Of a stretch of 64,000 nucleotides of DNA, positions 1-64,000 are shown piece after piece. Every line of letters starts with the position of its first letter. The first letter of the stretch is position 1. This DNA comes from Qipengyuania vesicularis (GTDB lineage: Bacteria; Pseudomonadota; Alphaproteobacteria; Sphingomonadales; Sphingomonadaceae), in the NCBI RefSeq assembly GCF_019711415.1, contig NZ_JAIGNJ010000002.1:186001-250000 (forward strand), read 5' to 3'. The translations under genes and the position numbers were made by a program. A model generated the notes under the pieces. It did not search any database. It worked only from the letters and a program-made list of their open reading frames with translations, and was not told where the DNA came from.

Positions 1-119
1 CGAAATCATAGGATTACGAACGTCGTTGGACGATTTTTCTTACCGGTTGGTGGGGATCGAGCCGTAGTCCGCAGATTAGGGGATGCACCATTTCGCAGCT
101 TGGATAGCTGGCGACGTCG

Positions 120-1130
120 ATGACTGCATTGCGATCCGTCGAGACTCTGGCCGATCCAGCCTGGCTGGCTCATCGCTATGATGTGCGCAACGATGCGATC
201 CAGTTTGTCAGACTTCCGCGTGAAGCGCGCAAGAATGCCAGCTTCCTGTACGATCAGGCACTTATCGATTCTGCACCCAGCAAGTCCGTTCCGCGCAGCG
301 AACTCGCTTTTGACGGCATCACTCCGGTGCCGGTCCATTTGATAATGCACTCCGGGCTTGCGGGCTCGACATTGCTCACCAAGGCGCTCGACATCGAGGG
401 TGTTGCTACCACTTTCAGCGAGCCGCCGATCCTGACCGATCTCATGTCCCTGAAATTGGCCAACCGGGGATCCAGGGAAGTGTCCGAAAGGATACGATCC
501 GTATTGCGAATCCTGGCGCGACCGTTCGAGCAGGGAGAAGTCGTGGTTCTCAAGTCTGGTGCCGTCGGCAACGCGCTGGCAGGTGACATACTTTCCAATT
601 GGTCCGAAAGCCGCGCGTTGTGCCTGCAATCCCCGCTCACCATTTACCTTGCTTCAGTTGCGAGAAAGCGCACTGCAGGGCGTGTCTGGGGGCGACAGTT
701 GTTCAGCACGCTGGCCAGCGCACAGATGACGTCCCTCGGTTTCACGTCGAAAGAGCTGTTCGCCCAGACCGACCTGCAGATTACCGCGCTGGCTTGGCTG
801 GCATTGCATCGCGAAATGCAGGCAGCGCTCTCGCGTTTCCCGGGCCGTGTGGTGGCGCTCGATAGCGAGAAGCTGCTCAACAGCCAGGAAGCCTCGATAG
901 ACGCGATCGGCAAGTTCCTCTCGCTTGATTACGACGCCGAGCAAGTGGTGGCGAACCCGATCCTTCGGCGGCACTCCAAGACTGGCGAAGATTTCGACAG
1001 CCACAAGCGCGCACGCGAGCTCGACGAGACATTTTCGATCCATGGTGAGGAAATCGACCTGGTCACGCAGTGGATCGTCAAAGTGGCCGAGGCGCAGGGA
1101 ATCGTCCTCGACCTCCCCAACCGGATCTAG
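120..1130 (+). CDS. Putative sulfotransferase-like P-loop protein
   Basis: A 336-residue soluble protein. Around residues 76-90 it has a glycine/serine-rich turn (MHSGLAGSTLLTKAL) that resembles the 5'-phosphosulfate-binding loop of PAPS-dependent sulfotransferases, followed by a helix and an acidic stretch with FSEPP, as in bacterial sulfotransferase-like proteins. The C-terminal half is helical, ending near the HSKTGEDFD segment common in that superfamily. No signal peptide or membrane segment is visible. The start is the first ATG in frame; its ribosome binding site is weak. It stands alone, convergent with the next gene. Whether it transfers sulfate is unknown: the loop match is partial, and it could be another P-loop fold enzyme. 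Confidence 0.6.
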   Translation: MTALRSVETLADPAWLAHRYDVRNDAIQFVRLPREARKNASFLYDQALIDSAPSKSVPRSELAFDGITPVPVHLIMHSGLAGSTLLTKALDIEGVATTFSEPPILTDLMSLKLANRGSREVSERIRSVLRILARPFEQGEVVVLKSGAVGNALAGDILSNWSESRALCLQSPLTIYLASVARKRTAGRVWGRQLFSTLASAQMTSLGFTSKELFAQTDLQITALAWLALHREMQAALSRFPGRVVALDSEKLLNSQEASIDAIGKFLSLDYDAEQVVANPILRRHSKTGEDFDSHKRARELDETFSIHGEEIDLVTQWIVKVAEAQGIVLDLPNRI

Positions 1131-1142
1131 CATCGCTCGCAA

Positions 1143-1586
1143 TCAGCTGCAGGACCAAGGCAAGGGCGCCATGTCGGGCTCGACCCACGACTTGCGTGCC
1201 TCGGGTGAGAACAACTGTTCGCGGGACCAATGGGCCAGTATCCAATCTGAGCGACCATAGGGGCCCACCATTAGCTCCGCCAAAGCGGCTGCTAGCGGTC
1301 TATCCATCTCTCCCGACCCGGGCACGAATCCTGCAGCGCCCAGCGACGCGATGGTGATCGTGTGATGATAGCCCGAAGTATCGGTGTTCGGCGTACCATG
1401 CGCTTCGTTGAGCGCTATAATGATCGTACGAAAGGCCTCCGAGTTGCTGCGGTCGGGCCGGTGGCGAAGCATCCACAACGCAAACGCGAAGTGTGCCTCA
1501 TGCGTCCATTCGGCATGCGGCAGGGTCCTGTCGAGCACGCGTGTCGCGAGCTCCTCGAAATGAGCATCTGTGGGAAAATCGGTCAT
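1143..1586 (-). CDS. Uncharacterised histidine-rich protein
   Basis: A 147-residue protein of unknown function. The start ATG at 1586 is preceded by GAGAGG at a suitable distance; the longer open frame would run through a terminator hairpin and is unlikely. Visible conserved-looking features are WTHEAHFAFALWMLRH near residues 26-41 and NEAHGTPNTDTSGYHHT near residues 60-76. Both are rich in His and suggest a metal- or phosphate-binding helical protein, of the uncharacterised bacterial family that shares a WTHxAH...NTxTSGYHxT pattern (recognised from memory only). It is convergent with the upstream sulfotransferase-like gene. No signal peptide is seen. Confidence 0.7.
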   Translation of the reverse strand: MTDFPTDAHFEELATRVLDRTLPHAEWTHEAHFAFALWMLRHRPDRSNSEAFRTIIIALNEAHGTPNTDTSGYHHTITIASLGAAGFVPGSGEMDRPLAAALAELMVGPYGRSDWILAHWSREQLFSPEARKSWVEPDMAPLPWSCS

Positions 1587-1621
1587 GTCATAGGTTCCTC
1601 TCGCGGATACCCGACCGACAC

Positions 1622-1647
1622 GAAAAACCCCGCCGGCCGGGCGGGGT
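1622..1647 (-). terminator. Rho-independent terminator
   Basis: On the minus strand, a GC-only stem (GGGG CGG paired with CCG CCCC, seven pairs, loop of about five bases) is followed directly by five Ts. It lies between the S24 repressor gene and the next minus-strand gene, so it probably ends transcription from the repressor and separates the two units. Confidence 0.8.
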
Positions 1648-1809
1648 TGCATTGCTGTGTGGTCTGATCGTGAGCGCGTCAGCACACAGGCGCAGGGCAA
1701 TCCGCCGCCGATATGGTCGGGCGAGATTGTTGCGTCATGGCAATGACAGTTGCGTGGATCATGGATCCATGCTGCGCCGCAGGAAGAGGGCTGTCAAGCT
1801 GAGGACGCG

Positions 1810-2448
1810 CTAGATCCGCCCGCCCTTCCATACCACCCGCCCGATGACCTCCACTTCCTCGCGCGCCAGTTCGATCGGCGCGTAGGCATCGTTTGCGCTG
1901 ATCAATGCGATGCGGCCGGGCGCACTGGCCTGCACCTGCTTGACGTGCAGCGCGTCGCCGATCCGCACGACATGGATGCCCTCGCCAGCGCGCTTGTGGC
2001 GATCGACGAAAATCTCGTCGCCGCTGCGCAGGACCGGCTCCATGCTGTCCCCCTCGACCCGGATGGCAGTGAGGTCCGCGCCTTCCAGACCCATTTCGCG
2101 CAACCACCGGCGCGAGAAGCGGAAGCTATCGAAGGAAATTTCCTCAGCTGAGAACGCTCCCGGGCCCGCCGATGCGTCCAGAGCCAGCCGAGGGACCGCG
2201 ACAAAGCCATCCGATTCGCGCGGCCTTCCCAGCTGCGGATCGGCACCCAGTTCGACCTCGTCGACCCCGAAGAATTCAGCCAGCTTGCGCCGGTCCGCCT
2301 CCTCCAGCTTGCGCGGGCTGCCCTTGCGCACGAATTGCTGCAAGTAGCTGGGATTACGGCCCAACATGGATGAGAGAGAGGACAGGCTCGTGCGACTTTT
2401 CTCGGTCAATTCGACCAGCCTTGCACGCTCAGGGGTCATGTCCGCCAT
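1810..2448 (-). CDS. S24-family (LexA/CI-type) repressor with N-terminal HTH
   Basis: A 212-residue regulator. Residues about 15-60 form a helix-turn-helix region (SLSSLSSMLGRNPSYLQQFVRKG, then a segment ending in FFGVDEVEL). The C-terminal half is a peptidase S24 domain with the catalytic serine in VEGDSMEPVLRSGDEIFVD and the partner lysine in ALHVKQV. Such proteins are DNA-damage-responsive or phage-like repressors that cleave themselves, or simply dimerise through the S24 fold. The start ATG at 2448 has AAGGAA upstream and is preferred over a TTG two codons earlier. It is divergent from a small HTH-like gene, with paired TCCTA...TAGGA boxes between them, which suggests autoregulation. Confidence 0.88.
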   Translation of the reverse strand: MADMTPERARLVELTEKSRTSLSSLSSMLGRNPSYLQQFVRKGSPRKLEEADRRKLAEFFGVDEVELGADPQLGRPRESDGFVAVPRLALDASAGPGAFSAEEISFDSFRFSRRWLREMGLEGADLTAIRVEGDSMEPVLRSGDEIFVDRHKRAGEGIHVVRIGDALHVKQVQASAPGRIALISANDAYAPIELAREEVEVIGRVVWKGGRI

Positions 2449-2521
2449 CCTCAATTCCTTCCTTCGCTACCCACCCAGGTGATCCAAATCGGGACCGCAA
2501 GCAGGAGCTGAGCGAGAAAAT

Positions 2522-2556
2522 TCCTATAGCATAGGATTTTTCCTAGACAAGTAGGA
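2522..2556. promoter_or_regulatory. Paired palindromic operator-like boxes
   Basis: Two inverted repeats lie back to back in the divergent intergenic region: TCCTATAGCATAGGA (2522-2536) and TCCTAGACAAGTAGGA (2541-2556). The segment TAGGATTT recurs exactly 20 bp apart, two helical turns. Placement between the S24 repressor gene and the small HTH-like gene suggests operators for the repressor. Binding is inferred from position and symmetry only. Confidence 0.55.
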
Positions 2557-2627
2557 TTTGGACTGGAACGTATCGGGAACACGGCGAGCGATTCGCCGCA
2601 CGGATACAGCCATGGGGAGCAGTGAAC

Positions 2628-2840
2628 ATGTTGATCCGCAGCATCGAGAAATTCCTTCGCGCACACGATATGCCACCGACAAAATTCGGGCGACTGGCCG
2701 CGCATGATCCGCGCTTCGTGCTCGACCTCAGGATGGGCCGCGAGCCGCGCAGCCAAACCGAGGCGCGCATTCGCGGCTTCATGACCGGTTTCGACGCGGC
2801 CTCATCGGCTGCCACGAAGGAGGCGCTCCATGTCCTGTGA
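2628..2840 (+). CDS. Small helix-turn-helix-like protein
   Basis: A 70-residue protein. ATG at 2628 has GGGGAG eight bases upstream; an in-frame GTG six bases earlier is too close to that site. The motif PPTKFGRLAAHDPRFVLDLRMGREPR (residues about 17-42) has the look of a compact HTH of the type seen in small Sphingomonadales DNA-binding proteins, in which a helix follows KFGRLA and a basic recognition helix ends in GR. It is divergent from the S24 repressor and overlaps the next gene by 11 bases, so the two downstream genes are probably translated together. The function is inferred; it may be an accessory regulator. Confidence 0.65.
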   Translation: MLIRSIEKFLRAHDMPPTKFGRLAAHDPRFVLDLRMGREPRSQTEARIRGFMTGFDAASSAATKEALHVL

Positions 2841-3183
2841 AACGAAACCTCCCCGCCCTCCCCGTTCGCGCCGTTCTTCCAGCGACAGGGTTAGGCAGGC
2901 GATCACCGTGCTTGCCGAGCATCAGGGACAGGTGATCACGCACACCGAGAAGGCCTGGGCGAGCATCACCTTCGCCGGCACTCGCCACTCGATCGCCCTG
3001 CTTTTTGCCGGTGAAGAAGCGGTCGAAGCAGGAGAGCGCTTTGTCGCCACCCTGCCCGACCACGAGTTCGCTATTCCCGGCCAGCTGGTGGCCGACGCGG
3101 GCGTTGTCGAGGTGGAACACCGCCTCTCCCCCAACCCTCGCATGGTGGTGCAATGCGACCTGCTGCTTCTGGAGGATGCGTGA
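2830..3183 (+). CDS. Conserved hypothetical protein
   Basis: A 117-residue protein with a proline- and arginine-rich start (KPPRPPRSRRSSS) followed by a compact alpha/beta segment (HQGQVITHTEKAWASITFAGTRHSIALLFAG, then GQLVADAGVVEVEHR and a C-terminal strand VVQCDLLLLEDA). No catalytic motif, signal peptide or membrane segment was recognised. Its start lies inside the end of the preceding small HTH-like gene, implying translational coupling and a shared role downstream of the S24 repressor region. It ends one base before the convergent dehydrogenase gene. Function unknown. Confidence 0.7.
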   Translation: MSCETKPPRPPRSRRSSSDRVRQAITVLAEHQGQVITHTEKAWASITFAGTRHSIALLFAGEEAVEAGERFVATLPDHEFAIPGQLVADAGVVEVEHRLSPNPRMVVQCDLLLLEDA

Positions 3184-4122
3184 CTAGTATCCCGCCTGAA
3201 GATCCATCTGCGGCTCTACCGCTTCGCCCTTGTGCCAAAGTTCAAGGTTCTCGACGAAGCGATCGGCACTGCGCTGGAACATCTTCGTCTGCGCTCGGCC
3301 CGACAGGTGCATGGTGATCTGCGCGTTTTCCAGCTCCCATAGCGGGTGATCTTCAGGCAGCGGCTCGGGGTCGGTGACATCGAGCAGGGCGGCCTCGATG
3401 GTCTTGGCCTTCAGCGCCTCGACGAGGTCGTCCTGCTTCACCACGTCACCGCGCGCGATATTCACCAGCACCGCATTGGGGCGCATCGCGGCGAGTTCGG
3501 CAGCGCCGATCATGTGACGGGTTTCCTCGGTCGAGGGAACCGCCAGCACAACCCAGTCGAACTCGCCCAGCTTTTCGCGCCATTCGCCGGGACGTAGTGC
3601 GCCCTCGCCGCCCGAGCGGCGCACGGGAATGACCTTCATGTCGAAGGCCTCGAGCCGGGTCTTGATCAGCCCGCCGATCGCCCCGAGGCCAAGCAATAGC
3701 ACGCGCTCGCCTGACAATTCCCGCTTGCCCGGACTGTCGAGCAGCCATTCCTTGCGCTCCTGCGCGCGCACGACCTCGCGATAACCCTTCGCATGAGCGA
3801 GCATCAGCATGACGACATATTCGGCGATGGTGATGGCGTTGATGCCCACGCCATTGGTCACCGTGACGCCGCGATCGTGAAGCACGTCGAGCGGCAGGAA
3901 ATCGAGCCCCGCATAGATCGAATTGAGCCATTTCAGGCCTGTCGCCGCATGCGCGATCTCGATCATCGGCTCCTTCTCGTTGAGGTCGAACCAACCGATC
4001 TCGGCCTCGGGCGCCATCTCCAGCGCCTGCTCCTTGGTCATGAACCACAGCGGCTCCACCCAGTCGGGCAGGCGCGGCTCTACCAGCGGGCGGATCAGGG
4101 CAGACATCACGGCTTTGGTCAT
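3184..4122 (-). CDS. D-isomer-specific 2-hydroxyacid dehydrogenase
   Basis: A 312-residue NAD(P)-dependent dehydrogenase. The Rossmann fingerprint GLGAIGG lies near residues 147-153, and the conserved catalytic arginine is in VNIARGDVV. The catalytic acid is in DVTDPEPLPEDHPLW and the histidine in ITMHLSGRAQT. Family members reduce 2-oxoacids or oxidise D-2-hydroxyacids in the cytoplasm; the substrate cannot be told from sequence. The HLSGR stretch replaces the more usual PHIAG/PHVAG, so it is a divergent member, possibly glyoxylate/hydroxypyruvate reductase-like. It is divergent from the oxygenase gene with only 14 bases between starts. Confidence 0.9.
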   Translation of the reverse strand: MTKAVMSALIRPLVEPRLPDWVEPLWFMTKEQALEMAPEAEIGWFDLNEKEPMIEIAHAATGLKWLNSIYAGLDFLPLDVLHDRGVTVTNGVGINAITIAEYVVMLMLAHAKGYREVVRAQERKEWLLDSPGKRELSGERVLLLGLGAIGGLIKTRLEAFDMKVIPVRRSGGEGALRPGEWREKLGEFDWVVLAVPSTEETRHMIGAAELAAMRPNAVLVNIARGDVVKQDDLVEALKAKTIEAALLDVTDPEPLPEDHPLWELENAQITMHLSGRAQTKMFQRSADRFVENLELWHKGEAVEPQMDLQAGY

Positions 4123-4136
4123 CTAGCGTCTCTCCA

Positions 4137-4784
4137 ATGGCAGCCCATGACGAACCCGAAGCGATTGCGCCCGTCAAGCCCGCGCATGTGCCGCTACTGG
4201 TCGAGGACGGCTTCATGGGCGCGCAATTTTCGGCCGAACTTTGCGCCTTGGCAGTGGCCAATGAGGCGGCATTCAAACGCGCGGTGGTGACCCGCCCGAC
4301 TGTCGAGCGCGAACTCGACCTGGCCTCGCGCCGGTCGTTCACCTTCGAGGGCGATCTGGGCGGCTTGGGCGCGCGGTTCGTGGAGCGCGTCGCGGAGGCT
4401 GGCGTTTTCGCAGCACTGGGAATGGAGCCGGTCGCAGAACCCCATCACGAATTCCTCCTGTCGGCCCACCGCGACGGCGATTTCTTCACTCCGCACACCG
4501 ATGTGGTGGTGAGCGGCGATCGCGCCTTCCTCGGCTATGACCGGCTCGTAACGCTGACCTATTACGCGCATCTCCCGCAGGCGCGCTTCGAAGGCGGCGA
4601 GCTGGTCCTGCACGGGCTGTTCGGCCACGGTGAGCCGGAGGTGATCGAGCCCAGGAACGACCGGCTGGTGGCTTTCCCCAGCTTCGCACCGCATGAGGTC
4701 CGCAAGGTGGTGCAGCCCGATGCGCCCTTCGCCGAAGCGCGGTTCGCGCTGACCTGCTGGCTGGGGCGGAATCTCGCCGACTAG
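4137..4784 (+). CDS. 2-oxoglutarate/Fe(II)-dependent oxygenase (prolyl 4-hydroxylase-like)
   Basis: A 215-residue protein with the double-stranded beta-helix iron site of this superfamily. The proximal HxD is H120-T121-D122 in FFTPHTDVVV, the distal histidine is H186 in FAPHEVRKV, and the oxoglutarate-binding arginine lies about 15 residues further on in ARFALTCWLGR. The arrangement fits prolyl-4-hydroxylase-like enzymes. The protein or small-molecule substrate is unknown. The ATG at 4137 is so close to the divergent dehydrogenase start that both promoters must overlap coding sequence. The end overlaps the convergent membrane-protein gene by four bases. Confidence 0.85.
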   Translation: MAAHDEPEAIAPVKPAHVPLLVEDGFMGAQFSAELCALAVANEAAFKRAVVTRPTVERELDLASRRSFTFEGDLGGLGARFVERVAEAGVFAALGMEPVAEPHHEFLLSAHRDGDFFTPHTDVVVSGDRAFLGYDRLVTLTYYAHLPQARFEGGELVLHGLFGHGEPEVIEPRNDRLVAFPSFAPHEVRKVVQPDAPFAEARFALTCWLGRNLAD

Positions 4785-5137
4785 GGCCGGAAAGCGCTCC
4801 AGGCGACGAAGGCGAGAAACGGGAGGCCGGCAAGATCGACAACCGCGATGCGCTTGAGCGGCGCCGGCGATCCGGCAAGCCAGTATAGCGCGAGGAAACT
4901 GAGCATGCTGATGCCCACGACCAGCACGGCAAGTCGGCGACCTTCGGGTACGAACGCTGCCCAGAGGCATGCGACGAAGACCGCAAGGAACAGCGCGGCT
5001 CGGTGCTGCATAAGCAGGAACAACGGGTTGTCAGCCGCCAGCCCGTAGAGCGTTGTCAGGGTCGCTGGACGGAAGAAAGCCAGCGCGGGCAGCGCATGAA
5101 TCGCCGCGAGTGCGAGCCAACAAATAGGTTGCAACAT
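4781..5137 (-). CDS. Small integral membrane protein, function unknown
   Basis: A 118-residue hydrophobic protein with about four predicted membrane segments: CWLALAAIHALPALAFF, LMQHRAALFLAVFVACLWAAF, LAVLVVGISMLSFLALYWLAG, and a C-terminal DLAGLPFLAFVAWSAF. No catalytic motif is visible. A perfect 8-3-8 inverted repeat spans its start codon, so a regulator or RNA hairpin could control initiation. It lies downstream of cysS on the same strand, 30 bases away, and may be read through from it. Function unknown. Confidence 0.72.
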   Translation of the reverse strand: MLQPICWLALAAIHALPALAFFRPATLTTLYGLAADNPLFLLMQHRAALFLAVFVACLWAAFVPEGRRLAVLVVGISMLSFLALYWLAGSPAPLKRIAVVDLAGLPFLAFVAWSAFRP

Positions 5138-5144
5138 GCAACCT
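5126..5144. repeat. Perfect inverted repeat spanning a start codon
   Basis: The 19-base sequence AGGTTGCAACATGCAACCT is an 8-3-8 palindrome. The start codon of the minus-strand membrane-protein gene (ATG, 5137-5135) starts at the inner end of one arm. It could be an operator or an RNA hairpin that hides the start codon. Confidence 0.6.
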
Positions 5145-5167
5145 TATTATCAGCTAGCTCGCCAAGA

Positions 5168-6643
5168 TCAAGCCAAGTTCCACTCCCAGCCCAGCGGATC
5201 GCCATCCATCACCTCGACGCCCTTCGCGGCAAGGCTCTCGCGGATTGCGTCGCTGGTGGCGTAATCCTTGGCGATTTTTGCTTCCTTGCGGCGGAAAAGC
5301 TCGGCCTCGATCTCGGCCTCGGTGATTTCGGCGGACTTGGGGCGGATGCGCAGGTCCTCGCGGGAGAGGTTCTCGAGGTCCAGACCGAGCACCTTGTCCA
5401 TTTCCGACATGGCCGAAAGCACACAGTCGGGATCGATCTTCTTGAGCGAGAGCACATCCTCGAATGCCGTCAGCGCCTCGGCCGTGTTGAGATCGTCGCT
5501 GACTGCATCGCGGAATCGCTCCACCGGCTCGCGCGTCTTGGGATGACGCTCCCAACTGTCGGCATGCCAGTCGGCCGCGTGGCGTTCCTCCTGAAGTGCC
5601 TTCCAGCGCCCTACCGCCATCACCATACGCTTGAGCCTCGTGAGCGCTGCCCCCAGCCCATCCCAGCTGAATTCCAGCTCGCTGCGGTAATGCGCCTGGA
5701 GGCACATCATGCGGTAGGCGAGCGGGTGGTAGCCCTTGTCGACCAGCAATTGCAGCCGAAGGAACTCGCCGGAGCTCTTGGACATCTTGCCCGAGCGTTC
5801 GACGAGGAAGTTGTTGTGCATCCAGATGCGCGCGCCACTGTTCTCGGCTTTGCCAAGCCCGCCGGTGCAGCAATAGGCCTGGTTTTGCGCGATCTCGTTG
5901 GGATGGTGGATCTCGCGGTGGTCGATCCCGCCGGTGTGGATGTCGAAAGGAAAGCCGAGCAGTGCCTCGCCCATCACCGAGCATTCGAGGTGCCAGCCGG
6001 GCGCGCCCTTGCCCCACGGCGAATCCCATTCCATCTGCCGCGTCTCGCCTTCGGGCGTCTTTCGCCAGATCGCGAAGTCGGCCGCGTTGCGCTTGCCTTC
6101 CAGCCGTTCGATCCGGCCTTCACCCTCCTCGGTCACGGCACGCGCGAGCTTGCCATAGTCCTCGATGGTCGAGACATCGAAATAAAGGCCGCTGTCGAGC
6201 TCGTAGCAGTGCTTGTCGGCGATCCGCTTGCCCCACTCGATCATCGGCTCGACATATTCGGTGGCGCGTGGGTGCTGCTTGCCGGTGATGTTCAGCCGCG
6301 CAAGATCGCGCTCGAAATCTTCCTGGTAGAATTTGGCGATGTCCCAGGCCGAGCGGCCTTCCTTGGCCGCCATCTTCTCCATCTTGTCCTCGCCCTCGTC
6401 CGCATCGGAGGTGAGATGGCCGACATCGGTGATGTTGATCACATGGGTGAGGTCATAGCCCTTCCAGCGCAGCACTCGCCCCAGCGTGTCGGAAAACACA
6501 TAGGCGCGCATATTGCCGATATGCTGGTAGTTGTAGACCGTCGGCCCGCAGGAATAGACGCGCGCCTCGCCCGGATGGACGGGAGTGAAAATCTCGATCT
6601 CGCGGGTGAGCGAGTTGAACAGCTTGAGCGGCGTGTCGGTCAT
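5168..6643 (-). CDS. cysS: Cysteine--tRNA ligase
   Basis: Class I aminoacyl-tRNA synthetase that charges tRNA-Cys in the cytoplasm. Visible family marks are CGPTVYNYQHIGNMRAYV near the N-terminus (zinc-binding Cys and HIGN signature), the second zinc site in GAPGWHLECSVMG with HTGGIDHREIHHPNEIAQ, and the KMSKS loop in RSGKMSKSSGEF. The 491-residue length is slightly longer than the common 460-470. ATG 6643 (MTDTPLKLFNS) is chosen because homologues begin at this position; an in-frame TTG at 6679 would put its upstream signals in a dispersed repeat. It is the last clear housekeeping gene of the fsa-cobT-nitroreductase run. Confidence 0.97.
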   Translation of the reverse strand: MTDTPLKLFNSLTREIEIFTPVHPGEARVYSCGPTVYNYQHIGNMRAYVFSDTLGRVLRWKGYDLTHVINITDVGHLTSDADEGEDKMEKMAAKEGRSAWDIAKFYQEDFERDLARLNITGKQHPRATEYVEPMIEWGKRIADKHCYELDSGLYFDVSTIEDYGKLARAVTEEGEGRIERLEGKRNAADFAIWRKTPEGETRQMEWDSPWGKGAPGWHLECSVMGEALLGFPFDIHTGGIDHREIHHPNEIAQNQAYCCTGGLGKAENSGARIWMHNNFLVERSGKMSKSSGEFLRLQLLVDKGYHPLAYRMMCLQAHYRSELEFSWDGLGAALTRLKRMVMAVGRWKALQEERHAADWHADSWERHPKTREPVERFRDAVSDDLNTAEALTAFEDVLSLKKIDPDCVLSAMSEMDKVLGLDLENLSREDLRIRPKSAEITEAEIEAELFRRKEAKIAKDYATSDAIRESLAAKGVEVMDGDPLGWEWNLA

Positions 6644-6685
6644 GGGTGGCGCAATGGCGATAGCGGGCGCTGCGGTCAATTCCTG

Positions 6686-6783
6686 TCATTGCGAGGAGCG
6701 AAGCGACGCGGCAATCCAGCTTCAAACGCATCCGCATATTGCGACATCGGGAGATGGATTGCTTCGCCTGCGGCTCGCAATGA
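6686..6783. repeat. Dispersed palindromic repeat element with about 30-bp inverted ends
   Basis: A roughly 98-bp element. The left arm (6686-6719, beginning TCATTGCGAGGAGC) and the right arm (6755-6783, ending CTCGCAATGA) are imperfect inverted repeats, both carrying the internal GCAATCCA/TGGATTGC block. This form (TCATTGCGAGGAGCGAAGCGACGCGGCAATCC...) is recalled as a common dispersed non-coding repeat in Sphingomonadales genomes. It sits between the nitroreductase stop and the cysS start, where it could form a long RNA hairpin. Confidence 0.75.
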
Positions 6784-6795
6784 CGGGACGAGAAA

Positions 6796-7470
6796 TCAGT
6801 CCCAACCCTCCCAACGCACGACTTCATCTAGGGGCGCGCGCTTCACGTCGAATGTGTTCACCGGCGCATCCGCATCGCGGTAGCCGATGGCCATGCCACA
6901 GAAGAAGATGTGGTCCTCGGGAATATCGACCACCTCGCGGATTTGCGGAGAATAGACCGCCCAGGCCTCCTGGAAGCAGCAGTCGAGCCCTTCCTCGCGA
7001 AGTAGTAGGGCGATGGTCTGGAGCCACATGCCGATATCGCTCCACTGCGGAGGGCCCATGTATTTGGGCGTGTGGACCAGCATCAGAACCGGCGCACCGA
7101 AAGCGCGGAAGTTCTCGGCGAACCACATGAGGCGCTTGCCCTTCTCCTCGCGGGAGATTTCGAGCGCACCGTAAAGGTCCTCGCCCACGCCGAACCGGCG
7201 CTGTTCATAGGCGCCGTCGAGCTCGGGCGGGTAGATATGATATTCGGGCTTGTGGGCATCGCGGCCCTTGGGGAATTCCTGCGCGATCCGTGCGAAAAGC
7301 GCCTGCATCGGCTCTCCGGTGAGGATGATCCCATGCCACGGCTGCGTGTTCCCGCCAGAAGGCGCCCGCTGCGCTTTCTCGAGCACGCGGGTGAGCGTCT
7401 CGCGGTCGACCGGTTGGTCGGTGAACTTGCGGATCGAGCGGCGGGACTGGACGGCTTCGGTGGGGGTCAT
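6796..7470 (-). CDS. Nitroreductase family flavoprotein
   Basis: A 224-residue FMN-dependent oxidoreductase. RRSIRKFTDQPVDRETL at the N-terminus and RAPSGGNTQPWH (residues about 36-47) are the FMN- and phosphate-contact signatures of the NfsB/NADH-nitroreductase superfamily. A C-terminal FFCGMAIGYRDADAPVN segment is also typical. It presumably reduces nitro compounds or quinones with NAD(P)H; the natural substrate is unknown. ATG 7470 overlaps the stop of the lipoprotein gene in an ATGA arrangement, while ATG 7476 two codons upstream is an alternative. It belongs to the cobT-lipoprotein run; it lacks BluB-specific features that would tie it to cobamide synthesis. Confidence 0.92.
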   Translation of the reverse strand: MTPTEAVQSRRSIRKFTDQPVDRETLTRVLEKAQRAPSGGNTQPWHGIILTGEPMQALFARIAQEFPKGRDAHKPEYHIYPPELDGAYEQRRFGVGEDLYGALEISREEKGKRLMWFAENFRAFGAPVLMLVHTPKYMGPPQWSDIGMWLQTIALLLREEGLDCCFQEAWAVYSPQIREVVDIPEDHIFFCGMAIGYRDADAPVNTFDVKRAPLDEVVRWEGWD

Positions 7471-7808
7471 TCGCATCGAAGGATTTCCATGTCTGAACCA
7501 TTTATTTGGAGACGACCTTCAGGGCCGTAGCCATATCCAAACCCCGCAGTGTAATAGCAAGCATCAGCTGCGTGAATTTGATCGCGCCATTTCCAAGACA
7601 CTCTCGGCCCTCCCTCACCCGAAACGCGTGCCGTGAACTTCGTCGCCTGTCCCGCTTCAAGGTCGTCCAGATACCAAACGTCACCACCAGCAGCGACCTG
7701 AATGGAAGATATCCTATCGTCAGTTCCGTTGATTATCGTGAGGTCGCTTATCGACGAGCCGCAAGCGGCTATCGTTAGCGCCAGCGGAAGGATCAGAACA
7801 CGCCTCAC
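7467..7808 (-). CDS. Putative lipoprotein
   Basis: A 113-residue exported protein. The N-terminus [15 protein letters not shown] is a short lipoprotein signal with a lipobox ending at Cys16, so the mature protein would be anchored to the inner or outer membrane. The mature part has no domain I recognise; it is aromatic- and glycine-rich near its end ([15 protein letters not shown]). Its GTG start overlaps the cobT stop as GTGA and its stop overlaps the nitroreductase start, so all three genes are likely translated as one coupled unit. Function unknown. Confidence 0.75.
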
Positions 7809-9631
7809 CCCTCCACCTCGAACAACCCGGCAAGCTGCTCGATAATCGTGCCGCCGAGCTGTTCCACGTCCATGATCGTCACCGAGCGCTTGTAGTAGCG
7901 GGTCACGTCATGGCCGATGCCGATGGCGGCGAGCTGGACGGGGCTTTGCTTCTCGATCCACTCGATCACCTTGCGCAAGTGGCCTTCGAGATATCCCGCC
8001 TGGTTTACGCTCAGCGTACTGTCGTCGACCGGAGCGCCGTCCGAGATCACCAGCAGGATGCGGCGGTCTTCGGGGCGGGCGAGCAGGCGGGTGTGCGCCC
8101 AGAGCAGCGCCTCGCCGTCGATGTTTTCCTTGAGCAGACCTTCGCGCATCATCAGGCCGAGGTTGCGGCGCGCGCGGCGCCATGGCTCGTCGGCCTTCTT
8201 GTAGACGATGTGGCGCAGATCGTTGAGGCGGCCCGGATTGGCGGGACGGCCATCGGCGAGCCAAGCCTCGCGTGACTGCCCGCCCTTCCACGCGCGGGTG
8301 GTGAAGCCGAGGATTTCGGTCTTCACGCCGCAGCGCTCGAGCGTGCGCGCCATGATGTCGGCGCTGATCGCGGCGATGCTGATCGGCCGCCCGCGCATCG
8401 AGCCCGAATTGTCGATCAGGAGCGTGACGACCGTGTCCTTGAACTCGGTATCGCGCTCGATCTTGTAGGATAGCGCATGGCCGGGGCTGACGACCACGCG
8501 GGTGAGGCGCGCGGCATCCAATAGCCCCTCTTCCTGGTCGAAATCCCAGCTGCGGTTCTGCTGCGCCATGAGGCGGCGCTGGAGGCGGTTGGCGAGCCGC
8601 GTCACCACGCCCTGCAATCCGGCGAGCTGGCTGTCGAGATAGGCGCGCAGCCGGTCCAGTTCCTCGTGATCGCACAGCTCGGGTGCTTCGATCACCTCGT
8701 CGAATTTGTCGGTGTAGTGCTTGTAGTCGAAATCCTCGGGCAGGTCGGTCCACGGGCGGTTCGGGCGGACGGGCTGCATGCCCTCGCCCTCCTCGTCCGA
8801 AGGATCACCATCGGACATTTCCTGCTCGCCCTCGACGTCTTGTTCGGCATCGCCATCGGCCTCGCCGTCGACGACTTCGCCGCGCGCGTCGCTTTCCTGC
8901 GGCTGGGCCTCGCCTTCGTCTTCCTCGTCGGTGTCCTGCTCGTCGTCGGGAGCGTCGCCTTCCTCGTCCTCGCCATCATCGCGGCCTTCGTCCTCGGGCG
9001 TGTCGGGAAGCGTGAGTTCGAGATGCCGCAGCATGTCGAGCGTCAGGTCCTGGAAGGCGCGCTGGTCGTCTAGAGCGCCCGCGAGGTCTTCCATGTCGGT
9101 GCCGATGCGGCTGAGGATTTCCTCGCGCACCATGTCGACGCCGGGCTTCGCGCGGTCGGGAATGGCCTCGCCGGTCAGCGCCTCGCGCAGCATCAGCGAT
9201 AGCGCGGTGGGCAGCGGGACGTCCTTCGCCGCTTCCGCGCGCCCGATGGGATCGGTCGCCGTGCGCATCTCGACCGCCGCGTCGAGATTGCCCTTCATGC
9301 CCGAATAGTTGTTGGAGCCGAGCGCCTCGTAGCGTGTGCGTTCGATAGCGTCGTAACAGGCGCGCGCGATCGGTTCGGGCGGCGCGCCCTTCGCGTGCAT
9401 CGCCTCGTTGTGGTGACGCAACTTGAGTGCGAAGCTGTCAGCAAAGCCACGCGCCTCGCGCGCCTGGTCGGGCGGCAGCGTGCGCCCGGGCAGCGGCACG
9501 CGGAAGTTCTTGCCGCTCTGCGTCGGGCTGTCGGCAGACCAGGCAACCTCGACTTCCGGCTCACGCGCGATGGCGCGCGCCGTGCCGGTGAGCGCCTGCT
9601 TGAACAGGTCGAGAGGTGTCTGGTCTGTCAC
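7805..9631 (-). CDS. cobT: Cobaltochelatase CobT-type subunit (VWA domain)
   Basis: A 608-residue protein matching CobT, a subunit of the aerobic cobalt chelatase (CobNST) that inserts Co2+ into hydrogenobyrinic acid a,c-diamide. The central region (about residues 210-285) is an extremely acidic linker rich in Asp and Glu, typical of CobT/ChlD-like chelatase subunits. The C-terminal von Willebrand A domain carries the MIDAS motif DNSGSM beginning at about D407. The partner AAA+ subunit gene cobS is not adjacent here. It starts ten bases after the fsa stop and its own stop overlaps a lipoprotein gene. CobT-like proteins can also serve other chelatase or MoxR systems, so pathway assignment depends on finding cobS/cobN elsewhere. 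Confidence 0.9.
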
Positions 9632-9641
9632 GCGGGCCTAT

Positions 9642-10301
9642 TTAGGACGTCGGGATCGACTGGCCAGTCTTTTCCCAGTCCTTGATGAAGCCTTCCAGCC
9701 CCTTGTCGGTCAGGACGTGCTTGAATAGTCCCTTGATCACGGCGGGCGGCATGGTCGCGACATCGGCACCCAGACGCGCGCTCTGCAACACGTGGACCGG
9801 GTTGCGGATCGAGGCGGCGAGGATTTCGGTCTGGAAGTCGTAATTGTTGTAGATCAGGCGGATATCGCCGATCAGTTCCATGCCGTCGAAGCCGTTGTCG
9901 TCATGACGGCCGATGAAGGGCGAGACAAAGGTCGCGCCGGCCTTAGCAGCCAGCAGCGCCTGGTTGGCCGAGAAACACAGCGTGACATTCACCATCGTGC
10001 CGTCGCTGGTGAGCTTCTTGCAGGTCTTGAGCCCGTCGATCGTCAGCGGGACCTTGATGCAGACATTGTCCGCGATCTTCCGCAGCGTCTCGGCTTCTTT
10101 CATCATCGTCTCGTGATCGAGCGCGACGACTTCGGCGCTGACCGGGCCATCGACGATGCCGCAGATTTCCTTCGTGACTTCCATGAAGTCGCGGCCCGAC
10201 TTGGCGATCAGCGAGGGGTTGGTGGTGACACCATCGAGCAGGCCGGTGTCGGCCATTTCCTTGATGTCGGCGATGTCGGCAGTGTCGACGAAGAATTTCA
10301 T
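9642..10301 (-). CDS. fsa: Fructose-6-phosphate aldolase / transaldolase-like protein
   Basis: A 219-residue member of the small transaldolase family (MipB/TalC/Fsa). The signature [13 protein letters not shown] appears at residues about 24-36, and the Schiff-base lysine in [10 protein letters not shown] at about residue 84. [11 protein letters not shown] completes the barrel. Enzymes of this size interconvert fructose 6-phosphate with dihydroxyacetone and glyceraldehyde 3-phosphate or act as transaldolase in the pentose phosphate pathway; sequence alone does not settle which. It is the first gene of the minus-strand run with cobT and its neighbours. Confidence 0.93.
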
Positions 10302-10431
10302 GTGTGCGAGCTCCGGAGAAGCGGTTGGCGATTCCCTCTCGCTCTAAACGACCGGACGATGTGCATCTACCCCGCTGGCTCTCCAGTCGTGGACTAAGTC
10401 TCGCTTGTCCGGCTCGCACCCGGAATCAAGA

Positions 10432-10460
10432 GGGCCCCACGAACCAGGATCGCGGGGCCC
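10432..10460 (-). terminator. Probable terminator hairpin
   Basis: GGGCCCC (10432-10438) pairs with GGGGCCC (10454-10460) around a 15-base loop. On the minus strand, downstream of the PEP-CTERM gene, it is followed by CTCTTGATT, only a weak T-rich stretch, so termination efficiency is uncertain. Confidence 0.5.
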
Positions 10461-10486
10461 CTTCGGGTACCTCAGCATGGAATAGC

Positions 10487-11209
10487 TTAGCTGTAGGCCA
10501 GGCGAACCTTCCGGCTCTCGCGGCGCATCACCCCGCCGACAAGGCCGAAGCCGAGGATCAGCATGAGCCAGGTCGAAGGCTCGGGAACAGCCGAGCTGAA
10601 GGTGATGCTCTTGAGCTTGAAACCATCACCATAATTGTCCGGATTGCTGCTCGACGCGCCGATGATCCACCAATTGCCTGAGACCGAACCGGGATTGATG
10701 TTGCGCGTATCCCAGCCGCTTTGGCCGACCGATCCCGATTCCCAAAAGCTGAAGCCAGAGAGGATCGAGTCGGGCTGCTCGTCCCACAAAGGAGCGACGT
10801 TCCAGGCACCAAGAGCATTCATCGCGCCGATAGTCGCATCGGTATCGTTCATGCCGTGCCAGCCGGTTGCGAATGTCGCGCTTTCCAGGACGACCGACGA
10901 ACTGAACTGGAGGAGGATGAAGTCGGTCCAGCCGACATTGTCGACCGTATGCGAACCGTCGCCGTCGCTGTTGTTCACGCCGAGGCCGTAGGACCACTGG
11001 CCAAGCGAGCCGTCCTCGAGATTGCTGTCGTAGTCGACGGCCCAGGCGGTTGCCTGGACTGAGGTGGCACCGTCACTGAATATGAGCGAATTGCCGTCGG
11101 AGCCGGAACCCGCACCGCCAGCCAGGACAAGCGTCGACGCATGGGCTGCACCCGCGATTGCAAGGCTGCCAATGGCACAAAGCTTGGCGATATTACGACG
11201 AATGTTCAT
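10487..11209 (-). CDS. PEP-CTERM domain exported protein
   Basis: A 240-residue secreted protein. It has an N-terminal Sec signal (CAIGSLAIAGAAHAS), a glycine/serine/aspartate-rich body, and a C-terminal sorting signal VPEPSTWLMLILGFGLVGGVMRRE: the PEP motif, one membrane segment and a basic tail. Such proteins are processed by an exosortase and are linked to exopolysaccharide or biofilm surfaces. The start ATG at 11209 is preceded by GAGAGGG; the longer open frame has no such site. No exosortase gene is in the window. The body resembles no enzyme I can name. Confidence 0.85.
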   Translation of the reverse strand: MNIRRNIAKLCAIGSLAIAGAAHASTLVLAGGAGSGSDGNSLIFSDGATSVQATAWAVDYDSNLEDGSLGQWSYGLGVNNSDGDGSHTVDNVGWTDFILLQFSSSVVLESATFATGWHGMNDTDATIGAMNALGAWNVAPLWDEQPDSILSGFSFWESGSVGQSGWDTRNINPGSVSGNWWIIGASSSNPDNYGDGFKLKSITFSSAVPEPSTWLMLILGFGLVGGVMRRESRKVRLAYS

Positions 11210-11352
11210 GAGACCCTCTCGGACAGTAACCTGCAGCGCCCGATAGTGGACGCATTGCGGTATTATTCCACCCACCCGAGTCCCGGGAATAGCGTTAATA
11301 AACTCAGATTCGGCTGTGCCAAATCGGGACAAAAGGGTCCGCGATCTCCGGC

Positions 11353-12039
11353 CTAAAGCGCGCCGAAAACTCCGATAATCAACGGATCGCGCGTCTCGCG
11401 CGGGTTAGCCCTGATTCCGGCCTCCTCGACACCGATCTCACGCCAGATCGTATCGTCGATCCGGCCCGCCACGCGGCTGGACACTTGCGGGATATCGACG
11501 CCCGTTAGTGCTGCCAGAGCCTGTCCCACCAGCGGGTCCTGCGCGACCCGCATGGCAGTGCCGAGTTCGGGCACCATTGCCTCGATCAGCGAGCTACCCA
11601 TCGACCCGCGCAGGAAGGCGGTAGCTGCCGTCGGCCCGCCGTTTACGAGATCGATCGCGTTCTGGATCCCGATCGTACGCACGGCCTCGGTCACAAGCGG
11701 GGCGGCGCGATCTGCGCCCTCGTAGGCGATATCGCCGAAAGCATCGAACAGCCGATCCTTGAACAGCGATGAGGTGAGGATGCTCGACAGCACGCCTCCG
11801 CGAGCGCCGAGCAGGTTCTCAAGCCCGACTTCTTCAACCTGCTGGTCCCAGAAGCCGCCGCCATCGAGCATGCGGGCAAAGGCACGCTCGCTCGAAAGGA
11901 ACAGGATGCGCTGGACGGCGTCGGTCAGGCTGAAGCCGGGGATACCCGCACATCCGGAAAGCGCGAGACCGGCCGTCCCGGCGGTCAAACCGCCGAGGAA
12001 AGCGCGGCGTCCGGTGGGTCTCACAAGAATATCGGTCAT
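11353..12039 (-). CDS. Tat-exported lipoprotein with DUF4197
   Basis: A 228-residue protein. The N-terminus has a twin-arginine signal (TGRRAFLGGLTAGTAGLALSGCAG) whose hydrophobic stretch ends in a lipobox-like LSGC, suggesting a Tat-dependent lipoprotein. The remainder (SLTDAVQRILFLSSERAFARML...GVFGAL) fits DUF4197, a helical family of unknown function. The start ATG at 12039 has AAGGAGAA at good spacing. The same frame stays open far upstream only because it lies opposite priA. It is divergent from priA with 66 bases between starts. Function unknown. Confidence 0.85.
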   Translation of the reverse strand: MTDILVRPTGRRAFLGGLTAGTAGLALSGCAGIPGFSLTDAVQRILFLSSERAFARMLDGGGFWDQQVEEVGLENLLGARGGVLSSILTSSLFKDRLFDAFGDIAYEGADRAAPLVTEAVRTIGIQNAIDLVNGGPTAATAFLRGSMGSSLIEAMVPELGTAMRVAQDPLVGQALAALTGVDIPQVSSRVAGRIDDTIWREIGVEEAGIRANPRETRDPLIIGVFGAL

Positions 12040-12105
12040 TATTGTTCTCCTTGGCAAAGTCCCACCCTTGTCTTGTCGCAGTGACGCCGCCCATATGGCC
12101 ACCAA

Positions 12106-14271
12106 ATGAACCGCGTCCGCTGCCTCGTCCTCAATGCCGCGCTCGGCCCCCTCGACTACAAGGTCCCCGAGGGGATGGAGGTCGAATACGGGCAGGTAGT
12201 CGAATGCCCACTCGGTCCGCGGACGGTCGTCGGGATCGTCTGGGAGGCTGAACGGCTGCCGGGCAACGAGGTTCCGGTGGAGAAACTGCGCAATTTGCGG
12301 GGGATATATCCCATCCCTCCCCTTCCTGCGCCGCTGCGCCACCTGATCGAGTGGACGGCCGACTACTATGTCGCCTCGCTGGCGAGCGTGGCGCGGATGG
12401 CGCTGTCCTCGGGCGGGGCGCTGAAGGGGCCGGCGAGCATCACCGAGTATCGCCTTACGGGGGGCATGCCCGAACGCATGACCCCGCAGCGACTGGCGGC
12501 GATGGAGGCGCTGGAGGGCGAGCAGGCGACCATTCGCGAACTGGCCGGAATTGCGGATGTATCGGAAGGCGTCTTGCGCGGGCTCGTCAACCAGGGCGTG
12601 CTCGAACCGGTCGAGGTCGATTGCGACCGGCCCTATGACGAGGCCCGGCCCGACTTCGCGCAGGTGGAGTTGAGCGATCAGCAGCGCGAAGCCGCAGAGA
12701 CTTTTTCCTCCGCGGTGCGCGAGGTGAAGTTCGCGCCCTTCCTGCTCGACGGGGTGACCGGATCGGGCAAAACCGAAACCTACTTCGAACCCGTGTCCGA
12801 AGCGCTGAGAATGGAAAGGCAGGTGCTTGTCCTGCTGCCCGAGATCGCGCTGACCGAAAACTTCCTCCACCGCTTTGAAGAGCGTTTCGGTGCTGCGCCG
12901 GTGCTGTGGCACTCCTCGCTCAAATCGACCGAGCGGCGCCGCGCATGGAGGGCAGTGGCGAGCGGTGAAGCGCAAGTGGTTGTGGGTGCACGCTCGGCCC
13001 TATTCCTTCCCTTCGCAAAGCTCGGCCTGATCGTGGTCGACGAAGCGCATGAGACCAGCTTCAAGCAAGAGGATGGCGTTCGCTACAACGCGCGCGACGT
13101 CGCCGTGATGCGCGCGCATTTCGAAGGCTTCCCTATCATCCTCGCCAGCGCCACCCCAGCGCTGGAAAGCCTGCAGATGGCCGAGAGCGGGATCTACACT
13201 AAGGTCGACCTGCCGAGCCGCTTCGGCGGCGCGCAACTGCCCGCGATCGACACAATCGACCTGACGCAGGAGAAGCCGCCGCACGGCATGTGGCTGGCCC
13301 AGAGGCTGGTCGACGGGATTGCCGAGCGGCTGGAACGCGGCGAGCAGTCGCTTCTGTTCCTCAATCGCCGAGGCTATGCACCACTGACTTTGTGCCGGAA
13401 CTGCGGCTTTCGTTACCAGTGCCCCAATTGCAGCGCATGGCTAGTCGAACACCGCTTCACCCGCCGGCTCGCCTGCCACCATTGCGGCCACGAAGCGCCT
13501 AGCCCCGATCGCTGCTCCGAATGCGGTGAGCCCGACTGCCTCGTCGCATGCGGCCCCGGCGTCGAACGCATCGCCGACGAAGTGGCCGAACGCCTGCCCA
13601 AAGCGCGAGTCTTCGTTGCCACTTCCGACACGCTCAACTCGCCCGGCCGCGCTGCTGAATTCATCGCGCAGGTCGATGCGGGCGAGATCGACGTGATTGT
13701 AGGCACACAGCTCGTCACCAAGGGCTTCCACTTCCCCGAACTGACGCTTGTGGGCGTGGTCGATGCCGATCTCGGCCTTGAAGGCGGGGACCTGCGTGCA
13801 GGCGAGCGCACCTACCAGCAGGTCGCGCAGGTGGCCGGACGGGCGGGACGCGGCGCGAAACCGGGCGAAGTCCTGATCCAGACCCGCCATCCCGAGGCCA
13901 GCGTCATTGCAGCCCTCGCGGCAGGAGACCGCGATGCCTTCTACAGCGTCGAAACCGAGATGCGCCGCGATGCAGGTGCCCCGCCCTTCGGCCGCTGGGC
14001 CTCGATCATCGTGTCCAGCGAGGACGAGGCCGAAGCCCGCGAAGCTGCCCGAAGGATTGGCGATACCCGGCCCGATGTGCCCGACTGCATGATCCTCGGC
14101 CCCGCGCCCGCCCCCATGGCGCAATTGCGCGGCCGCTATCGCTACCGCTTGCTGATGAACGCCCGCCGCAGCGTACAACTCCAGGACGTGATCCGCCGCT
14201 GGCTCGGCCAGATCGACCACCCGCCCGGCGTGCGCGTTGCGGTCGATGTGGATCCCTATAGCTTCGTTTGA
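12106..14271 (+). CDS. priA: Primosomal protein N' (replication restart helicase)
   Basis: A 721-residue superfamily 2 DNA helicase that recognises stalled forks and reloads the replisome. The N-terminal 3'-binding and winged-helix part is followed by Walker A GVTGSGKTE (residues 216-224) and Walker B DEAH (from D312). A cysteine-rich zinc-binding insert follows (CRNCGFRYQCPNCSAWL ... CHHCGH ... CSECGEPDC), then motif V/VI with GTQLVTKGFHFP and QVAGRAGRG. All expected PriA parts are present, and the length is normal. Confidence 0.98.
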   Translation: MNRVRCLVLNAALGPLDYKVPEGMEVEYGQVVECPLGPRTVVGIVWEAERLPGNEVPVEKLRNLRGIYPIPPLPAPLRHLIEWTADYYVASLASVARMALSSGGALKGPASITEYRLTGGMPERMTPQRLAAMEALEGEQATIRELAGIADVSEGVLRGLVNQGVLEPVEVDCDRPYDEARPDFAQVELSDQQREAAETFSSAVREVKFAPFLLDGVTGSGKTETYFEPVSEALRMERQVLVLLPEIALTENFLHRFEERFGAAPVLWHSSLKSTERRRAWRAVASGEAQVVVGARSALFLPFAKLGLIVVDEAHETSFKQEDGVRYNARDVAVMRAHFEGFPIILASATPALESLQMAESGIYTKVDLPSRFGGAQLPAIDTIDLTQEKPPHGMWLAQRLVDGIAERLERGEQSLLFLNRRGYAPLTLCRNCGFRYQCPNCSAWLVEHRFTRRLACHHCGHEAPSPDRCSECGEPDCLVACGPGVERIADEVAERLPKARVFVATSDTLNSPGRAAEFIAQVDAGEIDVIVGTQLVTKGFHFPELTLVGVVDADLGLEGGDLRAGERTYQQVAQVAGRAGRGAKPGEVLIQTRHPEASVIAALAAGDRDAFYSVETEMRRDAGAPPFGRWASIIVSSEDEAEAREAARRIGDTRPDVPDCMILGPAPAPMAQLRGRYRYRLLMNARRSVQLQDVIRRWLGQIDHPPGVRVAVDVDPYSFV

Positions 14272-14305
14272 GGCACCCTCCCCCTAGTTATGCATTGTCC
14301 CGGCA

Positions 14306-15862
14306 ATGCCCGGCCCCGTTCTTGTTCCCATCCTCGGCGACCAGCTGACCCGCAACCTCGCCTCGATCCGCGGGCGGACCAAGGACGATACCGTCATCCT
14401 CATGATGGAAGTCTGGGACGAGGCGACCTACGTCAAACACCACAAGCAGAAGATCGTGCTGATCTTCTCCGCCATGCGCCATTTCGCCGAGGAATTACGC
14501 GAGGCGGGGTGGAGCGTCGACTATGTCAAACTCGACGACGAGGGCAATTCGGGCAGCTTCACCGGAGAGGTCGCCCGCGCCATCGAGGAGCACGCCCCGC
14601 GGCTCGTCAGCGTGGTCGAGGCGGGTGAATGGCGCGTGCGCGAAGCCATGGATCAGTGGGGGGACAAGTTCGCCTGCGATGTCGAAATCCTGCGCGACGA
14701 CCGCTTCATTTGCACCCAGGCCGAGTTCGATGAGTGGGCGGAGGACCGCAAGGGGCTCCGCATGGAATATTTCTACCGCGAGATGCGCCGCAAGACCGGC
14801 CTCCTCATGGATGGCGACAAGCCCGAGGGCGGCGAGTGGAATTACGACAGCGAAAACCGCAAGCCGCCAAAGGACGGCCTCTCCGCACCCGAACGCCCCA
14901 AGTTCGAGCCGGACGCAATCACGCAGGAGGTGATCGAGCTCGTCGAGGAGCGCTTCGGCGACCACTTTGGCTCACTCGAACGGTTCCAATGGCCCGTCAC
15001 CCGCGAGGAGGCGGAGGAAGCCGCCGATGCCTTCTTCGCCGAGCGGATCGAATGCTTCGGCCCCTATCAGGACGCGATGCTCGCGGGCGAGGACGACCTG
15101 TTCCACTCGATGCTCTCGACCAGCATCAACCTCGGCCTGCTCGACCCGCTCGAACTTTGCCAGCGCGCGGAGAAGGCCTACAGGGACGGCAAGGCGCCGC
15201 TCAATTCGGTCGAGGGATTCATCCGCCAGATCATCGGCTGGCGCGAATATGTGCGCGGCTTCTACTTCCACCAGATGCCGCATCTGCAAAAAGCCAATGC
15301 GCTGAACGCCCAGCGAGGCTTGCCCGAGTTCTACTGGACCGGCGAAACCGACATGGCCTGCCATGCCGACTGCATCCGCTCGACCCGCGACAATGCGCAT
15401 GTCCACCACATCCAGCGGCTGATGGTGCTCGGCAATTTCGCGCTGCTGGCCGGCGTGAACCCGCGCGAAGTGCAGGACTGGTTCCTCGTCGTCTATGCCG
15501 ATGCCTATGAATGGGTCGAGCTGCCCAATGTCGCCGCGATGATCCTCTATGCCGACGGCGGCAAGCTCGCCTCCAAGCCCTATGCGGCGAGCGGCAATTA
15601 CATCAACAAGATGAGCAACTACTGCTCGGGCTGCAAATACTCACCGAGCAAGAAAACCGGCGACGGCGCCTGCCCGTTCAACCCGCTCTACTGGCACTTC
15701 ATGCACCGGCACCGCGAGCGGCTGGAAAAGAACCACCGTATCGGGCGGATCTACGCGACCTGGGACCGGATGGGCGAGGATCGGCAGGCAGAGTATTTGG
15801 AAAGCGCGGAGGCGTTTCTGGGGACGTTGATTCCTGCGGGTGATGGTTGGGCCCGGGACTGA
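14306..15862 (+). CDS. phrB: Iron-sulfur bacterial cryptochrome/(6-4) photolyase
   Basis: A 518-residue flavoprotein of the prokaryotic (6-4) photolyase / FeS-BCP family, which repairs UV photoproducts using FAD and a lumazine-type antenna. Four cysteines suitable for a 4Fe-4S cluster are visible: C352 in DMACHADC, C440 and C443 in YCSGCKYS, and C456 in GACPFN. Their spacing equals that of Agrobacterium PhrB (350, 438, 441, 454, from memory) offset by two. The FAD-binding helices include GWREYVRGFYF and DNAHVHHIQRLMVLGNFALL. It lacks the classic class I N-terminal phrA sequence. It follows priA by 34 bases and may share its transcript. Confidence 0.9.
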   Translation: MPGPVLVPILGDQLTRNLASIRGRTKDDTVILMMEVWDEATYVKHHKQKIVLIFSAMRHFAEELREAGWSVDYVKLDDEGNSGSFTGEVARAIEEHAPRLVSVVEAGEWRVREAMDQWGDKFACDVEILRDDRFICTQAEFDEWAEDRKGLRMEYFYREMRRKTGLLMDGDKPEGGEWNYDSENRKPPKDGLSAPERPKFEPDAITQEVIELVEERFGDHFGSLERFQWPVTREEAEEAADAFFAERIECFGPYQDAMLAGEDDLFHSMLSTSINLGLLDPLELCQRAEKAYRDGKAPLNSVEGFIRQIIGWREYVRGFYFHQMPHLQKANALNAQRGLPEFYWTGETDMACHADCIRSTRDNAHVHHIQRLMVLGNFALLAGVNPREVQDWFLVVYADAYEWVELPNVAAMILYADGGKLASKPYAASGNYINKMSNYCSGCKYSPSKKTGDGACPFNPLYWHFMHRHRERLEKNHRIGRIYATWDRMGEDRQAEYLESAEAFLGTLIPAGDGWARD

Positions 15863-15978
15863 AGAAAGTTTGGCTATGGGTGGCTAGCTGACGCCGGCTA
15901 GAGCTGCCACGCAGCGGCAGTTTCGGCCGACTCCAGATGCTGTGCTACCTCCCATCAGAACCTTGGTGGGAGGCTCAC

Positions 15979-16935
15979 ATGATCAGACTCTTTCGCACAT
16001 TCATAGCCGTTCTAGCAGCAAGCTCTCTCCAATCGAATGCTGCGGACGCACAAGAGCGATATGAGGGTCCAATTATCGACATGCATATGCACGCCTATCC
16101 GCCAGATATCTTCGGATCGCCAGTTCCTAATCCCATATCAGGCTTGGGTTCGACAGAGGTGACAGAGGAAGAGATCAGGCAAGGAACGCTGGAGCAGATG
16201 CGCAGGCACAAAATTGTGCTTGCGGTCTTGAGCGGCCCACCGGAAGTTGTTGCGCGATGGAAGGAGCGCGCACCGGGACTGTTTCTTACCTCACCGCATT
16301 TTCCCCGATGGAGTCCGTTGACAGATATTGATGAAATGCGAGGACAGTATGAGGCAGGTGTCTTTGAGGCGATGGGTGAAATCTCGTCGCAATACTCCGG
16401 GATGGAACCAGCCGACAAAAGGCTTGAGCCCTATGTGGCGCTGGCCGAAGAACTCGGGATTCCGTTCGGCCTTCATGTCGGCCTTAGCGGGCGCGGGGTC
16501 GCCCTTACGGAGCACCCGGACTATCGCATAGGGAATGGCAGACCCTTGTTGTTGGAGCCCCTCATCATTCGCCACCCTGACCTGCGGCTTTACGTGATGC
16601 ATGCCGGTTGGCCGTTTCTTGATGAGATGAAGGCAATCTTGTGGTCCTATCCACACGTCTATGTAGATATTTCGCCGCTCAGCTGGTTTATACCGACGAA
16701 GGAGTTCCACACTTATCTTCGCGCACTAGTCGAGGCAGGCTTCGACAAGCAGATCATGTTCGGTTCAGACCAAATGATTTGGCCAGATGCAATCGGGTTG
16801 GCGATTGAGGCGGTTCAGGAAGCCGACTACCTAACTCATGAGCAGAAAGCGGATATATTCTACAACAATGCAGCAAGATTTCTCGAGCTCTCAGGAGCAG
16901 AGATCACAACGCACAAAGAGATTACGCGACAATAA
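15979..16935 (+). CDS. Exported amidohydrolase-family protein
   Basis: A 318-residue TIM-barrel metal-dependent hydrolase (amidohydrolase 2 type). It has an N-terminal signal peptide (FRTFIAVLAASSLQSNAADA) and the metal-binding HxH at H36 and H38 in IIDMHMHAYPPD. Further ligands are likely in LHVGLSGRG, VMHAGWPF and MFGSDQMIW. ATG 15979 is chosen because of GGTGGGAGG just upstream. Base composition is clearly lower in GC than its neighbours (two sampled 60-base blocks are about 47%), which suggests recent acquisition. Substrate unknown; the family includes decarboxylases and lactonases. It stands alone between the photolyase and ada. Confidence 0.85.
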   Translation: MIRLFRTFIAVLAASSLQSNAADAQERYEGPIIDMHMHAYPPDIFGSPVPNPISGLGSTEVTEEEIRQGTLEQMRRHKIVLAVLSGPPEVVARWKERAPGLFLTSPHFPRWSPLTDIDEMRGQYEAGVFEAMGEISSQYSGMEPADKRLEPYVALAEELGIPFGLHVGLSGRGVALTEHPDYRIGNGRPLLLEPLIIRHPDLRLYVMHAGWPFLDEMKAILWSYPHVYVDISPLSWFIPTKEFHTYLRALVEAGFDKQIMFGSDQMIWPDAIGLAIEAVQEADYLTHEQKADIFYNNAARFLELSGAEITTHKEITRQ

Positions 16936-17150
16936 GCGAAGTCTGCATTCGGGTCGTTAGCGGTCATTCACGTTTTCCTACTAGCTGGTCGACGTGGCAT
17001 TGAAACAGGATGCCTCCCGTACGTCACTTCCCAACAGTCCGGCGCTTTGCGCCCCTGTCGGTCCCTTCGCAACTTTTCCCACTAGACCGTGTTCCAAGTG
17101 TTCCATCCTGTGGTGCAATCCTCGGGCAATCCAACCGGCGCGGCGCGCGG
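16936..17150. other. Intergenic region with no recognised gene
   Basis: These 215 bases separate the low-GC amidohydrolase gene from ada. They hold a short near-tandem repeat (GTGTTCCA occurs twice, nine bases apart, near 17090-17106) but no tRNA-like fold, terminator or convincing small ORF that I can support. They may be a remnant of the insertion that brought the amidohydrolase. Confidence 0.4.
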
Positions 17151-18191
17151 CTATTCCCCCTTCTCGCGCCGCAGCAGCTCGGCCTTGATTTCGGTCCCGT
17201 AGGCATAGCCACCCACCCCGCCGCTTGCCGGTACCACGCGGTGGCAGGGGATGAGGACGGCGATGTTGTTTGCCCCATTGGCGCCGCCGACCGCGCGGCT
17301 GGCCTTGGGGTTGCCGAGCATGGCGGCCTGTTCGCCATAGCTGCGGGTCTCGCCTGCCGGGATCTGGCGCAGCGCGTCCCAGCAGCGCTGCTGGAAGGCG
17401 GTGCCCTTCACATCGAGCGGGATGTCCGAATGTGTCGCGGTGGCAGGGTTCTCGACGGCGGCGGTGACTTGCTCGAACAGGGCGCGGAAATCCTCGCCGG
17501 CTTCGACCAGTTCGGCTTTGGGAAAACGGGCGCGCAACTCGGCTTCGCCCTCGCCAAAGGAAAGGCAGCACACGCCCTTCCCGGTCGCCGCGACAAGCAT
17601 GTCGCCAAGCGTCGTCTCGATTACCGACCAGTGCACCGTCCGACCCTTGCCGCCATCCTTCCAGTCGCTCGCGCTCATGCCGCTGTCCTTCCTGTTCTCG
17701 TAGAAGCGCGAGGGCGCGCCATAGCCTGCCTCGTAGATCGCGCCGGTCACGCTGCCACCCTCTCCCAGCGCCTCTTCCGCGCGTTCGCGGCGCAGGGCGC
17801 GCTGGTAGGCGGCAGGAGAGAGCCCGACTGCGCGGGTGAAGATGCGCTGGAAATGGGTGGGCGAATAATCAGTGAGCTGGCCCAGCCGTTCGAGCGAGAC
17901 CATCTCCTCTGCCTCGCGCAGCACCTTCAGCGCGGCCAGCACCGCCGCTTCCTCACGGCTCTGCTGGTCGGGCGCGCAGCGCTTGCAGGCACGCAGGCCA
18001 GCCGCCTCGGCAGCCTCGCAGTCCGAATAAAAGCGCACATTCTCCCGCTTGGGCGGGCGTGCCGGACAGGACGGGCGGCAGTAGATACCGGTCGAGTGGA
18101 CCCCGGTCACGAAGACGCCGTCGAAACGGCGGTCCTTGGCCAGCGCGATACGCCAGCGCTCGTCATCGGTGAGGGGCTTCGTATCGGCCAT
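17151..18191 (-). CDS. ada: Ada: methylated-DNA repair protein and transcriptional activator
   Basis: A 346-residue bifunctional protein. The N-terminal Ada domain has the zinc cysteines in TGIYCRPSCPAR and LRACKRCAP, which take methyl groups from phosphotriesters. A central AraC-type HTH follows (SLERLGQLTDYSPTHFQRIFTRAVGLSPAAYQRALR). The C-terminal O6-methylguanine-DNA methyltransferase domain has the acceptor cysteine in IPCHRV and the DNA-binding RAVGGANGANN. Start at ATG 18191 (MADTKPL) rather than the longer frame, since Ada domains begin here. It is divergent from the serine-protease gene. Confidence 0.95.
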   Translation of the reverse strand: MADTKPLTDDERWRIALAKDRRFDGVFVTGVHSTGIYCRPSCPARPPKRENVRFYSDCEAAEAAGLRACKRCAPDQQSREEAAVLAALKVLREAEEMVSLERLGQLTDYSPTHFQRIFTRAVGLSPAAYQRALRRERAEEALGEGGSVTGAIYEAGYGAPSRFYENRKDSGMSASDWKDGGKGRTVHWSVIETTLGDMLVAATGKGVCCLSFGEGEAELRARFPKAELVEAGEDFRALFEQVTAAVENPATATHSDIPLDVKGTAFQQRCWDALRQIPAGETRSYGEQAAMLGNPKASRAVGGANGANNIAVLIPCHRVVPASGGVGGYAYGTEIKAELLRREKGE

Positions 18192-18308
18192 GGGCCGTAT
18201 CCTTCCATTGCTCGCAGCGATACTGCAAGCACACCCCTCGCAAAAGCTGCGCAAGCGCGCATCCCGAAGCTTGCGGTCAATGTCGCGAGGCCGCTAAGGG
18301 AGCGGTGG

Positions 18309-19874
18309 ATGGGACGTTTCCTCGCACTTTTCGCTGCAATGCTCGCACTGCTGGCCCCGGTCGCGGCGCAGGCCGACCCAGCCGATATCGACGCGGCATC
18401 GCGCGGTGTTGTGCGCGTGGTCATCATCGGCAATGACGATGACGAGCTCTTCCCCGTCAGCCACGGGACCGGCTTTGCCGTTACCAGCGACAAGATCGTC
18501 ACCAATGCCCACGTCGTGCGCGACGCGATGAGCGACGACGATCTGCGTATCGGCATCGTGCCCAGCGGCGGCGGCGATGCGGTCTATGCCCGGCTGGTCT
18601 CGGTCAATGCGCGCACCGACCTCGCGCTGCTGCAGCTCACCGGAAGCCTGCGGCTGCCCCCGCTCGCGATCACCCCGCGCCCGCTTTCGGGCAGCGGCCA
18701 GGTGGTGAGCGTCGGGTATCCAATGAATGTCGACCGCGCGCAGGGGCTCGACCTGTCGGACATCTTCATCTCCATGCCGCCGGTCACCAGCCCCGGCTTC
18801 GTCTCCGGTCAGCGCCCCAGCCGCCAGTTCGACACCATCCTCCACACCGCCCCCATCGCTCGCGGCAATTCGGGTGGACCCTTGCTCGACACCTGCGGCC
18901 GCGTAGTCGGCGTGAACAGTTTCGGATCGGACAACCAGGGCGGCGATGCGGAGTTCTTCTTCGCCGTCTCGGTTCGCGAGCTGCTCCCCTTCCTGCGCTC
19001 CAACGATATCGAGCCGGTCCTCAACGATACCCAGTGCCGCAGCTTCGAGGATCTGGACGATGACGAGCGCAAGCGACTGGAGCGCGAACAGTTTGCCGCC
19101 ATGCAGGCACTCGCCCAGCGCGCCGAGGAACGCCGCGAGAAGCGCGAGCGGGCGCTGCTCGAAGCCCAGCTGGGAGTGTCGCAGGACCGCGAAGACCGCA
19201 TGGCGCTTGCCTTCCTGCTGCTGCTCGGCGCATTCGGCATCGCGCTCTGGGCCTGGACCCAGCGCGAGCGGATCGATCCAGAGGCGGAGGATGCGGCGCT
19301 CAGGCAGAAGAAGGTCAAGATCGCTTTCGGCATCGCGGGCTTCTTCGTGGTCGTGGCGCTGATCGCCTTCCTTACCCGGCCCGGCCTCGACGAGATCGAC
19401 CGCCGCGTGGCCGCCGCCATGCAGGAGGGCGGCGACAATCCCTCGCCTGCAGGCAATAGCGACCCTGAAGGCGAAGTCGCCCTGGTCTGCCGCCTCGTCC
19501 CGGAGCGCAGCCGCATCACAAGTTCGCATGAGCCCGAGGTCGAGTTCAACTGGAGCGAAGACGGCTGCGTTAACGAGCGCACGCAATATGGCTATGCTTC
19601 GGGCAGCTGGTCGCGCGTGTTCGTGCCCAATTCGGAAGACGCGGTCTCGGTCAACAGCTACGACCCCGATCGCCGCATCTTTCGCTCCGAACGCTACCTC
19701 CTGTCGCGCAATGCCATGAGCGAAGCACGCGAGGCACGCGGCGAATACACCGCGCCGACCTGCAAGGCAGAAGGCGCTGCGACCCGCCTCGGCGACCTGC
19801 AGGGCGAAGTTCTCAGCAAACTCCCGCGCCAGCCCAACGAGCGGCTGGTTTATGAGTGTGAGGCGAAGGAGTAA
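18309..19874 (+). CDS. Membrane-anchored trypsin-like serine protease
   Basis: A 521-residue exported S1-type protease. After a signal peptide (FLALFAAMLALLAPVAAQA) comes a protease domain with triad H68 (NAHVV), D104 (RTDLALL) and S188 (ARGNSGGP). A charged coiled-coil (DDDERKRLEREQFAAMQALAQRAEERREKRERALLEAQ) then leads into two membrane segments (LAFLLLLGAFGIALWAW and IAFGIAGFFVVVALIAFL) and a C-terminal soluble domain with paired cysteines. There is no PDZ domain, so it differs from DegP. ATG 18309 has AAGGGAG upstream; the much longer open frame is antisense to ada. Probably a periplasmic quality-control or regulatory protease; substrate unknown. Confidence 0.9.
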   Translation: MGRFLALFAAMLALLAPVAAQADPADIDAASRGVVRVVIIGNDDDELFPVSHGTGFAVTSDKIVTNAHVVRDAMSDDDLRIGIVPSGGGDAVYARLVSVNARTDLALLQLTGSLRLPPLAITPRPLSGSGQVVSVGYPMNVDRAQGLDLSDIFISMPPVTSPGFVSGQRPSRQFDTILHTAPIARGNSGGPLLDTCGRVVGVNSFGSDNQGGDAEFFFAVSVRELLPFLRSNDIEPVLNDTQCRSFEDLDDDERKRLEREQFAAMQALAQRAEERREKRERALLEAQLGVSQDREDRMALAFLLLLGAFGIALWAWTQRERIDPEAEDAALRQKKVKIAFGIAGFFVVVALIAFLTRPGLDEIDRRVAAAMQEGGDNPSPAGNSDPEGEVALVCRLVPERSRITSSHEPEVEFNWSEDGCVNERTQYGYASGSWSRVFVPNSEDAVSVNSYDPDRRIFRSERYLLSRNAMSEAREARGEYTAPTCKAEGAATRLGDLQGEVLSKLPRQPNERLVYECEAKE

Positions 19875-19900
19875 CGGCGCGCAGGAGAAAAGGGGTGGAG

Positions 19901-20728
19901 CTAGGCCGCCAGCGCCTCCCCGCTCAACGTTATGCGGTGCATCTCGCGGGCGTATCCCTGGTAGTCGTTCATCGCATAATGCCAGGTGGTGCGATTATCC
20001 CAGATCGCGACCGTGCCCGGCGCCCATTCGACGCGGCACTGGTGCTCGGCGCTCATCGCATGGGCGAATAGCTCCTGCAACAGCGGCAGGCTTTCCTCTC
20101 GGGTCATGCCGACGAAATTAATGGTGAAACCGGGATTGACGTAGAGAAGCTTCTGTCCCGTCCTCGGGTGGCGGATCACGACCGGATGGGTCGCGCCGGT
20201 CTTGAGGTCTTGGCCTCGCAGCTCAGCGCCCTGGTCGGTCTGCGCATAAAGGCCATCGGGCGCATATATATGGTCGGCGGTGTGGAACGCTTCGAGGCCT
20301 TCGAGCCGCTCCTTCATCTCATCCGACAGGGAATCGTAGGCCGCGCCCATATGCGCCCACAGCGTGTCGCCTCCCTTTGGCGGCAAGGTTCGCGCGACGA
20401 GGATCGAGCCCATCGCCGGGATCTGGTCGTAGGAATGGTCCGTGTGCCAGCCGCCGCCGATATTGGTTTCCTGGTCCTTGGTCTTGCGGACCACGGCGAT
20501 CTCGGGATGCGCATCGGTCAGCGGGAAATAGTTGTTGATGTCGATCCCGCCCCAGCGCTTGGCGAAGGCGATATGGTCCTCGGGCGAGAACTGCTGGTCG
20601 CGAAAGACCGCCACGCCGTGTGTATAGATAATGTCACGGATCGCATCGAGCTGAGCGCCCTCCGCGCTGGCGAGCGAAACGCCCGAAACTTCGACCCCGC
20701 AATTCGGGGCCAGCGGCCTGGTATCCAT
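19901..20728 (-). CDS. TauD/TfdA-family dioxygenase
   Basis: A 275-residue Fe(II)/2-oxoglutarate dioxygenase. The iron ligands are H95 and D97 in GWHTDHSYD and H250 in RTTWHYAMNDY; the oxoglutarate-binding arginine follows in REMHRITLSG. Members hydroxylate taurine, 2,4-D, alpha-ketoglutarate-dependent sulfonates or similar small acids. The exact substrate cannot be read from this sequence, and no taurine transport genes are nearby. It is convergent with the serine-protease gene and divergent from the ATP synthase operon. Confidence 0.92.
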   Translation of the reverse strand: MDTRPLAPNCGVEVSGVSLASAEGAQLDAIRDIIYTHGVAVFRDQQFSPEDHIAFAKRWGGIDINNYFPLTDAHPEIAVVRKTKDQETNIGGGWHTDHSYDQIPAMGSILVARTLPPKGGDTLWAHMGAAYDSLSDEMKERLEGLEAFHTADHIYAPDGLYAQTDQGAELRGQDLKTGATHPVVIRHPRTGQKLLYVNPGFTINFVGMTREESLPLLQELFAHAMSAEHQCRVEWAPGTVAIWDNRTTWHYAMNDYQGYAREMHRITLSGEALAA

Positions 20729-20931
20729 CTCTCCTCCCTCCGATGCGACCGGTTGGAGCGCGCATCCTACGCGACCTGCACCAAGAGTCCATGATTACCC
20801 GCGCGAGTCGGGTTGCCTTGCCGAGAGGGCTTTGCTAGGCGCGCGCCAACCTTGCCGGAGCGACTCATTTTCGCGCTCCATCGGCATGGCCGTAAGAAAC
20901 CATTTTCCGACCCCTAGAGGACGAGAGACGC

Positions 20932-21486
20932 GTGGAAATTTCCGCCGGTATTAAGGCTAGCCTTGCGGGGCGTTATGCCTCTGCACTGTTCGACCTGGCC
21001 AGTGAGGCAGGGACCGTAACCGCGGTCGAATCGGACCTCGAGAAGCTCGAAGTGGGCCTGGCCGAATCGGCCGAGCTCAAGATGCTCACCACCAATCCGC
21101 GCGTGACCCGCTCGCAGGCAGAGAAGGCGCTGTGGGGCGTTTCGGCGATCATGGGCCTTTCGGACCTCACGCAGAAGTTTCTCGGCACGCTGGCGCAGAA
21201 CCGCCGCCTGTCGGACCTCCCCAGCATCATCCGCGCTTTTCGCGCGATCGCTGCAGCCCAGCGCGGTGAAGTCGCAGCCGAAGTCACCAGCGCCCACGCG
21301 TTGACCGACGCGCAGCTCGATCAGCTCAAGACCAAGGTGACCGCGCGCGAAGGCCGCACCGTCAAACTTTCCACGAAGGTCGACCCCGAGCTCCTCGGCG
21401 GCCTCGTCGTCACCATCGGATCGAAGCGCATTGATGGCTCGATCCGCACCCGTCTCAATTCGCTCTCCCAGGCCATGAAGGCTTAA
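20932..21486 (+). CDS. atpH: ATP synthase F1 subunit delta
   Basis: A 184-residue peripheral stalk subunit (OSCP type) that links F1 to the b-subunits. The N-terminal helical bundle ([18 protein letters not shown]) and the conserved C-terminal segment [29 protein letters not shown] are diagnostic. It starts with GTG at 20932, after AGAGGACGAGAG. It is the first gene of an operon that has only F1 subunits, as usual in alphaproteobacteria, where the Fo genes lie elsewhere. It is 12 bases from atpA. Confidence 0.97.
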
Positions 21487-23028
<1,542 letters not shown>

Positions 23029-23055
23029 GTCCCACGAGCCTAACAGGGAGCCGTC

Positions 23056-23928
23056 ATGGCCTCGCTTAAAGAACTCAAGGGCCGGATCAACTCGGTCAAG
23101 TCGACCCAGAAGATCACCAAGGCCAAGCAGATGGTCGCAGCGGCCAAGCTGCGCCGTGCGCAGGCTGCTGCCGAAGCTGCTCGCCCCTATGCCGAACGGC
23201 TGTCGGGCGTGATGGCCTCGCTCGCCGGCAAGGTGAGCGGCGACAGCGCGCCCAAGCTGCTGGCCGGCACCGGCTCGACCCAGCGTCACCTGCTGGTCGT
23301 GGTCAACACCGACAAGGGCCTGTGCGGCGGTCTCAACGCGAATATCGTCAAGGCCGCGAAGGCCAAGGCGAAGTCGTTGATTGCCGAAGGCAAGGATGTG
23401 ACCTTCTACCTCGTCGGCAAAAAGGGCCGCGCGCCGATCAAGCGCGACTATGCCAACAAGATCGAGAAGCATTTCGACACCTCGACCGTCCGCAACCCGG
23501 GCTTCGACGAGGCCGAACAGATTGCGGACGACCTGATCGAGCGCTTCGAGAAGGGCGAATTCGACGTTGCCCACCTCGTCTACCCGATCTTCAAGTCGGC
23601 GCTTGCCCAGGACCCGACCGTCGACCAGCTGATCCCGGTTCCCTCGCCGGAAAGCGAAGGTACTGGCGGTGACGCAGTCGTCGAATACGAGCCGGGTGAA
23701 GAGGAAATCCTCGAGGAATTGCTCCCGCGCTACGTGAAGACGCAACTCTTCGGCGCACTGCTGGAGCGCGAGGCTTCCGAACAGGGTGCCTCGATGACCG
23801 CGATGGACAACGCCACGCGCAATGCGGGCGACCTCATCAACAAGCTGACCATTCAGTACAACCGCAGCCGCCAGGCCGCGATCACCACCGAGCTGATCGA
23901 AATCATCGCCGGCGCGGAAGCACTGTAA
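23056..23928 (+). CDS. atpG: ATP synthase F1 subunit gamma
   Basis: A 290-residue central rotor shaft. The N-terminal [29 protein letters not shown] and the C-terminal [35 protein letters not shown] helices form the coiled coil that turns inside the alpha3-beta3 ring. [15 protein letters not shown] is also typical. The next gene starts 12 bases later, but is a lipoprotein rather than atpD, which is unusual for the operon. Confidence 0.98.
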
Positions 23929-23939
23929 AGGAAGATACC

Positions 23940-24302
23940 GTGAAGAAACTCACCCTCCTCCTCCCCGTTTTCGCCCTGGCAGCCTGTGGCGAAGAACCCG
24001 CGCCCGAGCCGACCCCGACCGAAACGGCAACGCCCGAGCCGGTCAGCACGCTGCCCGCGCCGGACCAGGACCTGTTCAAGTCCACCTTCGCCGAAACCTG
24101 CGAAGGCGCCGAGCCCGTGAACAAGGCGGTCTGCCGCCGTGCCATGGGCGCCGAAACCGTCGCCTGTGAATTCGGCCTCGGTGAAGACGAATACCTGCGT
24201 CACAAGGCCACTCTCGCCGTCAACGAGGCGAACGACGGCTGGATGCTTGCCGACGCCGAAGCCCTTTGCGCCGAACATGGCGCCCATCACTCCGCAAATT
24301 GA
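23940..24302 (+). CDS. Small cysteine-rich lipoprotein inside the atp operon
   Basis: A 120-residue putative lipoprotein encoded between atpG and atpD. The signal KKLTLLLPVFALAACG ends in a lipobox (LAAC). A proline/threonine-rich spacer (EEPAPEPTPTETATPEPV) leads to a small domain with four more cysteines (ETCEGAE, NKAVCRR, TVACEFG, EALCAEH), probably two disulfides in the periplasm. It starts with GTG at 23940, behind a good AAGGAAGA. It sits 12 bases after atpG and 20 bases before atpD, so it must be co-transcribed with F1. No domain is recognised; a link to ATP synthase is suggested only by position. Confidence 0.85.
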   Translation: MKKLTLLLPVFALAACGEEPAPEPTPTETATPEPVSTLPAPDQDLFKSTFAETCEGAEPVNKAVCRRAMGAETVACEFGLGEDEYLRHKATLAVNEANDGWMLADAEALCAEHGAHHSAN

Positions 24303-24310
24303 GCCAGTAG

Positions 24311-25780
<1,470 letters not shown>

Positions 25781-25783
25781 GCC

Positions 25784-26068
25784 ATGGCCCGCGCTTTCGT
25801 GTCGTTCATGGTAGCGAGCGTCGCGCTCGGCGCCTGTTCGGGCGGCACTTCGAGCGTGGACGAGCGCTTCGCGGCATTCTGCGAGACGGAAACCATGTTC
25901 AAGAACAGCGAGCCATGCCGCAATCCGGAAAACTTCAGCGATGAGCAGAAGGAGCGCATCATGAAGGGAATGGCCGAGCTCGAAGAAGGCATGGACAAAA
26001 TGCAGTCGGGGCTGGATGCGGCGGTTGAAGAAGCCCAGCGTTCAGTCGATGAAGCAGCAGGACAGTAG
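25784..26068 (+). CDS. Second small lipoprotein inside the atp operon
   Basis: A 94-residue putative lipoprotein between atpD and atpC. The signal ARAFVSFMVASVALGACSGG ends in a lipobox (LGAC). The mature part has one likely disulfide (AAFCETE, SEPCRNP), then a long amphipathic helix (DEQKERIMKGMAELEEGMDKMQSGLDAAVEEAQRSVDEA) that may form a coiled coil. It begins three bases after the atpD stop and ends nine bases before atpC. It is not similar enough to the first operon lipoprotein to call a duplicate. Function unknown. Confidence 0.8.
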   Translation: MARAFVSFMVASVALGACSGGTSSVDERFAAFCETETMFKNSEPCRNPENFSDEQKERIMKGMAELEEGMDKMQSGLDAAVEEAQRSVDEAAGQ

Positions 26069-26077
26069 GATAAAGAC

Positions 26078-26335
26078 GTGGCACTCCACTTTGAACTTGT
26101 AACTCCGGCCAAGCTGGTCCGTTCGGAAGACGTCCACATGGTGGTCGTCCCCGGCACGGAAGGCGAATTCGGCGTGCTCGAGGGCCACGCGCCCTTCATG
26201 TCGACCATCCGTGACGGCGAAGTCCAGGTCTACAAGACCGAGGGCGGCGCCCCGGAGACCATCGAAGTCCGCGGCGGCTTTGCCGAAGTGGGCGAAAACG
26301 GCCTCACCGTGCTCGCGGAGCATGTCGAAGGCTGA
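26078..26335 (+). CDS. atpC: ATP synthase F1 subunit epsilon, short form
   Basis: An 85-residue epsilon subunit that contains only the N-terminal beta-sandwich ([48 protein letters not shown] ... [19 protein letters not shown]). The two C-terminal helices, which in the usual 130-140-residue form can inhibit ATP hydrolysis, are absent. It starts with GTG at 26078. The stop is genuine and followed by a terminator, so this is a naturally short version, as I recall for other Sphingomonadales. It closes the operon. Confidence 0.95.
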
Positions 26336-26363
26336 GCCTTTCGGGACAATCGCGAATTGAATG

Positions 26364-26391
26364 AGGGCGGCCCCACGGGTCGCCCTTTTTC
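26364..26391 (+). terminator. Rho-independent terminator of the atp operon
   Basis: GGGCGGCC pairs with GGTCGCCC (one G-T pair) around a short CCACG loop and is followed by five Ts. It lies about 30 bases after the atpC stop, on the same strand. Confidence 0.85.
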
Positions 26392-26490
26392 GTTCGACCA
26401 ACCGCTTGATCCTTCGACCGATTACCCTTGCGCAAACCCGCGGCTTTGGCGAATGTCCCGCATCGCTTTTGAGAGAGGGACGCTCAATCC

Positions 26491-28623
26491 ATGAAACTCG
26501 TATCCACCGCCGCACTCGGCGCAGCATTGGCTTTCAGCATGACCACCAACACAATGGCGCAGGACGGCGTACCCGGCCCTGACGAAGACCCTTACATCTG
26601 GCTCGAGGAAGCACGCAGCGAAGAAGCTCTCGACTGGGTACGTGCGGAAAATAACCGCACCATGGCGCATATGGCGCAAGATCCTCGCTTCGACGAGCTG
26701 ACTGCGGAAGCGCTGGCCATTCTCGATGCAGAGGATCGTGTACCCTATGTCTCGATCCGCAAGGACGGTCTCTACAATTTCTGGCAGGACAAGCAGAACC
26801 CCAAGGGCGTCCTACGCCGCACGACGCTCGAAAGCTATCGCACCGACAATCCCGAGTGGGACATCATCCTCGATGTCGATGCGCTAGCCGAGGCCGAGGG
26901 CAAGGAGTGGGTCTACAAGGGCAGCACCTGCCTGCCTCCCGACCAACGCCTGTGCATGATCGCGCTGTCCGACGGGGGCGAGGACGCGACAATCCTGCGC
27001 GAATTCGACATGGTCGCAAAGCAGTTCGTTGAAGGCGGTTTCGTGATCGAGGAGAAAAGCCAGGGCGGCATCGAATGGCTCGATGAAGACACGCTGCTGG
27101 TTGGCCGCGATTTCGGCGGCAATACGATCACCGAGAGCGAATATCCCTTCACCACCCGCCTGTGGCAGCGTGGTACGCCGCTTGCCGAAGCTGAGGAAAT
27201 TTTCCGTGGTGAGCAAAGCGATGTCTGGGCTGGCGCAGGGCTGATCCGCGATAACAAAGGCGTGGTCCATGGCCGTACCGCCTATCGCGCCATCAGCTTC
27301 CATGAGGCGATCAATTATGTCTGGCACAAGGGCGAGTGGGTCGAACTCGACATGCCCAAGAAGGCCAATATCGGTGGCATCATCGATGGGCAGCTGACCT
27401 TCTCGACCGATGTCGACTGGGAAACGCAAGGACAGGTCTTCCCCGCCGATGCGTTGGTCGCGGTCGACCTGGAAGAGTTCAAGCGCGATCCCAATGGTGC
27501 CAAGAAAACGCTCGTCTGGGCGCCGGGCGAGCGCCAGACCAAGCAAGGCGGCGGGACCACTGCCGACAGCGCCTATATGGCAATCCTCGACAATGTCGTG
27601 GGCAAGGTGCTCAAGATCGATTTCGAGGACGACAAGTGGGTCACCAGCGAAGTGGCGCTGCCCGACAACGCCACGCTGAGCGTCGCCACGACCTCGTCTG
27701 AAACCGGCGAAATCATGTTCTCCTCGACCGACTTCCTCAACCCGAGCACGCTCTGGTATTCGGACGGCACGAGCGAGCCCGAAGTCCTCAAGACCTCGCC
27801 TGCCTATTTCGATGCCAGCGGCATGGAAGTCGTCCAGCTTGAAGCGACCAGCAAGGACGGAGCGAAGATCCCGTATTTCCTCGTGAAGCCCCAGGGCATG
27901 GAGATGGACGGTACCACGCCCACGCTGCTCTATGGCTATGGCGGATTCCAAGTGTCGCAGCTCCCCGGCTATCGCGCACTGACCGGCAAGATGTGGCTCG
28001 AGAAGGGCGGCGCTTTCATCCTTGCAAACCTGCGTGGTGGCGGCGAATTCGGCCCTGGCTGGCACCAGACCGCCATCCGCGAGAACAAGCAGCGTACATG
28101 GGACGATTTCATCGCCGTCGGCCGCGACGCGGTCGAGCGGGGGATCACCAACCCCGGCCAGCTCGGCATCCAGGGCGGCTCGCAAGGCGGCCTGCTGGTC
28201 GGCACCGCATTCACGCAGGCGCCCGAGCTGTTCGACGCGGCGATCGTCGCGATCCCGCTGTTCGACATGCTGCGCTATCACCTGATCGGTCGCGGCGCCT
28301 CGTGGATCGGTGAATATGGCGACCCGCGCATCCCCGAGCAGCGCGCCTGGATCGAAGGCTATTCGCCTTACCAGAAGATCGTCGAGGGCGTGGACTACCC
28401 CGCCCCGTTCCTCTGGGCCTCGACTGCCGATGATCGCACCCATCCGGCGCATGCCCGCAAGGGTGCGGCAAGGCTCAAGGAACTAGGCCAGGAGTACTGG
28501 TACTTCGAGGACATGACTGGCGGCCACTCTGGCGGCGTCGACAACGAACAGCGCGCCAAACTGCAGGCCTTGCAGATGGTCTACCTGATGCAGCGCCTGA
28601 TGGACCACAACGAAGGCGAGTAA
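26491..28623 (+). CDS. Prolyl oligopeptidase family serine peptidase (S9)
   Basis: A 710-residue exported peptidase. After a signal peptide (STAALGAALAFSMTTNTMAQ) comes the N-terminal S9 start (DEDPYIWLEEARSEEALDWVRAEN), a seven-bladed propeller, and an alpha/beta hydrolase domain. Likely triad: S564 in GGSQGG, D647 or D648 in ADDRTHPAHARKG, and H679 in TGGHSGG. It cleaves short peptides, typically after proline, in the periplasm. It follows the atp terminator and has GAGAGAGGGACG upstream. It is a single-gene unit. Confidence 0.93.
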   Translation: MKLVSTAALGAALAFSMTTNTMAQDGVPGPDEDPYIWLEEARSEEALDWVRAENNRTMAHMAQDPRFDELTAEALAILDAEDRVPYVSIRKDGLYNFWQDKQNPKGVLRRTTLESYRTDNPEWDIILDVDALAEAEGKEWVYKGSTCLPPDQRLCMIALSDGGEDATILREFDMVAKQFVEGGFVIEEKSQGGIEWLDEDTLLVGRDFGGNTITESEYPFTTRLWQRGTPLAEAEEIFRGEQSDVWAGAGLIRDNKGVVHGRTAYRAISFHEAINYVWHKGEWVELDMPKKANIGGIIDGQLTFSTDVDWETQGQVFPADALVAVDLEEFKRDPNGAKKTLVWAPGERQTKQGGGTTADSAYMAILDNVVGKVLKIDFEDDKWVTSEVALPDNATLSVATTSSETGEIMFSSTDFLNPSTLWYSDGTSEPEVLKTSPAYFDASGMEVVQLEATSKDGAKIPYFLVKPQGMEMDGTTPTLLYGYGGFQVSQLPGYRALTGKMWLEKGGAFILANLRGGGEFGPGWHQTAIRENKQRTWDDFIAVGRDAVERGITNPGQLGIQGGSQGGLLVGTAFTQAPELFDAAIVAIPLFDMLRYHLIGRGASWIGEYGDPRIPEQRAWIEGYSPYQKIVEGVDYPAPFLWASTADDRTHPAHARKGAARLKELGQEYWYFEDMTGGHSGGVDNEQRAKLQALQMVYLMQRLMDHNEGE

Positions 28624-28737
28624 AACGTTTTGCCCTGCGATCCGGTGCAGCTTGGTTGCGCACGGATCGCGGGGTCATTACCAAGCCCTTGAGGTCGATT
28701 TAACCCCGCAGTCAGGATCCTGCGGTAAGGAACGGCC

Positions 28738-29988
28738 ATGCAATCCCATCCCGGACTATTTCGTATCGCGTTGACGAGCGGCTGGTTCCTGCCGGTATTT
28801 GCGGCACTGGCCTTTGCGCCCGTGGTAGTCGGGATCTCCACCTATTTCGAGCCCGACTGGGCGCCGCACCGTCCACTGATGGTGTTCCTCCAGTGGGCAC
28901 TGGTTGTATATTTCGTCGGCCTGATTGCCGCAAAGAAGCTCACCGTGGTGAAGCCGGGACTATGGGTGCTCCTGGCAGCAGCTGTGCTGGTTGGTGTATG
29001 GGTTGCTTCCGCCCAGCTCAATGCGGTCAGCAAGTACTGGGTGAACTACTACCTCGCCCGTAATTTCGCGATCCTGCTGATCGGCTGGTTCGTCTATTCG
29101 ACCTTCGTGAAACGCGCCGGCGAGCATAAGCGAGCGCTGATTGCCGCCCTACTAGCTGGTAGCACGCTCCACATCCTCCTGAGCATCGTCGTTATCGGCG
29201 TAGAAGCTGGCAATCCCGACTATGATTGGAAAAACTTCTACGTCGGTGTCAGCCACACGCGCCACCTGAGTTATCGGGCGATGATCCAGATCGCGCTGGC
29301 AGCCGGGCTGTTCGCCACCTCCAAGGAAGGGCGTGAACGTTGGGCCTTCGCAGCAGCACTCATGCTGGGGCTCTATTTCGCCTGTCTGGTCGGTGGGAGA
29401 AGCGTGATCGTGATCGGTACGCTCGTGGCGATAGCCTGTGCCCTCCTCGGCACTCCGGAACTGCGGCGCAAGAACTTGCCCCTCGTGGTCGCCATGGCCG
29501 TCGCTGCAGTGCCCCTTTCGATGATTTACGTGCCGCCCGATCCTCATTGGGGCGTCATTCGCCTGCAACTAGGCTATTACGGGCAATCGGGCGAAGGCGA
29601 GGTGGCTCAGGGCCGCGTGATCCTGTGGAAGCGTGCGCTGGGCCAGATCCCGGCGCATCCGTGGATCGGCTATGGCGAAGGCCAGTTCCGTCTGCTCGCC
29701 GACGTCAAATGGCGTGTCCACCATCCGCATAGCTCGCCGCTTCAGTTCCTCGTCGCCTGGGGAGTGATCGGCACGCTCGCGGCATTCGCGCTCTTCGCCA
29801 ACGCCGTGTTCGCCGGGTTCAAGTCGATTCTCGCCAAGCGCGAGACAGTCCTCGCCCCCGCTGCACTGGTGGTGGGTCTTGGCACGGTCTCGTTGATCGA
29901 CGGCCCGTTTTTCTACGCCTATCCTGCCATGGTCTTCGTCATCGCCTGTGCGATGATCAAGGCAGCAGCAGACCAGCCTAGCGCGTAG
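28738..29988 (+). CDS. O-antigen ligase-like polytopic membrane protein
   Basis: A 416-residue protein with about ten to twelve membrane segments. A large periplasmic loop near residues 264-335 (VPPDPHWGVIRLQLGYYGQSGEGEVAQGRVILWKRALGQIPAHPWIGYGEGQF ... HHPHSSPLQFLVAWG) carries the GR...W..AL....P..GYG.G and H.H....Q.L...G patterns of the O-antigen ligase/Wzy family. It probably transfers or polymerises surface glycan at the periplasmic side. No polysaccharide cluster surrounds it. It starts at ATG 28738 after TAAGGAA and overlaps the convergent HNH gene by 11 bases. Confidence 0.85.
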   Translation: MQSHPGLFRIALTSGWFLPVFAALAFAPVVVGISTYFEPDWAPHRPLMVFLQWALVVYFVGLIAAKKLTVVKPGLWVLLAAAVLVGVWVASAQLNAVSKYWVNYYLARNFAILLIGWFVYSTFVKRAGEHKRALIAALLAGSTLHILLSIVVIGVEAGNPDYDWKNFYVGVSHTRHLSYRAMIQIALAAGLFATSKEGRERWAFAAALMLGLYFACLVGGRSVIVIGTLVAIACALLGTPELRRKNLPLVVAMAVAAVPLSMIYVPPDPHWGVIRLQLGYYGQSGEGEVAQGRVILWKRALGQIPAHPWIGYGEGQFRLLADVKWRVHHPHSSPLQFLVAWGVIGTLAAFALFANAVFAGFKSILAKRETVLAPAALVVGLGTVSLIDGPFFYAYPAMVFVIACAMIKAAADQPSA

Positions 29989-30304
29989 GCGCGTGAAAAT
30001 CTGGCGGCTTGCTCGCAACCCAGCGCAGGAACTTTGCTATCGCCTCATTGGCGACAAGGGCCTCTCGATCCTCACCGATGCGGGCCAGTTCGGTATTAGT
30101 GAAATTGGCATGGATCGCCTGGTGGCAGATCGGATGGACGGGGACAGTGAAGCGCCCCTTCTTCGATTTCGGTACCGGGTGATGATGCTGTACCCGCGTG
30201 CCGATCTCTCGCTCGCATAGCCAGCAGGTGGTGCGACCCTCGCTCAGTCCTTCTTCTCCGCGGCCTTTTTCTTTTTCATCGTGTCGTGGAAGCGATCGGC
30301 CCAA
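29978..30304 (-). CDS. HNH endonuclease-like protein
   Basis: A small protein with an HNH/zinc-finger core: TCWLCEREIG (CxxC), VQHHHPVPKSKKG (the HH pair) and VPVHPICHQAIHANF. The C-terminal end FLRWVASKPPDFHAPTR is typical of a conserved alphaproteobacterial HNH family. The ATG at 30304 gives 108 residues but overlaps glmU by 61 bases. A CTG at 30247 that overlaps the glmU TGA, with GGAG upstream, would give 89 residues starting at the conserved region and fits the tight overlaps seen elsewhere in this genome. Nuclease activity is unproven. Confidence 0.8.
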   Translation of the reverse strand: MGRSLPRHDEKEKGRGEEGLSEGRTTCWLCEREIGTRVQHHHPVPKSKKGRFTVPVHPICHQAIHANFTNTELARIGEDREALVANEAIAKFLRWVASKPPDFHAPTR

Positions 30305-31611
30305 CCGGGTTTGACCAGCTGTTCGGCGCGCACCATCCGCAGCTCGCCCGGGGCGACATCGCGGCTGACGGCGCTTCCCGCCGCAACGATAGCATCCGCA
30401 CCGATCTTGACCGGGGCGATCAGCGCGCTGTTCGAACCGATGAAGGCCCGCTCGCCGATTTCAGTGCGATACTTGAAATAGCCATCGTAGTTGCAGGTGA
30501 TCGTTCCGGCCCCGATATTCGCGCCCGCGCCCACGCTCGCATCGCCGAGATAGGTCAGGTGGTTTGCCTTGGCGCCCTCGCCCAGCGTCGCCTTCTTCAT
30601 CTCGACGAAATTGCCGACCTTGCTGCCCTTCTCCATCACCGCGCCGGGTCGCAGGCGGGCGTAGGGTCCCACTTCGCAATCCTCGCCGACATGCGCGCCT
30701 TCGAGATGGCTGAAAGCGCGGATGCGCGAGCCACTTTCCACCTTCACGCCGGGTCCGAACACCACATTGGGTTCGACCGTCACGTCGGCAGCGAGCTCTG
30801 TGTCATAGCTGAAGAAGACCGTCTCCGGTGCCTTCAGGGTGACACCGTTTTCCAGCGCCTCGTCGCGCTTAAGATCCTGCCACTGGCGCTCGGCTGCGGC
30901 GAGTTCCTTGCGCGAGTTGATCCCGACGACCTCATGCGGGCGATCGGTGACGACGGCGGCACAGGTCCTGCCGTCCTTCACCGCCACATTGACGATATCG
31001 GGCAGATAGTATTCGCCCTGAGCGTTGTCGTTATCGACCCGGTCGAGCAGGTCGAACAGGACCTCGGCACGCGCGGCCATCAGGCCCGAGTTGCACAGGC
31101 GGCAGGCGCGCTCGGCCTCGTTGGCATCCTTGAATTCGACCATCTTCTCGATCGTCATGTCCGAATGCGTGATGACGCGGCCGTATTGCAGTGCATCGTC
31201 GGGCTCGAAGCCAAGCACCACCACAGCAGGCGCATCTGCTGCGCGCAGACGGGTGAGCATCTCGCCCATCGTCTCGCTCTTGATGAAGGGGGCATCGCCC
31301 AGCAGCATCACGACATCGCCGTCGAACCCCGCCAGCGCCTCTTTCGCCCGCGCCACGGCATGCCCCGTTCCAAGCTGCGGCTCCTGCACGACGCACTCGG
31401 CGCGTTCGCCGAGCTGGCCAATGACCTGTTCGCGTTCATCGCCGACCACGACGATGGTGCGAGCAGGCGCCAGTTCCTCGACCGATGCCATGAGGTGCTC
31501 GATAATCGGGCGCCCGGCGATCGGATGGAGGACTTTGTGCAGCCCGCTCTTGAGGCGGGTGCCCTTGCCTGCGGCCAGGATCACGGCAGCGAAATCACGG
31601 TTCTTGTTCAT
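30244..31611 (-). CDS. glmU: Bifunctional UDP-GlcNAc pyrophosphorylase / glucosamine-1-phosphate acetyltransferase
   Basis: A 455-residue cytoplasmic enzyme making UDP-N-acetylglucosamine for peptidoglycan and lipopolysaccharide. The N-terminal nucleotidyltransferase has AAGKGTRLKSGLHKVLHPIAGRP near residues 12-34. The C-terminal left-handed beta-helix has many hexapeptide turns (GPGVKVESGSRI, GEDCEVGPYARLRPG, GAGANIGAGTITCNYDG). ATG 31611 (MNKNRDF) is chosen as the family start; the longer frame continues into the divergent gph leader. It is divergent from gph. Confidence 0.98.
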   Translation of the reverse strand: MNKNRDFAAVILAAGKGTRLKSGLHKVLHPIAGRPIIEHLMASVEELAPARTIVVVGDEREQVIGQLGERAECVVQEPQLGTGHAVARAKEALAGFDGDVVMLLGDAPFIKSETMGEMLTRLRAADAPAVVVLGFEPDDALQYGRVITHSDMTIEKMVEFKDANEAERACRLCNSGLMAARAEVLFDLLDRVDNDNAQGEYYLPDIVNVAVKDGRTCAAVVTDRPHEVVGINSRKELAAAERQWQDLKRDEALENGVTLKAPETVFFSYDTELAADVTVEPNVVFGPGVKVESGSRIRAFSHLEGAHVGEDCEVGPYARLRPGAVMEKGSKVGNFVEMKKATLGEGAKANHLTYLGDASVGAGANIGAGTITCNYDGYFKYRTEIGERAFIGSNSALIAPVKIGADAIVAAGSAVSRDVAPGELRMVRAEQLVKPGWADRFHDTMKKKKAAEKKD

Positions 31612-31673
31612 GGGATTGGGCCATGCCACCAATCGCTTGCAGTTTGAAGAACCATACTGCACGCACTCCCGCG

Positions 31674-32357
31674 ATGGCTCACTTCCCCTTCGATATCGTC
31701 GCCTTCGACCTCGACGGCACACTGCTCGAAACCCACCGCGACCTCGGCACGGCGGTCAATCACGCGCTGGTGCTCGGCGGGTTCGACACGGTCCCGATCG
31801 AAAGCGCGACCGACCTGATCGGTGGCGGTGCGAAGATCATGCTGAAGCAGGCGGTCGATGCGCAGGGAGGGCTGCCCGATGACGAGTTCCGCAAGCTCTA
31901 CAAGGCGATGCTCGGTTACTACTCGGAAAACAACGCAGTCCACACGCGCCCATTTCCGCATGCCGAAGCGGTGCTGGATGCGCTCAACGCCCGTACGGTC
32001 CGCATGGGCGTTGTGACAAACAAGTTCGAGGGCTTCGCGCGCTCGATCCTCACTGCGCTCGGCCTGATCGAGCGCTTCCAGTTCGTGATCGGCGGGGACA
32101 GCCTCGGCAAGGGACCGGACGGTAGCTATCTCGCCAAGCCGGCCCCCGAACCCATCTTGAAGGCGCAGGAACTCGGTGGTGGCGGCCGGATCGCATTCGT
32201 AGGTGACAGCAGCTATGATGTGAGAGCAGCGCGCGCGGCCCGCGTCCCAGTTGTCGCTGCCATGTACGGCTATTGCGACGGGACGGCAGAGGAACTGGCA
32301 GCCGATGCGGCCATCGATTCGCTCGAAGGCCTCATTCCCGCCCTCGAAGCCCTCTAG
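31674..32357 (+). CDS. gph: Phosphoglycolate phosphatase-like HAD hydrolase
   Basis: A 227-residue haloacid dehalogenase-fold phosphatase. Motif I is FDLDGTLLET, motif II is in VVTNK, the catalytic lysine is in KPAPEPIL, and motif III is FVGDSSYDV. It likely removes phosphate from 2-phosphoglycolate formed in DNA repair or photorespiration-like side reactions; HAD substrate calls are often loose. ATG 31674 (MAHFPF) is the family start. It is divergent from glmU with 62 bases between starts. Confidence 0.9.
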   Translation: MAHFPFDIVAFDLDGTLLETHRDLGTAVNHALVLGGFDTVPIESATDLIGGGAKIMLKQAVDAQGGLPDDEFRKLYKAMLGYYSENNAVHTRPFPHAEAVLDALNARTVRMGVVTNKFEGFARSILTALGLIERFQFVIGGDSLGKGPDGSYLAKPAPEPILKAQELGGGGRIAFVGDSSYDVRAARAARVPVVAAMYGYCDGTAEELAADAAIDSLEGLIPALEAL

Positions 32358-32442
32358 AAGCGCCTTCTGCCCCTACGGCATCGCGCCCAGACGAGGCCGG
32401 TGTTGCATGTGCGAAGGGAACATGGCAGTCCGCTGCACCGAT

Positions 32443-32460
32443 TGACCTTTACGTAAACGA
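32443..32460. promoter_or_regulatory. Palindromic operator-like box TTTACGTAAA
   Basis: TTGACCTTTACGTAAACG contains a perfect 10-base palindrome (TTTACGTAAA, 32448-32457) about 30 bases before the short-chain dehydrogenase start. Similar ACGTAAAC-type boxes are recalled for regulators of fatty-acid and branched-chain amino-acid breakdown in proteobacteria (LiuR/FadP type). The regulator here is inferred, not seen. Confidence 0.4.
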
Positions 32461-32486
32461 TAAACACGAAAAGCAGGAGCCCTCCC

Positions 32487-33416
32487 ATGACCATCGACTT
32501 CAAGGACAAGGTAGCCATCGTCACCGGCGCAGGCGGCGGTCTGGGCCGCGAATATGCGCTCGAGCTTGCCCGCCGCGGCGCGAAGGTCGTCGTCAACGAT
32601 CTCGGCGGTGCGCGCGACGGCACAGGCCACTCCGACATGGCGCTCCAGGTCGTCGAGGAAATCGAGAAGATGGGCGGCGAGGCGATGTCGAACGGCGGCA
32701 GCGTCACCGAATACGACCAGATGGAAAAGATGGTTGCGGACGCCAAGCAGAAGTGGGGCGGCGTGCACGTCCTCATCAACAACGCCGGCGTCCTGCGCGA
32801 CAAGACCTTCGCCAAGATGAGCCCGGAAGATTTCGAGTTCGTCCTCAAGGTTCACCTCACCGGCTCGGCTTTCGTCACCAAGGCGTGCTGGGAAACCTTC
32901 CGCGAGCAGGCATACGGCCGCATCCTGATGACCGCATCCTCGACCGGTCTGTTCGGCAACTTCGGCCAAGCTAATTACGGCGCTGCCAAGCTCGGCCTCG
33001 CGGGTCTCACCAAGACGCTCCAGCTCGAAGGCGCGAAGTACAACATCAAGGTCAACACGCTTTCGCCGGTTGCCGGCACGCGCATGACCGAAGACCTCTT
33101 CCCCGAAGAAGCCTTCAAGCTTTTCGATCCGGTGAATGTGGTCCCGGCTGCACTTTTCCTCGTCAGCGAAGATGCGCCGACCAATGCCATCGTCGGCGCA
33201 GGTGCAGGTGGCTATCACTCGGCATGGACCGTCATGAACGACGCCGTCTGGCTGCCCGATGGGGAGCGTACGGTCGAAGGCTTTGCCGCCAATTGGGACA
33301 AGATCAGCGAGTTCTCGAACCTCAAGGCCCCGCAGTCGGGCAGCGAGCAGTCGGGTGCGATCCTGACCGCGATGCAGAAAGTAACCGGCACGGGTCCGAG
33401 CAGCGCCCGCGGATAA
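32487..33416 (+). CDS. Short-chain dehydrogenase/reductase (MFE-type 3-hydroxyacyl-CoA dehydrogenase-like)
   Basis: A 309-residue NAD(P)-dependent oxidoreductase. The cofactor loop TGAGGGLG lies near residues 14-21 and the NNAG motif near 97-100. The catalytic serine is in SSTGLFGNFGQANYGAAKLGL with YGAAK. The NDLGGARDGTG segment is typical of the dehydrogenase part of peroxisomal multifunctional enzyme type 2-like proteins, which act on 3-hydroxyacyl-CoA. No hydratase domain is fused. An operator-like box before the start would fit control by a fatty-acid-type regulator. A terminator follows. Confidence 0.88.
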   Translation: MTIDFKDKVAIVTGAGGGLGREYALELARRGAKVVVNDLGGARDGTGHSDMALQVVEEIEKMGGEAMSNGGSVTEYDQMEKMVADAKQKWGGVHVLINNAGVLRDKTFAKMSPEDFEFVLKVHLTGSAFVTKACWETFREQAYGRILMTASSTGLFGNFGQANYGAAKLGLAGLTKTLQLEGAKYNIKVNTLSPVAGTRMTEDLFPEEAFKLFDPVNVVPAALFLVSEDAPTNAIVGAGAGGYHSAWTVMNDAVWLPDGERTVEGFAANWDKISEFSNLKAPQSGSEQSGAILTAMQKVTGTGPSSARG

Positions 33417-33438
33417 GTTCTTTCCGATATTGCGAAGA

Positions 33439-33475
33439 GCCCCGCCCCATCGCATGATGGCGCGGGGTTTTTCTT
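33439..33475 (+). terminator. Rho-independent terminator
   Basis: GCCCCGC pairs with GCGGGG(T) around a CCCATCGCATGATGG inner stem-loop, followed by TTTTTCTTT. It ends the short-chain dehydrogenase transcript just before the DUF4328 gene start. Confidence 0.8.
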
Positions 33476-33486
33476 TGGGGGTCTGC

Positions 33487-34332
33487 ATGAATACCGAAGC
33501 CAAGCTGCGCTCGCTGCGCACCAGTTCTCTCGTCGTCACGATCTTTGCCGCACTGTTGCTGGCCGTCGGCGTTGCCCAGCTCGGCCTCGGCGCCATGGCC
33601 GTGAGCGAGGAATACGACCGGATCGAGGAGCTTGAGCAGCTTACGCGGCAGAGCACCTATTACGGGTACCAGGCGCAACAGGCGGCGGTGCAGGCCGAAT
33701 ACAACCGGTCGGGCAGCCGCTTCTTCGCCGAGGGGCGCTTTCTATCCGGATCGGACGAGCTTACGTGGAGCGATCCGTCTGCCATCGCTTTCCTTGCCCT
33801 GGTTGCCGCCGCGCTCGGCTTCTTCATCGCCGCGATGATATGGGTCTGGCGAGCTCACGCAAACATCATCGAGGCAGGGGTTCGCGCGAAATACACCCCG
33901 GGCAAGGCGCTGGCGGCCTATCTCCTGCCGGTGGCCAACCTGATCTTTCCCTTCGAAGCCATGCGCGAACTGCACAACCGCAGCCACGGAGAGCCGGAGG
34001 ATTTTGCGCATTCGTCGGTGGAGGATGTCACCGCATGGTGGACGGCGGTCATCGTCGGCCTGCTGATCTTCAGTGCCATGATCGTGAAGATGACGCTCGA
34101 TGCCGGAACAAATCTCATCCTGATGACGCCTTTGTGGATGGAGTTCGCCATCCTCGCCTTCGCCATCGTCTTGCTGCTGGTAGGTGCACTGCTCTTTGCA
34201 GGCCTGACGCGTAGGATCGCCGCCGCCCAGGCCGAGTTCCTTCCCGAGATCGCAGCCAATGCTGACCAGTTGGAAGAACCGGCTCGCCAGTCGGTCCGCA
34301 TCCTTGGAGGCGAGGCAACGGAGCCGTATTGA
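33487..34332 (+). CDS. DUF4328 membrane protein
   Basis: A 281-residue protein with four to five membrane segments (SLVVTIFAALLLAVGVAQLGLGAMAV, AIAFLALVAAALGFFIAAMIWVW, WWTAVIVGLLIFSAMIVKMTL, EFAILAFAIVLLLVGALLFAGL). Between the second and third segments is RAHANIIEAGVRAKYTPGKALAAYLLPVANLIFPFEAMRELHNRS, the most recognisable part of DUF4328. No enzyme motif is seen. ATG 33487 follows the terminator of the previous gene and has GGGGGT upstream; the longer frame runs through that terminator. Function unknown. Confidence 0.85.
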   Translation: MNTEAKLRSLRTSSLVVTIFAALLLAVGVAQLGLGAMAVSEEYDRIEELEQLTRQSTYYGYQAQQAAVQAEYNRSGSRFFAEGRFLSGSDELTWSDPSAIAFLALVAAALGFFIAAMIWVWRAHANIIEAGVRAKYTPGKALAAYLLPVANLIFPFEAMRELHNRSHGEPEDFAHSSVEDVTAWWTAVIVGLLIFSAMIVKMTLDAGTNLILMTPLWMEFAILAFAIVLLLVGALLFAGLTRRIAAAQAEFLPEIAANADQLEEPARQSVRILGGEATEPY

Positions 34333-34333
34333 C

Positions 34334-34343
34334 GTATTAATAC
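34334..34343. promoter_or_regulatory. AT-rich palindrome GTATTAATAC
   Basis: A perfect 10-base palindrome, with a further GTAT half at 34351-34354, lies in the 55-base gap before the next membrane-protein gene. It is conspicuous in this GC-rich sequence and could be an operator or the -10 region of its promoter. Confidence 0.3.
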
Positions 34344-34387
34344 ACTAAAGGTATCACCGCTGCCATTCTTCAACGGGGAGAGATGGC

Positions 34388-35449
34388 ATGTATAGCCAAG
34401 AAGACCTGAATTCCGCCGTATCGGCGGGCGCGATCAGCGCAGAGGCGGCCAATGCCTTGCGCGCGCATGTCGCTGCACAGCGCGATGCGGTGCCTGCCGA
34501 TGCTGAGCACTTCCGCCTGATTACCGGCTTTAACGACATTTTCGTGAGCATAGGCGCGGTCATCCTTCTGATGGCCATGGCTGCGATCGGCGATGCCATC
34601 TGGAGCAACAATGATGGCCCCTCACCCGTAAGTGCGGCTCTCGTGGCCGGGACCGCTTGGATGCTGGCCGAATTCTTCACCGCGAAACGCCGCATGGCGC
34701 TCCCAAGCATCATCTTGCTGCTTGCGTTCATCGGCGGCACATTCATGACCTTTATCGGGCTTGTCGTACCGATCGTCGATGGCGGCGGACCGACTATGGA
34801 CACGATCGGCGTTCTCCTGATTGCAGGCTCCGCTCTGCTTACTGCGGGCGCGGCGTGGATCCACTGGAAGCGCTTCATGGTCCCCATCACCATTGCCGCT
34901 GGAACTGCTGCGGTCGCGGCCACCGTCATCGCGGTGCTGATTGCCATCATTGGCCCCAACAGCGACAATCTCGAGACGATCATCCTCGGTCTCGTCTTCG
35001 TTGCAGGGCTGGTGGTATTCGCCTTCGCCATGCGCTGGGACATGAGCGACCCGCGCCGAGAAACGCGCCGGAGCGACGTCGCCTTTTGGCTCCACTTGCT
35101 GGCCGCCCCGGCAATCGCCCATCCGATCTTTGCGCTGATCGGCGTAACCGAGGGCGAGAATATCGGCGCCGCAGCCGCAGTCGCCGTTCTGGGGGTCTAC
35201 ATTGCCTTCGGCATCGTTGCCCTTGCAGTGGATCGGCGTGCGCTCCTGGTGTCCGCCCTCGCCTATGTGCTGATCGCACTGACCTTCCTCTTCCGAGAGT
35301 TCGGCGCGGTGGAGCTCAACTTCGCACTGACGGCTCTGGTGATCGGTTCCGCACTCCTCACCCTCAGCGCGCTGTGGACGCCCATACGCCGCGCAGTGGT
35401 GAAAGGCCTGCCGGGCGATGTGCAGGCACGACTGCCCGCCACCGCATAA
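34388..35449 (+). CDS. Polytopic membrane protein, DUF2157-like
   Basis: A 353-residue protein. The soluble N-terminus (YSQEDLNSAVSAGAISAEAANALRAHVAAQRDAV) resembles the helical start of DUF2157-type proteins. About nine membrane segments follow, such as ITGFNDIFVSIGAVILLMAMAAIGDAIW, MVPITIAAGTAAVAATVIAVLIAIIG and IGAAAAVAVLGVYIAFGIVALAV. No transporter or enzyme signature is evident. GGGGAGAGA lies just before ATG 34388. It is followed by a strong terminator. The family assignment is tentative. Confidence 0.75.
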   Translation: MYSQEDLNSAVSAGAISAEAANALRAHVAAQRDAVPADAEHFRLITGFNDIFVSIGAVILLMAMAAIGDAIWSNNDGPSPVSAALVAGTAWMLAEFFTAKRRMALPSIILLLAFIGGTFMTFIGLVVPIVDGGGPTMDTIGVLLIAGSALLTAGAAWIHWKRFMVPITIAAGTAAVAATVIAVLIAIIGPNSDNLETIILGLVFVAGLVVFAFAMRWDMSDPRRETRRSDVAFWLHLLAAPAIAHPIFALIGVTEGENIGAAAAVAVLGVYIAFGIVALAVDRRALLVSALAYVLIALTFLFREFGAVELNFALTALVIGSALLTLSALWTPIRRAVVKGLPGDVQARLPATA

Positions 35450-35471
35450 CTAGGCCAGGAATGGACGGGAG

Positions 35472-35502
35472 AAGGGGCTCGCCGCGAGGCGGGCCCCTTT
35501 TT
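35472..35502 (+). terminator. Rho-independent terminator
   Basis: AAGGGGCTCGCC pairs with GGCGGGCCCCTT (one mismatch) around a four-base loop, followed by five Ts. It lies between convergent genes and may serve both strands, since the minus strand gives a matching A/T-flanked hairpin. Confidence 0.85.
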
Positions 35503-35506
35503 CGGG

Positions 35507-35860
35507 TCAGTCTTCGACAGCCTTGAGCAGGCGGCGTTCGATCGGAGCCATGACGCCAGCCAGCTCGTGTCCGCGCTTGAGAACCTGTCCATGCTCACCG
35601 AACAGCGTCCACATCCCCTGCCGACCGCGGAGCGAGGGGCGCTTCTCCAACCGTGCCTGCGGGCGTTCGGCGTGCCTTACGAAGGCCGCGAAGGTCGCTG
35701 CGTCCTTGGTGAAATCCATTGCATAGTCACGCCACTGACCTGCCGCGACCATCCGGCCGTAGACATCGAGGATCTTGGTGAGTTCGTCGCGCGAAAAGCC
35801 GACCTGGTTCGGCTGGCGTCCCGGAAAAGCTACGACCGTCGCGCCGAGGGGTGACGCCAT
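35507..35860 (-). CDS. DUF2794 family protein
   Basis: A 117-residue small protein of the alphaproteobacterial DUF2794 family. The visible core is VGFSRDELTKILDVYGRMVAAGQWRDYAMDFTKDAATFAAFVRHAERPQARLEKRPSLRGRQGMW. No catalytic residues, signal or membrane segment are seen. Its start overlaps the serine acetyltransferase stop by one base (TGATG), so translation is coupled. Function unknown. Confidence 0.88.
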   Translation of the reverse strand: MASPLGATVVAFPGRQPNQVGFSRDELTKILDVYGRMVAAGQWRDYAMDFTKDAATFAAFVRHAERPQARLEKRPSLRGRQGMWTLFGEHGQVLKRGHELAGVMAPIERRLLKAVED

Positions 35861-36549
35861 CAGTCGTCCGTACCGCTACGCTGGGCAGGTTCACTCGGTG
35901 CAGCAAGAGCATCGAGCTGGTCGCGCAGCGCCTTGATCTCGCCTTCCAGCTTCTCGATGCAATCGCGGCTGGGAGCGCAAGGATCGTCGCACGGCGTGCC
36001 GTAGGGGACGAATTCCTTCTTCCACTCTTCGGCGGCGATCAAATGGCTACGGGCTTTCAAGGCAACCATGGTCGCGCCTTCGGGTACTTCATCGAGCACC
36101 AGCGCATTGGCGCCGATGCGCGCGCGCCTGCCTACCGTGATCGGCCCGATAACCTGGGCGCCCGAACCGATGATAACGTCGTCGGAAATCGTGGGGTGGC
36201 GCTTGCCGCCCTTGCCATTGGTCGGGTTTGTACCGCCGAGCGTCACATTCTGGTAGATCGTGACGTTGTCACCAATTTCCGCCGTTTCCCCGATTACCGT
36301 GAACCCGTGGTCAATGAAGAAATTGCGGCCGATCTTGGCACCGGGATGGATATCGATCCCCGTCACCATTCTGCTCCAGTGATTGACCAGCCGGGCGAGG
36401 AAGAACAGATCGGCTTCGAAGAGCCAGTGGGCCATGCGATGATATGCGAGTGCCCATACCCCTGGATAGAGCAGCACTTCCCACCGTGTGCGGGGCGCGG
36501 GATCGCGCGCCTTGATCGAATCCAGATAGCTAATCAGCCGTTCGAACAT
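35860..36549 (-). CDS. epsC: Serine O-acetyltransferase (EpsC/CysE type)
   Basis: A 229-residue enzyme that acetylates L-serine with acetyl-CoA, the first step of cysteine synthesis. The left-handed beta-helix is visible in GIDIHPGAKIGRNFFIDHG, GETAEIGDNVTIYQNVTLGGT and KRHPTISDDVIIGSGAQVIGPITVGRRARIGANAL. The catalytic histidine is in DHGFTVIGE. The C-terminal tail has extra cysteines (TPCDDPCAPSRDC) and a coiled coil that could be a partner-binding end. It is short at the N-terminus compared with E. coli CysE, as is usual for the EpsC form. Confidence 0.93.
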   Translation of the reverse strand: MFERLISYLDSIKARDPAPRTRWEVLLYPGVWALAYHRMAHWLFEADLFFLARLVNHWSRMVTGIDIHPGAKIGRNFFIDHGFTVIGETAEIGDNVTIYQNVTLGGTNPTNGKGGKRHPTISDDVIIGSGAQVIGPITVGRRARIGANALVLDEVPEGATMVALKARSHLIAAEEWKKEFVPYGTPCDDPCAPSRDCIEKLEGEIKALRDQLDALAAPSEPAQRSGTDD

Positions 36550-36576
36550 GCCTGCGATCCTTTCACGTGAGGCCTC

Positions 36577-37188
36577 TCAAAGCAAGCGCGCCTGCTCAGG
36601 GCCCTGCGTCGCATCGAGCGCGTCGCGCCAGACCGACATGGTGGCTGGCACCTTGCGTTCAAGGCTGAGCCGGTCGATTTCGGCAACGATCCGCTCTATC
36701 GCCGCATAGCTTCGCTCCATCCGCGGAACGAGATAGGCGGGCGCGCCTTCGCCCAGTGCAAGCCCTCTCTGCGCGGCGTGGCTAAGCATCAGATCGGTCG
36801 CCATTTCGTCGTCGGGAGGTCCGATCTCGAGCTGGAGTGCGGCACCCATCCGGCTGCGCAAATCGGGAAGGTCGATCTGCCAACCCTGTGCATCGACGGT
36901 CAGCAAGAGCGGGTATCCGTCCTCGCGCGCCCGGTTCCAGGCGTGGAAGATCTCTGTCTCGTCCTGCCGGTCGGCGTCGTCGATCGCTCCGCCCCCGGTG
37001 TGCGAGGCAAACCACCGCGCGAACAGCGACTTCCCCGAGCGCGGAGGCCCGGCGAGGATCGCGGTTCCGAATGGCCAGTCGGCAGACGCCGCCAATGCTT
37101 CTGCCACATGCCGATTGCCGGCACCAATCACGATGCTGGCAGGCTCCTGCGGGCCGGAATGGGTCAGTGGAAGCGCGATTTGCGACAT
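36577..37188 (-). CDS. hdaA: Hda-family regulator of DnaA
   Basis: A 203-residue DnaA-homologous AAA+ protein without the DNA-binding domain. The N-terminal QIALPL (residues 3-8) fits the beta-clamp binding motif of Hda proteins. Walker A is GPPRSGKS (residues 47-54) and the Walker B-like acid is in GGGAIDDAD. The protein would promote hydrolysis of DnaA-ATP after initiation by linking it to the sliding clamp. It lies 23 bases after the DUF2066 gene, an arrangement common in alphaproteobacteria. Confidence 0.92.
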   Translation of the reverse strand: MSQIALPLTHSGPQEPASIVIGAGNRHVAEALAASADWPFGTAILAGPPRSGKSLFARWFASHTGGGAIDDADRQDETEIFHAWNRAREDGYPLLLTVDAQGWQIDLPDLRSRMGAALQLEIGPPDDEMATDLMLSHAAQRGLALGEGAPAYLVPRMERSYAAIERIVAEIDRLSLERKVPATMSVWRDALDATQGPEQARLL

Positions 37189-37211
37189 GGGGCGTGAGCC
37201 TTGCTCCGCGC

Positions 37212-38483
37212 CTAGCGGCTGATCAAGAGCGCAGTGGCTCCCTGCTGCACGGTGAAGCCGCGCGCACGCAAGGCCTCGGCAAGCTGGCCGATCGAGCCGG
37301 AGTAGCTCACGGTCATCACCGAAGTTCCACCGATTGCGGTCGAACGAATGCCCGTTGAACGCACCCCCGGGGTTCCGCGCACACTTGCCAGGATCGCGCT
37401 GAAAGCCGCTCCATCGGGCGATTGGAATTGGACCGTATAGAGCGCCACTGAGCCCTCCGGAGGCGGCGCATTGACCGGCGCTGCGTTGATGGCACCGCCG
37501 CTAGCTTCTGTCGGCTGTGCAGCAGCCTGCGCGCGCGCTTCGTCGCGCGCTTTCAGAGCTCTGCCGAGTTCGACCAGCCTCTGGATTTCCGGCGCAAGGT
37601 CGCCCGCCTTCACGTTGAGCGTGGGGTCAGGCCTGATCGTGCCATCGGCCAGCGCGACCTGAAATACAGCGTCGAAGCGGCGCACTGCCTGGGCCAACAT
37701 GGCAGGCAGTTGGTCAGGGTTCTCGGCGCTCAAGGTGAAACTGTCGAGATAGCGGTTGTCCGGCCCGTGACGCGCCGTGAAAGTGCCTTCGATCGGCCCG
37801 CCGGGATAGGTGTAGCGAAGCCGCGCGATCGGAACGAGCACGTCCGCTGCGCCATAACCTTCGAGGATATTGCTCCACCAAACGCGGCTGCGCCGTGACG
37901 TCTGACCGAAGGTCAGGAGCAGCGATTCGCCGCCCGCGCCGTGGGGCCGTACGTAGTTGACCCGGCTCTGCCCCGCCTGGAATTCGGCCCAGGCTCGCTG
38001 CCAGGGGTTGCGCTGCTCGTACATCAGCTGCGTTCCGCCGCTGACAGTCACCGGCAGGAGTAACATCGGCGCACTACGCTGGCCTACGCCGTCTTCGCCC
38101 AGGAAGCTCGCAGCGCGTTGGCGGTCGAAGATGACGCCAAGTGTCGCGACATAACGTTTCGGACCCAGTCGCTCATTCTCGATGACGATCGCCGATACGA
38201 GACCCGCGATCCGCGATTCGGGAAGCGAGGGACCGCCGAGCTTCTCCCACGCCTTGACCTGAGCCTCGCGCCAAGCCTCTTCGCGCGCCTCGATACCCGT
38301 ATCGGCGCGCACATCGACCTCGATGTCGGAGACCTGGATGTCACGCGATGCGGCAACCGCAGCGATACCGCGCTCCCCGCCGACCTGAGCCTGCGCGAGC
38401 CATCCCGCCCCGCCAGCAAGGGCCAAGCCGGAGGCAAAAAGGGCGATGCGTCTGCGCCGGGAAAGGGGGAAAAGGGGCCGCAT
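37212..38483 (-). CDS. DUF2066 exported protein
   Basis: A 423-residue protein. It has an N-terminal signal or anchor ([25 protein letters not shown]), then the DUF2066 region ([38 protein letters not shown] and a beta-rich body). A linker rich in Ala and Pro ([25 protein letters not shown]) leads to a ferredoxin-like C-terminal unit ([31 protein letters not shown]) that resembles a heavy-metal-associated fold without the CxxC. ATG 38483 is preferred to the longer frame, which is antisense to purM. It precedes hdaA. Function unknown. Confidence 0.85.
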
Positions 38484-38573
38484 AGGGTTCAGGGCGAGCC
38501 TTTTGCCCAAAGCATTCGGGAAATCCAAGCGGGAATGCTGGAAATTCGGCTCGATATGCGCAAAAGCGCTGGC

Positions 38574-39671
38574 ATGAGCAGCGACACGCCTTCCTATACC
38601 TACGAACAGGCCGGAGTATCGATCGACGCGGGCAACAGGCTCGTCAAGGCGATCGGCCCGCTGGTGAAATCGACCATGCGTCCGGGGGCCGACGGTGAGA
38701 TCGGTGGTTTCGGCGGATTCTTCGACCCCAGGGCTGCGGGATACAAGGACCCGCTGCTGGTTGCCGGGAATGACGGCGTAGGGACGAAGCTCAAGCTCGC
38801 GATCGATACCGATCGTCACGACACAGTCGGCATCGACTTGGTTGCCATGTGCGTGAACGACCTAATCGTCCAAGGCGCAGAGCCGCTCTTTTTCCTCGAC
38901 TATTTTGCCACCGGGAAGCTGGAGAACGGCGTCGCCGAACGTGTGATCGCGGGTATTGCCGATGGCTGCAAACAGGCAGGTTGTGCGCTGATCGGGGGCG
39001 AAACCGCCGAAATGCCGGGAATGTATGCGCAAGGAGACTACGACCTTGCAGGCTTCTGCGTCGGCGCAGTCGAGCGCGGCGAGCAGCTGACCGGCGACCG
39101 GGTTGCGCCGGGCCACATCCTGCTGGGCCTTGCCAGTTCGGGGGTGCATTCGAACGGCTTCTCGCTGGTGCGCCGCCTTGCCGAAGACAAGGGCTGGAAG
39201 CTCGATCGCCCTGCCCTGTTCGATCAGGATAGGCTGCTGGTCGAAACCCTGCTCGAACCCACGCGTATCTATGTGAAGACGCTCCTGCCGCTGGTTCGTG
39301 ACGGGCTGATCGATGCCATGGCGCATATCACCGGCGGCGGGCTGCTCGAGAACATCCCACGCGTTTTGCCCAAGGGCGCGCATGCGGAGGTCGACGCCGA
39401 TGGCTGGAGCCAGCCGGGGCTGATGGCCTTCCTGCAGGCACAGGGGAACATCGAGCCTGCTGAGATGGCGCGCACGTTCAATTGCGGCGTCGGCATGGTG
39501 CTGGCAGTGGCCCCTGCGAAGGTCGAACTGGTTCGTAGCCGCTTGGAGGAAGCGGGCGAGGAAGTGCTCTCCATCGGCCGTATAGTCGAAGGCGAAAAAG
39601 GCTGCACCGTGCGCGGATCTCAGGGCACTTGGTCGGCGAAAGAGGACTGGGAGGCCGTGCACCTTGGCTGA
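38574..39671 (+). CDS. purM: Phosphoribosylformylglycinamidine cyclo-ligase (AIR synthetase)
   Basis: A 365-residue enzyme of purine synthesis that makes aminoimidazole ribonucleotide with ATP. The N-terminal [18 protein letters not shown], the conserved GFGGFFDP, the [14 protein letters not shown] loop, and [11 protein letters not shown] are typical. The C-terminal [15 protein letters not shown] is also diagnostic. ATG 38574 is the family start; the longer frame is antisense to the DUF2066 gene. It overlaps purN by eight bases. Confidence 0.97.
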
Positions 39672-40629
39672 CAAGGCCAAAGTCGCGATCTTCATATCCG
39701 GACGCGGCAGCAACATGGCCGCGCTGCTCTATGCCGCAAAGCTTGCCGGTGCCGCCTATGAGGTGGTTCTCGTGGCCGCGAACGATCCGCACGCAGAGGG
39801 CCTTGCGCTGGCAGAAGCCGAGAGGGTCAGCACCTTCGCACTCTCCCACAAGGGCATGCAGCGAGAAGAGCACGACAAGGCGATGGATCAGGCCGCCCAT
39901 GACGCAGGCGCCGAATTCATCGTTCTAGCCGGATATATGCGCATCCTCACCGACGGTTTCGTCGATCGCTGGGCAGGACGGATGCTCAACATCCACCCCT
40001 CCCTCCTGCCGAAATATCCGGGCCTCGACACTCACCAGCGCGCGATCGACGCCGGGGATAGCCATGGCGGCGTGTCGGTCCATCTGGTGACATCCGAACT
40101 CGATGCAGGCGAAGTGCTGGGACAAGTGGAAGTAGCTATCCGCCCGGGAGAAACCGCGGCAAGTCTCGCCGATCGCGTGCGATTTGCCGAGCACCAGCTC
40201 TATCCGCATGTCTTGAACGAATACCTGGGGCGGGAGAACGACCCCACCTTCCTGCTCGAGAAGGTGCGCGAGCTGGCTCTCGCACTTCCGCAAAGCCATG
40301 AAAGGGAAAGCCACGGCTCCCCCGGGTGGCGCGCGGGTAGCGAAAAATCCGGCAAATATTTCGCCTATTTCAACGACCAGCATCACGGCAGCGACCACAT
40401 CGCTGTATTGGTCAAGACCGGCAGTATGGATGAGCTTCTCGACCTCGTCGAAGCGCAGCCCCAAGCCTATTTCAAGCCGGCCTATTATGGTGCCAGCGGA
40501 TGGATCGGTGTTATCCTGAACCGGCCCGGCCTCGACTGGGAACATGTGTCCGACTGGCTGGAGCGGAGCTGGCGGGCGGTTGCCCCGAATAGCGCCACGA
40601 AGCTTATCGACGCGGCGGATCAGTTCTGA
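39664..40629 (+). CDS. purN: Phosphoribosylglycinamide formyltransferase fused to a YjbR/MmcQ-like domain
   Basis: A 321-residue protein, about 110 longer than E. coli PurN. Residues 1-205 are GAR transformylase, with [11 protein letters not shown], the N/H/D active site in [21 protein letters not shown], and [14 protein letters not shown]. Residues about 215-321 match the YjbR/MmcQ (DUF419-type) fold: [72 protein letters not shown]. It starts with TTG at 39664, with GGGAGG upstream, inside the end of purM. The second domain may bind DNA or a ligand; its role beside purine synthesis is unknown. Confidence 0.93.
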
Positions 40630-40835
40630 TGCAGCGGATCACACCTTACGCCTTCTTCCTGATCGCCGTCATCGGTCTGGCCATGGTCGCCTTCGACAAG
40701 GACGATAGCTGGCAGACCGAAGAAGTCGACATGCTCGATGCCGTGCTCATTACCGCTGGCGTATTGATCGGCGCCCACCTTCTGAGAAAACGGGTGGGCT
40801 GGATTTACGCCCGGTCGAAAGACCGCCAGCAGTGA
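40629..40835 (+). CDS. Small membrane protein
   Basis: A 68-residue protein with two hydrophobic segments (ITPYAFFLIAVIGLAMVAF and DMLDAVLITAGVLIGAHLL) and a basic C-terminus (RKRVGWIYARSKDRQQ), so a hairpin with its tail in the cytoplasm is likely. Its start overlaps the purN stop by one base and its end overlaps the sulfotransferase start by four, making it part of the purMN transcript. Function unknown. Confidence 0.72.
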   Translation: MQRITPYAFFLIAVIGLAMVAFDKDDSWQTEEVDMLDAVLITAGVLIGAHLLRKRVGWIYARSKDRQQ

Positions 40836-42031
40836 CTCGACCTCGGCCCCATCTCTTTGCCCGTTCACGCTTCGCCGAAGTGTGCGACCGGCTGATCGAG
40901 ACGGTGTGGGATCGCGGCTGGGACGAGAAGCCGTCGCTCGATCCGGACTACCTCTGGACGCTAGGTAGCAAGGGCTATTCGAAAGAGGACGAGTACTCGA
41001 TCCGCAGCTCGGAGGATGTCGAGGATTTGCGGCTCAGGCTGGAGAGGCTGTGCGCATCGCTACGCGAAGAAGCGGCTCTCAACTCGCTCGGCCACACCAT
41101 GGCCTATGGCCAGCTGCGCAACGCCATCCGCAAGCGCCATGCTCTCGGTCGGTTGTGGCGGGAAAGACCGGAACTGGCGTCGACGCCCATCGCCCCACCC
41201 ATCATCGTTCTGGGCCAGATGCGCAGCGGCACCACGCGCGTCCAACGCCTTCTTGATGCCGATCCCAAGCTGGCCGGAACGCGGTTTTGCGACAGCCACG
41301 ACCCAGTTCCTTCGCGCCCCGATCTGCGTCCCCTGAAAGCAAGGGCGGCGCTGTTTATGGCACGCCGGGTCAATCCCTGGCTCGACACCTTCCATCCATT
41401 CGGTGCGACGCAAACGGACGAGGAGATTGGCTGGCTCTCCGCCGCGCTGTCCCCGGCCGCATTCGAAGCGCAGTGGCGCATCCCCTCCTATGTCGCCTTC
41501 AATGAAGGGCACGATCAGACGCCGGTCTATCGCGAATTTGCAAGGATGCTGCGGACAGATGCGGCCACGGCGAAGAATGCGGACAGGCCGCGCGTGCTCA
41601 AATGCCCACAATTCGCAGAGGATGCGAAGGCCCTGCTGGACCAGTTTCCGGATGCAAAGGTGGTTCGCTGCACCCGTGCGCAGGATGAGGTGCATGCCAG
41701 CAGCGTCTCGATGGTTGCAAGCCAGATGGCGTTCCAGAGCGACAGGCACATGCTTGCCGACCTCGAAGCGGAATGGGCCCGCAAGATTGACCATCGAGAA
41801 CGACGGCTCGATCAGGCGCTAAAGAGTTTCTCCGGCCCGGTCGCTGAGATATGTTTCGAAGATCTCAATGCGGATTCCGTTGCAGCCATGGCCTCGCTCT
41901 ACAAGGCCCTCGACATGTCTTTCGACCGGTCTGCCCGAGACTGCATGAAGGCCGAGATCGAGGAAGCAGGGCGCAGCCCGCATCGCATGCATCGCGAGCA
42001 GATCGAACACCTGCTACCCGAAACCGGTTAA
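40832..42031 (+). CDS. Sulfotransferase family protein
   Basis: A 399-residue soluble protein with the PAPS 5'-phosphosulfate loop GQMRSGTTRVQRLL near residues 128-141. The later segment RPRVLKCPQFAEDAKALLDQFPDAKVVRCTRAQDEVHASSVSM has the 3'-phosphate-binding pattern (R...S) of bacterial sulfotransferases. Acceptor unknown. It begins with GTG at 40832 that overlaps the preceding stop as GTGA, so it is coupled to the small membrane gene and purN. It meets the convergent NTF2-like gene end to end. Confidence 0.88.
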   Translation: MTRPRPHLFARSRFAEVCDRLIETVWDRGWDEKPSLDPDYLWTLGSKGYSKEDEYSIRSSEDVEDLRLRLERLCASLREEAALNSLGHTMAYGQLRNAIRKRHALGRLWRERPELASTPIAPPIIVLGQMRSGTTRVQRLLDADPKLAGTRFCDSHDPVPSRPDLRPLKARAALFMARRVNPWLDTFHPFGATQTDEEIGWLSAALSPAAFEAQWRIPSYVAFNEGHDQTPVYREFARMLRTDAATAKNADRPRVLKCPQFAEDAKALLDQFPDAKVVRCTRAQDEVHASSVSMVASQMAFQSDRHMLADLEAEWARKIDHRERRLDQALKSFSGPVAEICFEDLNADSVAAMASLYKALDMSFDRSARDCMKAEIEEAGRSPHRMHREQIEHLLPETG

Positions 42032-42454
42032 TCAGGCTTCGCGCCGCTCCCGGCCTGCCACGAAAGAGGGCAACGTGACCTGCGAATACTGCCGCGTTAC
42101 CTCGACAAAGGCGATCTTCGATCCTCGAAACAAGATGCGCCACATGGTCGGACCACTAATCTCGGGCATGCCACCTTCGAGATAACCTCGGACGAGCACT
42201 TCCTCGCCGTTGTGGTCGAGCGATTCGATTATGATCTGGGGGTTGCCAGCGGCTTCACAAAAGCGGCGATGTTCGCGAATCCAGACATCGCTACCTTCGA
42301 TGCTTTCCCCCCGAACATCTGCGAAAACAAGATCGCTGGTGACGAGATCCTTGACGCTTTCGTAGTCCATCCGGTTGGACGCATCGACCATGTCGCGCAC
42401 GCATCGCTCGCGCAAGGCGCGGGGGCGCATGAACTGGAGGACCTTCAAAAGCAT
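42032..42454 (-). CDS. NTF2-like (SnoaL-type) fold protein
   Basis: A 140-residue protein. Residues about 18-125 show the cone-shaped alpha/beta fold of the nuclear transport factor 2 superfamily: RCVRDMVDASNRMDYESVKDLVTSDLVFADVRGESIEGSDVWIREHRRF, then four strands (PQIIIESLDHNGEEVLVRGYLEGG, TMWRILFRGSKIAFVEVTRQYS). Members can be enzymes such as isomerases or ligand-binding proteins; no active-site set can be confirmed. Single gene, convergent with the sulfotransferase. Confidence 0.75.
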   Translation of the reverse strand: MLLKVLQFMRPRALRERCVRDMVDASNRMDYESVKDLVTSDLVFADVRGESIEGSDVWIREHRRFCEAAGNPQIIIESLDHNGEEVLVRGYLEGGMPEISGPTMWRILFRGSKIAFVEVTRQYSQVTLPSFVAGRERREA

Positions 42455-42548
42455 AACGGGCGCAGCCTATCAAAGACCGCGCCCGCACACTAACTCATAT
42501 GTTTTCTTACAGAAATCTGTTCCGCAAGAGACTGACATCGCGTGATAA

Positions 42549-42971
42549 TCAGCCGACGATTTCGCTTTCGTCGAAGAAGAAGTCGATTTCGATCTTGGCG
42601 TTTTCGTCGCTGTCCGAACCGTGGACCGAGTTTGCTTCGATCGATTCCGCATAGGTCTTGCGGATCGTGCCTTCATCGGCATCGGCCGGGTTGGTTGCAC
42701 CCATCACGTCGCGGTTGGCCTTCACGGCGTTTTCGCCTTCCAGGACCTGGACGACGACCGGACCCGAAATCATGAAGTCGACCAGTTCGCCGAAGAAGGG
42801 GCGTTCCTTGTGGACGGCGTAGAATCCTTCCGCCTGTTCGCGAGTCATATGGATGCGCTTCGAAGCGACGACGCGAAGGCCGGCGTCTTCGAGCATCTTG
42901 GTGACCGCGCCGGTCAGGTTGCGGCGGGTAGCATCGGGCTTGATGATCGAGAAGGTGCGGGTAACCGCCAT
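42549..42971 (-). CDS. ndk: Nucleoside-diphosphate kinase
   Basis: A 140-residue enzyme that exchanges gamma phosphate among nucleoside triphosphates. The start [20 protein letters not shown] and the phosphohistidine site [16 protein letters not shown] are diagnostic. [23 protein letters not shown] and [20 protein letters not shown] complete the family pattern. Length is normal. Single gene. Confidence 0.98.
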
Positions 42972-43081
42972 GATAGAGTTCCTTGCGAATTTCGTGGTTT
43001 TATCGGGGGGAGAGAGTTCTCGCGCGCGCCCCTAGCGCCAAGGCGGCGGCGGGGCAAGATATTGTCGCCCTGCACAGTGTC

Positions 43082-43528
43082 TCAACGGCCTTCGCGCCAG
43101 CCGCCTTCTGGCGTCTGCTTGAAAATGCGGTTGTCGATCTCCTCGCGCGCGGCAAGTTCTCGCCACAGGTTGCGAGCGGCATCGGTGGCGTCGCCATCGA
43201 ACAACAGCATGGTGCGTTCGAAACCGCTTGCCTCTTCGCGCCACTGGCCATCGGCAAGGATTGCCATGCGCGCCTCGTTAGGGGCTGCACAGCCATCGGA
43301 GATCAGGATCGGCTGGCGCGCAGCATGCGGTCCATCTGCCGCACCATGCGCAAGGAAGCTCGCGCCGCCCTGCTCCCACAGCGTCTTCGAAAGACGATCG
43401 CGAAGCCCCTCGTCAGAGGCTACCACGATCAGCCGCTGGCCTGCCTGAAGAACCTTGGAAGCCAGGAGAGCCACGACCCGTTCGACCGGATCGCGGCTCA
43501 GCTGGTAGAAGTCCACTCGGATAGGCAC
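43082..43528 (-). CDS. holC: DNA polymerase III chi subunit
   Basis: A 148-residue protein of the HolC family, which links the clamp loader to single-strand binding protein. Visible are VDFYQLSRDPVERVVALLASKVLQAGQRLIVVASDE at the start and LWEQGGASFLAHGAADGPHAARQPILIS, both typical of HolC. It starts with GTG at 43528, twelve bases after the pepA stop; the longer frame is antisense noise within pepA. pepA-holC order is conserved. Confidence 0.9.
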   Translation of the reverse strand: MPIRVDFYQLSRDPVERVVALLASKVLQAGQRLIVVASDEGLRDRLSKTLWEQGGASFLAHGAADGPHAARQPILISDGCAAPNEARMAILADGQWREEASGFERTMLLFDGDATDAARNLWRELAAREEIDNRIFKQTPEGGWREGR

Positions 43529-43539
43529 GCCGGGTGCCG

Positions 43540-44997
43540 TCAGCCTTCTGCGGTATCGGCGATCAGCTGGTCGATCAGGCGCACGCCAAAGCCGGTTGCA
43601 CCCTTGCCCCAGGTCCTGCCGGGCTTGTCCGACCACGCCATTCCCGCAATGTCGATATGCGCCCAGGGCGTATCGTCGGCGATAAAGCGCTGGAGGAACT
43701 GGGCTGCAGTGATCGAGCCGGCACCTTTCCCGCCGATGTTCTTCATGTCGGCAATGGGGCTGTCGATCAGCTTGTCGTAAGCCTTGCCCAAGGGCATGCG
43801 CCAGACCTTGTCGCCAACCGTCTCGCCAGCGTCCGAAAGCTGCTTCGAAAGTTCATCGTCATTCGAGAACAGGCCGGCATATTCATGGCCGAGCGAGATA
43901 ATGATCGCCCCGGTAAGCGTGGCGAAATCGATCACGCGGCTCGGCTGGAATTCTTCCTGCGTCCAGTGCAGCGCATCGGCGAGCACGAGCCGTCCTTCGG
44001 CATCGGTGTTGAGGATCTCGATGGTCTGGCCATTCATGCTGGTGACGACGTCACCCGGACGCTGGGCATTGCCGTCGGGCATGTTCTCGACGAGGCCCAT
44101 CACCCCCACGACATTGGCCTTGGCCTTCCGCTTGACCAGCGCGAGCATGCCACCGGCAACCGCGCCTGCGCCGCCCATGTCCCACTTCATGTCTTCCATA
44201 CCCGGTCCCGGCTTGATCGAGATGCCGCCGGTATCGAAGGTCACGCCCTTGCCGACGAATGCGGTCGGCGCTTCACTGCCGCCGCCGTTCCATCGAATGG
44301 CTAGAATGCGCGACTCGCGGGTCGAACCCTGTCCCACGCCGAGGAGCGAGCCCATGCCGAGCTTGGTCATCTCCTCTTCGTCGAGCACGACCAGCTCCGC
44401 GCCCGTACCTTCGAAGCGTTGCTTGCAGCGTTCGACAAAGCTCTCCGGGTAAATGATATTGGCTGGCTCGGTAACGAGCTCGCGTGTGAACTCCACGCCT
44501 TCAGCGAGGGCCGCTGCATTGGCCCATGCAGCGTCGATCCCGTCGGGCGCACCGACGACAGTCACGGTCTTGAGAGTGATCTTCTGCTCGTCCTTGAGCT
44601 TGGTGCGATAGATGTCGTAGCGCCAATTGCGCAGCCGCAGGCCAAGCAGCACTGCAGCAGCTTCCTTCGCCGACAGCCCGCTTTCCGAAAGCTCCAGCAC
44701 GAGATCCTCGTCGCCGCTCGACTGGTATTTTCCAGCAAGCGCCGCACCTGCCTTTTCCAGATTGGCGAGGCGTTCTTCATCATTCTTGTCGCCAGCTCCT
44801 GCCAGAGCCAGCCGCACGACTTCGCCACCCATTTCCACGAAGCCGTCGAAAGTCTGGCCGGCGTTACCCTTGAAGCGAGCCCCCTCGGCTCCGGCCCGCA
44901 TGGCGGCGGTGGTGGCGGAAGGAAACTTGCCCTGATCGACCACATGCGCAATTAGGCGCGCGCCTTGGGGACGGGATTGGCTGAACTGGATGTGCAT
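43540..44997 (-). CDS. pepA: Leucyl aminopeptidase (M17)
   Basis: A 485-residue cytoplasmic metallopeptidase that also can bind DNA in some bacteria. The dimetal site is visible in FVGKGVTFDTGGISIKPGPGMEDMKWDMGGA and in the signature NTDAEGRLVLADAL. The catalytic lysine lies in GKGVTFDTGG. The C-terminal domain ends with TGFGVRLIDQLI. ATG 44997 has GGGAGA upstream; the longer frame is opposite lptD. It is divergent from lptD and followed by holC. Confidence 0.96.
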   Translation of the reverse strand: MHIQFSQSRPQGARLIAHVVDQGKFPSATTAAMRAGAEGARFKGNAGQTFDGFVEMGGEVVRLALAGAGDKNDEERLANLEKAGAALAGKYQSSGDEDLVLELSESGLSAKEAAAVLLGLRLRNWRYDIYRTKLKDEQKITLKTVTVVGAPDGIDAAWANAAALAEGVEFTRELVTEPANIIYPESFVERCKQRFEGTGAELVVLDEEEMTKLGMGSLLGVGQGSTRESRILAIRWNGGGSEAPTAFVGKGVTFDTGGISIKPGPGMEDMKWDMGGAGAVAGGMLALVKRKAKANVVGVMGLVENMPDGNAQRPGDVVTSMNGQTIEILNTDAEGRLVLADALHWTQEEFQPSRVIDFATLTGAIIISLGHEYAGLFSNDDELSKQLSDAGETVGDKVWRMPLGKAYDKLIDSPIADMKNIGGKGAGSITAAQFLQRFIADDTPWAHIDIAGMAWSDKPGRTWGKGATGFGVRLIDQLIADTAEG

Positions 44998-45097
44998 GGA
45001 TTCTCCCGAATTCTCTGATTGCCCGGATCTGCCGAAATCGTGGGCAGCCCGGATGAACGCGATTGCGATTAGGCGTGGCCGGTGCGATAGGCAAGCC

Positions 45098-47443
45098 ATG
45101 CAGCCGGGCCGCGAAAAATCGCAGCGAACAGTCATGCTCTTGCTGGGGACCGCCTCGGCCGCGATGGCGCTCGCCTCGGCTTCGCCTGCCCTCGCCCAGG
45201 AGGGTGCGGCTACTGGTGCCGGCACTGTGGAGGAGCCGCAAGGCGAAAGCCCGAGTGACCTTCCGGCGCCGCCGGACGCGGTCATCATTGCGGACGAGAA
45301 CGACGCGCCGCCTCCGCCAAGCGAGTTTGACGCGCAGGGCAATCGGCAGATCGCCTTCGAAGCCGACATACTGAGCTACGATTCCGACGCCGATCTCACC
45401 ACTGCAGAGGGCAACGTGGTCTTGCGATCGGGCGACCGTTCGCTGCGCGCGGACAGCGTCAGCTGGAGCCAGCGCACCGGCGTTATCGTGGCAAGCGGCA
45501 ACGTCCGGTTTGTCGACGAGAACGGCAACCAGCTCTTCACCGAGCGGGTCGAACTGACCGACGAATTCGAAGCAGGCGCGATGGAAGACCTGCTTCTTGC
45601 CCTGCGCCAGGGCGGACGGCTCGCGGCCAACCGCGGGGTCAGGGAAAGCGACGGCTCGATTGCGCTCGAACAGGCCGCCTACAGCGCCTGTGCGGTCGTC
45701 GATCCCCAAGGCTGCAACAAGGACCCGAGTTGGCGGATCACGGCGGACAGGGTGATCTACGATCCGTCCAAGTCCAAGGTGAGCTTCCGCGGCGCCTATC
45801 TCGAACTTTTCGGTACACGTCTGATCCCCCTCCCCGGCCTTTCAGTCAGGACCGATGGCGGCGCGGTCTCGGGCTTTCTCGTGCCGGACATCCGCGTTTC
45901 CGAAAGTAACGGGGTCGAGGTTTCCGGCAGTTACTTCGTGCGCTTGGCGGACAATCGCGACCTGACGCTGTCAGCCTATGTGTTTTCCAAGACCGCTCCC
46001 ATGGTCTCCGCCCAATGGCGACATCTGACCGAGAAGGGCGCGTACCAGATCACCGGCTATGCGACCCACAGCCGCCGCATTTCCAACTTCACGGGTGTGA
46101 CGACGAGCGAGGCCGACCCGCGCGGCTACCTCTTCGCCAACGGCAAATTGCAGTTCGATCCCTATTGGAGCCTGACCGGATCGGTCCGCCTCGCCAGCGA
46201 CAAGACCTTCCTTCGCCGCTACGATATCAGCCGAGACGACCGGCTGCGATCGACAATCAATCTCGAGCGGATAACCCCGAACAGCTATTTCTCTGCCGCC
46301 GGATGGGCCACGCAGACGCTGCGGCTCAATCAGGAGCAGAACACCGTGCCCGTCGCCCTGCCTCTGGTCGACTGGCGGCGCCGGCTGGACGATCCCGTAC
46401 TCGGCGGGCGCTTCGACCTGCAGCTCAACAGCCTCGCCGTGGTGCGCAAGGTGGGGCAGGAGACCGAACGCGCCTTTGCCCAAGGTCAGTGGAGCCGGCG
46501 GACGATTACCGGGCTGGGCCAGCTTGTCACCGCCACGGCGCTCGTGCGCGGCGATGTCTATCATTCAGATGGAAACGAGCTCAATCCCACGGCTGCCTAT
46601 CGCGGCAATCCCGGGTGGGAAGCGCGGGCTATCGCGCTCGGTGCGCTTGACGTAGAATGGCCATTCGCTGGCGAATTCCTGGGCGGTGAGCAGGTTTTCA
46701 CGCCGCGCGTCCAGCTGGTGGTGACCCCGCCGGTCGAGAATCTCGATATCCCGAATGAAGACGCAAGAGCGATCGATCTCGAGGATTCCAACCTCTTCGC
46801 GCTCAACCGCTTTCCCGGTTACGACCGGATCGAGGACGGAGCGCGCGTCACTTACGGTTTCGACTGGAAGCTGCGCCGTCCAGGCCTCGAAATATTCACC
46901 ACCCTTGGCCAGTCCTATCGCCTCGACAACGACCGCGACATCTTCCCCGACGGGACCGGCCTGTCCGAGAAGGTGAGCGATTTCGTCGGGCGCACGGAAG
47001 TTCGTTATCGCGATTTCTTGAAGTTCGCGCACCGCTATCGCCTCGACAAGGACAACCTCGCTGTCCGGCGCAACGAGTTCGACGCAACTGTGGGCACGAG
47101 CCGGACCTATGCCGAGATCGGGTACCTGCGCCTCAACCGCAACATCGACACCATCGAAGACCTTCAGGACCGCGAAGAGCTGCGTGCGGCCGTGCGTGTC
47201 GCATTCGCGAACTACTGGTCTGTCTTTGGCTCCGGCGTCTTCAACCTGACCGATCGCGAGGAAGACCCCACCTTGTCGAGCGATGGTTTCCAGCCGATCC
47301 GGACCAGACTGGGCGTTGCCTACCAGGACGACTGCCTCGAAATGGGCCTGACCTGGCGGCGGGACTATGTCTCGGCAGGCGATGCGCGAAGGGGCGATAC
47401 GTTCCAGCTCTATTTCAGCCTGAAGAATCTCGGTTTTCGTTGA
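45098..47443 (+). CDS. lptD: LPS-assembly protein LptD
   Basis: A 781-residue outer-membrane protein that inserts lipopolysaccharide into the outer leaflet. After a signal peptide (LLLGTASAAMALASASPALAQ) there is an acidic, proline-rich spacer, then the LptA-like jellyroll (IAFEADILSYDSDADLTTAEGNVVLRSGDRSLRADSVSWSQRTG). The C-terminal beta barrel ends in DTFQLYFSLKNLGFR with a terminal aromatic-Arg. Two cysteines in the N-terminal region (SACAVVDPQGCNKD) may be disulfide partners. Start choice among several ATGs is uncertain. Head of an operon with surA, pdxA, rsmA. Confidence 0.95.
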   Translation: MQPGREKSQRTVMLLLGTASAAMALASASPALAQEGAATGAGTVEEPQGESPSDLPAPPDAVIIADENDAPPPPSEFDAQGNRQIAFEADILSYDSDADLTTAEGNVVLRSGDRSLRADSVSWSQRTGVIVASGNVRFVDENGNQLFTERVELTDEFEAGAMEDLLLALRQGGRLAANRGVRESDGSIALEQAAYSACAVVDPQGCNKDPSWRITADRVIYDPSKSKVSFRGAYLELFGTRLIPLPGLSVRTDGGAVSGFLVPDIRVSESNGVEVSGSYFVRLADNRDLTLSAYVFSKTAPMVSAQWRHLTEKGAYQITGYATHSRRISNFTGVTTSEADPRGYLFANGKLQFDPYWSLTGSVRLASDKTFLRRYDISRDDRLRSTINLERITPNSYFSAAGWATQTLRLNQEQNTVPVALPLVDWRRRLDDPVLGGRFDLQLNSLAVVRKVGQETERAFAQGQWSRRTITGLGQLVTATALVRGDVYHSDGNELNPTAAYRGNPGWEARAIALGALDVEWPFAGEFLGGEQVFTPRVQLVVTPPVENLDIPNEDARAIDLEDSNLFALNRFPGYDRIEDGARVTYGFDWKLRRPGLEIFTTLGQSYRLDNDRDIFPDGTGLSEKVSDFVGRTEVRYRDFLKFAHRYRLDKDNLAVRRNEFDATVGTSRTYAEIGYLRLNRNIDTIEDLQDREELRAAVRVAFANYWSVFGSGVFNLTDREEDPTLSSDGFQPIRTRLGVAYQDDCLEMGLTWRRDYVSAGDARRGDTFQLYFSLKNLGFR

Positions 47444-47570
47444 CCTGCCCGTGTTGGCAGCGGAGGCCAAACGCGCTATCCGCCCGCTCGCAATCAGCTT
47501 TGGTTAAGCCGCAGGGCGACATCTCAAGGCCTATCCGGACGCCGACCGTGCGTCGCAAGGGAATACACGC

Positions 47571-48917
47571 GTGAGACTTCATACCGTTTCGAAAATTCTT
47601 GGTCTTGCCGCGATGGCGGGGATCGCGGCCGCCGCGCAGCCGGTTTCGGCGCAGGCTACCGACCCGCAGGCGAACCCGCTCGGACTGCCAGAGCAGCCAA
47701 CCCTGCTGGCGAATCCCGATCCCAACGTCCGCCGCGCAACTGCGGTGGTGAACGGTCACGTGATTACCGGAACCGACCTCGATCACCGTGTCGCCCTGCT
47801 TGTCGAAGCCAATCAGGGTGCCGAAATCCCGCCCGAAGAGCTTCAGCGCGTGCGCGCACAGGTGCTCCGCAACCTGATCGACGAGACGCTGCAGATTCAG
47901 GCCGCCGAGGCGGAAGAGATCGAAATCTCCGCAGCCGAGGTCGAGCAGACCTTCGCCCGCGTCGCGGCGCAGAACAATCGCCGTGTCGAGGACATGGATG
48001 CTTACCTTGCGTCGATCGGCTCGTCGGCAACCTCGCTCAAGCGCCAGATCCGCGGCGAGCTCGCCTGGCAGCGCCTTCTCCGGCAGAAAGTGTCTTTCTT
48101 CGTCAACGTCTCTGCGGAAGAGGTGAACGAGGTGATGAAGCGCCTCGAGGAATCGAAGGGGACCAATGAATATTGGGTCTGGGAAATTTTCCAGTCCTCA
48201 ACCCCCGAGACCGACGCGGCCGTGGAAGCGAATGCGGCCAAGATCATGGAACAACTGCGGCAAGGCGGCAGCTTCGTTGCCTATGCGCGACAGTTCTCCG
48301 AGGCGTCCACCGCAGCGGTTGGCGGCGATCTCGGGTGGATCCGGCTGCCGCAGCTTGGCGATGCGCAGCTGGAGACCGTGGTCGGCCAGATGGAGCCCGG
48401 ACAGTTGGTCGGACCGATCAAGATTTCGGGCGGCTACTGGATCGTCTACCTGCGCGAGAAGCGACAGGTGCTGATGGCCGATCCTCGCGACGCAACGCTC
48501 AGCCTGAAGCAGGTGCAGATCGACTTCGACCCCCAGGCTCCTCGAGAAGCTACCGAAGCGCGACTGAATGCATTCCTTGCCGGCGTGGAATCCATGCGCG
48601 GCTGTGGCAGCGCCGAAGAAACGGCCGCATCCTTTGGCGGCAGCGTCGTCACGAACGACCAGATCCGAGCCCGCGCGCTGCCAGAGCAGCTACAGAATCT
48701 TATCCTGAACATGCAGATCGGCGAGACCACGCCGCCATTCGGCTCGGTCGAAGAAGGCGTCCGTGTCCTGATGCTTTGCGGTAGGGACGATCCGCAGGTC
48801 GCCGAGGGCCCGGACTTCGATGAGATCATGGCGCAACTCGAAGACGAGCGTATCAACAAGGCCGCACAGCGTTACCTGCGCGACCTGCGCAACGACGCCT
48901 ACATCGAATACAATTGA
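47571..48917 (+). CDS. surA: Periplasmic chaperone / peptidyl-prolyl isomerase SurA
   Basis: A 448-residue secreted chaperone for outer-membrane proteins. It has a signal peptide (ILGLAAMAGIAAAAQPVSAQA), an N-terminal SurA domain (ATAVVNGHVITGTDLDHRVALLV ... LRNLIDETLQIQAAEAEEIEIS), and one parvulin-like domain near residues 200-300 (EIFQSSTPETDAAVEANAAKIMEQLRQGGSFVAYARQFSEASTAAVGGDLGWI). A second, degenerate unit follows. Starts with GTG 47571 after AAGGGA. Its stop overlaps the pdxA start. Confidence 0.95.
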   Translation: MRLHTVSKILGLAAMAGIAAAAQPVSAQATDPQANPLGLPEQPTLLANPDPNVRRATAVVNGHVITGTDLDHRVALLVEANQGAEIPPEELQRVRAQVLRNLIDETLQIQAAEAEEIEISAAEVEQTFARVAAQNNRRVEDMDAYLASIGSSATSLKRQIRGELAWQRLLRQKVSFFVNVSAEEVNEVMKRLEESKGTNEYWVWEIFQSSTPETDAAVEANAAKIMEQLRQGGSFVAYARQFSEASTAAVGGDLGWIRLPQLGDAQLETVVGQMEPGQLVGPIKISGGYWIVYLREKRQVLMADPRDATLSLKQVQIDFDPQAPREATEARLNAFLAGVESMRGCGSAEETAASFGGSVVTNDQIRARALPEQLQNLILNMQIGETTPPFGSVEEGVRVLMLCGRDDPQVAEGPDFDEIMAQLEDERINKAAQRYLRDLRNDAYIEYN

Positions 48918-49927
48918 CCTCCCTCCAGCTCCCCCTTGCTGTATCGCTCGGCGATCCGGCAGGGATCGGTCCCGAGATCATTGCCGAAGCCTGGGCGCGG
49001 CGCGATGCGGATGGCATTCCGCCGTTCTTCGTGGTCGGTGGAGCCGGTGTCCTCCACGAGGCTGCAGGGTCGCGTGGGCTCGACATCACGATAGAGCGCA
49101 TCGAGGCCCCCGCACAGGCAATCGAGGTCTGGACCCGTGCCCTTCCCGTTCTCGGCGCAGATGATGCTCCCTATACTCCCGGTGCGCCCGAGGAATCGGG
49201 TGCTCGGCTGGCGCTATTCTCCCTTGTAGAAGCCACGAGCCGCGCCGCGCTGGGCGAGGCGAGCGGGATAGTCACCGCACCCATTTCCAAGGCCGAACTG
49301 GCACAGGTCGGCTTCACCCAGCCGGGGCAAACCGAATTCCTCGCCGACGCGTTCGGGAAAGCGCGTGAGGATGCCGTCATGATGCTGGCGGGCCCTTCGC
49401 TGCGGGCCGTGCCGCTGACCGTGCATTGCTCGCTGGCGGAAGTCCCGGACCTGCTCAGCAAGGAGCTGATCGTTCACCGGGCGCGCATCGTTCACCGCGC
49501 GCTCCAGCGCGATTTCGGGATCGTGAAGCCCCGCCTCGCAGTCAGTGGTCTCAACCCCCATGCCGGTGAGAATGGCAAGTTCGGTGACGAGGAACAGTTC
49601 GTCATAGGACCGGCTGTGTCGCAGCTCGAAAGCGAAGGTCTCGACATAACCGGGCCGCATCCCGGTGACGCGATCTTCACGCCTCGCGCGCGGAAATCCT
49701 ATGACGCAGCACTAGCCATGTATCACGATCAAGCGCTTATCCCCCTGAAAGCACTCGATTTCGATGAGGGAGTGAACGTCACTCTTGGCCTCCCCGTGGT
49801 CCGCACCAGCCCCGACCATGGAACCGCCTTCGACATCGCCGGAAAGGGCAAAGCCGATCCCGGCGCGATGATCGCCGCGTTGCGCATGGCAGGCGATATG
49901 GCAGCCCGGCGCGCGACCGATGGCTGA
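48914..49927 (+). CDS. pdxA: 4-hydroxythreonine-4-phosphate dehydrogenase
   Basis: A 337-residue NAD-dependent enzyme of pyridoxal 5'-phosphate synthesis. LAVSLGDPAGIGPEIIAEAW opens the protein, and the metal ligands are in VHCSLAEVP, ALAMYHDQALIPLK and VRTSPDHGTAFDIAGKG. It begins with TTG at 48914 that overlaps the surA TGA, and its end overlaps rsmA by eight bases, so both flanks are coupled. surA-pdxA-rsmA order is widely conserved. Confidence 0.97.
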   Translation: MTSLQLPLAVSLGDPAGIGPEIIAEAWARRDADGIPPFFVVGGAGVLHEAAGSRGLDITIERIEAPAQAIEVWTRALPVLGADDAPYTPGAPEESGARLALFSLVEATSRAALGEASGIVTAPISKAELAQVGFTQPGQTEFLADAFGKAREDAVMMLAGPSLRAVPLTVHCSLAEVPDLLSKELIVHRARIVHRALQRDFGIVKPRLAVSGLNPHAGENGKFGDEEQFVIGPAVSQLESEGLDITGPHPGDAIFTPRARKSYDAALAMYHDQALIPLKALDFDEGVNVTLGLPVVRTSPDHGTAFDIAGKGKADPGAMIAALRMAGDMAARRATDG

Positions 49928-50741
49928 CCTCCCCCCCTTGCGCGAAGTCATCGCGCGGCATGGCCTCTCGGCCAGCAAGGCTCTGGGACAGAATTTCCTC
50001 TTCGACGAGCAATTGCTCGACCGGATTGCCGCCGTGCCCGACAGCCTGGATGGCAGGCGGGTGCTTGAGATCGGTCCCGGTCCCGGAGGCCTGACCCGCG
50101 CCCTGTTGAGGGCTGGTGCGCAGGTCACGGCAATCGAGATGGACCGCCGCTGCCTGCCAGCACTTGAAGAACTCGGCGGGGCATATCCCGGCCGCCTCCA
50201 GGTGATTGAGGGCGATGCGCTCAAACTCGACCATGGTGAGATCATGGGCGGCGAGCCCTTCGCCGTGCTTTCAAACCTGCCTTACAATGTCGGCACGGCC
50301 CTCTTCACCCGGTGGATGGGCGGTGAAGAATGGCCGCCTCAATGGACCTCGCTCACCCTGATGTTCCAGCAGGAGGTGGCACAGAGGATCGTGGCGAAGC
50401 CCGGTTCCTCTGCCTACGGCCGCCTTGCTGTGCTGGCCCAATGGCGCGCCGAGGCGAAGCTGGCGATGAAGGTCCATCGCAGCGCCTTTACCCCTCCACC
50501 CAAGGTGATGAGCGCAATCGTCCATGTGGAACCCGCCGCTATGCCGGAGGGAGTGTCCGCACGTATCCTCGAACGGGTTACAGAGGCAGCCTTCGGTCAG
50601 CGTCGGAAAATGCTTAGGCAGAGTCTCAAGGGCATGCCCGGTGCTGTCGATGCGCTGGACAGCCTCGGGATCGATCCGCAACGCAGGGCAGAGACGCTGC
50701 AGGTTGCGGACTTTGTGGCACTGGCGCGCGAGCTAACCTAG
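49920..50741 (+). CDS. rsmA: 16S rRNA (adenine1518-N6/1519-N6)-dimethyltransferase
   Basis: A 273-residue SAM-dependent enzyme (KsgA) that dimethylates two adjacent adenines in the 16S 3'-end hairpin. SKALGQNFLFDEQLLDRI, the SAM loop VLEIGPGPGGLTRALL and the catalytic NLPYNVGTALFTRW are all present. Overlaps pdxA at its start and the convergent PilZ gene by nine bases at its end. Confidence 0.98.
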   Translation: MADLPPLREVIARHGLSASKALGQNFLFDEQLLDRIAAVPDSLDGRRVLEIGPGPGGLTRALLRAGAQVTAIEMDRRCLPALEELGGAYPGRLQVIEGDALKLDHGEIMGGEPFAVLSNLPYNVGTALFTRWMGGEEWPPQWTSLTLMFQQEVAQRIVAKPGSSAYGRLAVLAQWRAEAKLAMKVHRSAFTPPPKVMSAIVHVEPAAMPEGVSARILERVTEAAFGQRRKMLRQSLKGMPGAVDALDSLGIDPQRRAETLQVADFVALARELT

Positions 50742-51284
50742 CCGCGCTCGCTCCTGCTGGGCGAGCTTGCGGAGCAGCTGCGCGGCAATATCGAGTGTCT
50801 GCAACTCCTCCGACAGGCGCAGCACGACTTCCATGTCCTCCGACAATGCATCGGCGAGGTCGTCGAGCGAACCAGCAACGCGGTGCATGTCATCGGCAGT
50901 GATATAGGAGTTGTGCAACGGGGCATTGTTCTCGCGCACCGGGCCGCGTTCGCGCATTTCGTCCATGATCCGCTGGAATGCGCGATCGACCGAATGCTGC
51001 GGCTGCGCGTCGGGGAACCAGTCCTCGACGATGGTCCTCTCCGAGAAGGAGACCCCGGCCTGGTCGCCGCTGCGCCAGACAATCTTGCCGGGAACACACA
51101 TGGACCCGCGCCGCAGTTCGACCTCATACCCTACGAGCGGGAGAGACTCGCCTTCGATCAGCGCGCCGATCGGCGACATGTTGCACAGTCGCACGACGCC
51201 TGCTCCGGGCTGCGAGTGCACGCTGGCACGCACGAACAGGTCTATGCGCTCTTCACGGCGCTGCTTGAATTCTACGGCGGCCAA
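50733..51284 (-). CDS. PilZ-domain protein
   Basis: A 183-residue protein. The N-terminal RREERIDLFVRASV has the RxxxR part of the cyclic-di-GMP-binding site, followed by the beta-barrel segment LCNMSPIGALIEGESLPLVGYEVELRRGSMCVPGKIVWRSGDQAGVSFSE. The second PilZ motif (D/NxSxxG) appears as NMSPIGA. The C-terminal 80 residues are helical and of unknown family (ITADDMHRVAGSLDDLADALSEDMEVVLRLSEEL). Likely a cyclic-di-GMP-responsive effector; target unknown. Confidence 0.82.
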   Translation of the reverse strand: MAAVEFKQRREERIDLFVRASVHSQPGAGVVRLCNMSPIGALIEGESLPLVGYEVELRRGSMCVPGKIVWRSGDQAGVSFSERTIVEDWFPDAQPQHSVDRAFQRIMDEMRERGPVRENNAPLHNSYITADDMHRVAGSLDDLADALSEDMEVVLRLSEELQTLDIAAQLLRKLAQQERARLG

Positions 51285-51352
51285 GGCGGCGATCCCTTTT
51301 ACTTATCCGCCCGGCCTAGCCCGCAATATTTACCATAAGCTTGACCGCCGCC

Positions 51353-53458
51353 TCAGGCTTCTGCCTTCTTGCGCTGGCGCCAGCGGTGGAGCAGCGGCTC
51401 GGTATAACCGCTCGGCTGTTCGACCCCCTTGAAAATCAATTCCTTGGCCGCGCTGAAGGCAGCACCCTCCTCGTTTTCAAGCAGCGGCTCATAGAAGGGA
51501 TCGCCTGCATTCTGCTGGTCGACCTTGGCCGCCATCCGTCGCAGCGAATCCATCACCTGATCTTCCGAGATCACTCCGTGGAGCAGCCAGTTGGCGATAT
51601 GCTGGCTGGAGATTCGCAGCGTGGCGCGGTCTTCCATCAGGCCCACATCATTGATGTCCGGAACCTTGGAGCAGCCGACCCCCTGATCCACCCAGCGAAC
51701 GACATAGCCGAGCAGGCCCTGGCAATTGTTGTCCAGTTCCTCGCGGATCTCCGCTTCGGACCAGTTCGTGCCCTCCGCGAGCGGGATGGAGAGCAGCGGT
51801 TCGAGCCCCGGCACATCTCCCAGGCCTTGCTGGATCTCGAACACATTCTCGCGGTGATAGTGGATCGCATGAAGTGTTGCCGCGGTCGGGCTTGGCACCC
51901 AGGCGGTGTTGGCACCGGCGCGCAGGTGGCCGATCTTTTCGATCATCATCTGGCCCATCAGGTCGGGCGCGGCCCACATTCCCTTGCCGATCTGCGCGCG
52001 GCCGGAGAGGCCGTGTTTCAGGCCAATCCCGACATTGCGCGCCTCGTAGGCCTTGAGCCAGGCGGAGTTCTTCATCTCACCCTTGCGCATCATCGGGCCC
52101 GCACGCATCGAGGTGTGAATTTCATCGCCGGTGCGGTCGAGGAATCCGGTGTTGATGAAGACGATCCGGTCTTTCACCGCGTGGATGCAGGCGGAGAGGT
52201 TCGCGCTTGTTCGGCGTTCCTCGTCCATGACGCCGACCTTGATCGTATGACGCGGCAGATCGAGCAGGTCTTCCACCGCATCGAACAAATCGTTGGTGAA
52301 GGCGCATTCCTCGGGACCATGCATCTTGGGCTTCACGATGTAGATCGAGCCCTTGCGGCTGTTGCCATATTTGCCCAGCCCCGCGACGTCCTGCGCCGAA
52401 ATCGCGCTGGTCATTACGGCATCAAGGATGCCCTCGGGGATTTCCTTGCTATCCCAGCGCATCGCCGGATTGGTCATCAAATGGCCGACATTGCGGACAA
52501 ACATCAGGCTGCGTCCGGGCAGTGCGAACTCCGTGCCATCAGGCGCGGAATAGCGTCGGTCGGGAGCAAGCTCCCGCGTCATGGTCCTGCCGCCTTTCTC
52601 GAAGCTCTCCGACAGATCGCCCCGGATCACGCCCAGCCAGTTGCGATAGGCGAGCAGCTTGTCTTCGGCATCCACCGCCGCGACAGAGTCTTCGCAGTCG
52701 GCGATGGTTGTGAGCGCAGCTTCGAGATTGATGTCCGCGATATTTGCCGGGTCGGTCTTTCCCACCGGGTGGTCAGCGTCGAACACCACTTCGATGTGAA
52801 GGCCATTATGCTTGAAGAGGCAGGCCTTATCGTTCCAGCCTATGCATTGGGCTGGATCGGCGAGCGGAATGCCCTTCTCTTTTACATCGGTCAGATCGGC
52901 CCATTCTCGGCCATCGGCCAGAGGTACGGCCTCGTCCATGAAGCTCTTCGCAGCGGCGATAACCGCCGCACCGCGTTCTTCGTCATATCCACCCGGCTTG
53001 GCTGGCGCCGCATCGAGCGTATCGGTGCCGTAGAAGGCATCATAGAGGCTACCCCAGCGTGCATTGGCCGCATTCAGCAGGAAGCGCGCGTTGAGGATCG
53101 GAACGACCAGCTGCGGCCCTGCCATGGTCGCGATCTCTGGATCGACATTATCGGTGCCGATGGTGAATTCGCCCGGCTCCGGGACGAGGTATCCGATTTC
53201 CTCCAGGAATGAGCGATAGGCAGCGGCATCATGCGGCTTTCCGGCCTGAGCCTTGTGCCAGCCGTCGATCTTTCCCTGCAGGTCTTCGCGCGTCTCGAGC
53301 AGCGCGGCATTGCGCGGTGCGAACTCGCCAAGCAGCGCGGCGAAACCCTGCCAGAAAGCCTCAGCATCCTTGCCCAACGGGGGCAGGATCTCGGACTCGA
53401 CAAAAGTGGCAAGCTCCCGGTCAACCTCGATACCGGCGCGCGTCACGTAATTGCTCAT
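51353..53458 (-). CDS. glcB: Malate synthase G
   Basis: A 701-residue monomeric malate synthase that condenses glyoxylate with acetyl-CoA, part of the glyoxylate bypass and glycolate use. The start [63 protein letters not shown] with its catalytic acid region, [23 protein letters not shown] and the C-terminal [11 protein letters not shown] are typical of isoform G. Slightly shorter than the 720-residue norm. No isocitrate lyase gene is nearby. Confidence 0.97.
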
Positions 53459-53588
53459 GGAACTCCTCTGGGTAGTCTACGACCTGCGATGTGGACCCGG
53501 GGAGGAGTGCCCCTCCTATGGCGAGAGCGGTTGACGATTGCAAGGCACGGGGTGGACTTGATTGCAGGCGAGTCTAAGGACGTTGCCG

Positions 53589-54797
53589 ATGAAACCGGAT
53601 AGCGCACCCCAGGCCCTTCTAGACGCCGTCGACGCAGACACCATGCTGCGCGAGGTGCAGGACTGGGCCGCGATCAATACCGGCACGGCGAATATCGATG
53701 GGCTGAAGGCCATGGCGGGCGTGCTCGCCGATGCCTTCTCGACCCTCCCCGGAGAGGTCGAACTGGTCGATCCGGCAACCGTAACGGCGATTTCCGCCGA
53801 GGGACGAGAATTCGAGAAGCCGCATGGCCAGCATATGGTCTTGCGCGTGCGCCCCGAAGCGGAGCGCCGTTTCGTACTGACCGGCCATATGGACACGGTC
53901 TTCCCTGTCGATCACGCCTTCCAGGAGGTGACGTGGCTCGACGACGAAACGATCAACGGTCCCGGTACGGCCGACATGAAGGGCGGCCTCAACGTCATCC
54001 TGCACACGCTCAAGCTCTTCGAAACGATCGATGGCTCAGACCGGGTCGGCTACGACGTCATGATCAATTCGGACGAGGAGACCGGCAGTCTCGCCAGCCG
54101 CGGCCTGATCGAGGAGCTTGCGCGCGGAAAGTATGCGGCGCTGACCTACGAGCCTTCTGCCCTGCCCGATGGCACACTCGCCCATGCACGCGGCGGAACG
54201 GGCAATTACTCGATCACGATCACCGGGCGAAGTGCCCACGCCGGCCGTAACCCGCACGAGGGCCGCAACGCCATCGTCGCCGCGAGCGATCTCGTCCTGC
54301 GCATCAAGGCGCTCGAGGCCGACGACATCACGGTGAACCCCGCCAAGATCGAAGGTGGTGCGGCAAACAATGTCGTACCCGACCTCGCAATCCTGCGATT
54401 CAATATCCGCCCCAAGTCGACCGATGCGATGAACCGCTTCGATGGCGAGCTCGACGCGATCCTGCGGATGATCGAGAGCGAACACAAAGTCGGCATCCAT
54501 CGTCACGGCGGTGTCACCCGTCCGCCCAAGCCTGTCGATGAAAAGGCGCAGCGCCTGTTCGACCTCGTCAAGGCATGCGGCGCCGAGCTTGGCCAGACGA
54601 TCGGCTGGAAATCGACCGGCGGCGTGTGCGACGGCAACAATATTGCTGCGACCGGCGTCCCCGTGGTCGACACCATGGGCGTGCGCGGCGGCGCCATCCA
54701 TTCGCCCGATGAATTCATGATTGTCCCTTCGCTGCGGGAACGCGCCGCCCTGAGCGCGCTGGTCCTCTCGAAGCTATCTACCGGAGAGTATTTGTGA
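53589..54797 (+). CDS. M20-family zinc hydrolase upstream of astA
   Basis: A 402-residue di-zinc peptidase of the M20 type (carboxypeptidase G2-like). The metal ligands are in LTGHMDTVFP (H and D), NGPGTADMKGG (D), NSDEETGS (E) and the C-terminal IHSPDEF (H). The dimerisation domain includes SAHAGRNPHEGRNA. It removes an N-acyl or glutamate-type group from an amino acid. Its stop overlaps the astA start, and three genes in a row are coupled, so it may be the deacylase step of arginine succinyl degradation. ATG 53589 has TAAGGACG upstream. Confidence 0.88.
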   Translation: MKPDSAPQALLDAVDADTMLREVQDWAAINTGTANIDGLKAMAGVLADAFSTLPGEVELVDPATVTAISAEGREFEKPHGQHMVLRVRPEAERRFVLTGHMDTVFPVDHAFQEVTWLDDETINGPGTADMKGGLNVILHTLKLFETIDGSDRVGYDVMINSDEETGSLASRGLIEELARGKYAALTYEPSALPDGTLAHARGGTGNYSITITGRSAHAGRNPHEGRNAIVAASDLVLRIKALEADDITVNPAKIEGGAANNVVPDLAILRFNIRPKSTDAMNRFDGELDAILRMIESEHKVGIHRHGGVTRPPKPVDEKAQRLFDLVKACGAELGQTIGWKSTGGVCDGNNIAATGVPVVDTMGVRGGAIHSPDEFMIVPSLRERAALSALVLSKLSTGEYL

Positions 54798-55810
54798 CCT
54801 TCCGCCTGCGCGCCGCGCATATTTCCGATCTCGAGCATCTGTATGAAATGGCCAAGCTTACGGGCGGCGGCTTTACGAACCTGCCCGCCGACAAGGCCGC
54901 GCTGACCAAGAAGCTCGAACGCGCCGACGAGGCATTCTCGCGCACCGAGGACACGCTCGGCGATGATGTCTTCACCCTCGTGCTGGAGAATACCGAGACG
55001 GGGCAGGTACGCGGCACATGCCAGCTGTTCACCCAGGTCGGGCAGCAGTGGCCTTTCTACAGCTATCGCCTGAACACGCTGACCCAGCACAGCCAGGAAC
55101 TCGACCGCACCGTGCGCGCCGAACTGCTGAGCCTCGTGACCGACCTCGAAGGCTCCTCCGAAGTCGGCGGCCTGTTTCTCCACCCGGGTGAACGTGCCGG
55201 CGGGCTCGGCCTCCTGCTCGCGCGCAGCCGCTACCTCTTTATCGCGATGCACCGCGCGCGCTTCGCCGACCGCATCCTTGCCGAGCTGCGCGGCGTCATC
55301 GACGATCGCGGCGGCTCGCCGTTCTGGGACGGCGTTGCCGGGCGTTTCTTCGGAATGACCTTCCAGGAAGCCGACTATTTCAATGCCACCAATGGCAACC
55401 AGTTCATCGCCGATTTGATGCCCAAGCACCCGGTCTATGTCGAAATGCTGAGCGAGGAAGCCCGCAAGGTTATTGGCGTACCCCACCCCAGCGGACGGGC
55501 GGCGATGCGCATGCTCGAGAACGAGGGCTTCGCAGCCGAAGGTTACGTCGACATCTTCGATGGCGGCCCGACCATGACGGCGCGGACCGACAATGTGAGA
55601 AGCATTGCAGATTCCAGAGAGGCGACCGTGAGCGCCATCGACCTCGACGAGGGCGAGCGCGCGCTGGTCGCAACCGGCAAGCTCGACAGCTTCAAGTCCG
55701 CCTACGGCATGCGCGCATTCGGAGACGATGAAACAGTCGCCATCGACGCGACATGTGCTGAAGCACTCGAAGTCGGTGTGGGTGACACAGTGTGGAGCGT
55801 GGCACGATGA
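54794..55810 (+). CDS. astA: Arginine N-succinyltransferase
   Basis: A 338-residue acetyltransferase-fold enzyme that transfers succinyl from succinyl-CoA to the alpha-amino group of arginine, the first step of the AST pathway. The N-terminus FRLRAAHISDLEHLYEMAKLTGGGFTNLPAD and the segment SEVGGLFLHPGERAGGLGLLLARSRYLFIAMHRARF with the ADRILAELRGV continuation are diagnostic. Starts with GTG at 54794 overlapping the hydrolase stop; its own TGA overlaps astB. Confidence 0.96.
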   Translation: MTFRLRAAHISDLEHLYEMAKLTGGGFTNLPADKAALTKKLERADEAFSRTEDTLGDDVFTLVLENTETGQVRGTCQLFTQVGQQWPFYSYRLNTLTQHSQELDRTVRAELLSLVTDLEGSSEVGGLFLHPGERAGGLGLLLARSRYLFIAMHRARFADRILAELRGVIDDRGGSPFWDGVAGRFFGMTFQEADYFNATNGNQFIADLMPKHPVYVEMLSEEARKVIGVPHPSGRAAMRMLENEGFAAEGYVDIFDGGPTMTARTDNVRSIADSREATVSAIDLDEGERALVATGKLDSFKSAYGMRAFGDDETVAIDATCAEALEVGVGDTVWSVAR

Positions 55811-57057
55811 GCTTGGTTGAGATCAATTTCGACGGCATCGTCGGCCCAAGCCACAATTACGCGGGCCTCAGCCTCGGCAATATCGCGAGTGCGAGCCACA
55901 AGGGCGACACTTCCTATCCGCGCGCTGCGGCGCTCCAAGGCATCGCAAAGATGCGCTCGAACATGGCGCTGGGGCTTGCGCAGGGCTTCCTGCTGCCCTT
56001 GCCACGCCCGAATGGCGATCTGATCCGTGGACTCGCAATCGACGAGAACGCGCCGCGCCAACTGCTCGCCGCGGCCTGGTCGGCATCGAGCATGTGGACC
56101 GCCAACGCAGCCACCGTGAGCCCGGCTCCTGACACGGCGGATGGCCGCTGTCACCTGACGCCCGCCAATCTCGTCACAATGCCGCACCGCGCGCAGGAAT
56201 GGCAGGACACGCAGGCTCAGCTCGCGATTGCATTCGGCAACGAGCAGCACTTCACGGTGCACGACGCAGTACTGCCCACATTCGGTGACGAGGGTGCAGC
56301 AAACCACATGCGCTTCTGTGAAGGGCACGACGCATCTGGCGTCGAGGTCTTCGTGTGGGGTCGCCAGGGCGGCAAGTTCCCCGCCCGCCAGCACGAGCAG
56401 GCCAGCCGCGCCATCGCACGACTGCACGGGCTTGATCCGGCAAAGTGCGTGTTCATCGAGCAGAATCCCGAGGCGATCGAAGCGGGCGCATTCCACAATG
56501 ATGTGGTCTCGGTCGCGAACGAGCGCGTGCTATTCACCCACGAACGGGCCTTCGCCGATCAGCAGGGCGCCTATGACGCGATCCGCATCGCCTTCCCGGC
56601 ATTGGAAGTGGTCGAGGTGCCCGAAAGCGCCGTGAGCATCGAAGAGGCGGTCCGCAGCTATCTGTTCAACGCCCAGCTGCTCACCCTGCCCAGCGGCGAA
56701 ATGGCTCTGGTGGTACCGAGCGAATGCCAGGAAAGCGCGAGCGTGTGGGCCTATTGCGAGAGCATGCTCGCCAGCAATGGCCCGATCCGCAAAGTCCTGC
56801 CCGTCGATGTTCGCCAGTCGATGGCCAATGGTGGCGGGCCTGCCTGCCTGCGCCTGCGGATCGTTGCGGACCCGGCAACGGTCGACCAGCGTTTCATGCT
56901 GGACGAAGCCAAGGCCGACCGGATCGAGGCCGTCGTCGCGGAGAAGTGGCCGGAGACGATCGATCCGCAAGACCTCGGCAGCGAAGCGCTTGCCGCCCGC
57001 GTTATCGAGGCCCGTGAAGCCCTTCTTTCTGTCCTATCCTTGGACGAGCTGGCCTGA
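55807..57057 (+). CDS. astB: N-succinylarginine dihydrolase
   Basis: A 416-residue hydrolase that removes two ammonia and CO2 from N2-succinylarginine to give succinylornithine. VEINFDGIVGPSHNYAGLSLGNIASASHKG opens it, and the catalytic Glu and His lie in FGDEGAANHMRFCEGH and GAFHNDVVSVANE. The C-terminal cysteine nucleophile is in NGGGPACLRLRIV. ATG 55807 overlaps the astA stop as ATGA. astC and astD are not in the window. Confidence 0.97.
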   Translation: MSLVEINFDGIVGPSHNYAGLSLGNIASASHKGDTSYPRAAALQGIAKMRSNMALGLAQGFLLPLPRPNGDLIRGLAIDENAPRQLLAAAWSASSMWTANAATVSPAPDTADGRCHLTPANLVTMPHRAQEWQDTQAQLAIAFGNEQHFTVHDAVLPTFGDEGAANHMRFCEGHDASGVEVFVWGRQGGKFPARQHEQASRAIARLHGLDPAKCVFIEQNPEAIEAGAFHNDVVSVANERVLFTHERAFADQQGAYDAIRIAFPALEVVEVPESAVSIEEAVRSYLFNAQLLTLPSGEMALVVPSECQESASVWAYCESMLASNGPIRKVLPVDVRQSMANGGGPACLRLRIVADPATVDQRFMLDEAKADRIEAVVAEKWPETIDPQDLGSEALAARVIEAREALLSVLSLDELA

Positions 57058-57153
57058 GCGGAAAACAATATAGTTAACTGACTCGACTCTGTTCGTCGGC
57101 GCTCCTTACACTCGCCCTGCAATTAACCATTGAAAGCCGCAGCAATGCGTCGA

Positions 57154-57169
57154 TGGCACGCAGTTTGCA
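57154..57169 (+). promoter_or_regulatory. Sigma-54 (RpoN) promoter
   Basis: TGGCACGCAGTTTGCA matches the -24/-12 consensus TGGCACG-N4-TTGCA at every position, with GG and GC spaced correctly. The expected start of transcription is near 57180, directly before the ribosome binding site AAGGAAGGA (57183-57191) of the small membrane-protein gene. Confidence 0.75.
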
Positions 57170-57203
57170 GCGGATTTGGTTAAGGAAGGAGTCGCCCACG
57201 ATC

Positions 57204-57464
57204 ATGTGGACCAAGGTGAAGAGGCTGTTCGTGATCAAGACGCGCTGGGAAGCGTATCTGATCATCTACGCCTTGGCGCTCGGTGCCATGACCCGTGGTG
57301 TCGACTATACGCTGCAATACCCCGGCTGGCCCGGCTATCTCCTGATGGCGGCGACCGGCGGCGCGGTCATGCTTGGCGGCGCAAAGATCCTCGACGCGAT
57401 CCGCTACGAGCGCGAAGCGAAGGCCGCGGCGGAAAGCGACGGGCCATCCGCGCCCGATACCTGA
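57204..57464 (+). CDS. Small membrane protein behind a sigma-54 promoter
   Basis: An 86-residue protein. A basic N-terminus (WTKVKRLFVIKTRWEA) precedes two membrane segments (YLIIYALALGAMTRG and PGWPGYLLMAATGGAVMLGGAKIL), then a charged, helical tail (DAIRYEREAKAAAESDGPSAPD), so both ends are likely in the cytoplasm. The ribosome binding site is strong. No family was recognised. The sigma-54 promoter implies inducible expression, for example with nitrogen status, envelope stress (PspF-type) or motility. It may respond to arginine/nitrogen given the neighbouring ast genes. Confidence 0.75.
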   Translation: MWTKVKRLFVIKTRWEAYLIIYALALGAMTRGVDYTLQYPGWPGYLLMAATGGAVMLGGAKILDAIRYEREAKAAAESDGPSAPDT

Positions 57465-57474
57465 CCCCGGCCTC

Positions 57475-58149
57475 CTAGCCTCCAGCGAAGCGGATGGTCT
57501 GCGCGATCGTGTTCATCGTACCATGCGCCAGTGCAAGGGGCAGGATGCTCGAACGGCCGGCCTTCAGATAGATCAGGCCGAACACCAGCCCGATGCCGCC
57601 CGTCACGACAGCACCGTGCATGCCCTGATAGTAGTAGTGCCGGTACCCAAAGAATATCGCCGCCACCACGACAGCAAGATAACCTGCGAGCGCAGAATTG
57701 CCGAAGCCCGTGTGTAGCTTGGTGATGATGAAGGCCCTGAACAGCAGTTCCTCGAAGAACGACCCGTGAGTCCACACCAGCGCCAGCATCATGAGATAGC
57801 CGGGGAGGTTGCCTTCAACGAAGTCGAACCGCCCGCTCGTGCCGATATCCTCGAAGAACAGGTCGGCTAGCGCCTGCATGGCGCCAGCCGTCGCGAGGAG
57901 CGCGACAAGGATGAGCGCCGCATAACCTAGCGTGCGCAACCAGCTTTCGGGCCAGCGAAGTCCGAGGTCCGCCCATGACGATCCGCGTCGATGAAGCAAC
58001 CAAGTCGCCACGATCATCGCCGTGAAGGTCGAGGCAGGTCCCCCGAACAGCTGGCTGAACGGGAGGATGCTCTGTTTGACGAGCACGAGCACCGCCACAA
58101 CGATCGCGAGATCGCGCCATGCAGTGAGGCGATTTGATGTCAGTTCCAT
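57475..58149 (-). CDS. CPBP family intramembrane metalloprotease
   Basis: A 224-residue polytopic protein of the CAAX protease and bacteriocin-processing family (type II). The metal-site motifs are FFEELLFRAFII (EExxxR), IFFGYRHYYYQGMHG (FxxxH) and LALAHGTMN, each within a hydrophobic segment. It probably cleaves a membrane-embedded substrate; targets are unknown for most bacterial members. Convergent with the small sigma-54 gene. No signal peptide beyond the first membrane segment. Confidence 0.9.
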   Translation of the reverse strand: MELTSNRLTAWRDLAIVVAVLVLVKQSILPFSQLFGGPASTFTAMIVATWLLHRRGSSWADLGLRWPESWLRTLGYAALILVALLATAGAMQALADLFFEDIGTSGRFDFVEGNLPGYLMMLALVWTHGSFFEELLFRAFIITKLHTGFGNSALAGYLAVVVAAIFFGYRHYYYQGMHGAVVTGGIGLVFGLIYLKAGRSSILPLALAHGTMNTIAQTIRFAGG

Positions 58150-58303
58150 AGCACTACGAGGCTCCCTTGGCTGGTGAGCTAACCGCTAGCGGTCGATGCC
58201 TCGCATAGGCAATGCAAATGGCCCAAACGCTCATGGCTGACGACCAACGCGAGGTGCGCTACGAATCTTATCGATAAACGGCAATATTTCCGGTTCGATC
58301 GGA

Positions 58304-58762
58304 CTATCGGTATCGCGCGGCTGTTATGAATTCGCCGAATGTCTCGCACCACACGACGATCGTATCGTATTCTTCGATGTCCACGCCTTCAGGCACATCG
58401 AGCAAGAAACCGTCGTAGCTCTTCACGCTTCCGATAAGAGCGGCATCGGCCTTGAGCGGCTCGAACTCGTCCTCATGCTCAACGAAGCCCTTTGTCAGAT
58501 ACAGCTTGTAATCAGGACCGGGGGCCAGTTTGCCGCGATGGGCGATGGCATCTGCCGAGACGCTGATCTGCCCCTCACCCCAATGCAGCGCATCGCTGCC
58601 TCGCAGATCACGGGTAAGCTGCGCGGTGTACGAAGCGCTCGCCTCGGCTTCGTCGAGTTGGGCAGCATCAGGCGCGTCCTCCGCGGTGAGGATCGGGTAA
58701 AAATATAGCCCGGCTGCCAGGACAATGAGCCCTGCCAGGGCGATAGCGATGATCTTCTTCAC
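58304..58762 (-). CDS. DM13-like exported protein
   Basis: A 152-residue protein with one N-terminal membrane anchor (IIAIALAGLIVLAAGLYFYPIL). The soluble part (LHWGEGQISVSADAIAHRGKLAPGPDYKLYLTKG, then GVDIEEYDTIVVWCETFGEFITAARY) matches the DM13 domain, including its single conserved cysteine near the end, a domain proposed to take part in electron transfer or redox chemistry. It starts with GTG 58762, behind GGGGAAA; the longer frame lacks a site. Downstream of the tmRNA gene on the same strand. Confidence 0.75.
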   Translation of the reverse strand: MKKIIAIALAGLIVLAAGLYFYPILTAEDAPDAAQLDEAEASASYTAQLTRDLRGSDALHWGEGQISVSADAIAHRGKLAPGPDYKLYLTKGFVEHEDEFEPLKADAALIGSVKSYDGFLLDVPEGVDIEEYDTIVVWCETFGEFITAARYR

Positions 58763-58869
58763 AAGGTTTCCCCTCAGGCAATTTTCTCGCCATTCGCGCT
58801 GCCGCGGTTGCAGGTTACAGCACAGACGGCCCGAATAGCCAAAGGCTCGCCTTGTCATCGATGTAGGCA

Positions 58870-59021
58870 AAGGTGGGGGTTTCTGTTGCTAACTACCCAG
58901 AGTCTTCTTTTCAGGGGCGAGGACCGTCGCGCCTTGGCGAACTGGGTACTTTCAAGCTGATGTAGGTGGGGCGATTCTGTTGCTAGGCCCGCCCCGAGCC
59001 CCCGGAATCCGCTTCTGTTGC
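58870..59021 (-). repeat. Three GCAACAGAA-loop hairpins at and beyond the tmRNA 3' end
   Basis: On the minus strand the motif GCAACAGAA occurs three times (complement TTCTGTTGC at 59013-59021, 58975-58983 and 58881-58889). The two outer copies are each followed by CCCCACCT and, soon after, CTACATC. The middle copy sits in a GGGGCG...CGCCCC stem and the last in a GGGT...ACCC stem. The first two fit the tmRNA 3' part; the third lies beyond it and looks like a partial duplication. Confidence 0.55.
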
Positions 59022-59337
59022 CCGGTGGGTCCAACCGCGCTTTAGCTTTGTAAGATCAGGGCGTTAGCCCGTCAGGTTACGCAGCGAGAGCGAGTGCTTC
59101 GTTATCGTTGGCACTTGTGTGTTGTGAACAGTTTTACGGGGTACTCAGCCCGGGCGAAAACACTGTCTTTCAGCACACGTCGATCCTAGTTCGGCCCCGT
59201 CAAAAACCGCGCATTTACCGCGGGTTATGGTGGAGCCGCCGGGTACTGCCCCCGGGTCCGTTGTACCTATTACACAGCACAATTTATCGCCATAGCCGGC
59301 CGAAACCGGCAGCTCCCATATAGCGATCAAACGCTTA
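58966..59337 (-). ncRNA. ssrA: Two-piece (circularly permuted) tmRNA
   Basis: Minus-strand transfer-messenger RNA that rescues stalled ribosomes. The acceptor piece comes first and ends CGGCTCCACCA (CCA at 59230-59228), with its T-arm just before. A 29-base intervening segment is excised, and the coding piece then begins GGGGCCG AACTAGGATCGACG at 59198. GGGGCCG pairs with CGGCTCC, including the G3-U70 pair that marks alanine charging. The tag frame (59112-59077) reads ANDNEALALAA then TAA. The order acceptor-loop-coding is the alphaproteobacterial form. Outer ends are approximate. Confidence 0.93.
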
Positions 59338-59349
59338 ATGTGAAGTGTA

Positions 59350-59372
59350 CCCCTCCTCTTGCGGAGGAGGGG
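59350..59372 (-). terminator. Hairpin downstream of mscL
   Basis: CCCCTCCTC pairs perfectly with GAGGAGGGG around a five-base loop, eight bases after the mscL stop codon on the minus strand. No T-run follows, so it may act as a weak terminator or an mRNA 3' stabiliser just before the tmRNA gene. Confidence 0.5.
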
Positions 59373-59379
59373 TGGTCAC

Positions 59380-59847
59380 TCAGCCCATCGGGCCCTTGTC
59401 AGGCGCATAATCCGGGCGCGCAGCGCGCAGTTCGTCGCGGATTTCCTTGAGCAGGTCGATCTCCGTCGGACCTGCGGGTGCTTCTTCTTCCTTCTCTTCG
59501 AACTCGGCCATCACCTTCTTGGCATAGCGGACCAGCAGGAAGATGATGAAGGCCAAGATCAGGAAGTTCACGATGGCCGTGATGAAAGCACCATACCCGA
59601 TCATCGCCGCCCCTGCTTCTTTCAGCGCAGCATAGTCTGTGGTCGAACCCTCATAGCCTTCGGGCGTGCTCAACAGGATGAAATAGTTCGAGAAATCCGC
59701 CCCGCCGAAGATCGTGCCGACGATCGGCATGATGATCTCGTCGGTGAGTGAAGCAACGATGACGCCAAATGCGCTCGCGATGATCACCGCGACCGCCAGG
59801 TCGATAACGTTGCCCTTGGCGATGAATTCCTTGAAATCTTTCAGCAT
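59380..59847 (-). CDS. mscL: Large-conductance mechanosensitive channel
   Basis: A 155-residue inner-membrane channel that opens under membrane tension to release solutes. The N-terminus LKDFKEFIAKGNVIDLAVAVIIASAFGVIVASLTDEIIMPIVG is the TM1/gate signature, and a second segment (GAFITAIVNFLILAFIIFLLVRYAKKV) follows. The cytoplasmic tail is acidic and helical (AEFEEKEEEAPAGPTEIDLLKEIRDEL). ATG 59847 has GAGGGATT upstream. Divergent from lemA. Confidence 0.97.
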   Translation of the reverse strand: MLKDFKEFIAKGNVIDLAVAVIIASAFGVIVASLTDEIIMPIVGTIFGGADFSNYFILLSTPEGYEGSTTDYAALKEAGAAMIGYGAFITAIVNFLILAFIIFLLVRYAKKVMAEFEEKEEEAPAGPTEIDLLKEIRDELRAARPDYAPDKGPMG

Positions 59848-59983
59848 GCGCAATCCCTCCAGCAACCCGATTGTCCTATTCGCGTTGATGACATGAGAAT
59901 TGCGCGTCCTCAAGCCCGCTTCGCTTGAAAGGCTCGGCTGGCGTGCTATCTGGATAAGACAGTATTTGAAGGGGAACACCGTC

Positions 59984-60601
59984 ATGAACCGCATCATTGC
60001 CATTCGCACCGCATTGCTGGGAGCCTTCGCCCTCGCGCTATCGGCTTGCGGGATTAACTCGGTCCCCGCAGCGGAAGAGAATGCCAAGGCCAAATGGGCC
60101 GATGTCGAGGCGCAGTTCCAGCGCCGCGCGAACCTCATCCCCAACCTCGAGCAGATCGTGATGTCCTCCGCCGAACAGGAGCGCGAGACCTTGAACGAAG
60201 TGATCGAGGCCCGTGCCTCTGCCACGCGACCCGAAATCCAGCTCGACGAGGGCGATCTCAACGATCCGGCCAAGATGCAGCAGTACCAGCAGGCGCAGAA
60301 TACGCTCGGCGGCGCGCTGAGCCGCCTGCTTGTTTCGGTCGAGCGCTATCCCGAACTGCGCAGCCAGGAAAACTTCGGTCGTTTCATGACCCAGCTCGAG
60401 GGAACCGAGAACCGCATCTCGGTCGCTATCCGCGACTACAACGAGGCGGTCCGCCAGTATAACACCACGATCCGCACCTTCCCCGACACGATCGGCGCGA
60501 ACATCATCCACGGTGCCGAACCGATGGTCCCCTATGAAGCCGCCACCGAAGGCGCCGAAGTCGCGCCGGAGCTGAACATGCGCGGCGACGAGGCGAACTG
60601 A
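59984..60601 (+). CDS. lemA: LemA family lipoprotein
   Basis: A 205-residue protein. The signal NRIIAIRTALLGAFALALSACG ends in a lipobox (LSAC), while the rest is the helical LemA domain (KAKWADVEAQFQRRANLIPNLEQIVMS ... EVIEARASAT ... RLLVSVERYPELRSQENFGRFMTQLEGTENRISVAIRDYNEAVRQYNTTIRTFP). Function of LemA is poorly known. It heads a three-gene cluster with two TPM-domain proteins, a frequent partnership. ATG 59984 has AAGGGG upstream. Confidence 0.93.
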   Translation: MNRIIAIRTALLGAFALALSACGINSVPAAEENAKAKWADVEAQFQRRANLIPNLEQIVMSSAEQERETLNEVIEARASATRPEIQLDEGDLNDPAKMQQYQQAQNTLGGALSRLLVSVERYPELRSQENFGRFMTQLEGTENRISVAIRDYNEAVRQYNTTIRTFPDTIGANIIHGAEPMVPYEAATEGAEVAPELNMRGDEAN

Positions 60602-60620
60602 TCGACCGTCTAAGAGACTG

Positions 60621-61454
60621 ATGACCCACTTGGTTCGCCTCTTGCTGCTGGTCGCAGCTACGATCGGCCTCGCCGTCCCAGCGGTCGCGCAGCCCAGCTT
60701 CCCGGCGCTCGACAACTCGCCGGTGGTCGACCAGGCCGATCTGCTCGACCCGGCGCAGGAGCAGGCGCTGGAGCAGAAGCTGCTTGAGTTCGAACAGCGG
60801 AACGAGCGCCAGTTCGTGGTTGCCACGATCGCGGACCTCGAAGGCTACGATATTGCCGACTACGGGTACCAGCTCGGTCGCTTCTGGGAACTGGGCGATG
60901 CGGAGAATGACGATGGTATCATCCTCATCGTCGCCCCCAACGAGCGGCAGATGCGGGTCGAAGTCGGCTACGGCCTCGAAGGCATTATCCCGGACGGGCT
61001 CGCCTTCGAATATATCGAGGGCATGAAGCCCTATTTCCGCAACAATGACTTCGCCGGCGGTATCGACTGGGGTGCCGATCAGATCATCAACCAACTCGAA
61101 CTTCCGCCCGAAGAGGCGGCACAGATTGCGCAACAGTCGCAGCAACGCGCTTCAATCGACGAGAGCGGTTTTCCGCTCGGCGGTCTGATCTGGTTCGCTT
61201 TCGTGTTCTTCTTCTTCATCCTTCCGATGTTCCGCGGACGCCGACGTAAGCGGCGCTACCGCCGTGGCCCCTGGGGCGACACGGCGCGGGACATCATCCT
61301 GTGGGAAGCTGGCAAGGCAATTGCTCGCGGAATCGATGGTGGCGGTCGCGGCGGCTGGGGCGGCGGTGGAGGTTTCGGCGGAGGCGGCGGCTTCGGCGGT
61401 TTCTCCGGCGGAGGCGGAAGTTTTGGTGGCGGCGGCGCCTCGGGGGGCTGGTAA
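60621..61454 (+). CDS. TPM-domain protein (YgcG-like)
   Basis: A 277-residue exported and membrane-anchored protein. A signal peptide (LLLLVAATIGLAVPAVAQ) precedes a TPM domain (LDNSPVVDQADLLDPAQEQALEQKLLEFEQRNERQFVVATIADLEG ... ENDDGIILIVAPNERQMRVEVGYGLEGIIPD). A membrane segment (GGLIWFAFVFFFFILPMF) is followed by a basic run and a long Gly-rich tail, a typical low-complexity end. It follows lemA by 19 bases. Probably works with LemA at the cell envelope. Confidence 0.9.
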   Translation: MTHLVRLLLLVAATIGLAVPAVAQPSFPALDNSPVVDQADLLDPAQEQALEQKLLEFEQRNERQFVVATIADLEGYDIADYGYQLGRFWELGDAENDDGIILIVAPNERQMRVEVGYGLEGIIPDGLAFEYIEGMKPYFRNNDFAGGIDWGADQIINQLELPPEEAAQIAQQSQQRASIDESGFPLGGLIWFAFVFFFFILPMFRGRRRKRRYRRGPWGDTARDIILWEAGKAIARGIDGGGRGGWGGGGGFGGGGGFGGFSGGGGSFGGGGASGGW

Positions 61455-62129
61455 ATGGGCTATCTGGACAAGGAACAACACCGCATCGTCAGCACGGCCG
61501 TGTCTGCGGCAGAGGACAATACCAGCGGCGAGATCGTCACCGTGCTTGCCGACCGGTCGGACGGCTATACCGATGTCGCCCTTTGGTGGGCCATCGGCGC
61601 GAGCTTCACCGCGATGAGCCTTATGGCAGCCTTTCCCGACTTCTTCCTGGCCAAGTTCGACTGGTTGCGCGGCGGCTGGGCAGGCGACTGGACGCAGGGT
61701 CAGGTCCTTACGCTGATCCTCGGCGTGGGCCTGCTCAAATTCCTCGCGGTCCTAGCCATCCAGCTGTGGCAGCCGCTCAAGTTCAGACTGATCCCCTCGC
61801 CTGTGACCGAGCAGCGGGTGCGCGAGGAAGCGATCCGCCATTTCAAGGTCGGCGCAGAGCGGCGCACACACGGGCGCACAGGCGTGCTGCTCTACCTCTC
61901 GATGCGCGAACACCGCGCGGAAATCGTGGCTGACGAGCCAATCGCCTTGCTGGTCCCGGCTGAAGTCTGGGGCGAGGCCATGGTCGATATGCTGGCCGAG
62001 GTCAGCCGCGGTCATATCGCAGAGGGACTAGCCGCTGGCGTCCGCGATGTCGGCAAGGTGCTGGCAGAACATTTCCCGCGCGGCGACCATGACGAGAACG
62101 AACTGCCCGACCGGTTGATCGAGGTCTGA
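61455..62129 (+). CDS. Second TPM-domain membrane protein
   Basis: A 224-residue protein with no signal peptide. An N-terminal half TPM unit (EQHRIVSTAVSAAEDNTSGEIVTVLADRSDG) is interrupted by two membrane segments (VALWWAIGASFTAMSLMAAF and VLTLILGVGLLKFLAVLAIQLW). The C-terminal part (EEAIRHFKVGAERRTHGRTGVLLYLSMREHRAEIVADEPIALLVPAEVW) is the remaining TPM fold. Its ATG directly follows the stop of the first TPM gene. A partner of LemA and the first TPM protein by context. Confidence 0.87.
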   Translation: MGYLDKEQHRIVSTAVSAAEDNTSGEIVTVLADRSDGYTDVALWWAIGASFTAMSLMAAFPDFFLAKFDWLRGGWAGDWTQGQVLTLILGVGLLKFLAVLAIQLWQPLKFRLIPSPVTEQRVREEAIRHFKVGAERRTHGRTGVLLYLSMREHRAEIVADEPIALLVPAEVWGEAMVDMLAEVSRGHIAEGLAAGVRDVGKVLAEHFPRGDHDENELPDRLIEV

Positions 62130-62131
62130 AT

Positions 62132-62677
62132 TTGGCCGTACCCGACCACGACGCGCCGGAGGAAATCACCTGGCAGGGCCGTTTCGTCACGGCGAAGAAG
62201 CGCGGGCGCTGGGAGTACGTCTCGCGCAGCAGGGGCATTCGCGCGGCCGTTATCCTGGCAGTCGACGAAGAGGACCACGTCCTTCTGGTCGAACAATTCC
62301 GCGTCCCCCTCGACCGGCCCTGTATCGAGCTCCCCGCTGGCCTGATCGGCGACGACGACAGCTCTCCCGACGAAGATCCACTGGCCGCGGCGGGTCGCGA
62401 ACTGATCGAGGAAACCGGCTACGCAGCCGCCAGGCTCGAAGACATGGGTACCTTCTACTCCTCGCCAGGTATGGTGAGCGAGAGCTTCACGCTCGTACGT
62501 GCGCGCGGACTGACAAAGGTCGGTGAAGGCGGCGGCGTGGCGGGAGAGAACATCATTCCGCACCGTGTTCCGCTTGCAGGACTACCTGACTTTCTCGCCA
62601 ACAAGCGCAAGCAGGGTTGCGGGGTCGACGTGCGTATGCTCCTGCTGCTGGGACAAGGCCTTATCGAGGGAGAGTGA
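62132..62677 (+). CDS. NUDIX hydrolase (ADP-ribose pyrophosphatase-like)
   Basis: A 181-residue enzyme. The Nudix box starts with GLIGDDDSSPDEDPLAAAGRELIEETGY, spanning residues about 68-95, and the upstream VEQFRVPLDRPCIELPAG is typical of ADP-ribose/NDP-sugar hydrolases. Its insertion between the first glycine and REL is a few residues longer than the canonical box. Starts with TTG at 62132, two bases after the previous stop. Ends two bases before the short-chain dehydrogenase gene, so probably co-transcribed. Confidence 0.9.
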   Translation: MAVPDHDAPEEITWQGRFVTAKKRGRWEYVSRSRGIRAAVILAVDEEDHVLLVEQFRVPLDRPCIELPAGLIGDDDSSPDEDPLAAAGRELIEETGYAAARLEDMGTFYSSPGMVSESFTLVRARGLTKVGEGGGVAGENIIPHRVPLAGLPDFLANKRKQGCGVDVRMLLLLGQGLIEGE

Positions 62678-62679
62678 CG

Positions 62680-63474
62680 ATGGCGGGCAAGAAACGCGGA
62701 CGCTGCGAAGGCAAGCTGGCGCTGGTTACGGGAGCGGCACAAGGCCTTGGCGCGGCCCATGCGCGCAGGCTCGCCGAAGAAGGTGCACGCGTGTTGTGCA
62801 CCGACGTCAACGGAGAAGGGGCAGAGGCAACCGCTGCCCGGATCGTCGAGGAGATGGGATCGGGCCATGCCTATGGTGCCCAGCATGACGTAACCGATCC
62901 CGAAGCCTGGGAACGGGTCGTCGACATCGCCGATCGCGAGCTTGGCGGGCTCAACGTTCTGGTCAACAATGCCGGGATCGGCGTAGGCGGCAACATCGAG
63001 ACCTGCGATTTCGACGATTGGAAGCGCTGCTTTTCCGTCAATGTCGATTCGATCTTCCATGGGTGCCAGAAGGCCCTGCCGCTCATGCGCGAGCATGCGC
63101 CCGGATCGATCGTCAATATCTCGAGCATTGCCGGCCTCATCGCCAGCGACACGATGCCGGCCTATAATGCCAGCAAGGCGGCGGTGTGGATGCTGTCGAA
63201 GTCAATCGCGCTGCACTGCGCCAAGAACCGGATGGATATCCGCTGCAATTCGATCCACCCGACCTTCGTCGATACGCCGATCCTCGATGGAACGGCGCGC
63301 AACCATAATCTCGACAAGGACGTACTGATGGAGAAGCTGGCCCGGCAGATCCCCTTGAAGAAGGTCGGGGAACCGGACGATATCGCGAATGCGGTGGTCT
63401 ATCTCGCCAGCGACGAGAGCAAGTTCATGACCGGTGCGGAGCTGAAGCTCGACGGCGGTATCTCGGCCATGTGA
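62680..63474 (+). CDS. Short-chain dehydrogenase/reductase
   Basis: A 264-residue NAD(P)-dependent oxidoreductase. The cofactor loop TGAAQGLGAAHARRLAEEG, NNAGIGVGG, the catalytic serine in NISSIAGLIAS, and YNASKAAV (Y and K) are present. IHPTFVDTPIL follows. The family includes 3-hydroxysteroid and cyclohexanol dehydrogenases; substrate unknown. ATG 62680 directly follows the NUDIX gene. No operator-like box is seen before it. Confidence 0.92.
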   Translation: MAGKKRGRCEGKLALVTGAAQGLGAAHARRLAEEGARVLCTDVNGEGAEATAARIVEEMGSGHAYGAQHDVTDPEAWERVVDIADRELGGLNVLVNNAGIGVGGNIETCDFDDWKRCFSVNVDSIFHGCQKALPLMREHAPGSIVNISSIAGLIASDTMPAYNASKAAVWMLSKSIALHCAKNRMDIRCNSIHPTFVDTPILDGTARNHNLDKDVLMEKLARQIPLKKVGEPDDIANAVVYLASDESKFMTGAELKLDGGISAM

Positions 63475-63567
63475 TGTCTGCGGGCTTTGTGCCTGCAACA
63501 GGAAAGTCCGACCCTTCTCACGCGATCCCGGAGCAAATCTCCGGGATGGCCGCGGGAAGGATCGAAC

Positions 63568-63789
63568 TCAATCCGCGATCAGGCCGATCGCGAGGTAGAT
63601 GAGCGCAGCGGTGCCCAGGCTGAAGAAGGCGCCGAGGACGAAACCGATGCGGACCCACGTGGTATCGATGCCGGTGTAGCGCCCGATGCCCGAGCAAACA
63701 CCCATCAGCTTGCCGCGCGAATGGTCGAGGCGGAAGCCCTTGCTGGGCGATACGGCGTGGTCGTTTTCACGGAACTTCAGCTGGCTCAT
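63568..63789 (-). CDS. pspC: PspC-domain protein
   Basis: A 73-residue membrane protein. A soluble start (SQLKFRENDHAVSPSKG) leads to the PspC domain (FRLDHSRGKLMGVCSGIGRYTGIDTTWVRIGFVLGAFFSLGTAALIYLAIGLIAD), with one or two membrane segments. PspC acts in the phage-shock envelope-stress response as a partner of PspA/B. Its ATG overlaps the stop of a tiny upstream ORF in an ATGA arrangement. PspA and PspB are not within the window, though upstream sequence is cut off. Confidence 0.9.
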   Translation of the reverse strand: MSQLKFRENDHAVSPSKGFRLDHSRGKLMGVCSGIGRYTGIDTTWVRIGFVLGAFFSLGTAALIYLAIGLIAD

Positions 63790-63905
63790 GCGAGGACTCC
63801 ACCCGGCGATGCGGGGATGATGGCCGTCGCGAAGAAGGCCGACGAAACGAGAAGCGAGAAGGCAGCGGCGAAAATCTTGCTGCCGTGATTGGAGAGATTG
63901 AACAT
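63786..63905 (-). CDS. Tiny hydrophobic ORF coupled to pspC
   Basis: A 39-residue frame from ATG 63905, with AAGGAACC upstream, to a TGA that overlaps the pspC start. The sequence has a soluble start (FNLSNHGSKI) and a hydrophobic middle (FAAAFSLLVSSAFFATAIIPASPGG), resembling a signal-anchor or small membrane peptide. The end FFATAIIPASPGGVLA is repeated in the next upstream tiny ORF, which argues that it is real. Function unknown. Confidence 0.7.
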   Translation of the reverse strand: MFNLSNHGSKIFAAAFSLLVSSAFFATAIIPASPGGVLA

Positions 63906-63944
63906 GGTTCCTTTCCTTTCGGGGTTGAGTGTCTGAAGGCTGGC

Positions 63945-64000
63945 TCAGGCGAGCAGGCCGGCAGGCGAAGCGGGGACGATGGCCATGGCCATGAAGAGGG
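63945..64000 (-). CDS. Partial tiny ORF, paralogue of the previous one
   Basis: The minus-strand frame that enters from the window edge reads LFMAMAIVPASPAGLLA and then TGA (63947-63945). It matches the C-terminal half of the neighbouring 39-residue ORF (FFATAIIPASPGGVLA), so the two are probably tandem duplicates. The start lies beyond the window. Function unknown. Confidence 0.55.
   Translation of the reverse strand, partial: LFMAMAIVPASPAGLLA

Follow-up and report, generated by a model that had tools for sequence, protein, structure and literature searches.

The DNA analysed here, termed the window, is a stretch of 64,000 nucleotides from Qipengyuania vesicularis (contig C2:186001-250000; GC 0.627). 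Its segment from 53562 to 57464 is sequentially composed of genes for an M20 hydrolase, astA, astB and a small gene, all co-directional. The neighbours are as the original prediction described them: astA and astB lie upstream, and a CPBP-type (Rce1-like) protease gene is convergent downstream. In 80 named loci, the best of 360 found, astB is always the immediate co-directional upstream gene, and a CPBP protease is downstream in three. Conservation around the small gene extends to M20-astA-astB and not to the protease. The adjacency to astB across genera suggests a possible connection to arginine catabolism. The features are listed in Table 1; the astB reading frame may begin earlier than given there, at 55792.

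Table 1. Features of the small-gene locus, in window coordinates.
Feature	Position	Strand	Basis
astB (succinylarginine dihydrolase), conserved upstream neighbour, outside the promoter	55810-57057	+	Pfam AstB, 580.7 bits
Motif 1, predicted site of the enhancer-binding protein PrsR, CGTCGGCGCTCCTTACA	57094-57110	+	GTCGG-N6-TTACA near-invariant in 84 distinct composites
Element TTAACCAT, located between motif 1 and the -24/-12 site; matches a CtrA motif variant exactly	57123-57130	+	Position and published variant
-24/-12 sigma-54 promoter, TGGCACGCAGTTTGCA	57154-57169	+	Sequence reading; GG and GC intact in 48/60 loci
Conserved GGTTAA spanning the predicted start of transcription	57178-57183	+	Composite alignment
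Ribosome binding site, AAGGAAGGAG	57182-57191	+	Read from sequence
Gene for the 86-residue predicted helical-hairpin membrane protein, stop included	57204-57464	+	ORF, homologues, codon pattern, structure model

The small ORF is regarded as a gene because it is kept in 59 of 60 same-genus genomes, its own included, and because its substitutions follow a codon pattern (0.17, 0.13 and 0.44 at codon positions 1, 2 and 3). Within the family, the gene is present in 223 of 298 genomes and 68 of 96 genera; it was found in none of 39 genomes of other families in the order. Judged by the protein, the closest named relatives among the best 80 of 360 matches are Erythrobacter vulgaris and Qipengyuania species.

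In the AlphaFold2 model of the 86-residue protein (mean pLDDT 85.5), a short helix at the N-terminus is followed by a hairpin whose two helices span residues 14-38 and 42-78. Twenty-six columns are invariant across 34 sequences. The earlier description of a two-segment membrane protein of unknown family holds: two helices are predicted, and Pfam, NCBIfam and the PDB yield no significant match. Neither Pfam nor NCBIfam returns a family at E 0.001, and the best hit of a PDB profile search has an E of 0.27, indicating no relative. Weaker profile matches are GPR180-TMEM145_TM (E 0.11) and PspM, the latter at E 0.019 and, with 14.9 bits, below its cut-off of 80. Foldseek finds nothing in the PDB at E 0.001 or better with the model, the hairpin being too generic. 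The protein has no match to a PEP-CTERM tail (TIGR02595 or PF07589). Our guess is that this small protein modulates some inner-membrane machine and is produced upon changes in exopolysaccharide or envelope state. One genome (G005) contains a second copy of the protein (L060:2045-2269), which is 36% identical and is accompanied by neither motif 1 nor a sigma-54 site.

The ATG of the small gene is preceded, at a distance of 34 bases, by TGGCACG-CAGT-TTGCA, which fits the consensus TGGCACG-N4-TTGCW in full and is the sole such match in the window. GG-N10-GC is present with consensus flanks, and the 2.71-Mb genome contains one copy of rpoN. The original prediction of a perfect sigma-54 promoter is confirmed on this reading, as is that of a ribosome binding site before the ATG.

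A single perfect match is weak evidence alone, since TGGCACGN4TTGCW is expected by chance 0.017 times per window and 0.73 times per genome. The looser pattern TGGCACN5TTGCW has four exact sites in the genome, a count that proves nothing by itself, 2.33 being expected from composition. The fourth of these sites precedes two genes that we take, from their translations, to be glnK and amtB. Allowing one mismatch gives 81 sites genome-wide against 68 in a reversed control, so no regulon is called from them. The promoter is raised above chance by its place, close before the ATG with AAGGAAGGAG between, and by its conservation. We regard it as most likely real. Counting from the -12 element, transcription would start at about 57180 and leave a leader of about 24 bases.

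An enhancer site had been suggested for the region 57000-57150, and a candidate is found there. This 17-mer, motif 1, ends in CTTACA, departs at two positions from TGTCGG-N5-TTTACA and is separated from the -24 element by 43 bases. Conservation of the pair was assessed in 60 loci, namely 59 orthologues and the second copy. Both elements (motif 1 with at most two mismatches, GG and GC intact) are present in 48 loci, with spacings of 43 bases in 36, 44 in seven and 42 in five. The remaining 12 loci, the second copy included, lack both by the score used, and traces such as TACACT persist in some of them. The original prediction had been staked on -24/-12 elements in orthologous loci; these are kept in 48 of the 59 same-genus orthologues and missing in 11. 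Both this conservation and the rpoN gene in the genome support its idea of a promoter dedicated to the small gene.

The composite of motif 1 and promoter recurs in 76 of 107 further loci, drawn partly from overlapping genomes, and the spacing is 42-44 bases in all of them. Among 84 distinct composites, the expected start is marked by GTTAA. Of 103 loci placed on an astB tree, 75 have both elements, 27 have neither and one (L312) has a motif-1 remnant only. The two elements undergo 11 and 12 changes of state on this tree. Five independent pairs on well-supported branches change in the same direction in nearly all pairings, a number too small for significance (median p 0.06). Read from these alignments, the putative promoter with its upstream 17-mer, GTCGG-N6-TTACA, is conserved across the Sphingomonadaceae.

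Between the two parts lies a third element. TTAAC is located 12-13 bases 3' of motif 1 in 82 of the 84 distinct composites. An ungapped variant of the CtrA motif cited in PMC6180460 is TTAACCAT, and by this identity and its position the TTAACCA middle element appears CtrA-site-like. It may be bound by CtrA, by a protein that bends DNA or by some other factor.

Motif 1 and the promoter resemble an element described for proteobacterial PEP-CTERM genes (Haft 2006; PMC1569441). According to the text of that study, a 17-nt motif ending in TTTACA is followed by a spacer of 32-92 bases (mean 62.8, S.D. 10.6) and a -24/-12 site, and PrsR is the predicted activator for this combination. By this text description, the locus matches in the 17-nt motif, the TTTACA-type 3' end, the -24/-12 site and a spacer inside 32-92, and PrsK and PrsR are both encoded in the genome. 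The same composite pattern also finds a PEP-CTERM gene in another family. As far as the description in PMC1569441 goes, there are also differences. The product here is a small hairpin membrane protein that carries no PEP-CTERM tail, the spacer is near-fixed at 42-44 bases, shorter than the published mean of 62.8 and far less variable than the S.D. of 10.6, and a TTAACCA mid-element is present. Furthermore, the element persists in genomes with no detected exosortase, and the genome itself has exosortase V, not XrtA.

Two further systems bear comparison. DVUA0057 of Desulfovibrio is a PrsR-type regulator, for which PMC3333781 reports five predicted PEP-CTERM targets enriched in DAP-chip. Aquincola pepA depends on rpoN1 and its transcription start has been mapped; as presented in PMC9850573, it resembles the small gene in having a sigma-54 promoter with a predicted enhancer sequence upstream. 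It differs in encoding a PEP-CTERM protein of a betaproteobacterium, and its regulator is a predicted PrsR only.

A scan of 61 genomes with the composite pattern finds it in 23 of 37 same-genus genomes, once in each and always just upstream of the small gene. Outside the genus, it occurs in three of 24 genomes, at the genes L181, L182 and L183 of other families; the reversed pattern occurs in none of the 61. L182 is a PEP-CTERM gene (TIGR02595, 21.3 against a cut-off of 16; Pfam, 23.5 against 20.7). The PEP-CTERM tail matches of L181 and L183 are below the cut-offs, and L183 extends about 35 residues beyond the tail-like stretch.

Exosortase, searched with PF09721, is missing in seven of 37 same-genus genomes. 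Five exosortase-less genomes are at least 99% complete; G015, G023, G025 and G027 keep PrsR and the composite, and G020 keeps PrsR with the composite absent. The predicted element is not tied to an exosortase. On contig C3 of the Q. vesicularis genome (L367:6622-9109), exosortase V is encoded with an EpsI protein and an EpsD-like isomerase, the last below its cut-off.

Clear sigma-54 activators encoded in the genome number six: NtrC, NtrX, PspF, RtcR, PrsR and an unassigned regulator, L067. Two further PF00158 matches, weakly over the cut-off (27.6 and 23 bits), are excluded from this count. PrsR scores 679 bits (cut-off 502.6) and PrsK 432.6 bits (cut-off 300). All but one of the 60 same-genus genomes have PrsR over its cut-off; the exception, G001, also lacks the promoter. 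In the family, 252 of 298 genomes have PrsR matches at E 1e-140 or better, 251 of them over the cut-off. A hand-compiled cross-table of the gene and PrsR in these genomes (both, 201; gene only, 22; PrsR only, 51; neither, 24) gives a Fisher p of 2e-5, kinship ignored.

The composite itself is present in 74 of 91 PrsR-positive genomes (48 of 58 within the genus and 26 of 33 outside) and in five of 13 PrsR-negative genomes. When the PrsR-negative genomes are divided by completeness, none of the six that are at least 99% complete has the composite, against five of the seven less complete ones; those five are 67-97% complete. One of the six, G271, has a sigma-54-like site with three mismatches, and motif 1 is missing. 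Ignoring kinship, the Fisher p for PrsR against the composite is 0.0001 when the PrsR-negative side is confined to the six genomes of at least 99% completeness, 0.002 with all 13 PrsR-negative genomes, and 0.03 for all genomes that lie outside the genus. The 99% cut was set after the data were seen. The PrsR-negative genomes include 12 of the 22 gene-positive ones of the family, those with available coordinates, and ten PrsR-positive comparators were the next in the list, a non-random choice. Since 17 of the 91 PrsR-positive genomes lack the composite, PrsR presumably serves other genes too.

The sole exact occurrence of TGTCGG-N6-TTACA in the genome precedes prsK (contig C2:29850-29866). No -24/-12 site is seen beside this dyad, and a TGT-N11-ACA dyad is present in just seven of 21 prsK upstream regions; autoregulation of prsK is therefore not claimed. 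In one relative that was checked, prsK is located 3' of a glycosyltransferase gene of the XrtA/PEP-CTERM type.

Taken from motif and co-occurrence, the activator of the promoter is probably PrsR, not PspF. The original prediction had pointed to phage shock. In E. coli, the PspF-dependent gene pspG encodes a small two-segment membrane protein and lies away from the main operon under a sigma-54 promoter of its own. The small gene shares with pspG the protein type and the promoter of its own; the activator and enhancer site are different, and no sequence relation is detectable by Pfam and NCBIfam scans, in which the PspG family has no match. The genome does encode pspF, pspA, pspB and pspC, and a second pspC lies, as predicted, about 6 kb from the small gene (PspC ORF at 63568-63789). 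The PspM match described above is the sole sequence hint in this direction. Both psp-type promoters of the genome carry the box GGAATTCCGC, however, and it is missing from 57058-57203, where a PrsR-type element is present instead. PspF is accordingly rejected as the activator, and a PspF-driven phage-shock gene is a very improbable reading of this locus. One of the two psp-type sites (contig C1:113377) is divergent from pspF and stands before a small ORF and pspA, pspB and pspC; this operon opposite pspF (L102:7611-9402) opens with the small ORF MYNRQFFSTT.... The other site (contig C2:250124-250139, minus strand) corresponds to 64124-64139, just past the window end, and reads into a small ORF and the PspC ORF.

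That the promoter is real and obeys another activator, either NtrC or NtrX by way of arginine catabolism or else L067, is unlikely, though less so than phage shock. All three proteins are encoded in the genome, NtrC controls the ast genes in E. coli, astB is the constant upstream neighbour in the 80 named loci (the best of 360 found), and five PrsR-negative genomes retain the element. On the other side, the region upstream of the small gene contains neither TGCACC nor GGTGCA, which we take to be NtrC half-sites, and these were rejected. The element goes along with the presence of PrsR, and the same pattern finds a PEP-CTERM gene elsewhere. We hold it to be equally improbable as phage shock that the -24/-12 match is fortuitous and that expression comes instead from a different promoter or through astB read-through. 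The chance expectation per genome is appreciable, and in promoter-less loci the gene still stands behind astB, which speaks for an additional use beyond the PrsR regulon. Against a chance origin, the -24/-12 site and motif 1 are conserved across many genera at near-fixed spacing with states that change together; the joint changes on the tree and the empty reversed control led us to reject it.

We favour PrsR, and consider it quite likely that the two-component system PrsK-PrsR controls the gene of the 86-residue membrane protein by way of RpoN. What the sequences show directly are the elements, the near-constant distance between them, the way they occur or are missing together, and the genes rpoN, prsK and prsR. 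In the proposed mechanism, the membrane kinase PrsK would phosphorylate PrsR, which would bind the 17-mer motif 1. The intervening DNA would loop or bend, perhaps with assistance or gating from a protein bound to TTAACCAT, and PrsR would activate sigma-54 RNA polymerase at the -24/-12 site. A short mRNA starting near 57180 would then yield the inner-membrane hairpin protein.

PrsK-PrsR is already known as a probable regulator of PEP-CTERM genes, whose surface-sorted products are linked to exopolysaccharide production. The small gene would be a PrsR target that needs no sorting signal and is found with its element across many genera of a large family, which suggests that PrsK-PrsR controls more than protein sorting. 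A widespread protein family without any matching Pfam or NCBIfam model thereby gains a probable regulator. The promoter offers a ready reporter, which could make the PrsK signal testable in sphingomonads.

Outside the window, the genome contains a candidate for a sigma-54-dependent small RNA (contig C1:98957-99191; L107:1501-1735). The stretch consists of a motif 1 with one mismatch, followed by TTAACCAT, TGGCACG-N5-TGCAT, a hairpin and a terminator. No ORF in it was taken for a gene, Rfam returns no family at gathering score, and a plasmid blastn search gives no match. We infer that the stretch is transcribed as a small RNA, which would be a second candidate target of the same promoter type. 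No small RNA with such a promoter was found described in the open-licence PMC literature.

If confirmed, the small RNA would add a post-transcriptional arm to the regulon. A bolder reading takes PrsK-PrsR of the Sphingomonadaceae as an envelope-state switch not mainly concerned with PEP-CTERM sorting, with the hairpin protein and the sigma-54 small RNA as core targets, both gated by CtrA at TTAACCAT; we think this doubtful. New in this analysis are the non-PEP-CTERM target, the persistence without exosortase, the TTAACCA mid-element and a covarying small-RNA candidate that shares the promoter type.

BLAST matches to the small-RNA stretch occur in 33 of 99 genomes, all but one of which belong to the genus; the weakest of these matches are confined to the terminator. 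The promoter alignment uses 24 of 36 match rows, with L228, L230, L233-L236 and six locus-less rows left out. The element spacing is 65/24/41 bases in 23 of these 24 loci and 66/24/42 in one. The RNA alignment has 23 members, L226 being omitted for an insert; its hairpin and terminator together contain 22 pairs, nine of which are changed on both sides. The spacers of the two candidate targets, 43 bases for the small gene and 65 for the small RNA, lie about two helical turns apart.
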